Source: Myxococcus xanthus (GTDB lineage Bacteria > Myxococcota > Myxococcia > Myxococcales > Myxococcaceae). From it: a stretch of 64,000 bases of DNA. The notes under the pieces are model-generated. The model was not told the DNA's origin, did not search any database, and worked only from the letters and a program-made list of their open reading frames with translations. Position numbers and translations under genes: made by a program. The stretch lies in NCBI RefSeq assembly GCF_900106535.1, contig NZ_FNOH01000004.1:1-64000 (forward strand), written 5' to 3'. Below are positions 1-64,000 of the stretch, in pieces; the stretch's first letter is position 1; the number at the start of each line of letters is the position of its first letter.

Positions 1-83
1 CTTCGCAGCGCGACCTGGCTGGCACCGTCTTAAGAAATTGACTGCGGTTTCCGCAATCTAGCTTCTTCTTGGGCTTGCTATTT

Positions 84-98
84 GGTTTTCAAAGAGCG
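84..98 (-). promoter_or_regulatory. boxA-like antitermination element in a probable rRNA leader
   Basis: Read on the minus strand this is CGCTCTTTGAAAACC, matching the boxA-type element (GCTCTTTGAAAAC) that precedes 16S rRNA in many bacteria. It lies downstream of four minus-strand promoters and is followed leftward by a short hairpin at 43-55 (TGCGG, 3-nt loop, CCGCA on the plus strand). I infer that the 16S rRNA gene begins just left of position 1. The rRNA itself is not in the window. Confidence 0.65.
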
Positions 99-182
99 AG
101 TCGCTTGTCCTGCCAGCGACTTCTTGCTACCATCTTCTTCGTTGCTGCCTCGCCGTCTTTTTTCTGCCCGGCGGGGTGTCAG

Positions 183-212
183 CTTCTATTTCAGTTCGGC
201 GTCTTCTGTCAA
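183..212 (-). promoter_or_regulatory. Promoter A of four tandem rRNA-type promoters
   Basis: Minus strand: -35 TTGACA at 212-207, an 18-nt spacer, and -10 TAGAAG at 188-183, with transcription leftward. This copy is nearest the boxA-like leader. The region after the -10 is GC-rich but less conserved than in copies B to D. Confidence 0.6.
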
Positions 213-296
213 GCTGCTGTTTTCGCCGTCCTGCTGGCTTCCGGAGTCTTCAGCGCCGCCCAGTGGCTTCCGCTGATTTCCTCCAGAGGGGCGCGG

Positions 297-326
297 CTTC
301 TACCGCTTGGCCGCCCTCCCTGTCAA
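297..326 (-). promoter_or_regulatory. Promoter B of four tandem rRNA-type promoters
   Basis: Minus strand: -35 TTGACA at 326-321, 18-nt spacer, -10 TAGAAG at 302-297, then the shared discriminator-like CCGCGCCCC. GC-rich discriminators are typical of stringently controlled rRNA promoters. Confidence 0.6.
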
Positions 327-391
327 CCGCTGCTTCGTTGACTCCCTCGACTCGTCCGCCCTTTCTTCCGGGCTTCTTCGTCGGGGCGCGG

Positions 392-419
392 CTTCTACCA
401 CCACCGCGTCTCCTGTCAA
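392..419 (-). promoter_or_regulatory. Promoter C of four tandem rRNA-type promoters
   Basis: Minus strand: -35 TTGACA at 419-414, 16-nt spacer, -10 TAGAAG at 397-392, then GCCGCGCCCC. Upstream is GTCAAC facing GTTGAC across a 7-nt gap, so the -35 sits in one arm of a small palindrome that is shared with copies B and D. Confidence 0.62.
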
Positions 420-513
420 CTCGCTGCGTTGACTGCCGTATTCCATATTGTCGTACTGACTCGCTCGAAGTGCCTTCCGCGCCAGTGCGCGGGCTTCTTT
501 GCGAGGGGCGCGG

Positions 514-541
514 CTTGTACCACCACCGCGTTTTCTGTCAA
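514..541 (-). promoter_or_regulatory. Promoter D (most upstream) of four tandem rRNA-type promoters
   Basis: Minus strand: -35 TTGACA at 541-536, 16-nt spacer, -10 TACAAG at 519-514, then GCCGCGCCCC. Upstream it has GTCAAC facing GTTGAC and an AT-richer block (GGAATAGGG) resembling the block upstream of copy C (GGAATACGG). Confidence 0.6.
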
Positions 542-559
542 CCGGCTATGTTGACCACC

Positions 560-985
560 CTATTCCGTATTCTGGTGGACGAAGGACGTTCGCTGCGACA
601 CGACACGCGGACCAGGCGCCCTCTCCGCACCTGCAGTGCAAGTTGGCGTGGACGCGGCGGCGAAGGGGTCCGCGCGGGGCTGAGCACCTTCTGGTGGCCA
701 CAGTCGCGGCCCTGCTGGCGGTGGGCGGCCTGCTCCGGCCGCGCACGGGGCGGTCGCGGTAGAAACGGACACTGCTGCTCCCCCGCCCAGCGCCCAGACG
801 CGGCACTACCGCTCTGAGCGCTTGGCATGGGTTCTAACGTGGAGCCTCTCGTTGGGCCACGGGGCTGAATGCGAGCAGGGGGCTTCACCGCACGACGAGC
901 CGGTTCATTCGTTTCCAGTTCATCCGGACGCGCTGTGCTGTGGAATAGTCCCCTGGAGTTGCCCCCCTCAAGTCCGACAGGAACA
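560..985. other. Stretch without a supported gene
   Basis: Between the most upstream rRNA-type promoter and the IS remnant I see no reading frame with recognisable protein character. The open frames here overlap on both strands and look like chance products of high GC. The left end of the insertion element may lie in this stretch, but I could not define a terminal inverted repeat. Confidence 0.5.
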
Positions 986-1251
986 GTGAGGCGGAAGAAG
1001 GAGGCCGTGCCCCGGTTGCGCAGGGGCGAGGAGCTCGACGCGCTGTCGCGGGAACTGGGCGTCACCGCGGTGGTGCTGAGCGAATGGCGGGAGAATTTCA
1101 TGGCCGGCGCTGAGGCCAACCTCAAGAGCCGGAGCCGACAGACGATGCGGTGCTGCAGCTGAAGGCCATGGTGGGCGAGTTGATGATGAAGAACGAGTTG
1201 CTCGCTGAGAAGGCCCGTCTCCTGGAGGGCAACGCGCCGGGTTTTCCCTGA
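986..1251 (+). pseudogene. Frameshifted OrfA of an IS3-type insertion sequence
   Basis: The first part, from a GTG at 986, reads as a helix-turn-helix OrfA (LRRGEELDALSRELGVTA, then LSEWRENFMAG). Near 1127-1142 the frame is lost, and the rest (DDAVLQLKAMVGELMMKNEL) continues in a different frame to a TGA at 1249-1251. This second part is the leucine-rich coiled region usual at the OrfA C terminus. The split shows an inactivating indel. The neighbour downstream is the matching broken OrfB. Confidence 0.75.
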
Positions 1252-1256
1252 AGGAA

Positions 1257-1990
1257 GTCGAGAGGATGAGCGCCTGCCTCTCGCCTTGCAGCGGCAAGCG
1301 GTAGGGGCTGGCGCTCATGACGGCCACCTGGCGCGTGCCCCGTGCCACGATGTCCCGGCGCCGTGCCCGCCTACGCACCGTGGCCACGCCTGCAGCTCGG
1401 CGCGGCCCCAAGACGGCGCTGACGGACGAGGCACTGCTGGAGGCCATCCGCGGCGTGCTGGCGGCGGCGCCCTTCCTGGGCGAGGGGCACCGCAAGGTGT
1501 GGGCTCGGCTGCGTGCCCAGGGCGTGCGCACCTCGAAGGCGCGCGGCCTGCGGCTCATGCACGAAGCGGGGCTGCTGGCACCAGGCCGCACCCGCCGGCT
1601 GCTGGGGCCGCACAACCACGACGGCTCGATTACCACCGACAGGCCCGATGTCATGTGGGCGCCGATGCCACCTGCACGGTGACGACGTTGGAAGGACAGG
1701 CAACCGTCTTCATCGCCGTCAACCATGGCACTGCCGAGTGCGTAGGCATCCACGCCGCCAAGGTGGGAAGCCGCTTCGAGGCTCTCGAGCCCATTCGGCA
1801 GGGCATCAAGGCGCGCTTCGGTCGCAAGGAGCAACTACCCTGGGCGCACGCCTTCGCCACCGTGGAGGAACTCCGGCTGGCCCTGCTGGAATGGGCCTAC
1901 CAGTACAACGAGCACTGGCTACTTGAGCGCCACGACTTCCTTTCGCCGAGTCAGGCCCGACGGGAGCTGAGGCTGAAGCAAGCGGCCTGA
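1257..1990 (+). pseudogene. Broken OrfB transposase (DDE type, IS3 family) with several lesions
   Basis: Remnant of an integrase-core transposase. Visible lesions: an in-frame TAG at 1302-1304 where the context suggests a TAC Tyr codon; a 1-nt frameshift near 1659, where the frame ending DVMWAPMPPAR must jump to resume at ADATCTVTTLEGQATVF; and an internal deletion, since the text goes straight from EPIRQGIKARFG to PWAHAFATVEELRLALLEWA. The central catalytic stretch that normally carries the second Asp (DHGSQY-type) and the catalytic Glu is missing. The last part (YNEHWLLERHDFLSPSQARR) is well kept and ends at TGA 1988-1990. The element cannot move on its own. I infer an old insertion between the rRNA promoter region and the tRNA-Leu terminator. 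Confidence 0.85.
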
Positions 1991-2050
1991 TGACGACCAA
2001 CCTGGTGTCTCAACAACCTGGTGCGGCACACCAGGAAGCCTGGCCTCAGA

Positions 2051-2087
2051 AACGAAAAAGGCCCCCGAGTCTTTCGACTCGGAGGCC
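2051..2087 (-). terminator. Rho-independent terminator after tRNA-Leu
   Basis: On the minus strand GGCCTCCGAGTC pairs with GACTCGGGGGCC across a GAAA loop (stem 2087-2060), and is followed by TTTTTCGTTT. This is a strong intrinsic terminator 11 nt downstream of the tRNA-Leu 3' end, closing the transcript. Confidence 0.92.
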
Positions 2088-2097
2088 TGATTCGGAG

Positions 2098-2179
2098 TGC
2101 CCAGGGCGGGATTCGAACCCGCACACCTTTCGGCGCCACCCCCTCAAGATGGTGTGTCTACCAGTTCCACCACCTGGGC
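2098..2179 (-). tRNA. tRNA-Leu (anticodon GAG)
   Basis: The minus strand folds as a class II tRNA. Acceptor arms are GCCCAGG (2179-2173) and CCTGGGC (2105-2099), with discriminator A. The D-arm region is TGGTGGAACTGGTAGACA. The anticodon stem is CCATC/GGTGG with loop TTGAGGG, giving anticodon GAG. A long variable arm follows, then a T-arm GCGGGTTCGAATCCCGC. The 3' CCA is not encoded. It lies about 100 bp after secG on the same strand and is followed by a terminator, so it may be processed from the glycolysis-secG transcript or have its own promoter. Confidence 0.95.
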
Positions 2180-2210
2180 GTTTGCTGCGGCGTCCATCTA
2201 CCGGAGCTTT

Positions 2211-2251
2211 CTGATTCACGCAACGACAATCTCAACCGCTGCGTGAATCAG
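2211..2251. repeat. Perfect 12-bp inverted repeat between secG and tRNA-Leu
   Basis: CTGATTCACGCA (2211-2222) and TGCGTGAATCAG (2240-2251) are exact reverse complements separated by 17 nt. There is no T-tract on either strand, so it is not a classical terminator. Possible roles are an RNA processing stem releasing the tRNA from the upstream mRNA, a 3' stabilising stem for secG, or a protein site. No function is shown. Confidence 0.7.
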
Positions 2252-2282
2252 ATTCTTCCTACGAACCACGTACCGCGAACGA

Positions 2283-2681
2283 CTACTGCGCCGGAGCCGG
2301 CTCACCCGTCGCCGGGTTGCCACCACCCTCGGCGGGCGGAGTCGACTGCTCGCCGCGCGGCTGCTCCATGCTGCCCGGAGCCGCGTCACCCGAGGTCGCC
2401 GGGGCCGACTGCGCCGGAGGCGAAGCCACCGAGCCACCCGCCGCCACCGAGGAGCGCAGCCCCACGAAGGACAGGCCGAGCGAGCTGAAGAAGAAGAGCG
2501 CGGCGAAGACGCCGGTCAGCTTGCTGAGGAACGTCACCGCACCCCGGCCGCCGAAGGCGCTCGTGGCGGCACCACCGCCCAGCGCGGAGCCCATACCGGC
2601 GTCCTTACCCGGCTGGAGCAGAATGACGAAGATCATGAACACGCACACCAGGACGTGCACGATCGTGACGAAGGTCAGCAT
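2283..2681 (-). CDS. secG: Preprotein translocase subunit SecG with long C-terminal tail
   Basis: SecG is a small partner of the SecYEG channel in the inner membrane that supports SecA-driven export. The N-terminal 75 residues show the family pattern: a first membrane helix (LTFVTIVHVLVCVFMIFVIL), the conserved LLQPGKDAGMGSALGGG linker, an FGGRGA motif, and a second helix rich in Phe and Leu. At 132 aa it is longer than many SecG proteins because of a C-terminal extension of about 50 residues rich in Pro, Ala, Gly and Ser, probably disordered. It follows tpiA on the same strand by about 95 bp. The order gap-pgk-tpiA-secG is a common bacterial arrangement. Confidence 0.93.
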   Translation of the reverse strand: MLTFVTIVHVLVCVFMIFVILLQPGKDAGMGSALGGGAATSAFGGRGAVTFLSKLTGVFAALFFFSSLGLSFVGLRSSVAAGGSVASPPAQSAPATSGDAAPGSMEQPRGEQSTPPAEGGGNPATGEPAPAQ

Positions 2682-2776
2682 GTGGACTCTTTCAGACGTT
2701 CCGTGAAAAGGAGGCGCACCCTACACCAAAGTGGTGATCGGGTGACAACATCTTCCGCCCGCCCCCAGGATCAACT

Positions 2777-3547
2777 CTAAGTGGCCGCCTTGACGATGGC
2801 CGCGAAGTCGCCCGCCTTCAGGCTCGCGCCCCCGACAAGCGCCCCGTCAACGTCCGGCTGGCCCAGCAATTCCGCGGCGTTGTCCGGCTTCACGCTGCCG
2901 CCGTACTGGATGCGCACCCGCCCGGCCGTCTCCCCGTCATACAGGCGCTCGACCAGCCCCCGGATCGCCGCGTGGACCTCCTGCGCCTGCGCCGCCGTGG
3001 CGTTGCGCCCCGTCCCAATGGCCCACACCGGCTCGTAGGCCAGCACGAAACCCGCCACCTCCTTGGCCCCGAAGCCCTCCAGCGCCCCGCGCACCTGACG
3101 CTCCACCACCGCCAGCGTCTGGTTCGCCTCGCGCTCGGCCAGTGTCTCGCCCACGCAGATGATGGGCGTCATCCCCGCCGCGCGGACCGCCTTCGCCCGC
3201 TTGTTCACCTGCTCGTCCGTGTCCCCGAAGAGCTGCCGGCGCTCGGAGTGCCCCACGATGACGTAGGCGCACCCCAGCTCGGCCAGCATCGGCGCGGAAA
3301 TCTCACCCGTGAAGGCGCCCGAGGACTCCCAGTGACAATTCTGCGCCGCCAGCGCCAGCGGCGCGCCTTCCAGCGCGACATGCAGCGGCTGCAGCGCCAC
3401 GAACGGCGGCGCCACCACCACCTCCACGGTGTCCCCCAGGGAAGCCACCTGCCCTCGCAGGTCGCGCACCAGGGCCAGCGCCTCCGGTACCGACTTGTTC
3501 ATCTTCCAGTTGCCAGCAACGATCTTCCGACGACGCGCGGTGGCCAT
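2777..3547 (-). CDS. tpiA: Triosephosphate isomerase
   Basis: Interconverts glyceraldehyde-3-phosphate and dihydroxyacetone phosphate in the cytoplasm. The 256-aa protein has the usual length and all catalytic landmarks: the N-terminal GNWKMNK with the substrate-binding Lys, the catalytic His in IVGHSERR, the catalytic Glu in [11 protein letters not shown], and the phosphate-binding [11 protein letters not shown] near the C terminus. The ATG at 3547 follows a GGGGGA ribosome-binding site. It is the third gene of a minus-strand operon, 39 bp after pgk. Confidence 0.97.
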
Positions 3548-3586
3548 GGTGTCCCCCAGGGGTGTGTGGTGTGTCGGACGCGGAGC

Positions 3587-4774
3587 CTACCGCGTCTCCA
3601 GCGCCTTGATGCCCGGCAAGTCGCGTCCTTCCAGGAATTCCAAGGACGCCCCTCCACCAGTGGACACATGGCTCATCTTGTCCGCGAAGCCCATCTGCTC
3701 CACGGCCGCCGCGCTGTCCCCGCCGCCGATGACGGTGGTGGCCTGCGTGTTGATGGCCATGGCCGCGGCGACGGAGCGAGTGCCCTCGGCGAACTTGGGG
3801 ACCTCGAACAGGCCCATGGGCCCGTTCCACACCACCGTCCTCGCATCGCGGATGTGCTGCGCGAAGATGGCGCGCGTCTTGGGACCGATGTCCAGGCCCA
3901 TCATGTCCGGCGGAATCGCGTTGTCCGGCGTCTCCGTGGCGGGGCTGTTCTCCGTGGGCTCGGTGCCCACGATGTGGTCCACCGGCAGGACCAGCTGCGT
4001 CTTGAACCGGTGCGCAGCCTCCAGCAGACGCGTGGCCAGCGACAGCTTGTCGCCCTCGACGCGGGACTTGCCCACCTCGACGCCCTGCGCCTTCAGGAAG
4101 GTGTACGCCATGGCGCCACCGACGAGCAGCGCGTCCACCTTGGGCAGCAGGCTCTCGATGACCTTGATTTTGTCGCTCACCTTCGAGCCACCCAGGATGG
4201 CCACGAAGGGCTTGTCCGGGTTCTTGAGCACCTTGCCCAGGTACTCGATTTCCTTCCGCATCAGGAAGCCGGCCGCCTTCTCCTTCACGAAGGGCACCAT
4301 GCCCGCGGTGGACGCGTGGGCGCGGTGGGCGGTGCCGAAGGCGTCGTTGACATAGACGTCCGCCAGCGCCGCCAGCTCGCGGGCGAACGTCTCGTCGTTG
4401 GCCTCCTCTTCCTTGTGGAAGCGGAGGTTCTCCAGGACGACCACCTGGCCGTCCTTGAGCTCCTTCACCTGCTTCTTCACGCCGTCACCGACGCAGTCGT
4501 CGGTGAGGATGACTTCGTGCTTGCCGCCGAGCAGCTCGGCGAGCCGCACGGCGACAGGCTCCAGCGACAGCTTCGGGTCCGGTCCCTTGGGGCGGCCGAG
4601 GTGGGAGGCCAGGATGACCTTCCCGCCCATTTCGAGCGCGCGCCGGATGGTGGGCATCGCCTCGCGGATGCGGGTGTCGTCGGTCACGCGCCGTCCTTCC
4701 ATCGGGACGTTGAAGTCCACGCGGATGAAGACGCGCTTCCCGGTCAGCTGCAGATCATCGATGTAACGGATCAT
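3587..4774 (-). CDS. pgk: Phosphoglycerate kinase
   Basis: Transfers phosphate from 1,3-bisphosphoglycerate to ADP in glycolysis. The 395-aa length is normal. Visible motifs include the N-terminal RVDFNVP, the HLGRPKG substrate-binding loop, FAILGGSKVSDKI, NGPMGLFE, and the C-terminal GGGDSAAAVEQ nucleotide-binding turn with STGGGASLEFLEG. A GGAAGGA ribosome site precedes the ATG at 4774. It lies 39 bp downstream of gap and directly upstream of tpiA, so the three enzymes are probably cotranscribed. Confidence 0.97.
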   Translation of the reverse strand: MIRYIDDLQLTGKRVFIRVDFNVPMEGRRVTDDTRIREAMPTIRRALEMGGKVILASHLGRPKGPDPKLSLEPVAVRLAELLGGKHEVILTDDCVGDGVKKQVKELKDGQVVVLENLRFHKEEEANDETFARELAALADVYVNDAFGTAHRAHASTAGMVPFVKEKAAGFLMRKEIEYLGKVLKNPDKPFVAILGGSKVSDKIKVIESLLPKVDALLVGGAMAYTFLKAQGVEVGKSRVEGDKLSLATRLLEAAHRFKTQLVLPVDHIVGTEPTENSPATETPDNAIPPDMMGLDIGPKTRAIFAQHIRDARTVVWNGPMGLFEVPKFAEGTRSVAAAMAINTQATTVIGGGDSAAAVEQMGFADKMSHVSTGGGASLEFLEGRDLPGIKALETR

Positions 4775-4813
4775 CTCGGTCCTTCCCTCTCGGTGCCCTG
4801 AACGCCCTTGGGA

Positions 4814-5824
4814 CTAGACGCCCTTGGAGACGAGGAACTTCGCCGTGTCCACCATGCGGTTGGAGAAGCCCCACTCGTTGTCGTACCAGGCCATGACCTT
4901 GAGCAGGTTGTCGCCCATCACGAAGCAGTTGGTGGAGTCGAAGATGGCCGAGTGCGGGTTGCCGTTGTAGTCCACCGACACCGTCTGCGCGTCGCTGAAC
5001 TCCAGCACGCCCTTGAGCGGGCCTTCGGCGGCCTTGCGGAAGGCCTCGATGACGGCCTCGGCGGTGACCTTCTTCTCGGTGTTCACCGTCAGGTCCACCA
5101 GGGACACGTTCGGGGTCGGCACGCGGACGGCCAGGCCGTGCATCTTGCCCTTGAGCTGCGGAATCACCTCACCAATGGCCTTCGCGGCGCCGGTGCTGGT
5201 GGGAATCATGGAGAGCGCGGCGGCGCGGGCGCGGCGCATGTCCTCGTGGGTGAGGTCCAGGATGCGCTGGTCGTTGGTGTAGCTGTGGACCGTGGTCATC
5301 AGGCCCTTCTCGATGCCGAAGTTGTCCACCAGCACCTTGGCGATGGGCGCCAGGCAGTTGGTGGTGCACGAGGCGTTCGAGATGACGTGGTGCTTGGCCG
5401 GGTCGTACTCGTTGTGGTTGATGCCGTAAGCGATGGTGATGTCCGGGCCCTTGGCCGGGGCGGAGATGATGACCTTCTTCGCGCCCGCCTTCAGGTGCTT
5501 CTCCGCCGCGTCGCGCGCGGTGAAGCGGCCGGTGCACTCCAGCACCACGTCCACGTTCAGGCTCTTCCAGGGCAGCGCCGTCGGGTCCTTCTCCGCGGTG
5601 ACGGTGATCTCCTTGCCGTCCACCACGATGCCCTTCTCCGTCGCCTTCACCTCACCCGGCCAGGTGCGGTGCACGGAGTCGTACTTGAACAGGTGCGCCA
5701 GCGCCGCGGGCTTGTCGAGGTCGTTGATGGCGACAATCTCGAGGTCTTCCTTGCGGCTGAGCACCGCGCGGAGGATGCAGCGACCGATGCGGCCAAAACC
5801 ATTGATGGCAATCCGGGTAGCCAT
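4814..5824 (-). CDS. gap: Glyceraldehyde-3-phosphate dehydrogenase, type I
   Basis: Oxidises glyceraldehyde-3-phosphate with NAD+ and phosphate. I place the start at the ATG at 5824 (MATRIAINGFGRIGR), which has AGGAG about 10 nt upstream. The longer frame to 5863 would run into an upstream palindrome and adds an unconserved leader. The protein is 336 aa, as usual for the family, with the NAD-binding GFGRIGR, the catalytic Cys in SNASCTTNCLAP, and the conserved WYDNEWGFSNRM near the C terminus. It heads the operon gap-pgk-tpiA-secG. Confidence 0.97.
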   Translation of the reverse strand: MATRIAINGFGRIGRCILRAVLSRKEDLEIVAINDLDKPAALAHLFKYDSVHRTWPGEVKATEKGIVVDGKEITVTAEKDPTALPWKSLNVDVVLECTGRFTARDAAEKHLKAGAKKVIISAPAKGPDITIAYGINHNEYDPAKHHVISNASCTTNCLAPIAKVLVDNFGIEKGLMTTVHSYTNDQRILDLTHEDMRRARAAALSMIPTSTGAAKAIGEVIPQLKGKMHGLAVRVPTPNVSLVDLTVNTEKKVTAEAVIEAFRKAAEGPLKGVLEFSDAQTVSVDYNGNPHSAIFDSTNCFVMGDNLLKVMAWYDNEWGFSNRMVDTAKFLVSKGV

Positions 5825-5844
5825 GTTCGTCGTCTCCTTGAGCA

Positions 5845-5863
5845 GTGGGTGCCAGGCACCCAC
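5845..5863 (-). promoter_or_regulatory. Perfect palindrome in the gap operon leader
   Basis: GTGGGTGCC, a central A, then GGCACCCAC, ending about 20 bp upstream of the gap start codon. It could be an operator for a glycolytic regulator, or in RNA a 7-bp hairpin (GTGGGTG/CACCCAC) just upstream of the ribosome-binding site. It may therefore control the whole gap-pgk-tpiA-secG operon. Function is inferred only from position. Confidence 0.5.
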
Positions 5864-5918
5864 GGGTCGTCACGTCAAAATCGAGGGCGGCCGACCGTAG
5901 GCATCGCGACCCGCCGAG

Positions 5919-8786
5919 TCAACGCCCGGCGACATCCCCGCGACGACGCGCACGCCGAAGCTGAACAATCACCCCGAGCAACAGCCAGACGGCGGTGCCC
6001 GTTCCCCCACCCGCCCCGCAGCCACAGCCGGAATCTCCCAGCGGATAGAACTGCGGCAGCACCCCCACCACATGGGGCTCGGGTTCAGGCTCCGGCTCGG
6101 GCTCCGGTGGCGGGTGCGGGTCCACGCCCCGCGCCGCCACACAGGCGGAGAGCAGGCTCGCGGCGCCGGATTCCTCGGCCGGCGGAGGAGGCAGCTCCGT
6201 GAGCAGGCCCGCCTGCACCAGGAACGAGGACATGAGCCCGGCGCGCTGCACCGGACTGACGATGCCCTCGAAAGGCACGCCCAGCAGCAGGACCCGCCCG
6301 TTGGGCGCCGACATCACGCCCGCCGCCAGGTCAGTTCCCAGATAGCGAAGCACGGACGTGCCACCCGACGCGGGCGTCAGCACGTCCGTCACGCCCACCG
6401 CGTAGCCGCCCCGCGTGCCGTCATCCAGCGCCACCCCGGTGAGCTGGGCCAGCCAGTCGCCCGGCATGCCCTCCACGGAGAACGGGGGCGTTCCGCTGCC
6501 CGGCGCCGCGCGAAGAATGTCCGCCAGGAAGGCCTGGTCCTCCGCCGAACCCACGGCCAGCGCCGACGTCACATGGCTGCCCGACAGGAGGAGGTGCCCT
6601 CCCTGCATCACGAACCCGCGCAGGGCGTCCTGCTCCTCACGGGTAGGACGGGCCCCTCCCGCCCCACCCCGACCGGTGAACCAGTCCACCAGCCGGTACG
6701 GCGCGCCCACCGTCACCAGGTTCGCCGCCACCGCCGCGCGCGTCGCGCTGTCGAAGGCGGTGCCCGCGTGCGCCAGCGCGGCGCCGTGGCGGCGCACGTA
6801 GGTGCCATCGTTCATCGTCTCCACCAGCAGGCGGACAGGCGCATGGAGGTCATAGGCGTCCAGCGGCTCGGCGCACGCCTGGGATGCATCCAGCCGCTCG
6901 AAGCCGTTGACCACCAGCACCGGGGACTCCGCGCCGCCCGGCGTCCGAACGCCCACAGTGACGGACGGGAAGCCCTCGCCGCCCGCGTTGTGCGCGGCCA
7001 CGCGGAAGTAACGCACGGTGCCCGGCGCCAGCGTGGTGCGGAAGGACGTGCCCGCTGCATCCGTGCCGTCGTCCCAGCCCAGCCCGTCCGCGCTCTGGTA
7101 GACGCGGTAACCCGTGGGCGCGTCGCGGCCCTCCTCATCCGGGTTGGCCGGCGGCGCCGCCCAGCGGAACTCCACCGTGCCGCCGCTGCCGTTGAGCGCG
7201 GCCACCGCCTCGGGCGCCTCGGGCGGCAGGACGACAGGCACGCTGTCCCGGGCCGCGTAGTACTTGATGAGGCCCTGAAGGATGGCGCGCGCGGCCACCC
7301 GACGGAACACGGGCTCCTTCAGCCGGTTCGAATCCGTCACGTTGTCGTGGTAGGCGACCTCCAGCAGCACGGACGGCATCTCATTGTTGTGCGTGGGGTT
7401 CACCTCGCCCAGGTTCGCCGAGCGCAGGTTGCGCACCCGCCAGCTCGGGTCCACCTCGCGGCGCATGTCCTGCGCCAGCTCGTCCAGCAGCGCCCGCGCC
7501 AGCACGTCACTGCCCGGGAAGCCGGTGAAGTTGAGCGTGCCGTCCACCGGGTTGGGCCCGTACACGTAGGCCTCCGTCCCCGACACGTTGCCCGTGGTGG
7601 ACGCGTTGGTGTGCCACGCCACGTACACCGCGTCCTCGCCCTCCTCGTGCAGCCACGCGGCGAAGCGAGGCCGGGCGGTGACGTCCGCGTTGCGCTCGTT
7701 GGTCAGCGCGTTGGCCCCCGTGGGTGCGTACACCGTGAAGGGCGCGCCGCTGAACTGCACGTGGTAGCGCGCGGACTCCTCGTAGCGGGGCCGCGCCAGG
7801 GGCGCCATCGCCGCGTCACCGATGACGCCGCTGCCACCGCCGAAGCGCACCGCGTCCAGCGACAGCGTGCCGCCCTCCGCGGTGTCGTTCAGCGCCACCA
7901 CCGCGCCGGAATCCGGGTGCTGCCCCGCCTTGAAATAGAAGCGCCCCAGCAGCACCCACGTCCCGCCGTGACGGCGCTGGTTGACCCGGAAGTGGCTCTC
8001 ACCGCCCGCGTGCTTCACCACGTAGTGCGCGTCCGGCGCGCGCGTGGGGTCGGCCGCGTAGGAGACGTAGACGTGGTAGCTGCCCTCCGCGGGAATCTCC
8101 GGCGTCCACGTCGCGCTCGCGGTGGCGCTGCGCGCGGAGGCCATCACCCGCGTCGTGCCCAGCGAGAAGGGCTCCACCGCGTTGCCCATGGGTGTCGGCG
8201 GCGTGCCCCAGCCGGGCTGAGCGGAGGACTCGAAGACGTCGCCGTCCTCCGAATAGCCGGCCTGCCCGTCGTCGACGATGGACATGTGCCCGTTGAGGTC
8301 CGGCTCCCGCAGGGGCACCACGGTGGCGCCGGCGCCCGTCAGCATGGGCAGCAGGTACTGGTTGAGGACCTCGGCGGAGATGAGGTCCTCCACCACGGCC
8401 CAGGTGTTCGGCCGCTGAGTGGCCCAGCGGTTCAGCGGCGCGCTGCGCGTGAAACCGTGACCCGGGCTCAGGTACACCACCTTGCCGGAGAGCGCGCCCG
8501 TGCGCTGCCGCGTCTGCGGCACGCCCGACTTCGTCCCGGAAGCCCCCGTCCGGAGCTCGCGCCGGACGACCGGTGGCTCCGCGGCGGACAGGCGGCGAGT
8601 CTCATGCGGACGGGGCCCGGGCATCGGCACGTACTCCACGCCCGGCGGCTCCAGGCCACACCCCCCTTCATCCAGTGCATGGTCGTGCGCGGCGTGGGAT
8701 TCCGCGCGGGCCAGGGGGGAAGTCAACAACAGCGCGAGCAGTGCGCCACCCAGACGGACACGAAGAGGGTAGGAAGGGGCATTCAC
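5919..8786 (-). CDS. Secreted N-acetylmuramoyl-L-alanine amidase with golvesin-like and Fn3 domains and MYXO-CTERM anchor
   Basis: Large exported protein, about 955 aa from the GTG at 8786, which puts a signal peptide (PLRVRLGGALLALLLTSPLARA) at the N terminus. A TTG start at 8822 is possible. An Amidase_3-like zinc hydrolase is recognisable from LSPGHGF, then VAWHTNAST, then LLEVAYHDN, which supply the expected His/His/Glu region. Between the first and second of these lies an inserted beta-sandwich resembling golvesin/xanthan-lyase-type binding domains (GGTWVLLGRFYFKAG, SLDAVRFGG). Next are a fibronectin III domain (about 535-635), a region resembling a ThuA/GATase-like fold, and a Pro-Glu linker. 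The end has a MYXO-CTERM pattern: GDSGCGCGAGGG, a hydrophobic helix, and RRARRR. It probably acts on peptidoglycan or another surface polymer. Substrate is not shown. Confidence 0.82.
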   Translation of the reverse strand: MNAPSYPLRVRLGGALLALLLTSPLARAESHAAHDHALDEGGCGLEPPGVEYVPMPGPRPHETRRLSAAEPPVVRRELRTGASGTKSGVPQTRQRTGALSGKVVYLSPGHGFTRSAPLNRWATQRPNTWAVVEDLISAEVLNQYLLPMLTGAGATVVPLREPDLNGHMSIVDDGQAGYSEDGDVFESSAQPGWGTPPTPMGNAVEPFSLGTTRVMASARSATASATWTPEIPAEGSYHVYVSYAADPTRAPDAHYVVKHAGGESHFRVNQRRHGGTWVLLGRFYFKAGQHPDSGAVVALNDTAEGGTLSLDAVRFGGGSGVIGDAAMAPLARPRYEESARYHVQFSGAPFTVYAPTGANALTNERNADVTARPRFAAWLHEEGEDAVYVAWHTNASTTGNVSGTEAYVYGPNPVDGTLNFTGFPGSDVLARALLDELAQDMRREVDPSWRVRNLRSANLGEVNPTHNNEMPSVLLEVAYHDNVTDSNRLKEPVFRRVAARAILQGLIKYYAARDSVPVVLPPEAPEAVAALNGSGGTVEFRWAAPPANPDEEGRDAPTGYRVYQSADGLGWDDGTDAAGTSFRTTLAPGTVRYFRVAAHNAGGEGFPSVTVGVRTPGGAESPVLVVNGFERLDASQACAEPLDAYDLHAPVRLLVETMNDGTYVRRHGAALAHAGTAFDSATRAAVAANLVTVGAPYRLVDWFTGRGGAGGARPTREEQDALRGFVMQGGHLLLSGSHVTSALAVGSAEDQAFLADILRAAPGSGTPPFSVEGMPGDWLAQLTGVALDDGTRGGYAVGVTDVLTPASGGTSVLRYLGTDLAAGVMSAPNGRVLLLGVPFEGIVSPVQRAGLMSSFLVQAGLLTELPPPPAEESGAASLLSACVAARGVDPHPPPEPEPEPEPEPHVVGVLPQFYPLGDSGCGCGAGGGTGTAVWLLLGVIVQLRRARRRGDVAGR

Positions 8787-8864
8787 AGGGTCGGACCATA
8801 CCCCTTCACGACGAAGGGGCAATCCGTCCCGCGGGTGTTAGCCTCCCCCGCGCTTTCGCCATCG

Positions 8865-9518
8865 ATGAACGCACCTCCCCGGCCACCCTCATCCTTCCCC
8901 CCCCGTCACGGTTCGGGGCTGCTCGCCTCGTTCGGTCACGCGTGGGCGGGGCTCATCCACACCGTCATCTACCAGCGCAACATGCGCGTCCACCTCATCG
9001 CCGCCGTGCTGGTGGGGCTGGTGGGCAGCGGTATCCCTCTGGGGCTCGCGGAGAAGGTGACGCTCATCTTCTGCGTCCTGCTCATCTTCTTCGCCGAAAT
9101 CCTCAACAGCGCGCTGGAACACCTGGTGGACCTGGCCGTCCAGCAGTTCGACGAGAAGGCCCGGCTGGCCAAGGACGCGGCCGCCGCGGGCGTGCTGGTG
9201 CTCGCGCTGGGCACGGTGGTCATCTTCGCCGCCATCCTGGTGCACAACTGGGACACGGTGCGCACGAGCACCGACGCCATCATCCGCCAGGTGGCGCTGG
9301 GTCTGCCGCTGACGGCCTGCATCCTGGTGCTGGTGTTGCCGCAGCGCCGTCCCGCGTGGGTGGATGTGGCTGCCTTCACCGCGGGCGGCGTGCTGATGGC
9401 GCTCCAGGCCACGCAGACGGCCAGTAGCGTCTTCAGCGCCCTCACCGCGGGTCTGCTCTTTGTCGCCGGCGCGGCTGCGTACCAGCGGAGGCGGGAGCAG
9501 AGGGCGCCCCGCGCCTGA
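8865..9518 (+). CDS. dgkA: Diacylglycerol/undecaprenol kinase family membrane protein
   Basis: Small integral-membrane lipid kinase family that phosphorylates diacylglycerol or undecaprenol in the inner membrane. The 217-aa product starts at ATG 8865. It carries the family core: an N-terminal SFGHAWAGLIHTVIYQRNMRVHL segment, a first helix, the conserved Glu-rich stretch AEILNSALEHLVDLAV, DEKARLAKDAAAAGVLV, and a following helix. It is longer than the classical family of about 120 aa, with three or four extra predicted helices and a basic C terminus. It is transcribed divergently from the amidase and shares the downstream terminator with the opposing small gene. Confidence 0.85.
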   Translation: MNAPPRPPSSFPPRHGSGLLASFGHAWAGLIHTVIYQRNMRVHLIAAVLVGLVGSGIPLGLAEKVTLIFCVLLIFFAEILNSALEHLVDLAVQQFDEKARLAKDAAAAGVLVLALGTVVIFAAILVHNWDTVRTSTDAIIRQVALGLPLTACILVLVLPQRRPAWVDVAAFTAGGVLMALQATQTASSVFSALTAGLLFVAGAAAYQRRREQRAPRA

Positions 9519-9534
9519 CTCATTCATCAGCCGA

Positions 9535-9566
9535 AACGAAAAGACCGGCCAAGGCCGGTCCTTTCA
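9535..9566. terminator. Bidirectional Rho-independent terminator
   Basis: GACCGGCC (9543-9550), AA, GGCCGGTC (9553-9560) form a perfect 8-bp stem. The minus-strand side continues into TTTTCGTTTC and the plus-strand side into CTTTC. It therefore probably ends dgkA on the plus strand and, more strongly, the small gene at 9652-9870 on the minus strand. Confidence 0.8.
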
Positions 9567-9651
9567 CCACCTCGCTGCCTCCACACGCGGGCGGGCGCCC
9601 CGGAAACCCGTCCGGAGCCCACGCGCCCGCGGGGAGAACCCGCTGAGAACC

Positions 9652-9870
9652 TCAGGCGTGCGGGCGACGCTCCGGGGCCTGCTCCTGCGCCGCCTGGACG
9701 GCCGTCGCCTTGTCGCCTTCCTTGATGTCCGCCGTCACCAGCTCGAGCAGCTCCGTGGCGATGCCAATCACCTGGTGCGGGGTGTAGCCGCTCGCGCGCA
9801 ACTGGTTGAAGAACGTGCGCGCCAGGATCCGGGTGCCCTTTTGATCGGTGCTCAAGGTCAGTGCCTCCAT
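9652..9870 (-). CDS. Small conserved-looking protein of unknown function
   Basis: From the ATG at 9870 the product is 72 aa (MEALTLSTDQKGTRILART and onward). A longer TTG start at 9927 would add 19 residues, and neither start has a clear ribosome-binding site. The protein has an amphipathic central part (FFNQLRASGYTPHQVIGIATELLELVTADIKEG split over two helices) and a low-complexity Ala/Gln/Glu tail. Codon use fits the genome and a terminator follows, which supports a real gene. I do not recognise a family. Confidence 0.6.
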   Translation of the reverse strand: MEALTLSTDQKGTRILARTFFNQLRASGYTPHQVIGIATELLELVTADIKEGDKATAVQAAQEQAPERRPHA

Positions 9871-10157
9871 AAAGAACGCGGCCGGGAAGGAGCGACGCCG
9901 CCTAATCACGAGACAGCCCTGTTTCAACCCTCGTGCCAGCCGTTCTCTTCCTCACGGATTCCTCAACATTTCCCAAGGGTTGAAGTAGACCAGGGCCCCG
10001 AACGGCCCTGGAGGGCAGTGCGAACGCGCTTGCGCAGTCCTCGGCGGTACGGGGGATTGGCGTGGGGGGGTGCATCAGCGGGTTCGCACCCGGATTTCAA
10101 GGGCTTGCAATCTTTCAACAGGGCGGCGAGATACGCGCCCCACCAGGAGCGGATGCG

Positions 10158-11753
10158 ATGGCGTATCGGGTGAACAACATCGGGCTGTGGCTGGACGAGC
10201 CAGAGGAGCTGCTCGGTCAGCGCGCCGCGGAGAAGTTGGGCGTCACCCGCTCCGACCTCGCGTCCGTGCGGGTGGTGCGCTCCGTGCTGGACGCGCGGAA
10301 GAAGGGCAGCCCGCGCTACATCTACACGCTGGAGGTGGAGCTGGCCCGGGGCAAGAAGCCGGCGAAGCTGCCACCGGACGTGGGTGAGACGCCCCCTCCT
10401 CCCGAAGCGCTGGGCCCGGTGAAGGCGCCGGAGCAGTGGCCCATCATCATCGGCACGGGCCCCGCGGGGCTCTTCGCCGCGCTGGGCCTGCTGGAGCGCG
10501 GCGTTCGCAGCATCCTGCTGGAGCGAGGCCGCGAGGTGGTGTCGCGCCGCAAGGACGTGGCGAAGCTCATGCGCGACGGGACGCTGGACCCCGAAAGCAA
10601 CATGAACTTCGGCGAGGGCGGCGCGGGCGCGTACACGGACGGCAAGCTGTCCACGCGCATCAACCACCCCATGGTGCGCAAGGTCATCGAGGCCTTCGCC
10701 CGTTACGGCGCGCCGGACCACATCCTCATCGAGGGCAAGCCGCACATCGGCTCGGACCTGCTGCCCGGTGCGGTGGCGAAGCTGCGTGAGGAGCTCATCG
10801 CTGGCGGCTGCGAGGTCCACTTCAGCACGCGCGTGGACGACCTGCTCTACAAGGACGGCCACATCGCGGGCGTGAAGCTGTCCGACGGACGCACGCTGGA
10901 GAGCAACCGTGTCATCCTGGCTCCCGGCAACTCCGCGCGCGAGCTTTACGAGCGCTTCGCCGCCGACGGCCGGGTGATTGTGGAGGCCAAGCCCTTCGCC
11001 CTGGGCTTCCGCGCCGAGCACCCGCAGACGCTCATCAACAGCATCCAGTACGGCAACGCGGCCAAGAATCCGCGCCTGCCCCCGGCGGACTACAAGCTGG
11101 CGGAGAACCTGGAGGTGGACGGCGAGGTGCGCGGCGTCTTCTCGTTCTGCATGTGCCCCGGCGGCATCGTGGTGCCCACGCCCACGCAGGACGGACTCCA
11201 GTGCACCAACGGCATGAGCAACTCGCGGCGCAACGCGCGCTACGCCAACTCGGGCATCGTCGTGTCCGTGTCCGTGGCGGACTTCGAGCGCGAGGGCTTC
11301 CGCGGGCCGCTGGCGGGCCTGGAGTTCCAGCGTCACTGGGAGAGCAAGGCGTATGAGCTGGGCGGAGGCCGCTTCTACGCGCCGGCCCAGACGATTCCTG
11401 ACTACCTGGCCGGGCGCGTGAAGAAGGACCCGGGCGGCACCAGCTACCGTCCCGGCCTGGCGCACACGGACCTCAACCAACTCTTCCCGGCGCGGCTCAC
11501 CGAGTCACTGAAGCAAGCCCTGCGCACCTTCGAGCGGAAGATGCGCGGCTTCATCAGCGAGGAGGGCAAGCTCATCGGCATCGAGAGCCGCACGTCCTCA
11601 CCGGTGCGCGTCACCCGCGGCGAGGACCTGCAGTCGGTGTCCATGAAGGGCCTCTACCCGGCGGGCGAGGGCTGCGGCTACGCGGGCGGCATCGTTTCGT
11701 CCGCCGTTGATGGACTGCGCGTCGCTGAGCAGATTGCCACCGAACTGTCCTGA
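10158..11753 (+). CDS. FAD-dependent NAD(P)-type oxidoreductase (COG2509-like)
   Basis: A 531-aa flavoprotein starting at ATG 10158 with AGGAG 8 bp upstream. After a small N-terminal domain (1-85) that resembles the accessory domain of this family, an FAD Rossmann motif is seen at PIIIGTGPAGLFAALGL, followed by LLERGREV. Conserved-looking blocks include NMNFGEGGAGAYTDGKLSTR, FCMCPGGIVVPT, NGMSNSRRNARYANSG, and a C-terminal YPAGEGCGYAGGIVSSAVDG that resembles the second FAD-contact region. The family is widespread and often annotated as a dehydrogenase of unknown substrate. It is followed 22 bp later by a small membrane protein gene, possibly cotranscribed. Confidence 0.85.
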   Translation: MAYRVNNIGLWLDEPEELLGQRAAEKLGVTRSDLASVRVVRSVLDARKKGSPRYIYTLEVELARGKKPAKLPPDVGETPPPPEALGPVKAPEQWPIIIGTGPAGLFAALGLLERGVRSILLERGREVVSRRKDVAKLMRDGTLDPESNMNFGEGGAGAYTDGKLSTRINHPMVRKVIEAFARYGAPDHILIEGKPHIGSDLLPGAVAKLREELIAGGCEVHFSTRVDDLLYKDGHIAGVKLSDGRTLESNRVILAPGNSARELYERFAADGRVIVEAKPFALGFRAEHPQTLINSIQYGNAAKNPRLPPADYKLAENLEVDGEVRGVFSFCMCPGGIVVPTPTQDGLQCTNGMSNSRRNARYANSGIVVSVSVADFEREGFRGPLAGLEFQRHWESKAYELGGGRFYAPAQTIPDYLAGRVKKDPGGTSYRPGLAHTDLNQLFPARLTESLKQALRTFERKMRGFISEEGKLIGIESRTSSPVRVTRGEDLQSVSMKGLYPAGEGCGYAGGIVSSAVDGLRVAEQIATELS

Positions 11754-11775
11754 CGGACGGCCGGGAGGAGGGCTC

Positions 11776-12144
11776 ATGGGATACGTCGTGCGGACGCCGG
11801 AGGGCGAGCTGGTCTACCCCAGCCTGCTGGATGTGGAGCGGGCCTACGTCCAGGGGCTGGTGGACGCGGAGGACGAAGTCCGGGAGGAGACCGCGACCAC
11901 CTGGCGCAAGGCGGCGAGCATCCCCGTTCTTGCCCGGGCGAAACCCGCGCGCTCGGGGGCATTGCAGCGGGGCCAGGTGCTTCGCGTCGCGGCCGTGGTG
12001 CTGCTGAGCGCGCTGGCCCTGTCCCTGGTGTTCCGCGACGAATTGCGGCTGCGCGGTATCGGCATCGTCCTGGCACTGGTGGCCAGCTCCCTGCTCTTCC
12101 AGGTCACCACCAAGGCCTTCAAGCGCACGCCCAGCGGAGGCTGA
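11776..12144 (+). CDS. Small membrane protein of unknown function
   Basis: 122 aa from ATG 11776, with a strong GGAGGAGGG ribosome site. The first 75 residues are soluble (MGYVVRTPEGELVYPSLLDV, then acidic) and the C-terminal part has two hydrophobic segments (VAAVVLLSALALSLVF and GIGIVLALVASSLLFQV). It is probably in an operon with the FAD oxidoreductase. No family recognised. Confidence 0.7.
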   Translation: MGYVVRTPEGELVYPSLLDVERAYVQGLVDAEDEVREETATTWRKAASIPVLARAKPARSGALQRGQVLRVAAVVLLSALALSLVFRDELRLRGIGIVLALVASSLLFQVTTKAFKRTPSGG

Positions 12145-12302
12145 AGCGACGGGGCGACGGCGCACGGGCCCGCCCGCCCGGCTGCCCCCCGACGTGGCGC
12201 TCCGGGACGGGCAGCCATCCGCAGGCCAGCACCCCATGTTCTCCCCTGGCAGCACGCCCCGGGCGCCGGTGCCCTCGGGTCGCGGTGAGAGGAGAACCCA
12301 TC

Positions 12303-13442
12303 GTGCTCAGCACCTATCTGTCCCGCGACGCCGCCCGCCGACTCCGCCATGGCGCGCCATGGCTGCGCCGGGAAGACATCGTCTCCATGGAAGGCACGCC
12401 GCAGCCCGGAGAGCCCGTACAGCTTCGGGACGAGGACGGCTCGGTGCTGGGCCTGGGAGACGTGGATTTAGAGGCGTCCTACGCGGTGCGGCGGCTCGGC
12501 CAGCCGGACGAGGCGGTGGAGGGACTCATCCCACGCCATCTCCGCCACGCCTTCGAACGGCGGGCCCGGCTGGTGGACGACCCGCGCTTCTGCCGCGTCG
12601 TCAACGATGACGGGGACGGTCTGCCCGGCCTCATCGTGGACCGCTACGACACGCACTTCGTGGTGCAGACGCTCACCCGTGCCATGGACGCGCGCCATGA
12701 GGAACTGACGCGCGCGCTGGTGGAGGTGGCGGGCGCGGGCGCGGTGCTGCTGCGCAACGACACCCTTCGCCGCAAAGCGCTGGGCCTGCCCACACAGCGC
12801 CCCCATGTCCTGTACGGCACCCCACCCCGTTGGTGCCGGCTGCTGGAGATGGGGGCCCGCTTCACCGTGGACCTCACATACGGCCAGGGCACGGGCTACG
12901 CGTATGACCAGCGCGAGGTCCGCCGCTTCGTGGCGCGCATGGCCCAGGGCTCGCGCGTGCTGGACGCCAGTTGCAACGTGGGAGGGCTCTTCGTCCACGC
13001 GGGGGTGCACGGGGCCCGGCACATCCTCGCGTTCGACGCCGACGCGGACGCCGCGGACCTGGCGCGTGAGAACGCGGAGGCCAACGGCCTGCTGGGCCGG
13101 GTGATGGTGGAGACGGGCAAACCCCTCCAGGTCCTCCGTGCGGTGCGAGACACCTTCGACCTGGTCCTGCTGGACACACCGGCCGTGGCGACCGGCGAGG
13201 AATTCGTGGAGTTGCTGCGTCACGCGCTTCGCAGGACGCGCCACGGTGGATGGTTGATGGTCACCGGGTACCATCCACCCCTCCCCCAGGACGGCTTTGA
13301 CGACCTGGTGGCCACCGCCTGCGAGGGCGAGGCCCGGATCGCCACCCGGCTGGCCCGCCCTGGCCTGCCGCCAGACCACCCGACCCTGGCCGGATCCCAT
13401 GGGGCCGAGCACCTCCACGCAATGGCGTTGGAAGTCAGCTGA
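12303..13442 (+). CDS. RlmI-like class I SAM-dependent methyltransferase with degenerate catalytic motifs
   Basis: 379 aa from the GTG at 12303, which follows AGAGGAGA. The frame could also start at GTG 12285. An N-terminal PUA-like part (HGAPWLRREDI) and a middle domain (RVVNDDGDGLPGLIVDRYDTHFVVQ) match the RlmI/RlmK-type 23S rRNA cytosine-C5 methyltransferase layout. The SAM fold is visible at VLDASCNVGGLFVHAG and ILAFDADADAADLARENAEANG. Where RlmI enzymes have a DPP motif and a later catalytic Cys motif (SCSxH type), this protein reads DTPA and VTGYHPP, so the catalytic Cys is not apparent. Either the substrate differs or activity is reduced. The gene stands alone upstream of the YhaM-like gene. 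Confidence 0.72.
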   Translation: MLSTYLSRDAARRLRHGAPWLRREDIVSMEGTPQPGEPVQLRDEDGSVLGLGDVDLEASYAVRRLGQPDEAVEGLIPRHLRHAFERRARLVDDPRFCRVVNDDGDGLPGLIVDRYDTHFVVQTLTRAMDARHEELTRALVEVAGAGAVLLRNDTLRRKALGLPTQRPHVLYGTPPRWCRLLEMGARFTVDLTYGQGTGYAYDQREVRRFVARMAQGSRVLDASCNVGGLFVHAGVHGARHILAFDADADAADLARENAEANGLLGRVMVETGKPLQVLRAVRDTFDLVLLDTPAVATGEEFVELLRHALRRTRHGGWLMVTGYHPPLPQDGFDDLVATACEGEARIATRLARPGLPPDHPTLAGSHGAEHLHAMALEVS

Positions 13443-13489
13443 AGCCATCCACCCGCGCGGCCGATGGAGTGCTAGTGTCCGCCGCCGCA

Positions 13490-14941
13490 ATGACCAACGA
13501 AAACGTGCCCGAGTCCGCGCCCCCCGCCCCGGAAGGTTCCGTGGAGACCGTCCGCAAGGTGTATGCGGCCGACCTGCGGGAGAAGGACCGCGTCCATACC
13601 GTCTTCCGCGTCACCAAGAAGGAGAAGGTGACCGCCCGCAGTGGCAAGGTGTTCGTCGCCGCCACGCTCGTCGACAAGAGTGGCGAGGTGGACGCGCGCA
13701 TCTTCGACCAGGTCGACGCGCTCGAGCCCGTCTTCCAGCCGGGCGACTTCGTGCTCGTCCAGGGCAACGTCATCCAGTTCCACGGCCGCACCCAGGTCGT
13801 CGTCGAGACCCTGGAGCGCCTGGACCCAGAGCCCCTGGACCCCAAGGAGTTCGAGCCGCCCCCGGCCCCGCCCGCCGCCGAGGCGAAGCCCGCGCCGGAG
13901 ACCAAGGCCGCCCCGGAGGCCAAGGCCGCCCCGGAAGCCAAGGCTGAGAAGCCCGAGAAGGCCGACAAGGGCGAGGCCCGCGGCAACGAGGGCCCGGGTG
14001 GCGCGCGCGCCGCCGGCCTCATCCGGGAGATGGTCACCGAGCGCATCGGCGACACCTTCGTGAAGCAGCTGCTGCTGGCCTTCCTGGACGACCCGAAGAT
14101 CGCGACCGGCCTGCCGGTGGCCCAGGGCGTCCGGGGCACGCACCACGCGTGGCGTGGCGGACTGGCGGAGCACATCCTGTCGGTGATGCGGCTGACGCTC
14201 CGCGTGGCGGACCAGTACCCCATGGCGGACCGCGACCTGCTGCTGGCCGGCGCGCTGTTGCAGCAGGTGCAGAAGGCGGCGGACGCCTCCGAGACCTCCG
14301 ACGAGGGCCGGCTGGTGGGCAACCTCGTCCTGACGGCGCAGAAGCTGCGCGAGAAGGCGCTGGCCATCCCCGGCTTCCCGCCGCTCCTGGAGCAGCACCT
14401 CACGCACCTGGTCATCTCCCAGCACGGCGACGCGCAGCACGGCAGCCCGAAGTCGCCGGTGACGCTGGAAGCGCAGATCATCCACTCGCTGGAGTCGCTG
14501 GACGCGCGCATCGCCTCGTGGCTGGAGGCCATGCAGCGCGACTCGCACGACAAGTGGACGGACGTGGTGCGCCCCTATGAGCGCCAGTTGTGGAAGGGCC
14601 CCTCGCCCACCTCGCGGGGCCGCGCCCCGGTGGAGGGGGGTGGCCGCCGCAAGGGCCGCGAGGAGAAGCGCAAGGCCCGGGCGGAGAAGCAGCAGCAGCC
14701 GGGTACCCCGGCCGAGGGCGCCCCGCAGCAGGAGCAGGCCCAGCGCCCGCCCCGCAAGGAGCGTCCGCCCCGCGAGGAGCGCGCGCGTGAGGAGCGCCCG
14801 CCCCGTCCGCCCCGCGAGGAGCGTCCGCCGCGTGACGCGAGCTCGCTGCCCAAGGAGCTGACCTTCAAGCCGTTCAGCGCGCTGACGTCGTTACCGTCCG
14901 ATTCCGGCAACAAGGGCGGTGAGGGTTCCTCGGAGAGCTGA
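13490..14941 (+). CDS. YhaM-like OB-fold/HD-domain protein with altered HD motif
   Basis: 483 aa from ATG 13490. Residues 20-115 form an OB-fold nucleic-acid-binding domain (FRVTKKEKVTARSGKVFVAA, ARIFDQVDALEPVFQPGDFV). A Pro/Ala/Lys/Glu linker follows (about 120-165), then an HD-type domain that aligns well with YhaM 3'-5' exoribonucleases: HHAWRGGLAEHILSVM, LLLAGALL, HLVISQHGDAQHGSPKSP, and ESLDARI. The usual LLHDIGK metal-binding pair reads LLQQVQK here, so the HD dyad is replaced by QQ. The C-terminal 110 residues are highly charged with repeated RPPREER units, likely an RNA-binding tail. It may bind RNA without classical HD hydrolysis. The next gene starts 8 bp downstream. Confidence 0.75.
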   Translation: MTNENVPESAPPAPEGSVETVRKVYAADLREKDRVHTVFRVTKKEKVTARSGKVFVAATLVDKSGEVDARIFDQVDALEPVFQPGDFVLVQGNVIQFHGRTQVVVETLERLDPEPLDPKEFEPPPAPPAAEAKPAPETKAAPEAKAAPEAKAEKPEKADKGEARGNEGPGGARAAGLIREMVTERIGDTFVKQLLLAFLDDPKIATGLPVAQGVRGTHHAWRGGLAEHILSVMRLTLRVADQYPMADRDLLLAGALLQQVQKAADASETSDEGRLVGNLVLTAQKLREKALAIPGFPPLLEQHLTHLVISQHGDAQHGSPKSPVTLEAQIIHSLESLDARIASWLEAMQRDSHDKWTDVVRPYERQLWKGPSPTSRGRAPVEGGGRRKGREEKRKARAEKQQQPGTPAEGAPQQEQAQRPPRKERPPREERAREERPPRPPREERPPRDASSLPKELTFKPFSALTSLPSDSGNKGGEGSSES

Positions 14942-14949
14942 GGCAGCAC

Positions 14950-16932
14950 ATGGTGAAGAGGTTGGGAGAGCGCCTCATCGAGGCGGGACTCGTCAACGCC
15001 GGGGCCGTGGAACAGGCCCTGGAGCACCAGAAAATCACCGGCCACAAGGTCGGTGATTGTCTGGTGGAGCTGGGACTGCTCCAGGAAGCGGCGCTGCTGC
15101 GCTTCCTGGCGGCGGAGTTCCAGACGCGCTTCGTCAGCGCGGACAAGCTGGCGAAGGCGCGCATCGCCACCGAGGTGCTGGACCGGCTTCCGGTGCGCCT
15201 GGCCGAGGCGCAGAACGTGCTGCCACTGGCGGTGGACCCGGAGCGCAAGCTGCTCTCCGTGGTCGCCGCCGAGCCGCAGAACAAGTCGCTGATGGACGAG
15301 ATTGCCCTCGTCACGGGCATGTCGGAGGTCTACGCGTACGTGGGCCTGCGCAGCGCCATCTCCGCCGCCATCCGCAAGCACTACTACGGCGATCCCACCG
15401 CCTTCGCCGCGCTGCTGGAAGGCGCCAACGCCCAGGGCCAGGCCCCGGCCGCGCCGTCCCGCCCGGGCGCCCCGGAGCACGGACGCACCTACGCGGGCAG
15501 CGGCACCGGGACGGGCGCGGGCAACCGTGGCGGACTCAGCCTCAACTTCCGCGTGGAGACGGACGCGCGGATGCGGCTGCAACGCGGCAGCAGCACCGGC
15601 ACCCCCGCGGTCCGCCCGTCCACCCAGCGGCGCGAACCCGGCGGGCCGCGCGGGCTGGTGAGCGACAGCGACTACGTGGAGACGCTGGGCATCATGGTCG
15701 GCCTGCTGGAGCAGGACCGGCAGCGCCACCGCGGGCACTCCGCGCAGTTGGCGCGGCAGGCCGGCATCGTGGGCCAGCGCATGGGCATGCCCCACAAGGA
15801 GCTGGCCGCGCTGGCCATCGCCGCCTACCTGCACGACCTGGGAAAGCCGGCGGAGCGGCACTTCTCGCTGGCGAGCAACGCCGTCAACCCGGAGTGGAAG
15901 GCGCAGGCGAAGGTGGCCTGCCGCATCCCCACCCGCATGTTCGAGACGGTGCACCTGCCCGCGCAGACGAACACCATCCTCGCGCAGATGTACGAAGCCT
16001 GGGACGGCTCCGGCACGCCCCAGGGCGCCAAGGGCGAGGACATCACCCTGGGCGCGCGCATCCTCGCCGCGGTGGACAGCTTCCTGGAGCTGACGAAGAA
16101 CCCGGGCAACGCCCTGGGCCGCGTGCTGCCCAAGGAGCAGGCCCTGGAGCACCTGCGCAAGTACGCGGGCGCGCTCTATGACCCGGTGGTGGCGGACATC
16201 GTCATCCAGCTCCAGAGTGGTGAGCTGCTGCGCCACCGGCTGGAGAGCGAAGGCCGCCAGGTGCTCGTGGTGGAGCCGGACGAGACGGCGCGCGGCGAGC
16301 TGCTGGAAGCGGTGCTGAAGCAGGGCCTGGTGGCGCACGCGCTGTCCACCGTCGAGGGCGCGCAGGACGGACTGGCGCGGCAGGACTGCGACGTGCTGGT
16401 GGTGAGCCTGCGGCTGGGGCTGCAGGACGTGACGGACCTGCTGGCGCAGGCCCGCTCGGCGCCGGAGACGGCGGGTCTGCCCATCGCGGTGGTGGGCGAG
16501 CCCGACAATGCCACGCGGGAGCGCCTGCTCATGGCGGGCGCCACGGACGTGCTGTCGCCCGCGGACAAGCCCGCCATCGCGAAGACGGTGCAGGCCCTCT
16601 ACGACGACCGGGTCCAGCACAACGGGCCGGGGCGCGTGGTGCGCGGCAGCTTCGACGAACTCCCCCCTCGCGAGCTGCTGCGCACGCTGGGCGGTGGCCA
16701 CAAGAGCGGCCGGCTCAACCTGCGCCAGCACACGCTGGAGGGCTACCTGCACCTGGAGCGAGGCCGCGTCGTCTTCGCGTCCTTCGGTGGTCACTCAGGC
16801 GAGCCCGCGCTCCAGGCGCTGCTGAAGCTGAAGCAGGCGGACTTCCAGTACGACCCGGACGCGTTGCTGCTGGACGTGCCGCAGATGGACCAGGACCTCG
16901 CGGCCCTGGCCGGCGGCCTCAACGCAGGTTGA
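14950..16932 (+). CDS. MshEN / HD-GYP-like / degenerate receiver / PATAN signalling protein
   Basis: 660-aa cytoplasmic signalling protein. Residues 1-150 are a MshEN (GspE N-terminal) domain, the type that binds c-di-GMP, with the repeated pattern RLGERLIEAGLV and ALEHQKITGHKVGDCLVELG. Residues about 235-430 form an HD-GYP-like domain with HRGH and LHDLGK (H295, D296), but the GYP signature is WDGSGTPQG rather than GYPxG. Residues about 440-555 are a receiver-like domain in which the phospho-Asp position reads VVSLRL, so it is probably not phosphorylated. Residues 565-655 form a PATAN (DUF4388) domain (GSFDELPPRELLRTLGGG, GYLHLERGRVVFASFG). It probably integrates c-di-GMP with other input. 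Its 3' end overlaps the opposing tatD gene by 14 bp. Confidence 0.82.
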   Translation: MVKRLGERLIEAGLVNAGAVEQALEHQKITGHKVGDCLVELGLLQEAALLRFLAAEFQTRFVSADKLAKARIATEVLDRLPVRLAEAQNVLPLAVDPERKLLSVVAAEPQNKSLMDEIALVTGMSEVYAYVGLRSAISAAIRKHYYGDPTAFAALLEGANAQGQAPAAPSRPGAPEHGRTYAGSGTGTGAGNRGGLSLNFRVETDARMRLQRGSSTGTPAVRPSTQRREPGGPRGLVSDSDYVETLGIMVGLLEQDRQRHRGHSAQLARQAGIVGQRMGMPHKELAALAIAAYLHDLGKPAERHFSLASNAVNPEWKAQAKVACRIPTRMFETVHLPAQTNTILAQMYEAWDGSGTPQGAKGEDITLGARILAAVDSFLELTKNPGNALGRVLPKEQALEHLRKYAGALYDPVVADIVIQLQSGELLRHRLESEGRQVLVVEPDETARGELLEAVLKQGLVAHALSTVEGAQDGLARQDCDVLVVSLRLGLQDVTDLLAQARSAPETAGLPIAVVGEPDNATRERLLMAGATDVLSPADKPAIAKTVQALYDDRVQHNGPGRVVRGSFDELPPRELLRTLGGGHKSGRLNLRQHTLEGYLHLERGRVVFASFGGHSGEPALQALLKLKQADFQYDPDALLLDVPQMDQDLAALAGGLNAG

Positions 16933-17695
16933 GGTTGAAGAGGGCGGCGGCGTTGGCGGTGGTGACCGAGGCCACCTCCTCCAGCGTCACGCCCTTGAGT
17001 TCGGCGACCTTCTTCGCCGTCTCCACCACGTGCGAGGGCTGGTTCTTCCGCCCCCGGTGCGGCACCGGCGCCAGGTACGGGCTGTCCGTCTCCACCATCA
17101 GCCTGTCCAACGGCGCGAAGCGCACCGCGTCCTGGAGCGCCTCCGTCTTCTTGTAGGTGATGACGCCCGACAGCGACAGCAGGAAGCCCCGGTCCAGGTA
17201 GCGCCGCGCCGCGTCCGTGTCACCGGTGAAGCAGTGGATGACGCCCTTCGCCACGCCCGTCTCGCCGAGGATGGCGTCACAGTCGTCATGCGCGTCGCGC
17301 ACGTGCACCACCAGCGGCTTGCCCAGCCGGAGCGCCAGCGCGCACTGCCGCCGGAAGACCTCCGCCTGCGCCTCACGCGGTGAGTGGTCGTAGTAGTAGT
17401 CCAGGCCCGCCTCCCCCACCGCCCGGACCTCGGGACGCGCGCAGGTGCGCTCCAGCGTGGCCAGGTCCTCCTCGGTGGCCCGGGCGGCCTCGTGCGGGTG
17501 GATGCCCAACGTGGGCGACAGGAACTCCGGGTGCGCCGCCGCCACCTCCAGCGCGTTGCCCCAGTTACCCGGGCCGTGGAACTGCCCCACCACGACGGCA
17601 TGGACCAGCCCCGCCGCGCGAGCCGCGTCGAGCACGGCCACGACGTCCGGGTAGTCCTTCACCTCGAGGTGACAGTGGGCGTCGACGAATTTCAT
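16919..17695 (-). CDS. tatD: TatD-family metal-dependent DNase
   Basis: Amidohydrolase-fold nuclease of 258 aa. Metal-binding motifs are in place: DAHCHL at the N terminus, GIHPHEA, GEAGLDYYY, VVHVRDAHDD, VIHCFTGD, and the conserved C-terminal VETDSPYLAPVPHRGRKNQPS. The family acts as a 3'-5' exonuclease in DNA repair or turnover. It overlaps the HEAT-repeat gene upstream by 4 bp (ATGA-type), which with metG makes a tight minus-strand operon metG-HEAT-tatD. The metG-tatD linkage is common in bacteria. Confidence 0.95.
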   Translation of the reverse strand: MKFVDAHCHLEVKDYPDVVAVLDAARAAGLVHAVVVGQFHGPGNWGNALEVAAAHPEFLSPTLGIHPHEAARATEEDLATLERTCARPEVRAVGEAGLDYYYDHSPREAQAEVFRRQCALALRLGKPLVVHVRDAHDDCDAILGETGVAKGVIHCFTGDTDAARRYLDRGFLLSLSGVITYKKTEALQDAVRFAPLDRLMVETDSPYLAPVPHRGRKNQPSHVVETAKKVAELKGVTLEEVASVTTANAAALFNLNLR

Positions 17696-18669
17696 GGCTC
17701 CTCCTGCAACAGCTCTTCCAGTTCGGCGCGGGCCTCTGGTGAGGGAAAGGTACTCACCGCGTTGCGAACGGCCTCACGCGCCTCAGCCCCGCCCAGGCGC
17801 CACAGCCCGTCAGCGGCGTCCAATCGGGTGTCCTCGGAGGCCTGCGCGTCCTGGAGCAGCCCGACCAGCCAGGGCAGCGCCCGCGCATCGCCCAGCCGGC
17901 CCAGGCCTCTCGCGGCCGCGCCCCGGCAGGGGTCCTTCACGTCGTCCAGGACTTCCTTCAAGCGCTCCAGCGCGCCGGGTACCTTCACCTCGCCGCAGAG
18001 TTCCACGGCCAGGGCCCGGTCCGGGCTCCACCGCTTCTTCGCCATCCGCTGGATGAGGTACGTCGGGCCGTCCGAATCGCCCAGCTTCGCCAGCACCCCG
18101 GCGGCCTGCGTCTTGTCGAAGGCGGGCAGAAGCCACCGGCCGAACAGCTTCTTCACCTGGGGCAGCGCGCGCGCGTCCCCCAGCTCCGCCAGCGCGCCCA
18201 GGGCCCGGAAGCGCAGCAGGTCCGCGTCCAGCGCCTCCAGCAACACCTCCAGCCCCGCGGCGTGATGGAGGCTGGCGATGCCGCGTGCCGCCTCGAAGCG
18301 GACCTCGAAGGTGCCATCCTCCAGCATGGAGGCCAGCGCCCCACGCAGCTCCGGCCGGGCCAGGTCTGCCAACCGGCCGGTGGCCTCCAGGCGAATCTGC
18401 CACTCCTCGTCCCGAAGCCGGGCGATGAGCAGGTCCGGCAGCTCCGCCGGAGGCACCACCACGGAGGCCAGGCTCACCCCCGCGCGGCGCACCTCCACCT
18501 GCTTGTCCGCCAACAACCGGGGGAGCGCCTCGAGGAACTCGGCGGCGTGCTCGGGGACCTCCGACGCGAGGTGATAGAGCTGGAGCGCGGCTTCCGTCCT
18601 GAACGCCGGGCGCTTCTCGCGCTCCAGCGTCAGGAGGGCCCGGTCCCGGTCGGCGCGCCAGTCCGTCAC
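17692..18669 (-). CDS. HEAT-repeat protein
   Basis: 325 aa starting at a GTG at 18669, one base after the metG stop codon and overlapping tatD by 4 bp, so translation is probably coupled. Almost the whole length is built of HEAT or PBS-lyase-type helical repeats (VRRAGVSLASVVVP, IRLEATGRLADLARPE, VRFEAARGIASLH, FRALGALAELGDARALP, RGAAARGLGRLGDARALP). No catalytic residues stand out. It is likely a protein-interaction scaffold. The link to methionyl-tRNA synthetase is only positional. Confidence 0.85.
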   Translation of the reverse strand: MTDWRADRDRALLTLEREKRPAFRTEAALQLYHLASEVPEHAAEFLEALPRLLADKQVEVRRAGVSLASVVVPPAELPDLLIARLRDEEWQIRLEATGRLADLARPELRGALASMLEDGTFEVRFEAARGIASLHHAAGLEVLLEALDADLLRFRALGALAELGDARALPQVKKLFGRWLLPAFDKTQAAGVLAKLGDSDGPTYLIQRMAKKRWSPDRALAVELCGEVKVPGALERLKEVLDDVKDPCRGAAARGLGRLGDARALPWLVGLLQDAQASEDTRLDAADGLWRLGGAEAREAVRNAVSTFPSPEARAELEELLQEEP

Positions 18670-18670
18670 G

Positions 18671-20782
18671 TCACTTCACCTCGCTGCCAGGGGCCACATC
18701 GCCCGGGTCGAGCAGCGACAGCTCCTTGCCGCCCGGCCCCGCCGTCAGGAGCATGCCGCGCGACTCGATGCCCTTGAGCTTGCGCGGCTTGAGGTTGGCC
18801 ACCACCACCACGTTGCGCCCGGTGAGCGCCTCGGGAGCGAAGGCCTCCGCGATGCCGGAGACGATGGTGCGCGGGCTCCCCTCGCCCACGTCCACCGTGA
18901 GCTTGAGCAGCTTGTCTGCCTTCTGCACCTTCTCCGCGGCCAGCACCTTGCCCGCCTTCAGCACCACCTTGGCGAAGTCGTCGTACTCGATTTCACCCGG
19001 CGACTCGGCCGCGCCAGCGCTCGGAGCCGCCGCCTGCGTCGCGGCGGGAGCCTCGGCGGGCTTCTTCTCCGTCTTGGCGCCCTTGGCCGGCCTGGCCTCC
19101 GCGGCCTGCGGCGCAGCGGCGCCTTCCGGTAGCTTGATGATGGCGTTGACGCGCTCCTCCTCCAGCCGCGGCAGCAGCGGCTCGGGCGTGCCGATGGGAC
19201 GGCTGCGATCCAACAGCGGGTACTTCGCGCCCTCCAGGGCCTGGAACGTCAGCGGCTCGGCGCCGAGCTGAGCGAAGAGCTTCTCGGACAGGCGCGGTGT
19301 CACCGGGGCGAGCAGCGCGCCCAGGAGGTAGGCCACGTCCGCGGCGTCGGACAGGTCCGCGCGAGCGACCTCCGCGTCCTTCTTCACCTGGGCCCACGGC
19401 GCGGCCGTCTGGAGGAAGCCGTTCGCGGCCGACGCAATCTCGGTGATGACGCGGATGGCGGACCGGTACTCCAGCTTGTCGAACGCGTCGCGAACCTCCG
19501 GCACGCGGGCGAGCGCGGCCTCCACCAACTCGCGGCCCGGGCCCTCGGCACGGCCGGGCGCGAGACGCTTCTCCAGCGGACCGGCCAGCAGCGACAGGGC
19601 GCGGTTGGCCAGGTTGCCCACGTTGTTGACCAGCTCGCCATTCACGCGCTGGCGGAAGTCCTTGAGGTTGAGGTCCAGGTCCTCCACCCCCGGGCCCAGG
19701 TTGGCCGCGTAGAAGTAGCGCAAGTAGCTGGGGTCCAACTGGTCCAGGTAGTCGCGCACTGGCACCATGGTGCCGCGAGTCTTCGACATCTTCTCGCCGT
19801 TCAACATCAGGTGGCCGTGGACCTTGATTTCGCTGGGGATGTGGAAGCCCGCGACGTTGAGCACGGCCGGCCAGAACAGCGCGTGGAAGTAGACGATGTC
19901 CTTGCCGATGAAGTGGATGATGCGGGTGTCCGCGTCCGCGCTCCAGTAGTCCAGCGCGCTCTTCGCCTTGCCCGTCTCCTTCGCCCACTTCTCCGTGGTG
20001 GCGATGTACCCGATGGGCGCGTCCAACCAGACGTAGAAGTACTTGTCCGTCTCACCCGGAATGGCGAAGCCGAAGTACGGCCCGTCGCGGCTGATGTCCC
20101 AGTCCGACAGGCCCTTCTCGAAGAAGCCCTGGAGTTGGGTCGCCAGGCCCGGATGGATGAAGCCTGGCTTGCGCAGCACGTCCTGGAGGAAGTCCTCGTG
20201 CCGCGACAGCTTGAAGAACAGGTGTTCGGAGTGCTTGCGGACCGGAGGCGTGCCACACAGGGCACAGCGCGCGTCGATGAGGTCCGTGGGGTCGTAGGCC
20301 TTGCCGCACTTCTCACAGGCGTCGCCGTACTGGTCGGAAGCCTTGCAGTTGGGGCAGGTCCCCTTGATGAAGCGGTCCGGAAGGAAGCGGCGGTCGTTCT
20401 CGCAGTAGGTCTGCTCGATGTTCCGGCGCTCGATGTCGCCCTTCTCCTTCAGCCGCCCGTAGATGAGCTCCGCGTACTGGCGGTTCTCCGGCGAGTTGGT
20501 GGAGTGGAAGTAGTCGAAGCGGACATCGAGGTCGTGGAAGTCCCGCTGGTGCTCCTCGTGGAAGCGGGCGATGAATTCCTCGGGCTTGAGGCCCTGCTTC
20601 GCCGCGTTCAGCTCGATGGGCGTGCCGTGGGTGTCATCGGCACAGAAGTAGACGACGTCCCTGCCGCACGAGCGGAGGAAACGAACGTAGATGTCGGTCT
20701 GCACGTACTCGACGGCGTGGCCGATGTGGAGCGGGCCGTTCGCGTAGGGCAGCGCGCTGGTGACGAGGGTTCTCTCAGCCAT
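18671..20782 (-). CDS. metG: Methionyl-tRNA synthetase with C-terminal tRNA-binding domain
   Basis: Charges tRNA-Met. The 703-aa length fits the form carrying a C-terminal EMAP-II/Trbp111-like domain. Class I signatures are the HIGH-type motif in PLHIGHAVEY near residue 18 and KMSKTRGT at about residue 340. The zinc-knuckle insert has four Cys in CPNC, CEKC and CALC arrangements. After the anticodon-binding helical domain comes an Ala/Pro/Lys linker (about 555-600), then the OB-fold tRNA-binding domain (IEYDDFAKVVLKAGKVLAAE, GRNVVVVANLKPRKLKGIESRGM). The first gene of the operon metG-HEAT-tatD. Confidence 0.97.
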   Translation of the reverse strand: MAERTLVTSALPYANGPLHIGHAVEYVQTDIYVRFLRSCGRDVVYFCADDTHGTPIELNAAKQGLKPEEFIARFHEEHQRDFHDLDVRFDYFHSTNSPENRQYAELIYGRLKEKGDIERRNIEQTYCENDRRFLPDRFIKGTCPNCKASDQYGDACEKCGKAYDPTDLIDARCALCGTPPVRKHSEHLFFKLSRHEDFLQDVLRKPGFIHPGLATQLQGFFEKGLSDWDISRDGPYFGFAIPGETDKYFYVWLDAPIGYIATTEKWAKETGKAKSALDYWSADADTRIIHFIGKDIVYFHALFWPAVLNVAGFHIPSEIKVHGHLMLNGEKMSKTRGTMVPVRDYLDQLDPSYLRYFYAANLGPGVEDLDLNLKDFRQRVNGELVNNVGNLANRALSLLAGPLEKRLAPGRAEGPGRELVEAALARVPEVRDAFDKLEYRSAIRVITEIASAANGFLQTAAPWAQVKKDAEVARADLSDAADVAYLLGALLAPVTPRLSEKLFAQLGAEPLTFQALEGAKYPLLDRSRPIGTPEPLLPRLEEERVNAIIKLPEGAAAPQAAEARPAKGAKTEKKPAEAPAATQAAAPSAGAAESPGEIEYDDFAKVVLKAGKVLAAEKVQKADKLLKLTVDVGEGSPRTIVSGIAEAFAPEALTGRNVVVVANLKPRKLKGIESRGMLLTAGPGGKELSLLDPGDVAPGSEVK

Positions 20783-20897
20783 GGACTCTCCTGAGGGCGG
20801 CGGACCTTAGCCGCTCGGATGGCCGAGGTCATCGACGGCGTGAAGTCCGCGGGCCCGAATGCGCCGCGGAGCCGGAGATGTTATCGACCGGATACGC

Positions 20898-21698
20898 ATG
20901 TGCACCATCATCATCCTGCGCCACATCCACCCCGAATGGCCGCTGGTGCTCGCGGCCAACCGGGACGAGTTCTACGCCCGCCCTGCGACTGGCCCCCAAG
21001 TGCTTCTGGAGTCCCCGCTCGCCGTGGGCGGCCGGGATGAGGAACGCGGTGGGACGTGGATGGGTGTAACCCACGGCGGTTTGTTCGTCGGCCTGACGAA
21101 CCAGCGGGGCGAGCGAGGCCAGGGTCCGGCCCCCCGCTCGCGGGGCGAGGTGGTGCTCAAGGCCCTCCAGGCCGGCAGCGTGGACGCCGTGGACCGGTAC
21201 CTAGATTCCCTGCCAGGGGATGAGTTCATGCCCTTCAACCTGCTCTATGGGGACGCCCAGCGACTGCGCGTGGCCTACGCCCGGAGGACGGACCGGCAGT
21301 TGCGGCGGGAGGATGTCCCCCCGGGGGTCCATGTCCTGCCCAATGACGTGCTGAATGCCCCGGAGCTGCCCAAGGTGGAACGGGCCCGGCTGCTGACCAC
21401 CGAGGTGGCGAAGAAGCCCTGGCCGGAGCTGGCGGAGGGCTTGAAGGCGGTGCTGGCCGACCCGACCCTCCCCACCGAGGAGCTGATTCCGCCCCCGGGC
21501 GCCGGTGAGGACCTGCCCCGCGACTTCCTGCAACGGCTCCAGGCGCTCTGCATCCACACGCCGCTCTACGGGACGCGCTCGTCCGCCGTGGTGGCGCTGG
21601 CGCCGGGGCGCGTCGGGCACTACCTCGCCTCGGACACGCCGCCCTGCCAGGGACCCTGGAAGGATGTCACGGGCCTGCTGACCGGGCCCACCGAGTGA
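20898..21698 (+). CDS. NRDE-family protein (TANGO2 homologue)
   Basis: 266 aa from ATG 20898. The N terminus MCTIIILRHIHPEWPLVLAA leads into the NRDE signature (AANRDEFYARP), then GGRDEERGGTWMGVTHGG, FVGLTNQRG and SRGEVVLKAL, all conserved in the family. Cys2 becomes N-terminal after Met removal, as in Ntn-type folds. The biochemical role of bacterial members is not settled; proposals include heme or lipid handling. It is transcribed divergently from metG and ends 24 bp from the convergent gene at 21723. Confidence 0.88.
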   Translation: MCTIIILRHIHPEWPLVLAANRDEFYARPATGPQVLLESPLAVGGRDEERGGTWMGVTHGGLFVGLTNQRGERGQGPAPRSRGEVVLKALQAGSVDAVDRYLDSLPGDEFMPFNLLYGDAQRLRVAYARRTDRQLRREDVPPGVHVLPNDVLNAPELPKVERARLLTTEVAKKPWPELAEGLKAVLADPTLPTEELIPPPGAGEDLPRDFLQRLQALCIHTPLYGTRSSAVVALAPGRVGHYLASDTPPCQGPWKDVTGLLTGPTE

Positions 21699-21722
21699 CA
21701 GTCGGCGGGGACTCCGACGCCT

Positions 21723-22181
21723 TCAAGACGCAGCGGCGCCATGCTCGCCCACGAGGACCCGGGCCCGCCCGTCCATGGAGAGCTTCACCTCCTCCACGAT
21801 GGTGAAGCCTGACTCGCGAGCCAGCTCGGCCAGGTGCCGCATCCACGGGTTGTAGGGCATGCCGTTGTCCGAGCAGCACGGCACCACGGCGAAGGGCAGC
21901 CGGTGCGCCGCCGCGTACTGGATGATGATGCGGGTGGCGCCATCCGGGTGCATGCCCACCACCAGCTCCGCCTCGCACGGCTCCTCCAGTGTGAAGATGC
22001 GCTGGGCGTAGGTGACGGGCAGGTGCTTGTGCCGCAGGTCGAAGGTGGTGACGGCTCGGCCCCGCTTCGTCAGCGCCTCGTTGAGCTTCCCCTGCCCGCC
22101 CGCCACGTCGAAGACCCGCGGCGCGTTGAAGCGCTCCACCAGGAAATCCGCGAAGAGGTCGAAACGACGCTTGTCCGCCAT
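21723..22181 (-). CDS. Small SAM-methyltransferase-like protein
   Basis: 152 aa from the ATG at 22181, preceded by GAGGAGG. A Rossmann-type SAM motif is visible at residues 20-32 (RVFDVAGGQGKLNEAL), followed by a possible acidic second strand (VTTFDLRH) and a CC motif in VVPCCSDNGMPYNPW. It is shorter than typical class I methyltransferases and I do not recognise a named family. The start lies 11 bp after the holA stop, so it is probably cotranscribed with holB and holA. Confidence 0.7.
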   Translation of the reverse strand: MADKRRFDLFADFLVERFNAPRVFDVAGGQGKLNEALTKRGRAVTTFDLRHKHLPVTYAQRIFTLEEPCEAELVVGMHPDGATRIIIQYAAAHRLPFAVVPCCSDNGMPYNPWMRHLAELARESGFTIVEEVKLSMDGRARVLVGEHGAAAS

Positions 22182-22192
22182 ATGCGCCTCCT

Positions 22193-23527
22193 CTAATAAC
22201 CCGCGCCGTGCTGGCGCACACACACCGTGGCCAGCAGCCGCTCGATGACCAGCCGGCCGTTCGCCGACGACTTCAGCGCCAGGTCCGCCTCTGCGCAGGC
22301 CACCAGCGCGCCCAGCAGCTCCCGCCGCTCATAACCCGCCGCGGCCTTCATGCTGAACGTGAGCGCCCACGCGTTGGGCATCTTCCGCTTGCTGCCCTTC
22401 AGCTCCGCTTCCAGCCGGGGGAAGACGCGCGCCTCCACGTCCTTCGCGGTGCGAGGCGGATTGCCTCCCGCATAGCGCCACAGCCACTCATGGCTCTCCA
22501 GCAGGCCCCGAACGATGGAGGCGACCGCGCCCAGCAACTGCAACGCGTGCGTCCCCTGCCCCATGGCGTCATTCGCGTAGGACAGCGCCCCGCCGAAGTC
22601 GCGCTTCTGGAGCGCCTCGGACAGCTCGAAGAACTCCTCCTCGCGCGCGTGGTGGACCAGCGCGGCCACGTCCGCCCGCTCAATGGCGGGCCCTTCCGAA
22701 TACGTGGCCAGCTTCTCCAGTTCCGACTGGAGCAGGCGGATGTTCCCGCCAATGCGCTCCTTGAGTTCGTCCAGCGCACCGGGGCCCAGCTTCTTCTTGA
22801 AGGGCGCCAGGAACTCCTTGGCGATGTCCGTCAGGTCCAGGTCCTTGTGACGCGCCGCCACCTTCCGCTCGACGACGTAGCCCTTGTCGTGGGCCAGCTT
22901 CACCAGCGGATTCTTGGCGTCCATGTCGGACGCGGCCAGCACCAGCGCATGGCCCGCCGGCACGCCCTTCTGGATGAGGTCCAGCAGCGCCGAGGCATCC
23001 CCCTCGGGCGCGGAGATGCGCTCCTCGCGGCAGAAGGCGGCCGCCTCCTTGAGGAAGGCCACGTCCACGTCGGCCAGCTCGACGTTGAGCTCGTCCTTCC
23101 ACTTCTCCACCGACGGAGCCCCGGGCGTGCTCGGGTCCAACTGGTCCACGCCCCAGCCAGCACGGGCCGCCAGCGCCAACAGTCGCCGCGCGCCCTCCTT
23201 TCGCTTGCCCGCCTTCCACGCCTCGCGTGCCTTGCCCAGCGCGTCCCCTCGCCCCTTCTTGGGCGCCAGGAACTCCGGGTCGCGGACCAGCACCACCTTG
23301 CGGCCGGGGAACAGCGGCAGCGTGGCCAGCTCCTGCGCCACCTCGCGCGGGCTGCCCGCGTCCAACACGGCCAGGTTGAGGCCCATGGCCGCGTCGGGGA
23401 CGAGCAGCTTCACCAGCTCGTCAGCGCCCTTGCGGACCAGGAATTCCTCGCCCACCAAGAGGTACACCGGGGCGACCTTGCCCCCCTTCACGCTCGCCAG
23501 CACGTCATCCATCTCACTGGCGCTCAT
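22193..23527 (-). CDS. holA: DNA polymerase III subunit delta
   Basis: Clamp-loader subunit that opens the sliding clamp. From the ATG at 23527 the product is 444 aa, longer than E. coli HolA (about 340) because of an insert (about residues 85-155) rich in Lys and Ala. Recognisable parts are VYLLVGEEFLVRKGADEL at the N terminus, the helical collar region NIRLLQSELEKLATYS, and LLGAVASIVRGLLESHEWLW. The start overlaps the holB stop in an ATGA, so translation is probably coupled with the partner subunit. The longer open frame upstream of 23527 is antisense-like sequence inside holB. Confidence 0.85.
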   Translation of the reverse strand: MSASEMDDVLASVKGGKVAPVYLLVGEEFLVRKGADELVKLLVPDAAMGLNLAVLDAGSPREVAQELATLPLFPGRKVVLVRDPEFLAPKKGRGDALGKAREAWKAGKRKEGARRLLALAARAGWGVDQLDPSTPGAPSVEKWKDELNVELADVDVAFLKEAAAFCREERISAPEGDASALLDLIQKGVPAGHALVLAASDMDAKNPLVKLAHDKGYVVERKVAARHKDLDLTDIAKEFLAPFKKKLGPGALDELKERIGGNIRLLQSELEKLATYSEGPAIERADVAALVHHAREEEFFELSEALQKRDFGGALSYANDAMGQGTHALQLLGAVASIVRGLLESHEWLWRYAGGNPPRTAKDVEARVFPRLEAELKGSKRKMPNAWALTFSMKAAAGYERRELLGALVACAEADLALKSSANGRLVIERLLATVCVRQHGAGY

Positions 23528-24558
23528 CGCGACGCCTCCGTGAACAGGTCGATGAGCATCCGCTCCAGTTGGAGCCGGGGCGCACCGTTCCGGGCAATGG
23601 CCGCCCGCGCCGCATCCAGCAGCGAATGCCGGCGGTGCAGGAGGATGTCGGACGTGCGGGCCGCCACCTGCCGGGCCAGGTCCACCATGTCGCGGTTGGC
23701 CAGCCCCGACTCCAGGCCTGACTTCACCAGCGCCACGTCGCGCGTCCACAGCGCCAGCAGCTCCAGGGTGCTCTCCGCCTCCTCGCGCGAGCCGCCATGG
23801 GCCTCCGCGAAGCGCAGCAGGCCGACGGCGTCCTCGCCGCGCAGGGCCTCGAAGGCGGTGAGGGTGTCCTTGCGCCGCGACAGCGCGTCCACGTCCAGCG
23901 CCATGGCCCGGCCCAGGCTGCCGCCCGCCATGACGGCCGCGAGCATGGCCGTCTCCGCGTCCAGCTTGCGCGCCTCCGCCACGCGCTGGGCCACCATGTC
24001 CACCGGCAGTGGGCCGAAGTGCACCTTTCCGCACCGGCTGCGAATGGTGGGCAGCAGGCGGTCAATCGCGCTGGCCACCAGGATGATCGTGGTGTCCGAA
24101 GGCGGCTCCTCCAGCGTCTTGAGGAACGCGTTCTGCGCCTGCACGTTCATGGTCTGGGCGGAGACGATGAGCGCCACCTTGCGGCGCGACTCCAGGCCGC
24201 GAAGGGCGATGCGCTCCTGGAGCTGGCGCACCTGCTCCACGCGTAGCTCCCGGCTGGGCGTCCCAGTGAAGTCGGACCGACCCGCCAGCCCCCGGGACAC
24301 CCGTTCATCGTCAGGCATCACCCAGGTGACGTCCGGGTGGAGGCCCCTCTCCACCCGCTGGCAGCTCGCGCAGGCGCCGCAGCCCACGTCTGGCTGCTCG
24401 GGGCACGTGAGGGCCTGGGCCAGCCCGACGGCCGCCAGCTCCTTGCCCACCCCTTCTGGCCCGGCGAAGAGGTACGCGTGGTGGACCGCGCCGCTGCGCA
24501 GGGCCGCCTGGAGGGCGTCCACCGCGCGAGGCTGTCCCAGTACCGTTGCGAGCGTCAT
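23524..24558 (-). CDS. holB: DNA polymerase III subunit delta'
   Basis: Second clamp-loader subunit, 344 aa from ATG 24558 (MTLATVLGQPRAVDALQAAL). The AAA+ fold shows a P-loop at LFAGPEGVGKELAAVGLAQ, a zinc-binding Cys cluster (CPEQPDVGCGACASC), KVALIVSAQTMNVQAQNAFLKTLEEPP and the sensor/arginine-finger region LLPTIRSRCGKVHF. The P-loop retains Lys but has Glu where Ser/Thr normally binds Mg, consistent with delta' subunits being poor ATPases. It is directly followed by holA, an arrangement that suggests balanced synthesis of the two subunits. Confidence 0.93.
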   Translation of the reverse strand: MTLATVLGQPRAVDALQAALRSGAVHHAYLFAGPEGVGKELAAVGLAQALTCPEQPDVGCGACASCQRVERGLHPDVTWVMPDDERVSRGLAGRSDFTGTPSRELRVEQVRQLQERIALRGLESRRKVALIVSAQTMNVQAQNAFLKTLEEPPSDTTIILVASAIDRLLPTIRSRCGKVHFGPLPVDMVAQRVAEARKLDAETAMLAAVMAGGSLGRAMALDVDALSRRKDTLTAFEALRGEDAVGLLRFAEAHGGSREEAESTLELLALWTRDVALVKSGLESGLANRDMVDLARQVAARTSDILLHRRHSLLDAARAAIARNGAPRLQLERMLIDLFTEASR

Positions 24559-24610
24559 GGCGCGTGTATCCCCGCTCACGCGGCACGCGTCAACGGCCGC
24601 CTTGACCCCC

Positions 24611-26134
24611 ATGGAGATGGCGGGAGACATTCCCCCCGCCTTGCTGCCCTTCCTTCAGAGCAACCTGTCCCTGGCCGTGGGTGCGCTGCTCATCGTCGTG
24701 CTGATGGGGGTGCGCGCCGCCGCTCAAGACGCCGACCTTCGGCAGGATTTGAAGAGCGCCAACCGGCTCCTCATCGCGTTCATCGTGCTCCGGCTGGCGA
24801 CGTGGGCCTTGCCGGCGACCGCCCCCGAAGGCCTCAAGAAGGCGCTCCAGGTCAGCTGGATGCTGATGTTCACCTTCGGTGGCATCCGCGCCAGCGTGGC
24901 CCTGGCGCTGAAGGTGATCCGGCTGCGCGCGCCGGCGGTGGGCACACCGAAAATCCTGCGCAACGTCATCGACTTCACGCTGTACCCACTGGCGGTGCTG
25001 CCGCTCCTGCGCACCCAGTTCAACGTGGACCTGGCGGGCCTGGTGGCCACGTCCGCGGTGCTGTCGGTGGTCATCGGTCTGGCGCTCCAGGAGACGCTGG
25101 GCAACCTCTTCGCGGGCCTGTCCCTCCAACTGGACCGCCCCTTCGAGGTCGGCCACTTCATCCGCATCGGCACACACACCGGACGCGTGGTCTTCATTGG
25201 CTGGCGCTCCATCCGGCTGGCCAACTTCCGCCGCGAGGTCATCACGCTGCCCAACAGCATGGTGGCCAAGGAGCTGGTCCTCAACTTCACCCAGGACCCC
25301 AACCCCGTCGGCATCGACGTGGAGTTCCGCCTGTCACGGGACGCCGCGCCCAACCAGGTCAAGCACGCGCTGCTGGAGACGATGCGGGAGACCCCCCTCA
25401 TCCTCCCGGAGCCGTCTCCCATCGCGCGCACGCTGGGCTACGAGGATTCCGCCATCCGCTACATGGTGCGGTTCTTCATCGGCGATTACGGCCTGGCGGA
25501 CGCGGTGAAGGAGGACCTCCACTCCCGCCTGTGGTACCGGCTGCGCCGGGCGAACATCGAGATTCCCTACGCCCAGCGGACGGTGCACGTACGACAGGAG
25601 ATGGCGCGCACGGAGCTGTCGGAGGACACCATCCGCAGCCTCCTGGGCGCCGTGGACCTCTTCCAGTCCCTGGACACGGAGGAGCTGGACCGGCTTCGCC
25701 AGGAGTCGCTGGTGCGCCGCTTCGGCGCCGGCGAGCGCATCATCCAGGAGGGCGACGAGGGCCGGACCTTCTACGTGCTCGCCTCCGGAGAGGTGAGCGT
25801 GCGCACGGGGAAGTCCCAGTCGGAAGTCACCCGCCTGGGCCGCGGCAGCTACTTCGGAGAGATGTGCCTGCTGACGGGAGAGCGCCGTTCGGCCACGGTG
25901 GTGGCGGTGGAGGACTCATTGCTCCTCGAAGTAGACCGTCCCACCTTCGCCCGCCTCTTCACGGAGTATCCCGGCCTGGCCCGGCAGCTCTCCTCCATGC
26001 TTGCCCAGCGGCGGACCCAGCTGCGCGCGGTGGCCGAAGCGAGCGGAACGAGCAACGACGCCATTCCCGCCGAGGTCGGCCGTATACTCGGACGGCTGCG
26101 CCAGATATTCGGGCTCAATGCCACACACGAGTAG
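24611..26134 (+). CDS. MscS-type mechanosensitive channel with C-terminal cyclic-nucleotide-binding domain
   Basis: 507 aa from ATG 24611 (ATG 24617 is an alternative). Several N-terminal membrane helices (ALLIVVLMGVRAA, LLIAFIVLRLATWAL, VSWMLMFTFGGIRASVALAL) lead to the MscS pore and beta domain: LVATSAVLSVVIGLALQETLGN, LQLDRPFEVGHFIRI, GWRSIRLANFRREVITLPNS. From about residue 345 a CNMP-binding domain follows (LFQSLDTEELDRL, FYVLASGEVSV, YFGEMCLLTGERRSATVVA). Its phosphate-binding cassette keeps Gly-Glu and Arg, so cAMP or cGMP could gate or modulate the channel. It is transcribed divergently from holB. Confidence 0.88.
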   Translation: MEMAGDIPPALLPFLQSNLSLAVGALLIVVLMGVRAAAQDADLRQDLKSANRLLIAFIVLRLATWALPATAPEGLKKALQVSWMLMFTFGGIRASVALALKVIRLRAPAVGTPKILRNVIDFTLYPLAVLPLLRTQFNVDLAGLVATSAVLSVVIGLALQETLGNLFAGLSLQLDRPFEVGHFIRIGTHTGRVVFIGWRSIRLANFRREVITLPNSMVAKELVLNFTQDPNPVGIDVEFRLSRDAAPNQVKHALLETMRETPLILPEPSPIARTLGYEDSAIRYMVRFFIGDYGLADAVKEDLHSRLWYRLRRANIEIPYAQRTVHVRQEMARTELSEDTIRSLLGAVDLFQSLDTEELDRLRQESLVRRFGAGERIIQEGDEGRTFYVLASGEVSVRTGKSQSEVTRLGRGSYFGEMCLLTGERRSATVVAVEDSLLLEVDRPTFARLFTEYPGLARQLSSMLAQRRTQLRAVAEASGTSNDAIPAEVGRILGRLRQIFGLNATHE

Positions 26135-26261
26135 GCTGAGCGCAGCGGGGGGATGTCATGACAGACCTAGGTACGCCGGTTCCAAAGCTGGGGCGGGTTC
26201 GACCCTCCTCAAACTGTGCTGATTTGAACTGCTGGAAGCGGTACTTTTCAGGACTACTGTC

Positions 26262-29200
26262 ATGACGGAAGACGTTGAAGGGCTTGCGGATTCGCCAGAC
26301 ATCGCGGTGGTGGGGATGGCCGCGCGACTGCCTGGAGCGCGCGATGTGGACACGTTCTGGCGCCGCGTGCGCGACGGCGTCGAGTCCGTCACGCACTTCA
26401 GTGACGCGCAGCTCCTGAGCGCGGGCGTGGACCCGGCGCTGCTCCAGGACCCGAACTACGTGAAGTCGGGCATGGTGTACGAGGGCCTGGAGGACTTCGA
26501 CGCGGGCTTCTTCGGCTTCAGCGCGCGCGAGGCGTCCCTCATGGACCCGCAGCACCGCCACTTCCTGGAAGTGTGCTGGGAAGCGCTGGAGCACAGCGGC
26601 CATCCGCCGGAGCGGTTCAAGGGGCCCGTCGGCGTGTTCGGCGGCTCGGGCATGAACGCGTACATGCCCTACAACCTCTTCACCAACCCGCAACTGATGG
26701 AACAGGTGGGACTGTTCCTCGTGCGGCATACGGGCAACGACAAGGACTTCCTCACCACCCGTGTCTCGTATTGCCTGGACCTGCGCGGGCCCAGCCTCAA
26801 CGTGCAGACGGCGTGCTCCACGTCGCTCGTCGCCATCCACTCCGCCTGCCAGAGCTTGCTGGCGCGCGAGTGCGACCTGGCGCTGGCGGGCGGCGTCACG
26901 CTGGAGCTGCCGCACTACCGCGGCTACCTGTACCAGGAGGGAGAAATCCTCTCACCGGACGGGCACTGCCGCGCGTTCGACCACCGCTCCCAGGGCACGC
27001 TCTTCGGCAGCGGCGCGGGCGTCATCGTGCTGCGCCGCCTGGAGGACGCGCTGGCGGATGGCGACACCATCTACGCGGTGGTGAAGGGCAGCGCGGTGAA
27101 CAACGACGGCGCGCGCAAGGTGGGCTACCTGGCGCCGTCCGTGGACGGGCAGGCGGACGCCGTCGTGGAGGCGCTCAACGTCTCCGGCATCAGCGCCGAC
27201 TCCATCGACTACATCGAGTGCCACGGCACCGGCACGCCGGTGGGCGACCCGATTGAAATCACCGCCCTCACCCAGGCCTTCCGCACGCAGACGCAGAAGA
27301 GCGGGTTCTGCCGCATCGGCTCGGTGAAGACGAACATCGGCCACCTGGACACGGCCGCGGGCGTGGCGAGCTTCGTCAAGGTCGTCCAGATGCTGCGCCA
27401 CAAGCAGATGGCGCCCACGCTGCACTTCGAGAAACCCAACCCACAGATCGACTTCGCGCGCTCGCCCTTCAGCGTGAACGCCGCGCTGCGCGACTGGCCC
27501 GCCGCCAAGGGCCGGCCACGCCGGGCGTCGGTGAACTCGCTGGGCGTGGGTGGCACCAACGCGCACGTCATCCTGGAGGAGGCGCCCGCGCAGCCGCAGA
27601 CGTCCGCCGCGCGTCCCTTCGAAACGCTGTGGCTGTCCGCGCGCACCCCCGCCGCCCTGGAGCGCGCCGCCCAGCGGCTGGCCACGCGGCTGGGTGAAGC
27701 CGACGCGCCCAACCTGGGTGACACCTCGTACACCCTGCTCGAGGGCCGCCGCCGCTTCGCGCATCGCCGCGCCGTGGTGGCATCGTCCCGCGAGGACGCC
27801 GTGCGCCTGCTGTCACAGCCAGAGGCCGCACGGACGGCCCAGGCACAGACGGAGGCGGAGGGCCGCTCCGTCGTCTTCCTCTTCCCGGGCGGCGGCGCGC
27901 AGTACCCGGGCATGGCGAAGGGTCTCTACGAGCAGGAGCCCGTGTTCCGCCGCGCGCTGGATGAGTGCCTGTCGCTGCTCGAACAGCACCAGTCGTTGAA
28001 GCTGCGGCCCCTGCTCTTCCCGGAGGCCGGCGCCGAGAAGGAAGCGCGCGCCCAGTTGGAGCAGGCCACGTACGCGCTGCCGGCGCTGCTGTCCGTGGAG
28101 CTGTCGCTCGCCGCGCTGTGGAAGGCGCGTGGCCTGACGCCGCAGTCCTGCATGGGCCACAGCATGGGCGAGTACGCCTGCGCGCAGCTCAACGGCGTTT
28201 TCTCCGTGAAGGACGCGCTGGGCATCGTCGCCTGCCGTGGCCGCCTCTTCGACCAGCTCCCCGCCGGCGCGATGCTCAGCGTGGAGATGCCCGAGGCGGA
28301 GCTGAAGCCGCTGCTGGGCGAGGGCCTGGACCTGGGCGCGCACAACGCGCCGGGGCTGTGCCTCGTCTCCGGTGAAGTGGCCGCCATCGAAGCGCTGGAG
28401 GCCCAGCTCAAGGCTCGCGAGGTGGAGGCGCGGCGGCTGCACATCCGCGTGGCCGCGCACTCGCGCATGCTGGAGCCCATCCTCGCGCCCTTCCGTGAGT
28501 TCCTGGGCACGGTGCGCTTCACCAAGCCCACCGGCCCGTGGATCTCCAATGTCACCGGGACATGGGTGACGCCGGAGGAGGCCACGTCGCCCGACTACTG
28601 GGTGCGGCACCTGCGTCAGCCGGTGCGCTTCGCCGAGGGCGCGGGCGTGCTCCTGGCGGACAAGGCGCGTGTCTACCTGGAGGTCGGCCCTGGCCAGACG
28701 CTGACGCAGTTGCTGCGCGCCCAGGTAGAGAAGCCGCAGGCCGAGCAGTTGGTGCCGTCACTGCGGCACCCCAACGACACCGTGGCGGACCTGGCGTTCT
28801 TCCAGCTCGCGCTCGGCCGCCTCTGGGCCGCGGGCGTGGACCTGGACGCCGCCGCGCTCTTCGATGGCCAGAAGCGGCGCCGCGTGGCGCTGCCCACGTA
28901 TGCCTTCGAGCGCGAGCGCCACTGGGTGGAGCCAGGCAGTGGCACCTTCATGGCGCGGCGCGAGGGTGAGCGCCCGCTGGTGCGTGAAGAGAACGTGTCG
29001 CGCTGGGGCTACGTGCCGCGCTTCCGCGAGCAGGCCGGCGCGGCGCCGGAGGCACCAACGGAGAACGAGCGCTGGCTCCTCGTGGGCGAGCAGCACCTGT
29101 TGCTTAGCGAGCTGGCTCGCGAGCTGTCGGCGCGCGGCGCCCAGGTGATGCGCGTGCTGCCGGGCGATGCCTTTGGCCGCGCGGACGAGGGGCACTTCAC

Positions 29201-32200
29201 CCTGCGGTTCGACGCGCGCGAGGACTGGGAAGCGCTCTGGGATGCGCTGGGCGCCGAGGGGCGCGTGCCACCTCGCATCGTGGACATCACCAGCCGGGAC
29301 AAGGCCCCGCTGGGTTGGGAACTCGCGGTGTCGCGGTACTTCCTCACGCCGCTGGCGCTGATGCAGTCCCTGACCTCCGAGTCGCTGCCTCCGGGCCTGC
29401 GCTACATGCGGGTGACCCAGGAGGCCCTGCCCGCCGAAGGACACGCCACGAGCCCGGAGCAGGCGCTCAGCTTCGGTCCGCTGCTCGTGGGCCCCAAGGA
29501 GCTTCCCGAGCTCAAGGCCCGCGTGGTGGACCTGCAACTGGTGGTCAACGTGATGGGCCAGGCGCGGGAGCTCGCGGACGAGCTGCTGCGCCCGGACGTC
29601 GAGGCGCCGGTGGCGCTGCGCGGTGGACGCCGGCTGGTGCAGGTGATGGAGCGGACGGCGCTGGACGAGGGCCCGACGCCGCTGCGTGAGCAGGGCGTCT
29701 ACCTCATCACGGGCGGCCTGGGCGGCATCGGCCGCACGCTCGCCGAGCTCTTCGCTCGCAAGGTGAAGGCCCGGCTCGCGCTGGTGTCGCGGTCGGCGGC
29801 CAGCGCGTCGCACGCGGAGCTTCAGCGCACGTTGGAAGGACTTGGCGCGCAGGTGCTGCTGCTCAAGGCGGACACCACCGACGCCGGCCAACTGCGCGCG
29901 GCCATCGCCCAGGTGCGGGAGCGCTTCGGCGCCTTGCATGGCGTGGTACACGCGGCGGGCACGCTCGAGGACGGGCCGCTGGAGGCGAAAACGCGCGACT
30001 CGGCCCTGCGGGTGCTCGCGCCCAAGGCGATGGGGGCGCTCGCGCTGGAAGAAGCGCTGCAAGGCGCGGCCCTGGACTTCTTCGTCAGCTTCGCGTCGAC
30101 GAGCGCGTGGCTTGGGCCCCCGGGGCAGGTGGACTACGTCGCCGCCAACGCGTACCTGCTGGCGCAGGCGACACGGCTGGAGGCCACGGGCATCGCGAAG
30201 CGCGCACTCGCGTTGGGCTGGGGCGTCTGGCAGGAGGTCGGCATGGCCGCGGCGCAGCTCGCGCCGCAGTTGCCGCCCGGCGAGTCCGTCATCCACCCGC
30301 TGCTCCAGCGGCGCGTGGAGGCCCCCGAAGGGCACCACGTCTTCCGCGCCATCTACGACGCGAAGGCCCACTGGGTGCTGGATGAGCACCGGATGCGCGG
30401 CGGAGGCCCCGTCCTCCCCGGCACGGCCTATGTCGAGCTGGCCCGCGCCGCCTGGGCGCTGGCGCGTCCTGGCGAGCCGCTGGAGTTGTCGCAGCTCTCG
30501 CTGGTGTCACCGCTGGACGTCCCGGACGGCGAGGTACGGGAGGTGGAGATCGGGCTGGCGCCGGAGGGCGACGGCTTCACCTTCCGCGTGCGCAGCCGCG
30601 CGGCCGGAAACGCATGGACGGAGCACGCCACCGCGCGGCTCCACCAGGCCACGGGCCAGCGTCCCACGGCGCTGAACGTGTCCGCGGCGAAGGTTCGCTG
30701 TGGTGAGCGGCCGCTGACCTTCGGCGAGGGTGAGCAGTCCCTGCCGCAGGACGCGCTCATCGCGTTCGGTCCACGCTGGAAGGTGCTGCGCAGCGCGGGC
30801 TTCGGCACGTCCGAGGCCCTGGGCCGTCTGGAGCTGCCCGCCGCCTACCGCGAGGACCTGTCGACGTACGGGATTCCGCCCGGGCTGCTGGACATCGCCT
30901 CCGGCTTCGCCTTCTCCCTGCTCCCCGACGCGGGACAGCCGGGGAAGCTGCACGTGCCCGTCTCCTACCGGCAACTCCAGGTCTGGGGCCCCTGGCCCCA
31001 GGTGGCGCTGAGCCACGTCCGCGTGCGCCAGGAGGAAGGCCGCGGGGCGCTGCTCGACGTCACGCTCACCGACACGGACGGGAATGTCTTCTGCGCCATC
31101 GAGGGCTACCTCGTCGCGTCCGTCGAGGCGCGGCGTTTCGGCCGCTCGCCGCAGAAGAAGGGCTCACTGCTGGAGAGCTGGCTGCCTTTGGGCATCAAGC
31201 CAGCGGAAGGTCAGGACGCCTTCCTGCGCGCGCTGTCCCTCGAGGACACGCCCGCGCTCTTCGTCAGCTCCATGGACCTGCACACCCTCGCGGCCCGCAT
31301 GCGCCCGAAGCAGGAGGCGAAGCCCGCGGCGGCGGCGGCGGCCACGGCCCAGGCAGGCGCGCCGTCCGGTGTGGCGGCCGCGGACGCACCGCGCGACGAC
31401 GTGGAGCGCAAGCTGGCGGAGCTGTGGCAGCAACTGCTCGGTGCGCCGAAGGTGGGGCTCAAGGACAACTTCTTCGAGCTGGGCGGACACTCGCTCATCG
31501 CGGTGCGCCTGTTCGCGCGCATCAAGAAGACGCTGGGCGCGGACCTGACGCTGGCCACGCTGTTCGAGGCTCCCACGCTGGAGCAGTGCGCCGCGCTGGT
31601 GCGTGAGGCCGCCGGGATTCCCTTCACGCCGGACGCGGGTCCGGGTGACGCGGCGCCGGCTGCGCAGGCCCCGGGCGTCAAGGCGGTGCCGAAGAGCTGG
31701 TCTCCGCTGGTCACCATCCAGAAGGGCGGCAATACCCTCCCCTTCTTCTGCGTGCACGGCGCGGGCGGCAACGTCCTCAACTTCCGCGAGCTGGCGCAGA
31801 CGCTCGGCAAGGAGCAGCCCTTCTACGGGCTCCAGGCGCGTGGCGTGGACGGCAAGCTGCCTCCGGCCGACAGCATCGAGGAGATGGCGTCCATCTACCT
31901 GGAGAGCATCCGTCAGGTGCAGCCCCACGGGCCCTACCTGCTCGGCGGCTACTCCGGCGGCGGCGTGGTCGCCTACGAAATAGCGCAGCGGCTGCACGCG
32001 CTGGGCGAGCCGGTGGCGCTGGTCGCGTTCCTGGACACCTTCCACCCGTCCACCCAGGAGCGACGCCAGTCCCTCCATGAGCGCCTGCGGGAGCTGCGCC
32101 GGGAGGGCGCGGCCAGCTACGTCAGCCGGAAGCTGCGCACCAAGGTGGAGCGCGACGGCACCCGGCTGTTGAGCCAGCTCAAGCTGCGCTGGTACGAGCA

Positions 32201-32528
32201 GCGGGGAGAAGCGCTGCCCATCGAGCTGCGCAACCTCCAGCTCACCGAGCGCTTCCAGGCCCTGGCAAGCCGCTACGTCCCCAGCCCCTACGCCGGTCCT
32301 GTGACGCTGTTCCGCGCGCAGGAGATTCACGCCATCTACGCGCACATGGGCACCAGCCTGGGCTGGGAGCCGCTGGTGCCGGCGCTGAACATCCGCGAGG
32401 TGCCGGGCGACCACGACAGCCTGGTGCGCGAGCCCAACGTCCATGTCCTGGGGCGGCTGCTCCGCGAAGCGCTGGACGATGCACAGCGCGGCACGCGTGA
32501 CGAGGCGCGCCGGGTGGGCACGAAGTGA
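26262..32528 (+). CDS. Type I polyketide synthase module KS-AT-KR-DH-ACP-TE
   Basis: 2088-aa single module. Domains by residue: KS about 13-435 with the active Cys (C185, TACSTS) and both His motifs (ECHGTGT, NIGHLD); AT about 530-830 with S634 in GHSMGEYA and VAAHS in place of the usual HAFH or YASH specificity box; an ill-defined linker; KR about 1145-1320 (ITGGLGGIGR, Y1292 in GQVDYVAAN); DH about 1345-1620 with H1376 and D1544, the HxxxG motif carrying one extra residue before the Pro; ACP about 1705-1780 (S1744 in GGHSL); TE about 1820-2085 (S1898 in GYSGGG, H2051). KR before DH reverses the common order. No N-terminal docking helix is obvious. As it ends in a TE it should be the releasing module, although it is encoded before the NRPS. 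A hydrolase gene overlaps its stop codon. Confidence 0.93.
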   Translation: MTEDVEGLADSPDIAVVGMAARLPGARDVDTFWRRVRDGVESVTHFSDAQLLSAGVDPALLQDPNYVKSGMVYEGLEDFDAGFFGFSAREASLMDPQHRHFLEVCWEALEHSGHPPERFKGPVGVFGGSGMNAYMPYNLFTNPQLMEQVGLFLVRHTGNDKDFLTTRVSYCLDLRGPSLNVQTACSTSLVAIHSACQSLLARECDLALAGGVTLELPHYRGYLYQEGEILSPDGHCRAFDHRSQGTLFGSGAGVIVLRRLEDALADGDTIYAVVKGSAVNNDGARKVGYLAPSVDGQADAVVEALNVSGISADSIDYIECHGTGTPVGDPIEITALTQAFRTQTQKSGFCRIGSVKTNIGHLDTAAGVASFVKVVQMLRHKQMAPTLHFEKPNPQIDFARSPFSVNAALRDWPAAKGRPRRASVNSLGVGGTNAHVILEEAPAQPQTSAARPFETLWLSARTPAALERAAQRLATRLGEADAPNLGDTSYTLLEGRRRFAHRRAVVASSREDAVRLLSQPEAARTAQAQTEAEGRSVVFLFPGGGAQYPGMAKGLYEQEPVFRRALDECLSLLEQHQSLKLRPLLFPEAGAEKEARAQLEQATYALPALLSVELSLAALWKARGLTPQSCMGHSMGEYACAQLNGVFSVKDALGIVACRGRLFDQLPAGAMLSVEMPEAELKPLLGEGLDLGAHNAPGLCLVSGEVAAIEALEAQLKAREVEARRLHIRVAAHSRMLEPILAPFREFLGTVRFTKPTGPWISNVTGTWVTPEEATSPDYWVRHLRQPVRFAEGAGVLLADKARVYLEVGPGQTLTQLLRAQVEKPQAEQLVPSLRHPNDTVADLAFFQLALGRLWAAGVDLDAAALFDGQKRRRVALPTYAFERERHWVEPGSGTFMARREGERPLVREENVSRWGYVPRFREQAGAAPEAPTENERWLLVGEQHLLLSELARELSARGAQVMRVLPGDAFGRADEGHFTLRFDAREDWEALWDALGAEGRVPPRIVDITSRDKAPLGWELAVSRYFLTPLALMQSLTSESLPPGLRYMRVTQEALPAEGHATSPEQALSFGPLLVGPKELPELKARVVDLQLVVNVMGQARELADELLRPDVEAPVALRGGRRLVQVMERTALDEGPTPLREQGVYLITGGLGGIGRTLAELFARKVKARLALVSRSAASASHAELQRTLEGLGAQVLLLKADTTDAGQLRAAIAQVRERFGALHGVVHAAGTLEDGPLEAKTRDSALRVLAPKAMGALALEEALQGAALDFFVSFASTSAWLGPPGQVDYVAANAYLLAQATRLEATGIAKRALALGWGVWQEVGMAAAQLAPQLPPGESVIHPLLQRRVEAPEGHHVFRAIYDAKAHWVLDEHRMRGGGPVLPGTAYVELARAAWALARPGEPLELSQLSLVSPLDVPDGEVREVEIGLAPEGDGFTFRVRSRAAGNAWTEHATARLHQATGQRPTALNVSAAKVRCGERPLTFGEGEQSLPQDALIAFGPRWKVLRSAGFGTSEALGRLELPAAYREDLSTYGIPPGLLDIASGFAFSLLPDAGQPGKLHVPVSYRQLQVWGPWPQVALSHVRVRQEEGRGALLDVTLTDTDGNVFCAIEGYLVASVEARRFGRSPQKKGSLLESWLPLGIKPAEGQDAFLRALSLEDTPALFVSSMDLHTLAARMRPKQEAKPAAAAAATAQAGAPSGVAAADAPRDDVERKLAELWQQLLGAPKVGLKDNFFELGGHSLIAVRLFARIKKTLGADLTLATLFEAPTLEQCAALVREAAGIPFTPDAGPGDAAPAAQAPGVKAVPKSWSPLVTIQKGGNTLPFFCVHGAGGNVLNFRELAQTLGKEQPFYGLQARGVDGKLPPADSIEEMASIYLESIRQVQPHGPYLLGGYSGGGVVAYEIAQRLHALGEPVALVAFLDTFHPSTQERRQSLHERLRELRREGAASYVSRKLRTKVERDGTRLLSQLKLRWYEQRGEALPIELRNLQLTERFQALASRYVPSPYAGPVTLFRAQEIHAIYAHMGTSLGWEPLVPALNIREVPGDHDSLVREPNVHVLGRLLREALDDAQRGTRDEARRVGTK

Positions 32529-33367
32529 GAGGGGCGCGCTTCAGGGTGAACCAGCGCTTCCCGCTGGTCACAGCCGCCGTGCTGGCGGTGGGGATACTCA
32601 TGGTGGGGTTGACTCGAGACGACGCGGATCTCCCGGGCCCGTTCCCCTACACCGGCGCGCCCCTATCGGCGGAGGAACGGGCGCGCCTGGCCTCGGAGGG
32701 ATGGACGGTGACAGGCCCCGACGCGCCGCCCAGGCTCGTCGCCTTGACGCGGCCGCCCTCCGCGGGTGAGACGCGGTGGCTGGTGTACTTCGGCGGCAAC
32801 ACCCCGGGGTACCTCGCGGAGGCGAAGTCCGTCCTGCTCTCGCTGGACGAAGGCCGTGGGCTCGGGCTGGCCGCCATCGCGCCCCCCGGCTTCGACGGCT
32901 CGCCGGGCAAGCCCTCCCCCGAAGCACTCCGTGACAGCGCCGCGAGCGCCATGCGCTGGCTGACGGAGACACATCCTGCCGCGGCGCAGGACATCCACCT
33001 CGTGGGCTTCTCCATGGGAACCATGTCGGCGCTCGCGGCGGCCCACGCGCTTCGGGCGCAGGAGACGCCCGCTCGGAGCCTGGTGCTGTTCGCGCCGTTC
33101 CAGGCGATGAAGGTGGGGCGCATGGGGCTCATCGGCAGCCTCGTCGGGCGGCACCGGTACGACAACCAGCCGCTGCTGCAACCCAAGCGACTCCCGCCCG
33201 CGCTCGTGCTGCATGGAGGCGCCGACAGCGCGCTGCCCCCCGTCCAGGGCGAGCGCGTCAGCCGTGGGCTTCGCGCTCCCCTCAAGACGTACCCCGGTAT
33301 CGGTCACGCCGAGCTTTTGAAGCATCCCCCCGCGCTCGCCGACGCCCGGCAGGGCCTGGGCTTGTGA
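32525..33367 (+). CDS. Membrane-anchored alpha/beta hydrolase in the biosynthetic operon
   Basis: 280 aa starting at a GTG that overlaps the PKS stop codon (GTGA), so translation is coupled. An N-terminal hydrophobic segment (FPLVTAAVLAVGILMVGL) suggests a membrane anchor or uncleaved signal. The fold shows the nucleophile elbow GFSMGT, LHGGADSALPP supplying a probable acid, and GIGHAEL supplying the His. It resembles the peptidase/lipase-type serine hydrolases. It could edit stalled chains, release or modify the product, or act in export or self-protection. The NRPS gene follows 40 bp later. Confidence 0.82.
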   Translation: MRGARFRVNQRFPLVTAAVLAVGILMVGLTRDDADLPGPFPYTGAPLSAEERARLASEGWTVTGPDAPPRLVALTRPPSAGETRWLVYFGGNTPGYLAEAKSVLLSLDEGRGLGLAAIAPPGFDGSPGKPSPEALRDSAASAMRWLTETHPAAAQDIHLVGFSMGTMSALAAAHALRAQETPARSLVLFAPFQAMKVGRMGLIGSLVGRHRYDNQPLLQPKRLPPALVLHGGADSALPPVQGERVSRGLRAPLKTYPGIGHAELLKHPPALADARQGLGL

Positions 33368-33407
33368 GCGGGGAACACCCGAATCGCAGCAACGCAGGAG
33401 GCACTGA

Positions 33408-36400
33408 ATGAGCGCGGCTCCGGAGTCGCCCAACTGTTTCATCATTGGCGAGGGCACCCTCGTCGTTCCCTGTGCACAAGCCCTCACCGAGCGCGGCGTC
33501 CGGATTCTCGGGCTCGTCACGCGCGAGCCCGCGCTCCAGAAGTGGGCGGAGGAGCAGGGCGTGCCGCACGTGCCGCCCGGCGAGCAGGCCCTGCCCTTCC
33601 TGTCCCAGGCGCCTTTCGACTGGCTCTTCAGCATCGTCAACCTGAGCATGGTGAAGGACGAAATCCTGCGCCTGCCCCGGCGCATGGCCATCAACTTCCA
33701 TGACGGCCCGCTGCCCCGCTACGCCGGACTCAATGTCACGTCGTGGGCGCTGCTGAACCGGGAGCCTCAGCACGGCGTCACGTGGCACGAGATGACGAAG
33801 GGCGCGGACGAGGGCCGCATCCTCAAGCAGCGCCTCTTCGACATCGCCCCCGGTGAGACGGCCTTCAGCCTCAACGCCCGCTGCTACACGCTGGGCATGG
33901 AGACCTTCGCGGAGCTCGCGGAAGAGCTGGTCGCGGGCACGTCCGAGGCGAAGGAGCAGGACTTCGCGCAGCGCAGCTACTTCGGCCTCGCGCAGCGTCC
34001 GGAGGCCGCGGGCGTCGTCGACCTCCACGGAGACGTGGACGTGGCGCACGCGCTGGTATCGGCGCTCGACTACGGCGGCTACCCCAACCCGCTGTCCTTC
34101 GCGAAGGTCTGGCTGGGCAACGGGCCCATCGCCATCTCCGAGGCCCGCCGCGCCGAGCCGGCATCCGAGTCCGCCCCGGGCACCGTGCTCGACATCGAGG
34201 GTGACGCGCTGACGGTGGCGCTCCAGGGCGGAGACCTCACGCTGAAGGGCCCCAAGGGGCTGTGCGGCGCGCCGCTGTCATGGGCCGACGTGCTCGGCGC
34301 TCGAATGCTTGCCCGGGGTGACGCCCTGCCCGCCGCCGCTCCGGAGCTGCGCGCCCGGCTGACCGAGGTGGGCACGCAGGCGGGCAAGGCGGAGTCGTTC
34401 TTCCTCCGTCGCCTGGAGACGCTCGCGCCACCGGACCTGTCCTTCCTGGGCGGCAGCTCCAAGGACGTGGGGACGCACACACTGAAGTTCGAGGCCAGCG
34501 ACCTTACCCCAGGCTGGGTCACGGACCTGCCTCCCGAGGAGCGGCTGCTCTTCACCGCCATGGCTTTCCTGGCGCGCCTGTCCCCCGAGCCCCGCTTCGA
34601 CGTCGGCTACGCGGATGCGTCCACGCGCGCCCACATCGAAGGCGTGGAAGGCTTCTTCGCCTCGCAGCTCCCGCTGCGCATCGAGCTGCCGATGAAGGAT
34701 GCGCCGGAGCAGGCCGCGGGTGCCTTCCGCAAGGCGCTGACGCAACTGCGCGACAAGGGCGTGCTCGCGCGCGACGCCCTGGGCCGCTCCGCGCAGCTCT
34801 CCAACCTCCAGCGCCACGGCGGCGAAGTGGCGTATCCCGTCGCGCTGCGCATCGGAGCGGCGAACCCCGCCGTGGGTGGCGCGGCGCTCGTCATTGACGT
34901 GGACGCGCAGGGCCGACACGCCCACCTGCACTTTGATGCCACGCGCGTGGACAAGGCCCGCGTGGACGACGTGGCGCGGCAGCTCAACGCGTTCCTCGCC
35001 TCGCTCCGGGACGCGCCGGGCAAGGCGGTGGGCGAGCATGACCTGCTGGGCGCGGAGGAGCGCCAGTTGCTGGCCCGGTGGAACGACACGCGGCGGGACT
35101 TCCCCCGCGACGCCACCCTGGCCTCGCTCTTCCAGGCCCAGGCGCGGCGCACGCCGGACGACACCGCGCTCATCTGCCGGGGCACCTCGCTGACCTACCG
35201 CGAACTGGACGCGCGCGCCGAGGTGCTCGCACGGCACCTGCGCGGCGCGGGCGTGGGCCGCGACGTGCGCGTGGGCATCTTCATGGAGCGCTCGCTGGAG
35301 ATGATGGTGGGCGTGCTGGCCACGCACAAGGCGGGCGGCTGCTACGTGCCGTTGGACCCGGCCTATCCCGCCGAGCGCATCGCTTTCATGGAGGAGGACG
35401 CGGGCTGCCACCTGGTGCTCACCCAGGAGCGGCTGCTGTCGCGCGTGCCGTCCGCGGCGAAGGCCGTGCTCGCGGTGGACCAGCAGTGGGAGCGCATCGC
35501 CGCCGCGCCGGAGGCCCAGACGCCGCCGGCCACGCCGGACAGCCTGGCCTACGTCATCTACACCTCGGGCAGCACGGGCAAGCCCAAGGGGGTGATGATT
35601 GAACACCGCAACGTCGTGAACTTCGGCGTTGGCATGGACGAGCGCTTGGGCACGGAGCGCGGCACCTGGCTGGCGGTGACGAGCCTCAACTTCGACATCT
35701 CCGTGCTGGAGCTGCTCTGGACGCTCACGCGCGGCTTCACGGTGGTGCTGCACGCGGAGCGGCACGACACGGCGCAGGCCGGCAAGCACGCCTCGCGCGC
35801 CATGGAGTTCAGTCTCTTCTACTTCTCCAGTGATGAAGGCGAGCGTCCCGAGGGACGCTATGACCTGCTCATGGAGAGCGCGCGCTTCGCGGACACGAAC
35901 GGCTTCTGCGCCGTGTGGACGCCGGAGCGGCACTTCCACGCGTTCGGCGGACTCTTCCCCAACCCGGCGGTGACGTCGGCCGCGCTGGCGGCGGTGACGC
36001 GCAACGTGCAGCTTCGCGCCGGCAGCCTCGTGTCGCCGCTGCACCCCACGCTGCGCATCGCCGAGGACTGGTCCGTGGTGGACAACATCTCCCACGGCCG
36101 CGTGGGCATTTCGTTCGCCGCGGGCTGGCAGCCCAACGACTTCGCGCTGCGTCCGGAGACCTTCCCGGACCGCAAGCGCATCATGTTCCAGCAGATTGAA
36201 GACGTGCGCCGGCTATGGCGTGGCGAGGCGCTGGAGACGAAGAGCGGCACGGGCCACACCGTGAAGCTGCGCACCCTGCCCCGCCCGGTGCAGAAAGAGC
36301 TGCCCATCTGGGTCACCACCGCGGGCAACCCGGAGACCTTCGAGGAAGCGGCGCGCGCGGGCTGCCACGTCCTCACCCACCTGCTGGGCCAGTCGGTGGA

Positions 36401-38075
36401 AGAGGTGGCGCAGAAGATTGCCCTCTACCGGGAGACGTGGGCCAAGGCCGGCCACCCCGGCAAGGGCACCGTGTCGCTGATGCTGCACACCTTCGTCGGT
36501 GACTCCGAGGCTTCCGTGAAGGAGGTCGTCCGCGAGCCGATGAAGTCGTACCTCAGGTCGTCGGTGGGCCTCATCAAGGAGGCGGCCTGGAGCTTCCCGG
36601 CCTTCAAGGCGCAGACGACGCTGGCCAACGGCAACTTCGGCACCGACCACCTGTCCGCCGAGGAGATGGACGCGCTTCTCGACTTCTCCTTCGAGCGCTA
36701 CTTCCAGTCCTCCGGCCTGTTCGGCAGCGTGGATGCGTGCGTCGCGCTCGTGGACCGGCTCAAGGGACTGGACGTGGACGAGATTGCCTGCCTCGTGGAC
36801 TTCGGTGTGCCCACGGAGCTGGTGATGAAGCACCTGCCGCTGCTGGCCGAGGTGCGCCAGCGCGCCAACTCGGGCGTGGGCCAGCCGGGCGCCGAGCCCG
36901 AACTCGACGGCTCCATCCCCGCGCTGATGGAGCGTCACGCGGTGACGCATCTCCAGTGCACGCCGTCCCAGGCGAGCATGCTCCTGGCCGAGGAGCGCTC
37001 GCGCGAGGGCCTCAAGCGGCTGAAGAAGATGATGGTGGGCGGCGAGGCCTTCCCCGTCCCGCTGGCGCGACAGCTCTCCGAGACGGTGTCCGGCGACGTC
37101 ATCAACATGTACGGCCCCACCGAGACGACCATCTGGTCCTCCACGCACCCGGTGAAGAACGTGGGCGAAGGCGTCCCTATCGGTACGCCCATCGCGAACA
37201 CGCAGTTCTACATCCTGGATGCGCAGCAGCGTCCGCTGCCCATTGGCGCGGCGGGTGAGCTGTACATCGGCGGCGAGGGCGTGGTGCGGGGCTACCACCA
37301 CCGTCCGGAGCTGGACCGCGAGCGCTTCGTGCCGGACCCGTTCTCCTCCCAGCCAGGCGCGCAGATGTACCGCACCGGTGATGCCGCGCGGTGGAGGCAC
37401 GACGGTCTGGTGGAGTACATCGGCCGGCTGGACCACCAGGTGAAGGTGCGCGGCTTCCGCATCGAGCTGGGCGAAATCGAATCCCGGCTGGGCGAACACC
37501 CCGCGGTGCGGGAGACGGTTGTCATCGTCCGCGAGGACATCCCGGGCGACAAGCGGCTGGTGGCCTACCTCATCGCGAAGCCGGGCGAGCCGCCCGCGGC
37601 GGACGCGCTGCGCGAGTTTCTGCGCACGAGGCTGCCCGAGTACATGGTGCCGCAGTCCTTCGTGACGCTGAGCACCTTCCCCCAGACGCCGAACAAGAAG
37701 GTGGACCGCAAGGCCCTGCCACCTCCGGAGCAGGCGCAGGCGCGCGGTGAGCTGGTCCGGCCGGAAGGCGAGACGGAGGCGCTGATTGCCAGCATCTGGC
37801 AGGACGTGCTCAAGCTCGACAAGGTCGGCGTGGAGGACAAATTCGTCGACCTGGGCGGCCACTCGCTGCTGATGGTGCAGGTGCTGGAGAAGCTCAAGGC
37901 CCAGGTGGAGAAACCCCTCACGCTGGTGGACCTGTTCCGCTACCCCACCATCCGCACCCTCTCCGGGTTCCTGTCGGGTGACAGCGGCGAGGAAGAAGCG
38001 CTCAAGGAAGTCGCGGCGCGCGGTGAGGCCCGGGCCGCGGCTCGCCGGGCGATGCAGCAGCGCCGCCGCCGGTAG
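33408..38075 (+). CDS. NRPS: formyltransferase, half C domain, A domain with embedded luciferase-like monooxygenase, PCP
   Basis: 1555 aa, start after AGGAGG. Residues 1-310 are a formyltransferase with N96, H98 and D134, the same spacing as the catalytic Asn/His/Asp of Fmt. About 340-580 resembles only the second half of a condensation domain, with no HHxxxDG. The A domain starts near 590: A3 YTSGSTGKPKG (718-728), A4 FDISVLE (762-768). A flavin luciferase-like monooxygenase of the MupA/Atu3671 type fills about 799-1150 (MEFSLFYFSSDEG, AVWTPERHFHAFGG, GISFAAGWQPNDFALRPE). The A domain then resumes with A5 NMYGPTETT, A7 YRTGDAARW, A8 and A10. My reading of the pocket is DILQMGMIWK, close to the glycine code DILQLGLIWK. 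PCP Ser is S1486. The C terminus is Arg-rich. Similar insertions between A4 and A5 occur in the glycine modules MtaG/MelG. Confidence 0.93.
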   Translation: MSAAPESPNCFIIGEGTLVVPCAQALTERGVRILGLVTREPALQKWAEEQGVPHVPPGEQALPFLSQAPFDWLFSIVNLSMVKDEILRLPRRMAINFHDGPLPRYAGLNVTSWALLNREPQHGVTWHEMTKGADEGRILKQRLFDIAPGETAFSLNARCYTLGMETFAELAEELVAGTSEAKEQDFAQRSYFGLAQRPEAAGVVDLHGDVDVAHALVSALDYGGYPNPLSFAKVWLGNGPIAISEARRAEPASESAPGTVLDIEGDALTVALQGGDLTLKGPKGLCGAPLSWADVLGARMLARGDALPAAAPELRARLTEVGTQAGKAESFFLRRLETLAPPDLSFLGGSSKDVGTHTLKFEASDLTPGWVTDLPPEERLLFTAMAFLARLSPEPRFDVGYADASTRAHIEGVEGFFASQLPLRIELPMKDAPEQAAGAFRKALTQLRDKGVLARDALGRSAQLSNLQRHGGEVAYPVALRIGAANPAVGGAALVIDVDAQGRHAHLHFDATRVDKARVDDVARQLNAFLASLRDAPGKAVGEHDLLGAEERQLLARWNDTRRDFPRDATLASLFQAQARRTPDDTALICRGTSLTYRELDARAEVLARHLRGAGVGRDVRVGIFMERSLEMMVGVLATHKAGGCYVPLDPAYPAERIAFMEEDAGCHLVLTQERLLSRVPSAAKAVLAVDQQWERIAAAPEAQTPPATPDSLAYVIYTSGSTGKPKGVMIEHRNVVNFGVGMDERLGTERGTWLAVTSLNFDISVLELLWTLTRGFTVVLHAERHDTAQAGKHASRAMEFSLFYFSSDEGERPEGRYDLLMESARFADTNGFCAVWTPERHFHAFGGLFPNPAVTSAALAAVTRNVQLRAGSLVSPLHPTLRIAEDWSVVDNISHGRVGISFAAGWQPNDFALRPETFPDRKRIMFQQIEDVRRLWRGEALETKSGTGHTVKLRTLPRPVQKELPIWVTTAGNPETFEEAARAGCHVLTHLLGQSVEEVAQKIALYRETWAKAGHPGKGTVSLMLHTFVGDSEASVKEVVREPMKSYLRSSVGLIKEAAWSFPAFKAQTTLANGNFGTDHLSAEEMDALLDFSFERYFQSSGLFGSVDACVALVDRLKGLDVDEIACLVDFGVPTELVMKHLPLLAEVRQRANSGVGQPGAEPELDGSIPALMERHAVTHLQCTPSQASMLLAEERSREGLKRLKKMMVGGEAFPVPLARQLSETVSGDVINMYGPTETTIWSSTHPVKNVGEGVPIGTPIANTQFYILDAQQRPLPIGAAGELYIGGEGVVRGYHHRPELDRERFVPDPFSSQPGAQMYRTGDAARWRHDGLVEYIGRLDHQVKVRGFRIELGEIESRLGEHPAVRETVVIVREDIPGDKRLVAYLIAKPGEPPAADALREFLRTRLPEYMVPQSFVTLSTFPQTPNKKVDRKALPPPEQAQARGELVRPEGETEALIASIWQDVLKLDKVGVEDKFVDLGGHSLLMVQVLEKLKAQVEKPLTLVDLFRYPTIRTLSGFLSGDSGEEEALKEVAARGEARAAARRAMQQRRRR

Positions 38076-38107
38076 ACGTCCATTGCCGCCGGAGCCGTAC
38101 GCGTCGA

Positions 38108-38141
38108 CCGGAGCGGTGCGAGGTGTCTCGCGCCGCTCCGG
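38108..38141. terminator. Long hairpin between the convergent NRPS and UvrA-like genes
   Basis: CCGGAGCGGTGCGAG (38108-38122) pairs with CTCGCGCCGCTCCGG (38127-38141) over a GTGT loop, 15 bp with one T/G wobble. There is no T-tract. It lies between two converging genes, so a role in ending both transcripts is likely, possibly with Rho. Confidence 0.55.
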
Positions 38142-38152
38142 CGGGCCCGCCG

Positions 38153-40402
38153 TTACGCCTTGCCTCGGCGGGCCATGTGCTGCCCGGTCAGCGAGCGCGG
38201 GTGCGCGGCGAGCTGAGCCGGAAGTCCTTCGAAGACGACCTGTCCGCCCTCATGCCCGGCGCCGGGCCCCAGGTCGATGACCCAGTCCGCGCGGGACACC
38301 ACGTCGAGGTTGTGCTCGATGACGATGACCGTCGACCCGGCATCCACCAACCGGTCGAACAGGCCAATCAACGTGTCCACGTCGTTCATGTGCAGTCCCG
38401 TGGTGGGCTCATCGAGCACGTAGATGTTCCCAGAACGGCCCAGCTCCGCGGCGAGCTTCAACCGCTGGCGCTCACCGCCCGACAGCGTTGACAGCGGCTG
38501 CCCCAGCGTGAGGTAGCCGAGCCCGACGTCATCCAGCCCCTGGAGGATTTTGGCGATCGCCGGTTCGGTGAAGAAGGCCACCGCGTCACTGACGGCCATC
38601 TCGTAGACGTCGCTGATGGACTTGCCGCGCAGCCGGTGCGCCAGCACCTCCTCGGTGAACCGCTTGCCCTCGCACGTCTCGCAGACGGTCACCATCGGGT
38701 CCAGGTGCGCCAGGTCCGTGTAGATGACGCCCAGGCCACTGCAGTCCGGGCAAGCACCCTTCGAGTTGGCGGAGAACAGCGCGGCATCCACCTTGTTCGC
38801 CTTGGCGAAGGCCTTGCGGACGTTGTCGAGGATGCCGGTGTACGTGGCGGTGTTGGAGCGGCGCGAGCCCCGAGCCAGGTTCTGGTCGATGATGATGGTC
38901 TCCGGGTACGCCTTGGGCAGGCAGCCCTGAATCAGCGACGACTTTCCCGAACCCGCCACGCCCGTCACCACCGTGAGCACACCTCGCGGAATCGAAACGG
39001 ACAGGTCCTGGAGGTTGTTGAGCCGGGCGCCCTTGATTTGAAGCTGCCCCGTGGGCTTTCGAGGCGTGGTCTTCAGCGGCTGGTGCTTCTTCATGTGGTT
39101 GCCCGTGAGCGTGCCCGAGGTCAGCAACCCCTCGTAGGTGCCCTCGAAGACGACCTGTCCACCCTTGTTGCCGGCCTTGGGCCCCATGTCGACCACATGG
39201 TCCGCAATGGCAATCATGTCCGGCTTGTGCTCCACGATGAGCACGGTGTTGCCCTTGTCGCGCAGTTGCTGCATCAGGCCCGCGAGCCGACCTACGTCGT
39301 GCGGGTGGAGCCCCACGCTGGGCTCATCGAAGATGTACGTCACATCGGTGAGGCTGGAGCCCAGGTGCCGCACCATCTTCACCCGCTGGCTCTCTCCACC
39401 CGACAGCGTCGAACTCTCGCGGTCGAGGCTGAGGTACCCCAGGCCAATGGTCACCAGGTTGTCGAGCCGGTGGGCCAGGGCCTCCAGCATGGGCCCCACG
39501 GACGGAGCGGCAATCTTCCGGACGAACGCGGCGAGGTCCGACACCTGCATCGCGGAGCACTCCGCGATGCTCTTCCCCTGGATGTGGCTGCCGAGCGCTG
39601 CCTGGTTGAGCCGCCCACCCTTGCAGGAAGGGCAGGTGGCTCGGGTGAAGATGCGCTCGTATTCGGCGCGGACGTGCGGCTGGACCGTCTCAGGGTCCTT
39701 GGCACCCAGCGTCCGGCGCAGCTTGGGGACAAGGCCCTCGTAGGTGAGGTTCATCTTGTCGAGCTTGATCTTCCGGCCGTCGTCCAGGTGGAGGAGCTTC
39801 TCCATCTCCTCCTTCGTGTACTTGGACAGCTTCTTGTCGACGTCGAAGAAGCCCGAGCGTGCGTAGATGGCCCAGTACCAACTGTCGACCGCATAGTCCT
39901 TGGGCAGGATGGCGCCCTCATTGAGGGACTTGGACTTGTCGATGACGGCGTCCATGTCCATGGACGCGACCTGACCGATTCCCTCGCACTCCGAACAAAG
40001 CCCCCGAGGGTCGTTGTAGGAATAGAAGCCCGGACTGCCCAGGTGCGGCTCGGCGAGGCGTGAGAACACCACGCGGAGCATCTGCGCGGCGTCGGTGACG
40101 GTGGCGACCGTGGAGCGTGAGTTCCCTCCCAGCCGCTGCTGGTCCACGATGATGGCCGCGGAGATGTTCTCCAGGCTCTCCGCGTCCGGCTGGCCGTAGT
40201 GCGGCATGAACTGTTGCACAAAGGCCGGATAGGTCTCGTTGATGAGCCGCTGGCTCTCAGCCGCGATGGTGCCGAAAACCAGGGATGACTTGCCCGAACC
40301 CGAGACGCCCGTGAAGACCGTGATCTTCCGCTTGGGGATGTCGAGCGAGACATTCTTCAGGTTGTTCTCGCGTGCCCCGCGAATCTTGATGGAGCCGTAC
40401 AT
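38153..40402 (-). CDS. UvrA-like ABC ATPase lacking the UvrB-binding domain
   Basis: 749 aa from the ATG at 40402, with AAGGAGAGG upstream. Two ABC modules are present: Walker [11 protein letters not shown] and [10 protein letters not shown], signature motifs LSGGESQRV and LSGGERQRL, Walker B ending [10 protein letters not shown] and [10 protein letters not shown]. Zinc-knuckle Cys pairs occur at CSEC/CPSC and CPDC/CETC. Canonical UvrA is about 940 aa. Here the text runs from [17 protein letters not shown] almost straight to [14 protein letters not shown], so the UvrB-binding region is missing. That form is known from drug-resistance proteins such as DrrC of the daunorubicin producer. It faces the biosynthetic operon convergently and diverges from a TetR gene, so self-protection or drug response is likely, though not shown. 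Confidence 0.88.
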
Positions 40403-40493
40403 GATTGGCCTCTCCTTAGAGTGACGCCCTGCCCGCGGACGCGGCACGTCCACGAACAGGCTTCCCGCAAATCGCTCGACATCTTTTCAGCTA

Positions 40494-40513
40494 CGCCGTA
40501 ACTTCGTACGGCG
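40494..40513. promoter_or_regulatory. Candidate TetR operator in the divergent uvrA-like/tetR promoter region
   Basis: CGCCGTA, 6 nt, TACGGCG: a 20-bp palindrome in the 166-bp intergenic region. On the minus strand a plausible promoter lies just upstream (TTTACA, 17 nt, GCTAAA, about 40541-40513), which would put the palindrome at or just after the -10 of the uvrA-like gene. Repressor binding there would block transcription. Confidence 0.55.
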
Positions 40514-40568
40514 CACGAGGTTTAGCACAACAACCCCGTACACTGTAAATAGTTATCCTGAGGTACGG

Positions 40569-41348
40569 ATGAGCGACGAGATTTCCGGTCGGGGCGACCC
40601 ATTGAAATCACTGCAGTTGCTATGGGGACGAACCGAGGCACCGAAGCGCGGCCCGAAGGCGAAGGCCAGCGTCGCGGAGCTGGTGTCAGCCGCCGTCACC
40701 ATCGCGGATGCCGAGGGGCTCGAAGCGGTCAGCACGCGCCGCGTCGCGGAGGCAGTGGGCATCTCCCCCATGTCGTTCTACACGCACATCCCCGGCAAGG
40801 CCGAGCTGTTGGACTTGATGATGGATGTCGTGTCCGGCGAAATCCTGAAGGACCGGCCCGTCTTCAAGCCCGCCGACTGGCGCGCCAACCTGACGCGGGT
40901 GGCGACGGACTATCGCGACTTCTACCTGGCCCACCCGTGGGTGATTCCACTCGCGACCCACCGCACTGTGCTGGGCCCGAACACCTTCCGTTCCGCAGAC
41001 ATCGCGTTGAGCGCCATTGAAGGCCTGGGGCTCACGGACCTCGAGATGGACCGGATCATCACCCTGGTCCTCGACTACGTCCACGGCGCGGTCCGCAACG
41101 CGGCCCGGGAAAAGATGGTCAAGGACCTGACCGGCATGACGGACGAGGAGTGGTGGTACCGCGTCGCCCCCTTCCTCGAAACCATCGACTTCACGCCCTA
41201 CCCCGTCCTGTCCCGCGTCGGGAAGACCGCGGGAGAGACCTACGGGGCACACGACCCCAGGGGGGCGTTTGCCTTCGGTCTCGAGCGAGTGCTCGATGGA
41301 CTGGCGGTACTCATTGACGGAAAGGCACCGGGAAAGAAGCGGCGCTGA
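40569..41348 (+). CDS. TetR-family transcriptional regulator
   Basis: 259 aa. The helix-turn-helix lies at about residues 35-85 (LVSAAVTIADAEGLEAVS, TRRVAEAVGISPMSFYTHI), with the C-terminal ligand-binding domain of the TetR_C_1 type suggested by WRANLTRVATDYRDFYLAHPW and LDYVHGAVRNAA. The first 30 residues (MSDEISGRGDPLKSLQLLWG) form the short leader seen in this subgroup. It is divergent from the UvrA-like gene and probably represses it and itself, with the ligand perhaps being a drug-like compound. Confidence 0.9.
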   Translation: MSDEISGRGDPLKSLQLLWGRTEAPKRGPKAKASVAELVSAAVTIADAEGLEAVSTRRVAEAVGISPMSFYTHIPGKAELLDLMMDVVSGEILKDRPVFKPADWRANLTRVATDYRDFYLAHPWVIPLATHRTVLGPNTFRSADIALSAIEGLGLTDLEMDRIITLVLDYVHGAVRNAAREKMVKDLTGMTDEEWWYRVAPFLETIDFTPYPVLSRVGKTAGETYGAHDPRGAFAFGLERVLDGLAVLIDGKAPGKKRR

Positions 41349-41474
41349 GCCGCCAGGCAGTAAGCGTCAAGGTTGTTGTGGCTGGGTGGCCTACGACGGG
41401 GGGACCATCTGCCTTCTCCGCCCTGCGCTCTTCAGACGCGAGGCGGCGTGGCTGCGCGGCAGGCGGGCGATTGG

Positions 41475-42596
41475 TCACTCAATCGTGGAGTTCGTCACGA
41501 CGATGGGCGTGTCATCGTGATTCGAAATCTGTGGATGCGTCGGGTACCACGACCCGCCCGTATTGTTCCGAATCACGGAGCGGTCGATGCGGATATCTCC
41601 CGAGTGGTCATTGCTCACGAAGAAGATGGCGCTGCCGTGCGCATTGACCTCGTTGTGCTCAATCCGGGTGCCACAAAGTGACAGCGTCATCGTGTTCCCA
41701 TCGTTGTAGATGGCTCCGCCACTGCCCCCTCCCGGAGTTCCCGGCCGCGCGGGATTGGCGCCATTGCCGACGGCCCGGTTGTGGGAGAACAGGCTGTTGA
41801 TGATGGTCCAGGACACGCCGATGCTGCTGATGCCACCGCCGTTGGAGCAGGCACCGCCGTAACCAGCCTTGCCCCCGAAGGTCGTGTTCACCACGTACAC
41901 GGGCTGGTTCCGGTGCTGGCTGAACGCACGGAGCGCGGCGCCGCCCACGTCCGGTCCCACATCCGAGCAGACGTTGTTGAAGAACCGGGAGTTGATGACC
42001 TTCAAGCGCCCGCCGCGCACCCAGACCGCGCCGCCGCCGTCGAACTCGGCCTCCGTCTTGGAGCTGGCATCCACGAACGTCAGGTTCTGCAGCGTCAGCC
42101 GAGGGTGGTCCTGGTCCTGGCAGTGCGCCGTCGTCCACACCTGATCCCGGTCGCAGGTGTTCATGTACAGGATGCGGTGCCGCCCCGCCCCGCTCAGCGT
42201 CACCAACCCCTTGCCGTCGATGACGATCTCCGGCCCCGTGTCGTTGAAGATCTTCGCCGTCCGCTCCAGGGTGATGGTGACGGGCTCGGGACCGCAGTCG
42301 AAGGTGATGACCCCGCCCCGCGCCACGGCCTGGATGAACGCGTCACTGGTACAGCTCTCCGGACTGCCCGTGCCGACGACCGTGGTGGGCCGGGCGACAT
42401 CCGCGAGGCCAGCCTCGGCCGGGATGGCGCACGTGGCCTCCGGGTTCTGATTCCCGGCGGGAGGCCCATCCTTGGGATTCGTCAGGGGGTTGGGCGTGTC
42501 CACACCCCCGTCGTCCTCCGAGCACCCCATCCCACCGGCGAAGGAAAGTCCGAGAAGCACGAGCGCGGGCAGCCGACGAAATCTCACAAGGTGCAT
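41475..42596 (-). CDS. Exported protein with right-handed beta-helix repeats
   Basis: 373 aa from the ATG at 42596, with GGAGG upstream. The signal peptide HLVRFRRLPALVLLGLSFAGG precedes a Cys (GMGCSEDD), a weak lipobox, so it may be a lipoprotein. The rest shows parallel beta-helix coils of the pectate-lyase type (GPEIVIDGKGLVTLSGAG, LTLQNLTFVDASS, LKVINSRFFNN, WTIINSLFSHNRAVGNG, IRIDRSVIRNNTGG). Many Asn, Asp and Cys residues point to turns and disulfides. Polysaccharide binding or cleavage is plausible, but I see no catalytic set. It converges on tetR. Confidence 0.78.
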   Translation of the reverse strand: MHLVRFRRLPALVLLGLSFAGGMGCSEDDGGVDTPNPLTNPKDGPPAGNQNPEATCAIPAEAGLADVARPTTVVGTGSPESCTSDAFIQAVARGGVITFDCGPEPVTITLERTAKIFNDTGPEIVIDGKGLVTLSGAGRHRILYMNTCDRDQVWTTAHCQDQDHPRLTLQNLTFVDASSKTEAEFDGGGAVWVRGGRLKVINSRFFNNVCSDVGPDVGGAALRAFSQHRNQPVYVVNTTFGGKAGYGGACSNGGGISSIGVSWTIINSLFSHNRAVGNGANPARPGTPGGGSGGAIYNDGNTMTLSLCGTRIEHNEVNAHGSAIFFVSNDHSGDIRIDRSVIRNNTGGSWYPTHPQISNHDDTPIVVTNSTIE

Positions 42597-42674
42597 GACG
42601 CCTCCAGTCCGCACCCAGTGTAGCTCCGCTCAGCGCAATGGCCCCGGGGCCTCTTTCTGGAGGCTACCGAACCG

Positions 42675-43853
42675 TCACGGCTGCCCGCCGAGCCACGGGC
42701 CCCACTGGACGATCCGACTGCCGCCCGCGAACTCACGCTGCCCCCCGGGGCCCACGCGCTCGGAGCCGCTGGAGAGCGACTGGAAGCGCGCTTCATACGG
42801 CAGGCCCGCGAGCCCCGGCGCCCAGGGCTCCGCCGCGTAGGTGTCCATGAAGACGTGCTGCGTGCCCTCCAGGTCCTCCGTGCGCTGCTCCGTGATGGAG
42901 GGCACGTTCCGGTCTCCCACGGTGAAGGTGCCACGGGCGCCGTCCTTGGAGGGAGGCCACTCGCCTGACACCAGCGCCTCCCAAGGAAGGCCCATCACCA
43001 CCTCCTCCAGGGACTCAGGCTCCGCCTTGGAGAAGTCGGCGCACGGCTCGCTCCCAGTGCCCAAGGGGCCCTCCGCGCGCAGGATGTAGCCGCGCTCCGC
43101 GGTGAAACACACGCGCAGCACCTCGTGCGTGGGCGCCATGTCCACCTTCCTGTCGTAGTACGCGCCGGGCCCCAGGGGCCGCTCCAGCGCGGGCACGGGG
43201 GCGCTGGCCCCGGTGGAGCCCTCCTGGAACTCACGCAGCGACAGCCTGATGCCGCCCGGCGTCCGGAACCCGGCGGACTCCGTGCTGGCCTCCAGCAGGC
43301 CGCGCGTCAGGTAGAGCAATGCCGAATCATTGGCATACACGCGCGTGCGCAGCGGACCGTCCACGGGCCGTTGATCGCTGACATAGCGAGTGGCCTCCCA
43401 GTTGCGCCCGGAGAAGGAAGGACGCTCCGCCGTCACCTGCCCTGGACGCGGCACGTCCAGCGAGCGCGTCATGTCCGAGCGCACGGGAACCACCAGGTCC
43501 CGCGCCAGCCGCGTCTGCGTCAACGGATTTCCCGCCGCGTCCGTGAAGGCCACCCGCACATAGACCCAGGGCTGCTGGACGGACACGACATCCAGCGTCA
43601 ACTGGCCGTCGAGCGTGCGCGCGGCGTCAGCCGCACGGGGGGTCGGGCCCTGGGTCGCGGAGAAGGCATAGGTGACGCGATCGCCCACGCGGGCACGCTT
43701 CCAGGCCTCCGCGGCCTGCTGAGAAGTGGCGGTCTGGCTCTGAGCGTCGATGGGCGAGGGATTGCTCGACATCGTGCCCCCACAGCCAGAAAGGAACGAC
43801 AGGGCCGCGCCCAGCAGCGCGGCGACAGGACAGGTGACGTGGCGCATTTGCAT
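42675..43853 (-). CDS. Lipoprotein of unknown function
   Basis: 392 aa from ATG 43853; an in-frame ATG at 43847 is equally possible. The lipobox is clear (ALLGAALSFLSGCGG). The mature part is rich in beta-type sequence, with WKRARVGDRVTYAFSATQGP early and paired Cys residues in VCFTAERGY and EPCADF. No domain recognised. A perfect palindrome lies 8 bp upstream of the start codon, suggesting tight regulation. Confidence 0.8.
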   Translation of the reverse strand: MQMRHVTCPVAALLGAALSFLSGCGGTMSSNPSPIDAQSQTATSQQAAEAWKRARVGDRVTYAFSATQGPTPRAADAARTLDGQLTLDVVSVQQPWVYVRVAFTDAAGNPLTQTRLARDLVVPVRSDMTRSLDVPRPGQVTAERPSFSGRNWEATRYVSDQRPVDGPLRTRVYANDSALLYLTRGLLEASTESAGFRTPGGIRLSLREFQEGSTGASAPVPALERPLGPGAYYDRKVDMAPTHEVLRVCFTAERGYILRAEGPLGTGSEPCADFSKAEPESLEEVVMGLPWEALVSGEWPPSKDGARGTFTVGDRNVPSITEQRTEDLEGTQHVFMDTYAAEPWAPGLAGLPYEARFQSLSSGSERVGPGGQREFAGGSRIVQWGPWLGGQP

Positions 43854-43860
43854 ATGCGAC

Positions 43861-43883
43861 TGAATACACCGACAGTGTATTCA
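43861..43883. promoter_or_regulatory. Perfect 9-bp-arm palindrome directly upstream of the lipoprotein start
   Basis: TGAATACAC (43861-43869), CGACA, GTGTATTCA (43875-43883). It is AT-richer than its surroundings and ends 7 bp from the ATG of the minus-strand lipoprotein gene, where it would cover the ribosome-binding region in RNA or act as an operator in DNA. No regulator gene sits next to it. Confidence 0.6.
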
Positions 43884-44280
43884 CGCGCACCTCTCGTCAG
43901 AGGGAAGTGTCCTTTCCCAGCCCATTACAGGGTCGTAGTTTGTTTTCACTTGAGTCAGATCATGCCTGGGGTGTCTTTGCCCCATGGGGCAGGTGACCGA
44001 TAACCAGACATCACTGTGCGGTTTCGAAACGCCCGACCATATCCATGGAACCCGAAGCAATCACGCGGGTTTGCGGCGACTGGCGTCAACTCTATTTACG
44101 CGCCCGTGACGCGGGCCTGGAGCGCAGATACTCCACGCTAGTCAACTATTCCTTGTTTCTCTCTCTGCGGGACTCATTGGCCTACCATTTGCTCAAGGGC
44201 CGGGACGCGTCTCGCCGCGGCTGGTGGATACCAGGCGGACGGCGCGTCCCCCCGCAGTCAAAACGGACGAGGAATCTCCG
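43884..44280. other. Divergent intergenic region upstream of the metalloprotease gene
   Basis: 397 bp between two divergently transcribed lipoprotein genes. It is less GC-rich than the genome and includes a 14-bp palindrome TGCCCCATGGGGCA at 43978-43991. The short open frame at 44045-44329 overlaps the protease start and has no protein-like features. It probably holds promoters for both flanking genes. Confidence 0.45.
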
Positions 44281-45078
44281 ATGCCCATGTTCAAGAAGAT
44301 GTTCAAGGGAGCTGCAGTCCTCGCGGTGACCGGTAGCATGATGCTGACGGGCTGCGGCACTGACGTGCAGGCCGATTCGCAGCACGAGCAGGATGAGATC
44401 ATCTCCAACCTGGTCGAGGCCGGCTTCCCGGCGGACGACATCCTGCTCTCCGACGGCCAGGTGTACGTGGGTCGCGACGCGCACGTGACGCTCGAGGCGT
44501 CCCGCGAGATGCTCCAGACGGACCTGAAGACGCAGGAGCAGTACCGCACGACGAACCTCGTCGCCGCCTCCATCACCCGCATCTGCATCGTCCCGAACTC
44601 CGCGTACGCCGCCAACACCACGCTGATGTCCGCCCTGGACCGGGCGATCGCCAACTACAACGCGCTGGGCCTGTCGTTCACCATGCAGCGCGGCGGCTCC
44701 GGCTGCAGCGCGACCATCTCCGCACGCACCATGTCCGGCGCTGGCGGCTCGGCGGGCTTCCCCTCCGGCGGCCGTCCCTACGGCATCATCAACATCGGCA
44801 CCGGCACGGCCACCTACGGCGTGGCCGTGGTCGAGCACGTCGTGACCCACGAGCTGGGCCACGCCGTGGGCCTGCGCCACTCTGACTACTACAACCGCAG
44901 CATCAGCTGCGGCGGCGCGGCCACCAACGAAGGCACCGCGGGCGTTGGCGCCATCCACATCCCGGGCACGCCGACCACGGCCACCCGCGGCGGCTCGCTC
45001 ATGAACTCCTGCTTCGGCTCGTCCGAGACGGGTAACTTCAAGAGCTCCGACGTCACGGCGCTCCAGTACCTGTACTGA
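44281..45078 (+). CDS. Zinc metalloprotease lipoprotein (M57/HEIGH-type)
   Basis: 265 aa. The start ATG 44281 gives a classical lipoprotein signal (FKKMFKGAAVLAVTGSMMLTGC). A propeptide-like region (about 30-85) precedes a catalytic domain of the myxobacterial M57 type with the metzincin-like HELGHAVGLRH motif (H190, E191, H194, H200), followed by a region with Cys in SISCGG and a Met in SLMNSCFG that may form the Met-turn. It probably degrades proteins at the cell surface. It is followed 3 bp later by a serine protease gene, so the two are cotranscribed. Confidence 0.9.
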   Translation: MPMFKKMFKGAAVLAVTGSMMLTGCGTDVQADSQHEQDEIISNLVEAGFPADDILLSDGQVYVGRDAHVTLEASREMLQTDLKTQEQYRTTNLVAASITRICIVPNSAYAANTTLMSALDRAIANYNALGLSFTMQRGGSGCSATISARTMSGAGGSAGFPSGGRPYGIINIGTGTATYGVAVVEHVVTHELGHAVGLRHSDYYNRSISCGGAATNEGTAGVGAIHIPGTPTTATRGGSLMNSCFGSSETGNFKSSDVTALQYLY

Positions 45079-45081
45079 GTC

Positions 45082-45909
45082 ATGGCGCGACACCCCACAG
45101 ACTTCCACCTGACGCTGTGGGGTTCGCTCCTCGCTGGGACCGTCTTCCTGGGCCTCACCGCCTGCGGAGGACGGTCCGAGCCGGCCGAGCCTGCGGTCTG
45201 TGAGCCACCCGCCAGTCCGGAGGTTCGTGCTTTCGCGCAGTGCGGTCCGACGCTCGACTTCACCCCCATCAACAGCTACGTCGGCGAGCTCTCGGACATC
45301 ATCCAGGACCGGGAAGACGCCGTCGTGCTCATTGACGGGCGCTGCACCGGAACGCTGATTCAAGCAAGCGCGGGCCCCGTGGTGCTCACCGCGGGCCACT
45401 GTGTCAACCTCGGGGACATCCCGCTGATTGTCTTCAACTTCGAGGACGACGCGGACGGCGACCCTTTGATTACGGAGGGCACCGTCATCGAGCAGTCGAT
45501 GGAGCCGGACTACGCGCTCATCCAGCTCGACGTCCTCCCGGATGTCACGCCCATCCCGCTGACGGCCCAGGCCACCGAGCAACTGGCCATCATCCAGCAC
45601 CCTCGCGGACGCCCCAAGGTCATCGCCGAGGGCCGTTATCTGGACGCGTGCAACAACCTCATCTTCTACGGGGACCTGGACACGCTGGTCGGCAGCTCCG
45701 GCGCGGGCGTACTCAACCAGCAAGGGCACCTGCTGGGCGTCCACACCGACGGAGACTGTGAGGTCAACGGCCGGGGCTCCAACCGGGGCGCGCCCGCGGA
45801 AGTCATCGTCGAAGCCTCCGCGTATCTGCAAATCGAAGACATCGCCGTGCCGTCCACTGCGACTCGCACGAAGGGGGCGGACGCCCCATCCGCGCGGCTC
45901 GCGCCCTGA
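45082..45909 (+). CDS. Trypsin-like serine protease lipoprotein
   Basis: 275 aa. The lipobox is FLGLTACGG. The catalytic triad of the chymotrypsin fold is visible: H106 in LTAGHCV, D143 in EPDYALIQL, and S206 in VGSSGAGVL. Cys residues in DGRCTG and TAGHC could form the usual disulfide. It is coupled to the M57-type metalloprotease upstream, suggesting a joint role in extracellular proteolysis or activation of one protease by the other. Confidence 0.88.
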   Translation: MARHPTDFHLTLWGSLLAGTVFLGLTACGGRSEPAEPAVCEPPASPEVRAFAQCGPTLDFTPINSYVGELSDIIQDREDAVVLIDGRCTGTLIQASAGPVVLTAGHCVNLGDIPLIVFNFEDDADGDPLITEGTVIEQSMEPDYALIQLDVLPDVTPIPLTAQATEQLAIIQHPRGRPKVIAEGRYLDACNNLIFYGDLDTLVGSSGAGVLNQQGHLLGVHTDGDCEVNGRGSNRGAPAEVIVEASAYLQIEDIAVPSTATRTKGADAPSARLAP

Positions 45910-46294
45910 GTGCCAGAACGGTGCGAGTTGTCACCGGTCCGCGGCAGGCGTTGGAGCCCCCGGGTGCGCCCATGCCGTCCGGGCCGCTGTCGACCACCTC
46001 GTGTCACTCCACTCACGATACGGACTCCACGAGGCGAACGAGCGGCCAGCCGCTCGCTCGCGGCGTCTGGCGCCCAGGATGAGCCCGCGTTGCCACGGCA
46101 CGCCGTGCCCCTCATCCGCACGCCTCACCGCGCCATCGCGTCGTCGGGCAGACGAGCAAAAGGCTCCTGCTGTTTGAACGCCAATCAAGCAGCGGCGCCC
46201 ACACCTCGATGTCACTCGACGCGCTCTGCGCGACATGCGAGACGCTGGCGCGAGCCGAGGCATTGCCGCGCCCGCCTCTCGGAGTCGACGCACC
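45910..46294. other. Intergenic stretch before the MATE gene
   Basis: 385 bp with overlapping open frames on both strands but no recognisable protein. It presumably contains the promoter of the MATE gene. I see no clear consensus site or terminator hairpin. Confidence 0.4.
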
Positions 46295-47707
46295 ATGGAA
46301 GTCGCAGCATCCCCGAATGCCGATCCACACGGCGCACCGTCGCTGGGGCTGTTCCGGCTCACGTGGCCCATCTTCCTGGAGCTGCTGCTCTTCATGATGA
46401 TGGGCACGGCGGACACGCTGATGCTCAGCGGCGTGTCGGATGACGCCGTCGCCTCGGTGGGCGTCGTCAATCAGTACGTCTTCATCTGCATCCTCATCAT
46501 GGAGGTCGTGGGTCACGGCGCGGCCATCGTCGTGGCCCAGTACCTGGGCGCGCGCAGGCAGACAGAGGCCGCGCGCATCTCCGCCATCGCCGTCACCCTG
46601 AACCTCGCGCTCGGCATCACCGTCAGCGCGGGGCTGCTGCTCAGCGGGGATGCCATCCTGGGCGGGATGAACCTTCAGGGCCACATGCTGGCGTACGCCA
46701 AGACGTACCTGCACATCGTCGGCGGCTTCCTGTTCATCCAGGCCCTCATCAACGTCTTCGCCGGGCTGCTGCGCACCTACGGCTTCACGCGCGCGTCCAT
46801 GTTCGTCTCGCTGGGAATGAACGTGCTGCACGTGGGTGGCAACTACGTGCTCATCGCCGGCCACTTCGGCTTCCCCGCGATGGGCGTGGCGGGCGCCGCC
46901 ATCTCCACCGTCGTGAGCCGGGCCATCGCGCTGGGCGTCTTCGTCTACGTCCTGTACCGGGTGATGCCGGTGAAGATGGCGCCGCGCGACTACGTGACGT
47001 TCTCCAAGGACTACGTCCGCAAGATTCTCAAGGTCGGCCTGCCCTCCGCCTTCGAGCAGGCCACGTACCAGGGCTGCCAGACGGTGTTCCTGTACTACGT
47101 GACGTTCCTGGGCGCGGTGGCGCTGGCGTCCCGGCAGTACGCACACGCCATCTCCCAGTATGTCTTCCTGTGCAGCCTGGCCATTGGCATGGGGACGTCC
47201 ATCATCGTGGGCAGGCTGGTGGGCGCCAACCGCGCCGACGACGCGTACCAGCAGGCCCTGCGCAGCCTGAAGTGGGGCCTGGCCATCACCCTGGTCGTGG
47301 ACGTGGCCGTCGTCCTCCTCCGCGTCCCCATCGTCTCGCTCTTCACCGAGAACGCCGACATCGTCCGGCTGACAGCGCAGGTCATCGTCATCGGGCTCGC
47401 GCTGGAGACGGGGCGCTGCTTCAACCTGGTGCTCATCAACGCCCTGCGCGCCGCGGGTGACGCGACATTCACCGTCTACATGGGCATCGCGTCCATGGTC
47501 TGCATGAGCCTGCCGCTGGGCTACTACCTCGTCTTCCACATGGGCCTGGGACTGGCCGGCGTGTGGATGGCGGTGGCCGCGGATGAATGGGTGCGCGGCA
47601 TCACCATGTGGCTGCGCTGGAAGAGCCGCGCCTGGGAGAAGCAGGTCCTGGTCTCCCTCGACGCGGAGACGGAGGCGGAGGCCGCGCCCGTCGCAGCGCA
47701 CGCCTGA
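46295..47707 (+). CDS. MATE-family multidrug efflux transporter
   Basis: 470 aa from ATG 46295, with the dozen hydrophobic segments expected for the family. Typical features are FRLTWPIFLELLLFMMMGTADTLML in the first helices (two conserved short stretches), VAQYLGARRQTEAARIS, GFLFIQALINVFAGLLRTYGFT, the repeat in the second half GMGTSIIVGRLVGANRADDAYQQA, and LRAAGDATFTVYMG. It exports cationic drugs or metabolites using Na+ or H+ gradients. It lies some distance from the biosynthetic operon, so a role in exporting that product is only a possibility. Confidence 0.92.
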   Translation: MEVAASPNADPHGAPSLGLFRLTWPIFLELLLFMMMGTADTLMLSGVSDDAVASVGVVNQYVFICILIMEVVGHGAAIVVAQYLGARRQTEAARISAIAVTLNLALGITVSAGLLLSGDAILGGMNLQGHMLAYAKTYLHIVGGFLFIQALINVFAGLLRTYGFTRASMFVSLGMNVLHVGGNYVLIAGHFGFPAMGVAGAAISTVVSRAIALGVFVYVLYRVMPVKMAPRDYVTFSKDYVRKILKVGLPSAFEQATYQGCQTVFLYYVTFLGAVALASRQYAHAISQYVFLCSLAIGMGTSIIVGRLVGANRADDAYQQALRSLKWGLAITLVVDVAVVLLRVPIVSLFTENADIVRLTAQVIVIGLALETGRCFNLVLINALRAAGDATFTVYMGIASMVCMSLPLGYYLVFHMGLGLAGVWMAVAADEWVRGITMWLRWKSRAWEKQVLVSLDAETEAEAAPVAAHA

Positions 47708-47716
47708 GCCGCGTGC

Positions 47717-48097
47717 TCAGCCGGTGACGACGATGCCGTCACGCACCGTCACCGGCCACGGCGTGAGTCGCCCGCCCGAACACGGCCCGCCCACGCACAG
47801 CCCGTCCTCCACCTGGAACAGAGCCCCGTGCCAGGCACAGACGATGAGCCCCTTGTCCGGCGTCAGGTAGCGGTCCAGTTCGCGCGCGAGCGGCAGACCC
47901 GCGTGGGGACACCGGTCCACGTAGCCGTGGACCGCGTCACCCTTGCGCACCAGGAAGCCGTGGAAGAAGGCGTCCCCAATCTGGAGGACGAGGTTGCGCG
48001 CCCCGGGGTCCTCCAGGGCGCTCACCGGGAGCAGCTTCACGTTGGCCGGCGTCGACCAGACGCGCTTGCGCCCCGCCGTCTCCCCCCCCGTGCTCAC
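47717..48097 (-). CDS. Rieske [2Fe-2S] ferredoxin-like protein
   Basis: 126 aa from a GTG at 48097. It has the Rieske ligand pattern CPHAGLPL and CAWHGALF (Cys-X-His ... Cys-X-X-His), typical of small soluble Rieske ferredoxins. It starts 7 bp after the hmgA stop, making the operon hppD-hmgA-Rieske. It may supply electrons to, or keep reduced, the iron dioxygenases of the pathway; this is inferred from position only. Confidence 0.85.
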   Translation of the reverse strand: MSTGGETAGRKRVWSTPANVKLLPVSALEDPGARNLVLQIGDAFFHGFLVRKGDAVHGYVDRCPHAGLPLARELDRYLTPDKGLIVCAWHGALFQVEDGLCVGGPCSGGRLTPWPVTVRDGIVVTG

Positions 48098-48104
48098 GCG
48101 GCCC

Positions 48105-49442
48105 TCAAGGCAACTTCGCCTTCTGGAAGCCCGCCCAGCACGCGTCGTAGTCCTGCTGGAGCGCGGGCGTCTCCATGGCGAAGCGCGTGGGACGGATGAC
48201 CCAGCGCGACTCGAACATGAAGGCCAGCGTGTCCTTGATTTTGTGAGGCTTCAGGTCCGCCTGGATGGCCTGCTCGTAGCTGGTCCGGTCCGGGCCATGG
48301 CCGCTCATGCAGTTGTGCAGCGAGCCGCCGCCCGGGGCGAAGCCGCCCGCCTTCGCGTCGTAGACGCCGTGCACCAGCCCCATGAACTCGCTCATCACGT
48401 TGCGGTGGAACCAGGGCGGCCGGAAGGTGTGCTCGGCCACCATCCACCGCGGCGGGAAGATGACGAAGTCGCAGTTGGCCGTGCCCGGCACCTCGCTGGG
48501 CGACGTGAGGACCGTGAAGATGGACGGGTCCGGATGGTCGAAGCTCACCGTGTTGATGGTGTTGAAGCGGGCCAGGTCGTACTTGTACGGCACCAGGTTC
48601 CCGTGCCACGCCACCACGTCCAGCGGTGAGTACGAATACCGCGCCGACCACAGCCGCCCCAGGAACTTCTGCACCACCTCCGTGGGCCGGTCCACGTCCT
48701 CGAAGGCCGCCACCGGCGTCAGGAAGTCGCGCGGGTTGGCCAGTCCATTGGCCCCAATGGGCCCCAGGTCCGGCAGCCGGAAGAACGCACCGTGGTTCTC
48801 ACAGACGTAGCCGGCGGCCTGGCCCTCCGGCAGCTCCGCGCGGAAGCGAACCCCGCGCGGCACCACCGCGATTTCGCCCGGCGCCACGTCCAGCACGCCC
48901 AGCTCCGTCACCAGCCGCAGCCGCCCCGCCTGCGGGACGATGAGCAGCTCACCGTCCGCGTCGAAGAACACCCGGTCCACCATGGAGCGGTTGGCCGCGT
49001 ACAGGTGGATGCTGATGCCCGCCCCTGACGCCGCGTCCCCGTTGCCCGCGTAGGTGACGAGCCCGTCCACGAAATCAGTGGGCTGGGCCGGCGGGGGCTG
49101 GGGACTCCACCGCAGCCGGTTGGGCGAGGCGGGCACCTCGTCGAAGGGCCCGCTGCGCAAGAGTCCCTGCGCCAGCGGCTGGAACGCAGGGTGGTTGGCG
49201 CTGGGCCGCAGGCGGTACAGCCACGAGCGCCGGTTCTCCCGGCGCGGGGCCGTGAAGGCCGAGCCCGACAACTGCTCGGCATAGAGGCCGAACGGCGCCC
49301 GCTGGGGTGAGTTCTGTCCCTCGGGCAGTGCGCCGGGCACCGCCTCGGTGGCGAACTCGTTGCCAAAGCCAGACAGATAGGCGCCGGGAGCCGTCTTGAG
49401 GACGCTCCCCGGCGACACCTCGGAGGAAGGCTGGGTGGTCAC
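48105..49442 (-). CDS. hmgA: Homogentisate 1,2-dioxygenase
   Basis: Opens the ring of homogentisate to maleylacetoacetate in tyrosine and phenylalanine breakdown. The 445-aa length is typical. The N terminus has the family block [13 protein letters not shown] and PEGQNSPQ. Iron ligands are expected in [16 protein letters not shown] (His and Glu) and in the later His of HGPDRTSYE. It follows hppD by 30 bp on the minus strand. The downstream steps (maleylacetoacetate isomerase, fumarylacetoacetase) are not in the window. Confidence 0.97.
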
Positions 49443-49472
49443 CGGATTCTCCTCGCAAGCGCGGCGAGCGGA

Positions 49473-50537
49473 CTAGTCGACCTTGATGACGCCGCGGCGA
49501 ATCTGGTCCAGTTCGATGGACTCGAAGAGCGCCTGGAAGTTGCCGTTCCCGAAACCCTCGTTGCCCTTGCGCTGGATGATTTCGAAGAAGATGGGCCCGA
49601 AGAGATTCTCGGTAAAGATCTGGAGCAGCAGGCCCTCTTCCTCGCTGCCGTCGATGAGGATGCGGTTCTTGCGCATCCGCGCCAGGTCCTCGCCGTGCTT
49701 GGGGACGCGCTTGTCGACCAGGTCGTAGTAGGTTTCCAGCGTGTCCTGCAGCACCACGCCGCGCGCGCGCAGCCGCTCCACGGTGTCGTAGATGTCCGGC
49801 GTGGTGAGCGCCAGGTGCTGGATGCCCTCGCCCTTGTACTGGCGGATGAACTCTTCAATCTGCGACTTGTCGTCCTGGCTCTCGTTGAGCGGAATCCGGA
49901 TGGCCTTGTCCGGGGCGATCATCGCCTGGCTGAACAGGCCCGTGGCCTGGCCCTTGATGTCGAAGTACTTCTGCTCGGTGAAGCCGAAGATGCGGTTGTA
50001 GAAGGACGACCAGGTGCGCATCTGCCCGCGGCGCACGTTGTGGGTCAGGTGGTCCAGCGTCTCCAGGCCCACGCTGTTCTTCGCCTCGGCCGCCTCGGCG
50101 CCAGGAATCTCCTGCCAGGAGTCATAGAGCGTCCCCTTCTCCCCGTGGCGGTCCACCAGATACAGCAGGCTGCCACCGATTCCCTCCAGGACATAGGAGC
50201 CCTCGCCCAGCGAGCCCCGCTCCGGGTCCGCCGCCTTGGCGCCACGCTCCAGGGCCATCTCGTAGGCGGTGCGCGCGTTCGCCACGCGGAAGGCCATGCC
50301 GCTGGCGGACGGGCCGTGCTCCGCGCGGAACTCAGCGGCCTGCCCGGAAGCCTCGCGGTTGATGAGCAGGTTGATGCCGCCCTGCTTGTAGCGGACCAGC
50401 TCCTTGGACGGGTGCTTGGAGTACGCGGTGAACCCCAGCCGCTCGAAGAGGTGCTCCATCACCTCGGGCTGGGGGCTGGTGAACTCCACGAACTCGAAGC
50501 CATTCAGCCCAAGAGGGTTCTCTGCCGTATCCGCCAT
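49473..50537 (-). CDS. hppD: 4-hydroxyphenylpyruvate dioxygenase
   Basis: Converts 4-hydroxyphenylpyruvate to homogentisate. I place the start at ATG 50537 (MADTAENPLGLNGFEFVEF), with GGAGG upstream, giving 354 aa. Two vicinal-oxygen-chelate domains are present. Iron ligands are recognisable: His in LDHLTHNVRRG, His in IQHLALTTPDIY, and Glu in FFEIIQRKG. The C-terminal GFGNGNFQALFESIELDQ is characteristic. First gene of the tyrosine catabolism operon, divergent from the hybrid kinase. Confidence 0.97.
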   Translation of the reverse strand: MADTAENPLGLNGFEFVEFTSPQPEVMEHLFERLGFTAYSKHPSKELVRYKQGGINLLINREASGQAAEFRAEHGPSASGMAFRVANARTAYEMALERGAKAADPERGSLGEGSYVLEGIGGSLLYLVDRHGEKGTLYDSWQEIPGAEAAEAKNSVGLETLDHLTHNVRRGQMRTWSSFYNRIFGFTEQKYFDIKGQATGLFSQAMIAPDKAIRIPLNESQDDKSQIEEFIRQYKGEGIQHLALTTPDIYDTVERLRARGVVLQDTLETYYDLVDKRVPKHGEDLARMRKNRILIDGSEEEGLLLQIFTENLFGPIFFEIIQRKGNEGFGNGNFQALFESIELDQIRRGVIKVD

Positions 50538-50908
50538 GACGCCGCCTCCGTGCGTTGCTGGGGCGCGGGCCTTCACGGCCCGCGCGAGTCGCCGAAGCGC
50601 CCCCTGGTCGGGAGCGCTTCCTCTCGCGAACGTAGGGACGGCTCCCCTGCATAAAAAGTACAAAGTCCAGCCAGAGACTGTCAGGGCATTTCACAGCGCG
50701 CCGCGCCATGAATCCTCCATCAACTTCCCCTGGGGACAGGTGGCGCCCGGACGGCGGAGGGCTGTTCACGGCACGACGCTGGGCGCGACTCGAGCGCTTG
50801 CCACCCCGCTTCATCGCGATTCGGCCGAACGCATCCAGCCAGGACGCGGCAGGCTGCATCGCTAGATTACGCAAGATTACGCCCCCGCCCTGCACCCCCA
50901 CCGACCGC
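50538..50908. other. Divergent intergenic region between hppD and the hybrid kinase
   Basis: 371 bp. An AT-richer block at 50650-50690 (CATAAAAAGTACAAAG) is the best place for the hppD promoter on the minus strand. Near 50866-50883 a short direct repeat of GATTACGC occurs. The open frame extending the kinase upstream to 50708 crosses this region and is probably not translated. Confidence 0.4.
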
Positions 50909-53900
50909 GTGAAACAACTCACTTCCCAGACTGAACTCCCTGTCCCTGGTGGCGAACTGGGCGAACTGCTGCGCTCGCACGATTGGAGCCGCACCCAACT
51001 TGGCCCCTACGAATCGTGGCCCCGCCCGCTGAAGGCCTTCGTCACCATGATTCTGGAGATGCCGGCCCCGGCCATCATCTTCTGGGGACACGAGCTCATC
51101 CAGGTCTACAACGACGGCTACGCGGTCATCATGGGCCCGCGCCATCCCCGTTACCTGGGCGCTACCTACCGCGAGTGCTGGCCCGACACCTATCCCGTCA
51201 TCTCGCCCTGGATGCGCAAGCTCCTGGCGACGGGCGAAGTGACGCAGGTGGCGAAGACCTACTTCATGCTCACCCGTTACGGGTTCAATGAAGAGGCCTA
51301 TTTCACCTTCGACTTCAGTCCCCTGCGGGACGACGCGGGCACCATCGCGGGCATCCTCCAGGTCGTCTTCGAGGTCACCGACGTCGTGCTCAGCGAACGC
51401 CGGCTGGCCACGATTCGCGCGCTGGCGCCCCGGGTGAACGGGCCTTCCGAGAGCGCCACCACGGATGCCATCCGGGCCCTGGCGGACAACCCCAAGGACA
51501 TCCCCTTCGCCCTCATCTACCACTGGGACGAGGGCGAACAGCGGCTGGAGCTGGCGGAGTCCACGGGGCTCGACGGGCTGGCGCAGCACGCCGTGGTGGA
51601 CCTGGGACGAATCACGGAGGCCACGAAGCAGGCCGTGGCGGCGAACGTCCCCGTCCTCCTGGAGTCGGTGCCATCCCTCCTGGGAGCCCGCCAGTTCGGC
51701 CCCTGGCCCGAGCCGACGGAGAAGGCGCTGGTGCTGCCCCTGCGCCGCACCCGCACGGACAGCCTCCGGGGCGTGGTCGTCCTGGGCATCAGCCCCCGGC
51801 TGCGCTTCGACGACACCTATCGCCAGTTCTTCGAGGACCTGGCGCGCGAGTTGGCCACCCACCTGGCCGTGGAGCAGGAAAAGCGCGCCGAGCGCGAGGC
51901 CTACACACACGCCAAGCAAGCCCGGGCCCAGGCCGAAGCGGAGGTGGCCCGGCGGGCCCAGGCGGAGGCCGCGCTCCGGGCCAGCGAGGAACGCCTGCGG
52001 ATGGCCCTGGCCGCCGGTCAGTTGGGCGTCGTGGAATTGCAGTACGAGCGCGGCGTGCTGTCGTGGGACGAGCGGGCCTTGCAGCACCTGGGCCTTCCCC
52101 CCGGCAAGTCTCCGACGCTGAAGGAAGCCGCGGCCCGGATTCATCCCGACGACGTGAACCGCGCACGGCGCACCATCGAACAGGCGCTGCGTCCGGGCGC
52201 GGAGGCGATTCGCCTGGAGTGCCGCGTGCAAGGCTGGGATGGCGTGCAGCGCTTCCTGCTGGCCATGGTGAAGACGCACTTCGACGCCCAGGGGCAGCCT
52301 GACCGCGTCGTCGGCGCCCTGCAGGACGTGACGGAGCAGCGGAGCGCTGAACGGGAACGCGAGCGGCTGGCCACCATTGTCGAACAATCCCCCGACTTCA
52401 TCGGCGTGGGAGACCCATCCGGCCGGGCGGTGTGGGTGAACGATGCGGGGCGGCGTCTGCTGGGCCTGGGACTGGATGAGGACATCACCCGGTACCACCT
52501 GCGGGACTTCTTCCTGGCCGAAGACCAGACCTACGTCGACGAACACATCGCCGCCGCCATCCTCCAGGGCGGCCGGCGGGAGGGAGCGTTCCGCTTCCGG
52601 CACTTCCCGACGGGCGAGCCCATCGCGGCGCAGTACCACACCTTCGCCCTGGTAGAGCACGACACCCAGCGGCAGATGGGCATCGCCACCGTCGGCCGCG
52701 ACATCCGCGCCCAGAAGCGGCTGGAAGCGGAGCGGGAGCGGTTGCTCGCCCGGGAGCGCGTGGCGCGCGAGGAGGCGGAGGAGGCCAACCGGCTCAAGGA
52801 CGAGTTCCTCGCCACCGTCTCCCATGAGCTGCGCACGCCGCTCACGGCGGTGCTTGGCTGGGTGCAGATGCTGCGGACCGGCACGCTGCCGCCAGAGAAG
52901 CGGGAGCGGGCGCTGGCCACCGTGGAGCGCAATGCCCGCGCCCAGGGGCAGCTCGTCGAGGACCTGCTCGACGTGAGCCGCATCATGACGGGCAAGCTGA
53001 AGCTGGACGTGTCGTCCGTCGACGTGAGCCAGGTCGTGGAGGCCGTGCTCGAGTCACTGCGGCCGGCCGCCGAGGCGAAGGGCATCCGCATCCAGGCCGC
53101 GCTCGATTCGGGCGGCACCATCATGGGCGACGTGAGCCGCCTGCAGCAGGTGGTGTGGAACCTGCTGTCCAACGCCGTGAAATTCACCCCCAAGGGAGGC
53201 CGCGTCCAGGTGCTGGTGGAGCGGCGGAACTCCTCGGTGGAAATCACGGTGGCCGACACGGGCCAGGGCATCTCCCCGCAGTTCCTGCCGCACGTGTTCG
53301 AGCGCTTCCGACAGGCCGACGGCAGCACCACGCGCAAGGCCGGTGGGCTCGGGCTGGGACTGGCCATCGTCCGGCACCTGGTGGAGTTGCACGGCGGCAC
53401 CGTGATGGCCACCAGCGAGGGCGAGGGCCGGGGGGCCACCTTCATCGTCAGCCTGCCGCAGGCCGTGGCGCTGAGGCGGGAGGTGCTGGTGCCCCCCACC
53501 CTCCGCGGCCCGTTGCAGGAGCAGGACATCCCCTGCCCGCCCCAGCTCGCGAGCCTGCGGGTGCTCGTGGTGGACGACGAGGAGGACACGCGTGAGCTGC
53601 TTCGCAGCATCATCGAGGCGTGTGGCGGCATCGTCACCACGGCCAGTTCTTCGGAGGACGCGCTGGCCGAGCTCCGCGAGGCCTCGTTCGATGTGCTCGT
53701 CTCCGACGTCGGCATGCCCGAGGAGGACGGGTACCGCTTCATTGCCCGCGTCCGGGCCCTGCCCGAGGAACAGGGTGGCGGCATCCCCGCGGTGGCCCTC
53801 ACGGCCTACACCCGCATGGAGGACCGGACGCGCGCGCTGCTCGCGGGCTTCACCACCCACGTGCCCAAACCCATCGAACCGGTGGAGCTGATGGCCGTCA

Positions 53901-53941
53901 TCGCCTCCATGTCCAACCGGGGCCCACCACGACGGGCCTGA
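50909..53941 (+). CDS. Soluble hybrid histidine kinase with PAS, GAF and receiver domains
   Basis: About 1010 aa from the GTG at 50909; the frame stays open to an ATG at 50708, but the extra 67 residues lack protein character. Domains: an N-terminal PAS-like sensor (about 20-150, LGPYESWPRPLKAFVTMIL, AIIFWGHELIQVYNDGYAVIMG), a GAF-like region (about 165-305), a coiled coil (about 310-355), two PAS domains (about 360-480 and 485-605), HisKA with H639 in SHELRTPL, HATPase_c (NLLSNAVKFTPKGG, DTGQGIS, GLGLGLAIVRHLVELHGG), and a C-terminal receiver with D933 in VSDVGMPEEDGY. No membrane helices are evident. The output partner is unknown. Confidence 0.9.
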   Translation: MKQLTSQTELPVPGGELGELLRSHDWSRTQLGPYESWPRPLKAFVTMILEMPAPAIIFWGHELIQVYNDGYAVIMGPRHPRYLGATYRECWPDTYPVISPWMRKLLATGEVTQVAKTYFMLTRYGFNEEAYFTFDFSPLRDDAGTIAGILQVVFEVTDVVLSERRLATIRALAPRVNGPSESATTDAIRALADNPKDIPFALIYHWDEGEQRLELAESTGLDGLAQHAVVDLGRITEATKQAVAANVPVLLESVPSLLGARQFGPWPEPTEKALVLPLRRTRTDSLRGVVVLGISPRLRFDDTYRQFFEDLARELATHLAVEQEKRAEREAYTHAKQARAQAEAEVARRAQAEAALRASEERLRMALAAGQLGVVELQYERGVLSWDERALQHLGLPPGKSPTLKEAAARIHPDDVNRARRTIEQALRPGAEAIRLECRVQGWDGVQRFLLAMVKTHFDAQGQPDRVVGALQDVTEQRSAERERERLATIVEQSPDFIGVGDPSGRAVWVNDAGRRLLGLGLDEDITRYHLRDFFLAEDQTYVDEHIAAAILQGGRREGAFRFRHFPTGEPIAAQYHTFALVEHDTQRQMGIATVGRDIRAQKRLEAERERLLARERVAREEAEEANRLKDEFLATVSHELRTPLTAVLGWVQMLRTGTLPPEKRERALATVERNARAQGQLVEDLLDVSRIMTGKLKLDVSSVDVSQVVEAVLESLRPAAEAKGIRIQAALDSGGTIMGDVSRLQQVVWNLLSNAVKFTPKGGRVQVLVERRNSSVEITVADTGQGISPQFLPHVFERFRQADGSTTRKAGGLGLGLAIVRHLVELHGGTVMATSEGEGRGATFIVSLPQAVALRREVLVPPTLRGPLQEQDIPCPPQLASLRVLVVDDEEDTRELLRSIIEACGGIVTTASSSEDALAELREASFDVLVSDVGMPEEDGYRFIARVRALPEEQGGGIPAVALTAYTRMEDRTRALLAGFTTHVPKPIEPVELMAVIASMSNRGPPRRA

Positions 53942-54061
53942 CAGGGCCTACCCCACGGGTGTGATTTTCATGGGGCGGCTGGCCCGTCTGGCCGCCCCGG
54001 GAATGTCAGACCCTTCCGGTAGTCTGCCTTCATTCCCGAAGCCGGAAAGGAAGGCCGAACC

Positions 54062-54742
54062 ATGACCGTCACCCGTGAGAGTCCGCGCGTTTCCGTCAAC
54101 AAGCTGGGCCAGTACCTCACCGCGACGCCGTCACTGCGAAAGCGCATCATCCAGGGCCAGAAGCACCCGGTGGACCCGCAGTACCTGCGCTACCCCGCCG
54201 CCGCCCAGGCCATCATCGAGTTCCTGTGCGAAGGCCGGGACGAGGTCATCCTCCGCTACCACCAGCGGCGGCTCCTCAACGCCCAGCCGGAATCCGATTA
54301 CGACGCGCACCGGCTGGCCCTGTGCGCGGAGGCGCTCCAGCGTTGCCTGGTGTCCGCGGGGGACCTGGCCACCCGCGCGATTGCCAGCCCCGTGGACGCG
54401 GACCTGCCGCCGCTGGCGCTGGCGGGCGTGGACATCAGCGTGCGCCCGGACGTGCTGCTGCGCAGCGTGGATGCCCAGGGGCTGATGCGCTCCGGGCTGC
54501 TGAAGCTCTACTTCTCCAAGCACACGCCGCTGGACGAGCGCTCCGGGCAGTACATCGCCACGGTGCTCCAGCGTTACGCCGAGGAGCGGCTGGAGCAGCG
54601 CGGCCCGGTGGACCCGCGGCTGGTGGGCGTGTTCGACGTCTTCGCGGGCCGACTCTTCCAGGCGCCCAAGGCCCAGCAGCGCCGGATGAACGACGTCCGG
54701 TTGGCGTGCGAGGAAATCGCCGCCCGGTGGGACGTCCACTGA
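54062..54742 (+). CDS. Protein of unknown function with possible PD-(D/E)XK-like core
   Basis: 226 aa. The N terminus carries SVNKLGQYLTATPSLRKRII, then RYPAAAQAIIEFLCEGRDE. A stretch ISVRPDVLLRSVDAQGLMRS followed by GLLKLYFSKHTPLDE has the acidic-then-Lys spacing of PD-(D/E)XK nuclease-like folds and of CRISPR- or repair-linked relatives, but the evidence is thin. It stands alone between the hybrid kinase and an ABC permease, followed by a terminator-like hairpin. Confidence 0.7.
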   Translation: MTVTRESPRVSVNKLGQYLTATPSLRKRIIQGQKHPVDPQYLRYPAAAQAIIEFLCEGRDEVILRYHQRRLLNAQPESDYDAHRLALCAEALQRCLVSAGDLATRAIASPVDADLPPLALAGVDISVRPDVLLRSVDAQGLMRSGLLKLYFSKHTPLDERSGQYIATVLQRYAEERLEQRGPVDPRLVGVFDVFAGRLFQAPKAQQRRMNDVRLACEEIAARWDVH

Positions 54743-54770
54743 CGCGCTGGTGAGCGGGCGTCCCGCCCCG

Positions 54771-54795
54771 GGCCTGTCCGCTTCCGGGACGGGCC
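54771..54795 (+). terminator. Terminator-like hairpin after the unknown gene
   Basis: GGCCTGTCC (54771-54779) pairs with GGACGGGCC (54787-54795) over a 7-nt loop with one T/G wobble. It is followed only by TTCCC, so termination would be weak or Rho-assisted. Confidence 0.4.
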
Positions 54796-54904
54796 TTCCC
54801 GCATTCGCGCACCCGCCTGGCTCGCTCAGGGAAGGACACCCTCCGGATGTCCGGCGGTTGCGCCCGCGAGGCGGTTGGCATGTCCTTCGCTCATGGCCGC
54901 AGCC

Positions 54905-57307
54905 ATGGATTCGCTCCTCCAGGACCTCCGCTACGCGATACGCACGCTGACACGAACCCCCGGCTTCACGCTGGCCGCGGGCCTCACGCTGGCGCTCGTC
55001 ATTGGGGCGAACGCCGTCCTGTTCAGCGCCATCCACGCGATGCTGCTGCGGCCCCTGCCCTTTCCCCTCCCCGAATCCCTGGTCCGTATCTGGTGCGTGC
55101 AGGAGTCGGTGAGCCACGCCTCGGTGGCGGCACCGGAGTTGCTCGGCTGGCGGGAGCATTCGAAGGGCTTCAGCCAGCTCGCGGGCTTCGGACGCACCAG
55201 CCTCAACCGGACGGGAACGGACGAGCCCGAGCGGGTGCGGGCGGCGCGCATCACCCCCAACTTCTTCTCCGTGTTGGGGGTGCAACCCGCGCAGGGGCGC
55301 GACCTGCGTGAAGAGGACGCGCCGCCCGGGGGTGACACCTCCGTGGTGTTGGTGAGCCATGGCTACTGGCAGCGGGCGCTCGGCGGCGTCCCGGACGTGG
55401 TGGGCCAGACGCTGGTGCTCAACGGCCGGAGCCACGCGGTGGTGGGCGTGCTGCCGGAGGACTTCTCGTTCCCCGAGTTCGCCGAGGACACGGATGTGTG
55501 GGTCCCCGAGTGGCAGGACCCACAGCGGCATGGCAACCACTACCAGTCGGTGCTGGGACGGTTGGCACCGGGCGTCTCACTGGAGGCGGCCCGAGCGGAC
55601 CTGGAGCGCGCGGCGCAGGGCATTGGCCACCCCGAGCCAGGGCAGAAGCGCCACACCGTGCGGGTGACGGGCTGGCAGGACCACCTCACGACGAACACGC
55701 GAGATGTGCTGTGGATGCTGTGGGTGGCGGTGGGCTTCGTGCTGCTCATCGCGTGCGCCAACGTGGCCAACCTCATGCTGGTGCGCACGTTGTCCCGGCA
55801 GCGGGATGGCGCCATCCGGGCGGCGCTGGGCGCCAGCCAGGGACGGCGGCTCCAGCAGTCCCTGGTGGAGAGCGTGCTGCTGTCCCTCTTCGGCGGCGTG
55901 CTGGGGCTCTTGCTGATGCTGTGGGGCATGGAACTGGTGCGCACCCTGCTGCCCGCCAGCATGCTGCGCGTGGCGCCGCTGGAGCTCAACGGCACCGTCC
56001 TGGGCTTCAGCGTGCTGCTGTCGGTGGGCACCGGCCTGCTCTTCGGCCTGGCGCCCGCGATGCATGCGTCGGGGATGAACGTGCTGCCCCTGCTGCGGCA
56101 ATCCGGCAGCGCCGTGGGCGCGCGCTCCGGGCATCCGCTGCGCAGCGCGCTCGTCATGGTGCAGCTCGCGCTCGCGCTGGTGCTGATGGTGGGCACGGGC
56201 CTCATCGTGCGCTCGCTGCAGAACATCCAGGCGGTGGACCCGGGTTTCGACGCGGAGGGGGTCGTCGGCGCGCAATTGACGCTCGCCCCCGACGCGTACC
56301 AGGAGGACGCGCGCAAGCGGGCCTTCTTCGAAGGCGTCGCGGAGCGGCTGATGGCGCGGCCCGGCATGGAAGCGGTGGGCTTCGTCAACGATGCCCCGCT
56401 GGGAGGCTCGAGCTCGAATGGTGACTTCATCCTGGAAGGGATGTCGGCCTCGCCCGGTGACCGCCACATCACGGCCTACCGGGTGGCCTCGCCCGGCTAC
56501 TTCTCCGCGTTGCGCATTGGCGTGCGGCAGGGCCGCGACTTCGGGCCCGAGGACACGGAGAAGAGCGCCCCCGTCATCATCGTCAACGAGGCCTTCGTCC
56601 AGAGGTACCTCGGTGGCGGGGATGCCCTGGGCCGGCGGGTGCGGCTGACCTGGAATGACCTGCAGCCGTTCCGGGAAATCATCGGCGTGGTGGAGGACGT
56701 CCGTCACGAGTCGCTCACCCAGCCCGCCACGCCCGAAAGCTATCTGCCCTATGCGCAGTTTCCCCTGCGAGCCATGACGATGCTGGTGCGCACCCAGGGG
56801 CCGCCCGCCTCGGCGCTGGCCGCGCTGCGCGAAGAGGTGAAGGCGGTGGACGCCCAGCAGCCCGTCTACGACTTGCTGCCCTTCACGGACCGGGTGGAGA
56901 AGCTCCTGCTGCGGCCCAGGGCCACGACGCGGCTGCTGGCGGCCTTCGCCGGGCTCGCCGTCATCCTGGCCGGCGTCGGTGTCTATGGCGTGCTGGCGTA
57001 TTCGGTGGGCCAGCGGACGCGAGAGCTAGGCATCCGGATGGCGCTGGGGGCCCATCCCCTCCAGGTGCTGCGGCTGGTGCTGAGCCAGGGGCTGTGGTTG
57101 ACGGCCCTGGGCGTGGGCGTGGGGCTCATCGCCGCGTATGGCGCCACCCGGTTCATGGCGGCGACGCTCTATGGCGTGGAGCCCTTCGCCCCGGACATCT
57201 TCCTGGGCGTGGCCGTGGCGCTGGCGGCCCTCTCCCTGCTGGCGTGCCTGGTGCCCGCGCTTCGCGCCAGCCGCGTCTCCCCGTCGGAGTCCCTGCGCGC
57301 GGACTAG
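54905..57307 (+). CDS. MacB-like ABC permease of the duplicated orphan (ADOP) type
   Basis: 800 aa from ATG 54905 (MDSLLQDLRYAIRTLTRTPG); ATG 54893 would add four residues. The two halves each contain a MacB periplasmic core (residues about 20-260 and 425-645) and an FtsX-like permease bundle (FVLLIACANVANLMLVRTLSRQRDGAIRAALGASQG, split across helices, and LAGVGVYGVLAYSVGQRTRELGIRMALGAHP). The opening DLRYAIRTLTRTPGFTLAAGLTLALVIGANAVLF (two segments) is characteristic of this orphan family. No ATPase gene is adjacent, as is common for ADOP proteins. It may export peptides or lipoproteins, or act in signalling. Confidence 0.88.
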   Translation: MDSLLQDLRYAIRTLTRTPGFTLAAGLTLALVIGANAVLFSAIHAMLLRPLPFPLPESLVRIWCVQESVSHASVAAPELLGWREHSKGFSQLAGFGRTSLNRTGTDEPERVRAARITPNFFSVLGVQPAQGRDLREEDAPPGGDTSVVLVSHGYWQRALGGVPDVVGQTLVLNGRSHAVVGVLPEDFSFPEFAEDTDVWVPEWQDPQRHGNHYQSVLGRLAPGVSLEAARADLERAAQGIGHPEPGQKRHTVRVTGWQDHLTTNTRDVLWMLWVAVGFVLLIACANVANLMLVRTLSRQRDGAIRAALGASQGRRLQQSLVESVLLSLFGGVLGLLLMLWGMELVRTLLPASMLRVAPLELNGTVLGFSVLLSVGTGLLFGLAPAMHASGMNVLPLLRQSGSAVGARSGHPLRSALVMVQLALALVLMVGTGLIVRSLQNIQAVDPGFDAEGVVGAQLTLAPDAYQEDARKRAFFEGVAERLMARPGMEAVGFVNDAPLGGSSSNGDFILEGMSASPGDRHITAYRVASPGYFSALRIGVRQGRDFGPEDTEKSAPVIIVNEAFVQRYLGGGDALGRRVRLTWNDLQPFREIIGVVEDVRHESLTQPATPESYLPYAQFPLRAMTMLVRTQGPPASALAALREEVKAVDAQQPVYDLLPFTDRVEKLLLRPRATTRLLAAFAGLAVILAGVGVYGVLAYSVGQRTRELGIRMALGAHPLQVLRLVLSQGLWLTALGVGVGLIAAYGATRFMAATLYGVEPFAPDIFLGVAVALAALSLLACLVPALRASRVSPSESLRAD

Positions 57308-57472
57308 GGCTCACGCCTGCTTCATCTGGGAAGGCCCCTTGCGCGGGGGGCGGGCATCCGGGCGGCCAGAACGGGCCCGCCGGGGAGCCACTTTCCGCCC
57401 CTGTTGGCCGGCGGACAGGGCTGGACAGCACCTGATATGGAATAAGCTGTTCCAGCTTCCGTCGGAGTAGAC

Positions 57473-58243
57473 GTGAACAAGCTCGCCAGCATCGCCGCCC
57501 TCTTCCTTGCCGCCACGGCGCTCGTGGTGGCCCTCTGGAGTCCACGTGAGACGGTGCAGGCTCCGCCCCCGTCCCCTCCGCCCGAGCAGCCCACCAGCGT
57601 CGCCGCGGACGTCATCAACCTGGAGCGCCGGGTCAAAGCCCTGGAGGACACGTCCATCAGCCTGTCCCGGCGGCTGATGGAGGTGGAGCGGCGCCCCACG
57701 TTGACGGCGGATGGGAAGGTGGTGGCCTCGCCGCCGCCCGCGGCGCTCGCGGCGGAGGTGGAGCAACTGCGCGCCGAGGTGCGCGGCATGGTCGCCGGCG
57801 AAGCGCTGAACTCCGAGGGCGGCCGCGACTACCTCAAGGACGCGGTGCGCAACGTCCAGAACGAGATGCGCAATGAGCAGCGCGCCGAGCGGCAGCAGCA
57901 GTGGCAGCAGGCGCAGGTTCAGCAGCAGGCGCAACAGCAGGAGCGCGTGCGCAAGTTCATCACCGACGCTCGGCTGAACTACACCCAGGAGCAGACGCTG
58001 TCGCGCCGGCTGGAGGCGGAGTCCACCAAGCGCCAGGCGCTCATGGAGGAGGTCCGCGCCGGCACGAAGACCGTGCGAGACATGCGCCAGGCGCTGCGCA
58101 CGGAGAGCCAGCAGACCGACCAGGAGATGAACGCCATCCTCGACGAAGGCCAGCGCTCCCAGTACCAGTCGCTGCGCCGCGAGGACCGGCCCGTGGGTGG
58201 CCCCCCGGGCGGTCAGCGCGGTGGCCAGGGCCGCGGCCGCTGA
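57473..58243 (+). CDS. Membrane-anchored Gln-rich coiled-coil protein
   Basis: 256 aa from a GTG at 57473, with GGAG upstream. A hydrophobic N terminus (LASIAALFLAATALVVALW) is a signal anchor or signal peptide. A Pro-rich spacer precedes a coiled coil (VINLERRVKALEDTSISLSR), and a second helical region rich in Gln and Arg (QQWQQAQVQQQAQQQERVRK) leads to a Gly/Arg tail. The later half, with RDMRQALRTESQQTDQEMNAIL, resembles periplasmic stress-type helical domains loosely. No family assigned. Confidence 0.72.
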   Translation: MNKLASIAALFLAATALVVALWSPRETVQAPPPSPPPEQPTSVAADVINLERRVKALEDTSISLSRRLMEVERRPTLTADGKVVASPPPAALAAEVEQLRAEVRGMVAGEALNSEGGRDYLKDAVRNVQNEMRNEQRAERQQQWQQAQVQQQAQQQERVRKFITDARLNYTQEQTLSRRLEAESTKRQALMEEVRAGTKTVRDMRQALRTESQQTDQEMNAILDEGQRSQYQSLRREDRPVGGPPGGQRGGQGRGR

Positions 58244-58257
58244 AGCGCCGTGACGAA

Positions 58258-58282
58258 GGCCCCCATCATTCGAATGGGGGCC
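58258..58282. terminator. Hairpin terminator overlapping the stop codon of the PLP gene
   Basis: GGCCCCCAT (58258-58266) and ATGGGGGCC (58274-58282) form a perfect 9-bp stem with a CATTCGA loop. It lies between converging genes: 15 bp after the coiled-coil gene and including the TGA of the minus-strand gene. No long T-tract. Confidence 0.6.
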
Positions 58283-59012
58283 TCGCGTTGTGGGAGATGA
58301 CGAGCACCTCCTCTGGCCGCCGCTCCGAGCGCGCCCAGGCCAGCAGCGCGGCGAGCGCGTCCACCGCCTTCGCATCCGCCGTCTCCAGGGGCACATCCTC
58401 GCGGTACGGATAGAAGAGGTCCTTGGAGCCCAGGCTCTGCTCCGCCCAGCGCCGCCAGCCGGGCATCGTCCTGCCGGACGCGGGTTGCAAGCCCACCACC
58501 TCGTAGCCCGCGGCGGAGAAGGGCCGGTACAGCCCCGCGACGGTGGCGCCCGTGCCGAAGCCACACACCACGCTGCGCACGGCGGGATACACGTCCTGGA
58601 CGATGTCGAGCAGCCGCGTGGTCCATGACTCCACGCTCTCCACCAGCGCGCCGTTGGCGAGCTGCCGGGGCCAGAACCAGCCCTGGCGCTCGTAGTCCAG
58701 CGCCAGCTCCCAGGCCTGCGTGAAGCCGTGCACGGTGCGCACCTCCCCACCAAAGCCGTTGGCGCGTAGGTACGCGGTGCCCATCGTGTCCGTGAGGGCC
58801 ACCACCGGCAGCCCGCGCTCGCGGCCCAGCGCATCCAGCGCCAGCGCCGACGACGCACCGGACAGCTCCACCAGGCCCTTTGTCTCCGCGGGCGCGGACT
58901 GGAGGTGATGGGAGAACGTCAGGTACTTCAGACTGCCCGCCGGAAGCGCTCCACCCCAGAGCACCACCGGCCCCCCCGGCCAGGGCCGTGACAAGGGAAA
59001 CACGACGCGCAT
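58266..59012 (-). CDS. Short PLP-dependent enzyme of the cysteine synthase/ACC deaminase fold
   Basis: 248 aa from the ATG at 59012, with GGAGG upstream. The likely PLP Lys is in AGSLKYLTFSHHL. Other fold-type II features are VELSGASSALALDALGRERGLPV and the phosphate-binding loop VVCGFGTGATVAGLYRPF. At 248 aa it is markedly shorter than cysteine synthases (about 300 aa or more). Specific reaction cannot be told; candidates are a cysteine/serine lyase or a D-cysteine desulfhydrase-like enzyme. Confidence 0.7.
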   Translation of the reverse strand: MRVVFPLSRPWPGGPVVLWGGALPAGSLKYLTFSHHLQSAPAETKGLVELSGASSALALDALGRERGLPVVALTDTMGTAYLRANGFGGEVRTVHGFTQAWELALDYERQGWFWPRQLANGALVESVESWTTRLLDIVQDVYPAVRSVVCGFGTGATVAGLYRPFSAAGYEVVGLQPASGRTMPGWRRWAEQSLGSKDLFYPYREDVPLETADAKAVDALAALLAWARSERRPEEVLVISHNARPPFE

Positions 59013-59198
59013 GCGTGAACCTCCATCCCCAACCTCCCCGGTGGGGACGTCCCACGCCAGCCGCGCGGCACCGGGGCTGTCCGGACGTGGACCCGAAGTC
59101 CGCCCGCTCACCGGCCCAGGACACTCGCCCCGGCCAGGAGGCTGAAGTGAAAAGCCTCTGGGGGAAGGCGGCTGTGCGATAGTCAGCGGCGGCTCCAC

Positions 59199-61028
59199 AT
59201 GCTGCGCCGGCTCCTTCCTACGCTCGTCGCCCTGGGTTGTGGCCTCCTGGCCCTTGGCTGGGGGCTGGTCAGCCTCCAGCGCATCTTCAGCCAGGAGCGT
59301 GATGACGCCCACGCGCAGCTGCGCTCGCGCCGGGACGCGCTGGCCCACGCGGCCGAAGAGGCCCTGCGGCAGAACCTGGCGAAGAAGCTCGATGAGAGCA
59401 TCCCCCCCCTCCACGCCGCCGTGGGCGACCCGCTCGAGCCCGGCGAGGGCTACTACATCAACTTCCGCGGCTACCAGTTCCTGCCGCGCCTCACCATCCC
59501 CATGCCGGGTACCGGGACGCCCGCGCGGGACGTGCATGCCCTGCTGGGCGCGAGGCTGAAGGACGGCGCCCCCGCGGGGGAATGGGAGCCCCGCCTCACG
59601 CGGCTGCGCGCGGTGGAGGCGGCGCTGGCGGCCCGGGACGCGCGGGGCGCGGCCACCCGCGTGGAGGAGCTGCTGCGCTACCACGCGGCGAACCGGCTGA
59701 CACCGGAGCAGGAGCTGCCCTTCCTGCTGCTGGTGGTGGAGCGGCTCCAGCGCGGCCCTGCCACCATGCCGCTGGTGCGGGCCCTGCTGCGCGAGGGCCT
59801 TCCAGAGGACCTGGGCGGCTTCGCCCGGGCGTCGGGGCTGCAGCGGGACGTGCTGCGCGAGCGCTCACGCTTCACGCGGGCGGACTTCGACTTCCTCCAT
59901 GCGCGCATCGTCCGGGTGAGCGCCGCGCTGGGCGAGCCCACGGGCGACTTCCTCGCCCGAGCGGGCGAAGCGGGCGCGGGCATGCTGGTGATTCCCGAGG
60001 AGCTCTACGAGCCCACCCTCCTGGGCGAGTCCTGGTACGTGGCGCTGCGCGGCGAGGCGGTGTACGGCATCGCGGTGGACCTGGAGGCGATGCTCCAGCC
60101 CATCACCCAGGACATGCAGGCGCGCGGCCTCTTCGACGCGACGGGGCGCCTGCGGCTGCGCGCGGGCGGCGCCGTCCGTCCCCTGAGCACGCTGAAGCTG
60201 GCGGTGGACATGCCTCAGTGGGCGCGCCAGGAGGCGGACATCGACGCGCGCTACGGGCTGAAGACGCTGCTGGTGGCCGTGTGCGGAGGGCTCGCGGTGG
60301 CCATCTTCGCGCTCGCGGTGGTGGCCCAGCAGCGCAAGTACCGCTTCCTGGAGCTCAAGAGCGACTTCGTGGCCACCGTCTCCCACGAGCTGCGCACGCC
60401 CCTGGCCTCCATCCGCCTGCTCGGTGAGACGCTGGAGCGGAAGCTGGCGCAGGCACCGGAGGTGCGCGACTACCCGGCGCGCATCGTCCAGGCCGCGGAC
60501 GGGCTGCACTTCCTGGTGGAGAACATCCTGTCGTTCAACCGCATCGACAAGGGCCGCTGGACGCTGCGGACCTCGCGCGTGCGGTTGGAGGAGCTCATCC
60601 CCCCGTTGCGCGACGACCTGGCCAATGCGACCAACGTCCCCGTCCACATCACCTCGGATCTGGAAGATGTGGAGCTGGAAGCGGACCCGGGCCTGCTGCG
60701 GATGGTGTTCTCCAACCTGGGCCGCAACGCGTGCGCCTACAACCGGAGAAGCCCCGTCGAAATCTCCATCCGCGCGCAGATGATTCCGGGCTACGGCTGC
60801 ACGGTGCTCTTCCAGGACAACGGCATCGGCATCCCCGAGTCCGAATGGGAGAACGCCTTCCTGGACTTCTACCGGCTGACGGTGCCCGGACCGGAGGTCC
60901 ATGGCAGCGGGTTGGGCCTTGCCCTGTGCCGCAAAATCATGAAGCTGCACCGGGGCGACATCCAGGTGGCCGCCTCGGGACCCGACGGCACCACCTTCGC
61001 GCTGATATTCAACGAGCCGGCTCGATGA
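59199..61028 (+). CDS. Membrane sensor histidine kinase
   Basis: 609 aa. The first helix (LLPTLVALGCGLLALGWGLVSL) and a second (LLVAVCGGLAVAIFALAVVA, about 357-376) flank a periplasmic sensor of about 320 residues with no recognised fold. The cytoplasmic kinase has H396 in SHELRTPLASIRLLGE, an N box LGRNACAYNRRSP, and G boxes DNGIGIPESEWE and GSGLGLALCRKIMKLH. The stop codon overlaps the start of the response regulator (ATGA), so they form a two-component pair. Confidence 0.93.
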   Translation: MLRRLLPTLVALGCGLLALGWGLVSLQRIFSQERDDAHAQLRSRRDALAHAAEEALRQNLAKKLDESIPPLHAAVGDPLEPGEGYYINFRGYQFLPRLTIPMPGTGTPARDVHALLGARLKDGAPAGEWEPRLTRLRAVEAALAARDARGAATRVEELLRYHAANRLTPEQELPFLLLVVERLQRGPATMPLVRALLREGLPEDLGGFARASGLQRDVLRERSRFTRADFDFLHARIVRVSAALGEPTGDFLARAGEAGAGMLVIPEELYEPTLLGESWYVALRGEAVYGIAVDLEAMLQPITQDMQARGLFDATGRLRLRAGGAVRPLSTLKLAVDMPQWARQEADIDARYGLKTLLVAVCGGLAVAIFALAVVAQQRKYRFLELKSDFVATVSHELRTPLASIRLLGETLERKLAQAPEVRDYPARIVQAADGLHFLVENILSFNRIDKGRWTLRTSRVRLEELIPPLRDDLANATNVPVHITSDLEDVELEADPGLLRMVFSNLGRNACAYNRRSPVEISIRAQMIPGYGCTVLFQDNGIGIPESEWENAFLDFYRLTVPGPEVHGSGLGLALCRKIMKLHRGDIQVAASGPDGTTFALIFNEPAR

Positions 61029-61741
61029 ACACCGCCACATCCACCCCGCCCCTCCGTCCCGCCATCCTCATCGTCGAGGACGACGCCCACCTGCGCGTCG
61101 GCCTCCGGGACAACCTGCTGGACGAGGGTTACCTCGTCGCCGAGGCCCCCAGCACCCGCGACGCGGAGCGGCTGCTGCAAGAGCGTGCGTTCGACCTGCT
61201 CATCCTGGACGTCATGCTGCCCGGCGAGGACGGCTACAGCTTCTGCCGCCGGCTGCGGACGCAGGGCAACAAGAGCATGGTGCTGATGCTCACCGCGCGC
61301 TCTCTGGAGGACGACATCCTCAGGGGCTTCGAGGTGGGCGCGCAGGACTACCTCACCAAGCCCTACCGGCTGCGGGAGCTGCTGGCCCGGGTACGCGCCC
61401 TGGTGCGCCGCTCCGGCACGGCGCCGCCGGAGCAGATGGGCTTCAGCAGCTTCACCCTGGACCTGGGCCGGCGGCAGGTGTCGCGCGCGGACGGTTCGGT
61501 GGTGGAGCTGACGCGCACGGAGTTCGACCTGCTGGCCTTCCTGCTGCGGCACCAGGACCGGGCCCTGCCCCGAGGCGAAATCCTGGACGCCGTCTGGGGC
61601 CGCGACGTGGTGGTGGACCCGCGGACGGTGGACAACTTCGTCTCCAGCCTGAAGAAGAAGCTGGGGTGGACGAGCACCTCTGGATTCTCCATCCACACCA
61701 TCCGGGGCGTGGGCTACCGCATGGAGGTCGCTTCGTCATGA
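61025..61741 (+). CDS. OmpR/PhoB-family response regulator
   Basis: 238 aa. The receiver domain (about 14-125) has the acidic pair EDD, phospho-Asp D62 in LILDVMLPGEDGY, conserved Thr in LMLTARS and Lys in LTKPYRLREL. The C-terminal winged helix (about 140-235) shows VVELTRTEFDLLAFLLRH and VDNFVSSLKKKLG with the ending HTIRGVGYRME. Translationally coupled to the sensor kinase upstream. A perfect hairpin overlaps its stop codon. Confidence 0.96.
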   Translation: MNTATSTPPLRPAILIVEDDAHLRVGLRDNLLDEGYLVAEAPSTRDAERLLQERAFDLLILDVMLPGEDGYSFCRRLRTQGNKSMVLMLTARSLEDDILRGFEVGAQDYLTKPYRLRELLARVRALVRRSGTAPPEQMGFSSFTLDLGRRQVSRADGSVVELTRTEFDLLAFLLRHQDRALPRGEILDAVWGRDVVVDPRTVDNFVSSLKKKLGWTSTSGFSIHTIRGVGYRMEVASS

Positions 61742-61759
61742 CACAACCATGACGAAGCG
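61729..61759 (+). repeat. Perfect 12-bp hairpin spanning the response-regulator stop codon
   Basis: CGCTTCGTCATG (61729-61740) and CATGACGAAGCG (61748-61759) are exact reverse complements with an ACACAAC loop. The TGA stop (61739-61741) lies at the top of the left arm. No T-tract follows. It may be a Rho-type or RNA-stabilising 3' stem, or an operator for the downstream TonB-domain gene. Confidence 0.6.
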
Positions 61760-61908
61760 ATGGCCGCCCCACCGCCATTCGAAGACGCCAACTCCGTAGG
61801 TTGACTCTTGCGTGGACAGGGCGCTCCGCAGCCACCCGTCCCCGTCGGTGCCGTCCGTCTTGCACGGCCGTTACCGGGAGCGCCAGACGCTGAGGGAGGC
61901 CATCCGGA

Positions 61909-62670
61909 ATGTTCAATTCGGTCATCGAGCGGCAGCGGGCTGGACGTATTGGCACGGGCGTGTGGGTGTCCATCGCCCTGCATGCGGCCCTGTTCGGGGC
62001 GGTGCTCTTCATCTCCGCGAGGCCGCCGGGTCCCAGCGAGCCTCCGGAGCCGAAAGAGTTGGTGCTCCGCGTGGCGCAGCTCCCGCGCGTGGCGAAGGGC
62101 TCCCCCGCCCCGGCGCAGCCGAAAGCAGCCACCGCGCCACGCCCTCGCCCGCGCAACCGGGACCGCGTGCCCGCGCGCGTGCCGCCGCCGGTGGTAGACG
62201 CGCCGCCCAAGCCGGTGGAAGCGGTGGCGAGCACCGACACCAGCACCTCGACGGACGAGGTGGCGGACGACCCGGGGACTGGCGTGCCGGGTGGGCATCC
62301 GGAGGGCTACAAGGATAGCAACGTGATTGGCGTGCAGTACGTGCCCGGCCTGGTCCCTGGGCAGGAAGCCACGGGCACCGACATCATGCCCTTTGGCCAG
62401 GGCATGTCACCGCCCAGACTGATGGGAAACCCGGGCATCGAGTACACGCACCAGGCGCTCGCCGCCCGCGTGGAGGGCACCATGATCGCCAAGTGCGTCA
62501 TCACGGTGCGCGGCGACGTGACGGACTGCCGCATCATCAAGGGCCTGCCTCACATGAATGAGGCCGTGCTCGATGCGCTCCACGCCCGACGCTACACCCC
62601 GGTGCAGTTCCAGGGCCGGACGGTGAGCGTGTCCTACGTGTTCACCCTGCGGCTCAAGCTGCCGCGCTAG
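61909..62670 (+). CDS. TonB C-terminal domain protein (energy transducer)
   Basis: 253 aa, ATG after GAGGGAGG. Layout is that of TonB: an N-terminal membrane anchor (GVWVSIALHAALFGAVLFIS), a Pro/Arg-rich periplasmic linker (about 45-115), and a C-terminal domain at about 185-250 (MIAKCVITVRGDVTDCRIIKG, VLDALHARRYTPVQFQGRTV, SYVFTLRLKL). It would couple the proton-motive force (with ExbB/D partners not in the window) to outer-membrane receptors, or serve another envelope machine as in many myxobacterial paralogues. Confidence 0.88.
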   Translation: MFNSVIERQRAGRIGTGVWVSIALHAALFGAVLFISARPPGPSEPPEPKELVLRVAQLPRVAKGSPAPAQPKAATAPRPRPRNRDRVPARVPPPVVDAPPKPVEAVASTDTSTSTDEVADDPGTGVPGGHPEGYKDSNVIGVQYVPGLVPGQEATGTDIMPFGQGMSPPRLMGNPGIEYTHQALAARVEGTMIAKCVITVRGDVTDCRIIKGLPHMNEAVLDALHARRYTPVQFQGRTVSVSYVFTLRLKLPR

Positions 62671-62675
62671 GGCGC

Positions 62676-63794
62676 TCAGCCCCCGTGGCCTCCCGCCGGC
62701 ACCAGGACGTGCGTCAGGACGTACTTCTTGAGGCGCCGGCGGAGCTCATCCTCCAGGGTGAGCGCGATTTGAGGGTGGACGCGCGCGCCCACCTCGAACA
62801 ACACCGCCTCCAGCAGCAGCCCCTCCTGGGCGATGGCGAAGAGGCGGTCCAGCGTGGGGTCCAAGGCATCCGTCTTGCCCTCCGCCTTCTGGCTCTCATG
62901 GACGGCCAGCGCCGATGCCAGGCACTCCATCTCCTCCACGGAGGTGAACTGCTCCTCGGTGGAGCCCGTCATCTTCGCCCGGTGTGACGGCTCGCCCAGC
63001 CACAGGGCCTTGCAATTGGCGAACGCCAGCCAGGCAGGGTCGTGGTTGGGGTCGAACTGGATGGAGACGCCCTCCGCGTCGCGCTCGGCGTACCCGCGCG
63101 GAACAATGGTGTCACCGCGGATGACCAACCCCAGGTGGGCGTTGGTGCGGAAGAACTGGCGGATGATGGGATAGCGCGGGCTCAGCGCCAGGCACTGCGC
63201 CCAGGCATCCAGCGCCTCCTCGAAGCGCCCCAGCTTCGCCAAGGCATTGCCCTGGAAGAACCAGGCACGGTGGTCATAGGGGTTGAGGGTGGTGGCGCGG
63301 CCGTAGTGCTCCAGCGCGGTGGCCGCGTCTCCGGCGAAGTAGTCCGCGTCACCCCGGAAGACCCACGCCACGTAGCACTCGGGACACAGGTCCGTGGCCT
63401 GGGCGTACAGCTTCGCGGCCTCGTCGTAGCGCTTCGCCTGGAAGTGGGGCTCGGCCTCATCGAGCAGGGCTTTCATCCCGGCGGGCGTGGGCCACTCGCG
63501 GATGGTGCGGCGGCCGTCCTCCACCTCCACCTGGGGGACGTCAATCAGGGCCACGCGCTGAGGCCACAACTGGTCGCCCCACCCGCCCGGGGGTGAGTCC
63601 TTGCCCTCGACCCGATAGGCGACCTTGGAATCCTCCAGCACCTTCACGATTTCAGAGGGCGAGAGGTACGCCGGTGTCTCGTGCTCCGCCTGGGACGTCT
63701 CGGCGGCTTCAGGAGGCGCTGCTGGGACGGGCTTCGGCGTGGACGCGCACCCGAGGACGAAGGAACAACCAAGGACGATGAAGAATGGACGCAC
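62676..63794 (-). CDS. TPR-repeat lipoprotein
   Basis: 372 aa from a GTG at 63794, preceded by AAGGGG. The lipobox is FVLGC in RPFFIVLGCSFVLGCAS. Residues about 130-235 form tetratricopeptide repeats (YDEAAKLYAQATDLCPECYVAWVFRGDADYF, AATALEHYGRATTLNPYDHRAWFFQGNALAKL, FEEALDAWAQCLALSPRYP; each given in part). The C-terminal part has no recognised domain. It probably scaffolds an envelope complex. It converges on the TonB-domain gene with a 5-bp gap. Confidence 0.85.
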   Translation of the reverse strand: MRPFFIVLGCSFVLGCASTPKPVPAAPPEAAETSQAEHETPAYLSPSEIVKVLEDSKVAYRVEGKDSPPGGWGDQLWPQRVALIDVPQVEVEDGRRTIREWPTPAGMKALLDEAEPHFQAKRYDEAAKLYAQATDLCPECYVAWVFRGDADYFAGDAATALEHYGRATTLNPYDHRAWFFQGNALAKLGRFEEALDAWAQCLALSPRYPIIRQFFRTNAHLGLVIRGDTIVPRGYAERDAEGVSIQFDPNHDPAWLAFANCKALWLGEPSHRAKMTGSTEEQFTSVEEMECLASALAVHESQKAEGKTDALDPTLDRLFAIAQEGLLLEAVLFEVGARVHPQIALTLEDELRRRLKKYVLTHVLVPAGGHGG

Positions 63795-64000
63795 GCGCGA
63801 GGGCCCCTTCGAAGGATGCGAGGACAACGGCCACCAGTCTATGCCCGGGAGTTCCTCCATCCGGAGCCTCGAAACACATCGACACGTCCCGAGCCTCCTC
63901 GGCTGGGAGATGTCCACCGCCAGGCAAGCACTCCGGAAGTGGCTTGAAAGGGCTCGCGGGGCTGGCGCGCCTTCGTTCGCAGGGAGCGCCCAGGCCCCGC

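Follow-up and report, generated by a model that had tools for sequence, protein, structure and literature searches.

Oxygenases that reside within glycine-activating adenylation (A) domains have been described as C-alpha hydroxylases (PMC10204066, PMC11342130). In MtaG and MelG, which belong to the myxothiazol and melithiazol pathways, the available text of PMC10204066 places such a monooxygenase between motifs a4 and a5 of a glycine A domain. The initiation modules of conglobatin (CongA) and linear gramicidin synthesis consist of a formyltransferase (FT), an A domain and a peptidyl carrier protein (PCP), and in conglobatin a predicted glycine is followed by PKS extension, as far as the accessible part of PMC4504003 describes it. 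Here, we analysed a window of 64,000 nucleotides from Myxococcus xanthus (assembly GCF_900106535.1, contig NZ_FNOH01000004.1, positions 1 to 64,000), which encodes an NRPS that shares features with both kinds of system. An FT and the relic of a condensation (C) domain precede a probable glycine A domain containing a luciferase-like monooxygenase (LLM), and a PCP follows (Table 1). The original prediction that no characterised product combines an FT with a glycine A-monooxygenase has held up, in that we recognised no characterised product of an FT-A(LLM)-PCP protein in the open-access literature searched. Likewise, we did not find the FT, the glycine-oxidising A domain, a PKS partner and a polysaccharide context described together in that literature. 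Our main reading, to which we assign a probability of roughly 55%, is that the NRPS provides the starting half of a conserved assembly line of two proteins, which takes glycine to a short acyl product.

Table 1. Features of the NRPS locus, in window coordinates.
Feature	Position	Strand	Remarks
Partner PKS, KS-AT-KR-DH-ACP-TE	26262..32528	+	2088 aa
Alpha/beta-hydrolase	32525..33367	+	280 aa, hydrophobic N-terminal segment
NRPS, FT - C-domain C-terminal lobe - A (likely Gly, LLM inserted) - PCP	33408..38075	+	1555 aa, intact frame with ATG start
Formyltransferase domain	33408..34337	+	aa 1-310; N96, H98, D134 conserved
C-domain C-terminal lobe relic	34383..35093	+	aa 326-562, without HHxxxDG; profile match
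A domain, part one	35100..35777	+	aa 565-790, through A4
Luciferase-like monooxygenase (TIGR04020)	35796..36860	+	aa 797-1151, between A4 and A5
A domain, part two	36915..37727	+	aa 1170-1440, A5-A10
Peptidyl carrier protein	37770..37982	+	aa 1455-1525, Ser1486
Short UvrA-like protein	38153-40453	-	beside NRPS, divergent from regulator
TetR-type regulator	40569-41348	+	divergent from UvrA-like gene
TonB_C protein	61909-62670		24 kb from NRPS

The domain map is drawn from several sources. Pfam recognises Formyl_trans_N (aa 83-167), AMP-binding in two stretches (the best at 575-787), Bac_luciferase (799-1121), AMP-binding_C (1356-1431) and PP-binding (1460-1522), and the second piece of the A domain matches the NCBIfam model AA-adenyl-dom (1170-1372). 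The LLM is inserted between FDISVLE (D763) and NMYGPTE (N1233), and aa 801-1150 match TIGR04020 over the entire model (1-341 of 341) with 519 bits against a curated cut-off of 244.45. A half-C profile built from 10 rows hit three condensation-domain proteins in their C-terminal part (best-domain E of 8e-14, 1e-11 and 3e-8) in a database of only four sequences, the fourth of which, the Deinococcus PKS end, gave no match. The HHxxxDG motif of condensation domains is absent from this region, and the Pfam scan and the half-C profile revealed neither a TE nor a chain-accepting C domain in the protein. N96, H98 and D134 of the FT, which we take to be its catalytic residues, are invariant in all 10 aligned rows, and so is Ser1486 of the PCP. 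The same holds for the LLM stretches WTPERHFHAFGG, GWxPxDF and AGNxxT, presumably the flavin contacts. The LLM is predicted to be an FMN-dependent oxygenase. Structure models gave no usable fold, with a mean pLDDT of 43 for aa 1-575 (eight close sequences) and 33 for aa 559-1535 (six close sequences).

The pocket code of the A domain, as read from a 24-row alignment that includes three non-FT modules from Myxococcus genomes, is DILQMGMIWK, its tenth residue (K1431) being taken from the 10-row alignment, where it is invariant. This code is identical in the other five Myxococcus/Pyxidicoccus-type rows, and all 24 rows read DILQ-x-GM-(I/V)-W, in which x is M, L, F, A or C. Four glycine-activating A domains with a MOX have DILQLGMIWK in common, according to the part of PMC12283262 at hand; since our code is only one residue apart from theirs, the A domain likely activates glycine. 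The original prediction had read the protein as FT - half C - A(monooxygenase) - PCP with this same code and with glycine as its substrate. Pfam, NCBIfam and the half-C profile bear out the order, the 24-row alignment and K1431 agree with the code, and the near-match to DILQLGMIWK supports the substrate; the flavin motifs, whose possible loss had been raised, are conserved across the aligned rows together with those of the FT.

Selection was assessed as dN/dS between the window NRPS and five of seven close loci, for six regions in each comparison. The domains gave values of 0.06-0.45, except in one PCP comparison without amino acid changes (L010). The LLM (0.06-0.15) had the lowest value of the six regions in four of the five comparisons and the lowest among the large domains in all five. 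The C-lobe relic had the highest value in three comparisons and shared it with the first A part in a fourth, and the first A part was highest in the L011 comparison. Among the Myxococcus relatives the LLM is the most constrained large domain and is no decaying insert. Given this range of dN/dS and the presence of a full-length gene in 16/27 Myxococcus genomes, the NRPS is not a chance arrangement.

Beyond Myxococcus the protein has many relatives. A query made of the FT and half-C regions matched 23 of 195 Myxococcota genomes at E<=1e-40. In 18 of these nearly the whole query was matched, by frames of 1481-1808 aa (16 Myxococcus genomes, G046 and G182), and the other five matched the FT part only, in frames above 14,000 aa. 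Some match was present in 3103 plasmid records, 18 of which cover at least 80% of the query: H1-H17, all alphaproteobacterial, do so at 88-98% coverage and 39-47% identity, and the eighteenth is probably H27 (80%). Six further plasmid matches fall into two sorts within the stretches examined: H27 has an FT (34%) and no LLM match, and H19, H20, H22, H26 and H32 have an LLM without an FT match. Deinococcus (H18) has a split version, with the FT encoded by its own gene immediately upstream. The architecture is not unique, rare or new: full-length relatives occur in alphaproteobacteria and in other Myxococcota, and TIGR04020 is a named family. Because the oxygenase family already bears a name in public databases and the whole FT-A(LLM)-PCP architecture is widespread, the protein represents no new kind.

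A tree of 29 LLM rows, selected from 42 sequences that included 16 near-identical Myxococcus copies, separated all 18 FT-type rows from 10 other Myxococcus LLMs and PuwE by a branch with support 93/93. In a 23-row tree with 11 FT-type rows, to which five plasmid LLMs without an FT had been added, the grouping was kept in the best tree at a support of 57/90, and firm support (96/95) was limited to a core that unites the window and G182 with the main rows from alphaproteobacteria. Since the support falls in this way once FT-less LLM rows are present, the FT-type module likely, though not firmly, goes back to a single origin. The idea that the FT is an invariable companion of the LLM was set aside, as the FT-type loci had themselves been retrieved with FT-containing queries. 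G021 carries two further FT plus half-C frames (G021:C2:151428-152771 and 172905-174581; 633 and 999 aa), which are 31-34% identical to the window protein. A record titled Comamonas sp. KCTC 72670 (L011) holds a Myxococcus-like locus, 93% identical and in the same gene order, and its title is probably wrong.

The NRPS is accompanied by a PKS. The PKS stop and the hydrolase start share 4 bases, a gap of 40 bases separates the hydrolase from the NRPS, and the hydrolase lies between PKS and NRPS in 7/7 related loci. The KR-DH segment of the PKS was found at E 0 and 79-100% identity in exactly those 16/27 Myxococcus genomes that have the NRPS, on the same contig, and four of the 11 genomes without it have only weaker matches (37-41% identical). 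Of the 17 alphaproteobacterial loci, 12 were read (H2, H3, H9, H15 and H16 being left out as near duplicates), and the PKS adjoins the NRPS in every one, with a gap of 22-1027 bases in 11. The rhizobial locus L082 has a broken PKS frame, of which the surviving part lies 1943 bases from the NRPS, and in Aliiroseovarius (L078:22489-31737) the PKS and an additional NRPS module form one protein of 3082 aa. Deinococcus and G182 also have the PKS beside the NRPS; the G046 contig starts 1.5 kb before the NRPS and so stands outside this count. In the reverse check, 17 of the best 19 PKS records (H41-H59) proved to be the records of H1-H17. The other two, H48 and H56, are not among the full-length NRPS matches, and the H48 record ends near the PKS. 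The original prediction had treated the NRPS alone; it was right about the domains and overlooked both the PKS and hydrolase next door and the polysaccharide genes around the relatives.

Across 18 aligned PKS rows the residues that we take to be catalytic are conserved in the KS, AT, DH (His, Asp) and ACP, and the presumed TE triad is conserved in 17, the exception being Deinococcus. What we assume to be the nucleotide motif of the KR is degenerate in four rows and is without its last Gly in two others (L039, L079). The degenerate motifs are those of the rhizobial relatives L038, L076, L081 and L083, and read TGGLGDLA or SGGLSEIA. The Deinococcus PKS (L040:20108-26770) ends in a C-type domain (HHLAADA) in place of a TE, so that its chain may be released onto an amine.

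A short UvrA-like gene stands on the other side of the NRPS. A close copy (92-100% identical) is present in 12/16 NRPS-bearing Myxococcus genomes and in 0/11 of those without the NRPS, which have a homologue at 57-59%; this pattern speaks for a link to the NRPS or for shared descent. In 9 of the 12 genomes the copy is no more than about 5.4 kb from the NRPS, and in the other three (G004, G021, G026) it is distant or on a different contig. Of the four NRPS-bearing genomes without a close copy, G015 has no match and G001, G011 and G016 have matches of 58-59% only. The gene was not found in the available flanks of L012, L013 and L015. Self-resistance conferred by the UvrA-like gene is conceivable, but a fixed place of the gene in the cluster is not supported, given that the copy is distant in 3/12 genomes and lacking in 4/16.

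The surroundings of the NRPS-PKS pair outside Myxococcus are rich in polysaccharide genes. We counted EPS-type genes by hand (glycosyltransferases, sugar transferases, flippases, O-antigen ligases, and polysaccharide biosynthesis or export genes) and set a threshold of at least four. This number was present in 8/9 annotated loci outside Myxococcus versus 2/9 stretches of similar size from the same replicons, Aliiroseovarius being the exception with one glycosyltransferase at the locus edge. The two EPS-rich control stretches are those of Aliiroseovarius and Ruegeria SCSIO 43209, and the latter adjoins the NRPS/PKS locus on a small EPS plasmid. By tblastn, 3/4 unannotated loci have 3-9 EPS-type genes, and the Methylobacterium locus gave none in this search of low sensitivity; its negatives are weak, as it returned two hits in the Aliiroseovarius control stretch where annotation lists far more. 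Both of the other Myxococcota have polysaccharide genes near the pair. In G182, which has the PKS-hydrolase-NRPS order of Myxococcus and a hydrolase homologous to the Myxococcus-type ones (E 5e-4 to 8e-9), genes for a WecG-type transferase and a UDP-GlcNAc epimerase directly follow the NRPS, and the G046 locus has GT4, Wzy_C and FemAB-like genes. The total outside Myxococcus is thus 13/15 loci, from which Tateyamaria (H48), with EPS-type genes of its own, is left out because the NRPS lies outside the record stretch. In Myxococcus, tblastn, with its limited sensitivity, found EPS-type genes near the pair in 0/8 stretches, and a Pfam scan of 27 window proteins and 12 flank proteins (L012, L015) recognised no polysaccharide gene except a polysaccharide lyase in L015. 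The polysaccharide link is strong for the relatives and indirect for the Myxococcus window. Shortly after the NRPS, Ruegeria and Parasedimentitalea encode homologous proteins (L037:23306-24244 and L075:22596-23492), 51% identical to each other, that match DUF4886 weakly (E about 0.01) and are possibly a pathway esterase.

From the observed domain order, intact motifs, pairing, genomic context and purifying selection we infer the elements of a pathway, namely its substrate, each chemical step, the extender, the number of cycles, the product and the destination of that product. The A domain would activate glycine and load it onto the PCP, and the FT would then formylate the glycyl amino group to yield an N-acyl-glycyl thioester like that oxidised in MtaG and MelG. 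In this respect the FT may supply the N-acyl group that is supplied by the upstream chain in MtaG. The embedded FMN monooxygenase would hydroxylate C-alpha, after which the unit would pass from the NRPS to the KS of the neighbouring PKS for addition of one malonyl-type unit, reduction and dehydration, and the PKS thioesterase would release a short acyl product. The NRPS is placed first, as the starter, and the PKS second because the former is without a working C domain and the TE is on the latter. We rejected the opposite order, with the PKS before the NRPS, since the catalytic portion of a C domain is missing from the NRPS. The product made in alphaproteobacteria and other Myxococcota would probably be part of, or attached to, extracellular polysaccharide. 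The Myxococcus unit would stand alone, and its hydrolase is probably either anchored or exported.

How the oxygenase would act on glycine admits more than one reading. The original prediction had offered two outcomes, of which C-alpha hydroxylation fits the precedent of the family and N-hydroxylation finds no support in the chemistry described. The latter would give N-formyl-N-hydroxyglycine, an iron-binding hydroxamate, and the elements required (formyl group, nitrogen and oxygenase) are indeed present; however, the LLM-family reactions described in the available portions of the literature are C-hydroxylation, chain cleavage and epoxidation, and neither siderophore uptake or synthesis genes nor an N-monooxygenase gene were recognised among the 27 window proteins scanned, the TonB_C protein lying at a distance. 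We therefore regard the hydroxamate as very improbable. It is also improbable, if less extremely so, that formylglycyl-PCP and malonyl form a 5-substituted oxazole with the LLM oxidising the ring or the extender: conglobatin has been proposed to start from an N-formylglycine passed to a PKS, but the accessible text of PMC4504003 treats the mechanism of oxazole formation as not itself established, and a KR and DH with conserved motifs, as in our PKS, would remove the ketone needed for cyclodehydration. Within the preferred C-alpha hydroxylation, the N-formyl-alpha-hydroxyglycyl-S-PCP could collapse, so that formamide leaves, glyoxylyl-S-PCP primes the PKS and the formyl group serves as a traceless cap. 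Such a course is consistent with MtaG and MelG, where the insert is also at a4/a5 and hydroxylation is followed by amide loss to a glyoxyl thioester (PMC10204066, PMC11342130, in the parts available), with the solanimycin enzyme, which keeps alpha-hydroxyglycine and has its insert between a8 and a9 instead (PMC10204066, likewise), and with the proximity of the pocket code to those of the four MOX-bearing domains (PMC12283262, excerpted text). Collapse is not automatic, however, given that alpha-hydroxyglycine is retained in solanimycin and skyllamycin (PMC10204066, same portions), and no sequence feature examined separates retention from collapse. We consider this branch unlikely, and no description of formyl as a traceless cap that primes a PKS with glyoxylyl was found in the literature searched.

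A separate question is whether the product of the Myxococcus copy is a small molecule that is secreted free and has nothing to do with polysaccharide, an idea that is compatible with the first half of our explanation. The 0/8 Myxococcus stretches with EPS-type genes nearby, in a tblastn search of limited sensitivity, point this way, as do the two replicons on which the control stretch is EPS-rich too. On the other side stand the seven other annotated replicons, with at least four EPS-type genes around the pair versus at most one in the control stretch, and G182, whose Myxococcus-type gene order leads directly into the WecG and epimerase genes. A free product is quite possible for Myxococcus, though the odds are somewhat against it. 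Returning to our own explanation, its widest form would be a dedicated NRPS-PKS line of two proteins, present in no fewer than three phyla, whose small acyl unit, derived from glycine, becomes attached to extracellular polysaccharide, the traceless formyl cap being the boldest version; we put this forward tentatively and think it rather doubtful. The domain combination is common in annotations, and it is the PKS and the polysaccharide context that turn it into a testable proposal, in which assembly-line enzymes would make a glycan substituent. Moreover, with one amino acid, one cap and one oxygenase, the NRPS offers a compact system in which to study what decides between survival and fragmentation of an alpha-hydroxyglycyl thioester.

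The Myxococcus NRPS differs from MtaG and MelG in that its FT replaces the N-lobe of the C domain, it has no TE, and its expected place is at the start of a chain, not at the end. Contig C8 of the window genome encodes a 2191-aa protein (L066:8346-14921, minus strand) that reads acyl-ligase-like - PCP/ACP - C - A(Gly code, LLM) - PCP with no TE, and for which, by the logic of MtaG, fatty acid amides could be the released product; 21/27 Myxococcus genomes have similarly matching frames of 2155-2251 aa, the domains having been scanned in L066 only. A C-A(LLM)-PCP-TE protein of G010 is a candidate MtaG, but the frame neighbouring it matches NRPS A domains, unlike the neighbour of mtaG, which we take to be a PKS. 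The CongA and gramicidin modules differ from ours in that the available part of PMC4504003 mentions no A-domain monooxygenase for them, and the FT of LgrA matches that of the Myxococcus NRPS weakly (10.5 bits). The oxygenase domain of PuwE from the puwainaphycin pathway (6ket) is the best solved relative of the LLM, at 376 bits over nearly its whole length, but it is located between a PKS and an NRPS module and, in the excerpted account, is proposed to tailor a fatty acyl chain to a 3-amino-2-hydroxy acid. By gene context the loci outside Myxococcus may be likened to those of WcbR and RkpA, type I PKSs encoded with capsular polysaccharide biosynthesis and export genes, for which the accessible descriptions mention no NRPS partner. 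Finally, the alphaproteobacterial proteins annotated as 'MupA/Atu3671 family FMN-dependent luciferase-like monooxygenase' share both the full-length architecture and the PKS neighbour, but are 39-47% identical to the Myxococcus NRPS; in place of the hydrolase their loci have a glycosyltransferase gene (five of eight annotated) or none, and in four of the eight a PPTase gene directly follows.
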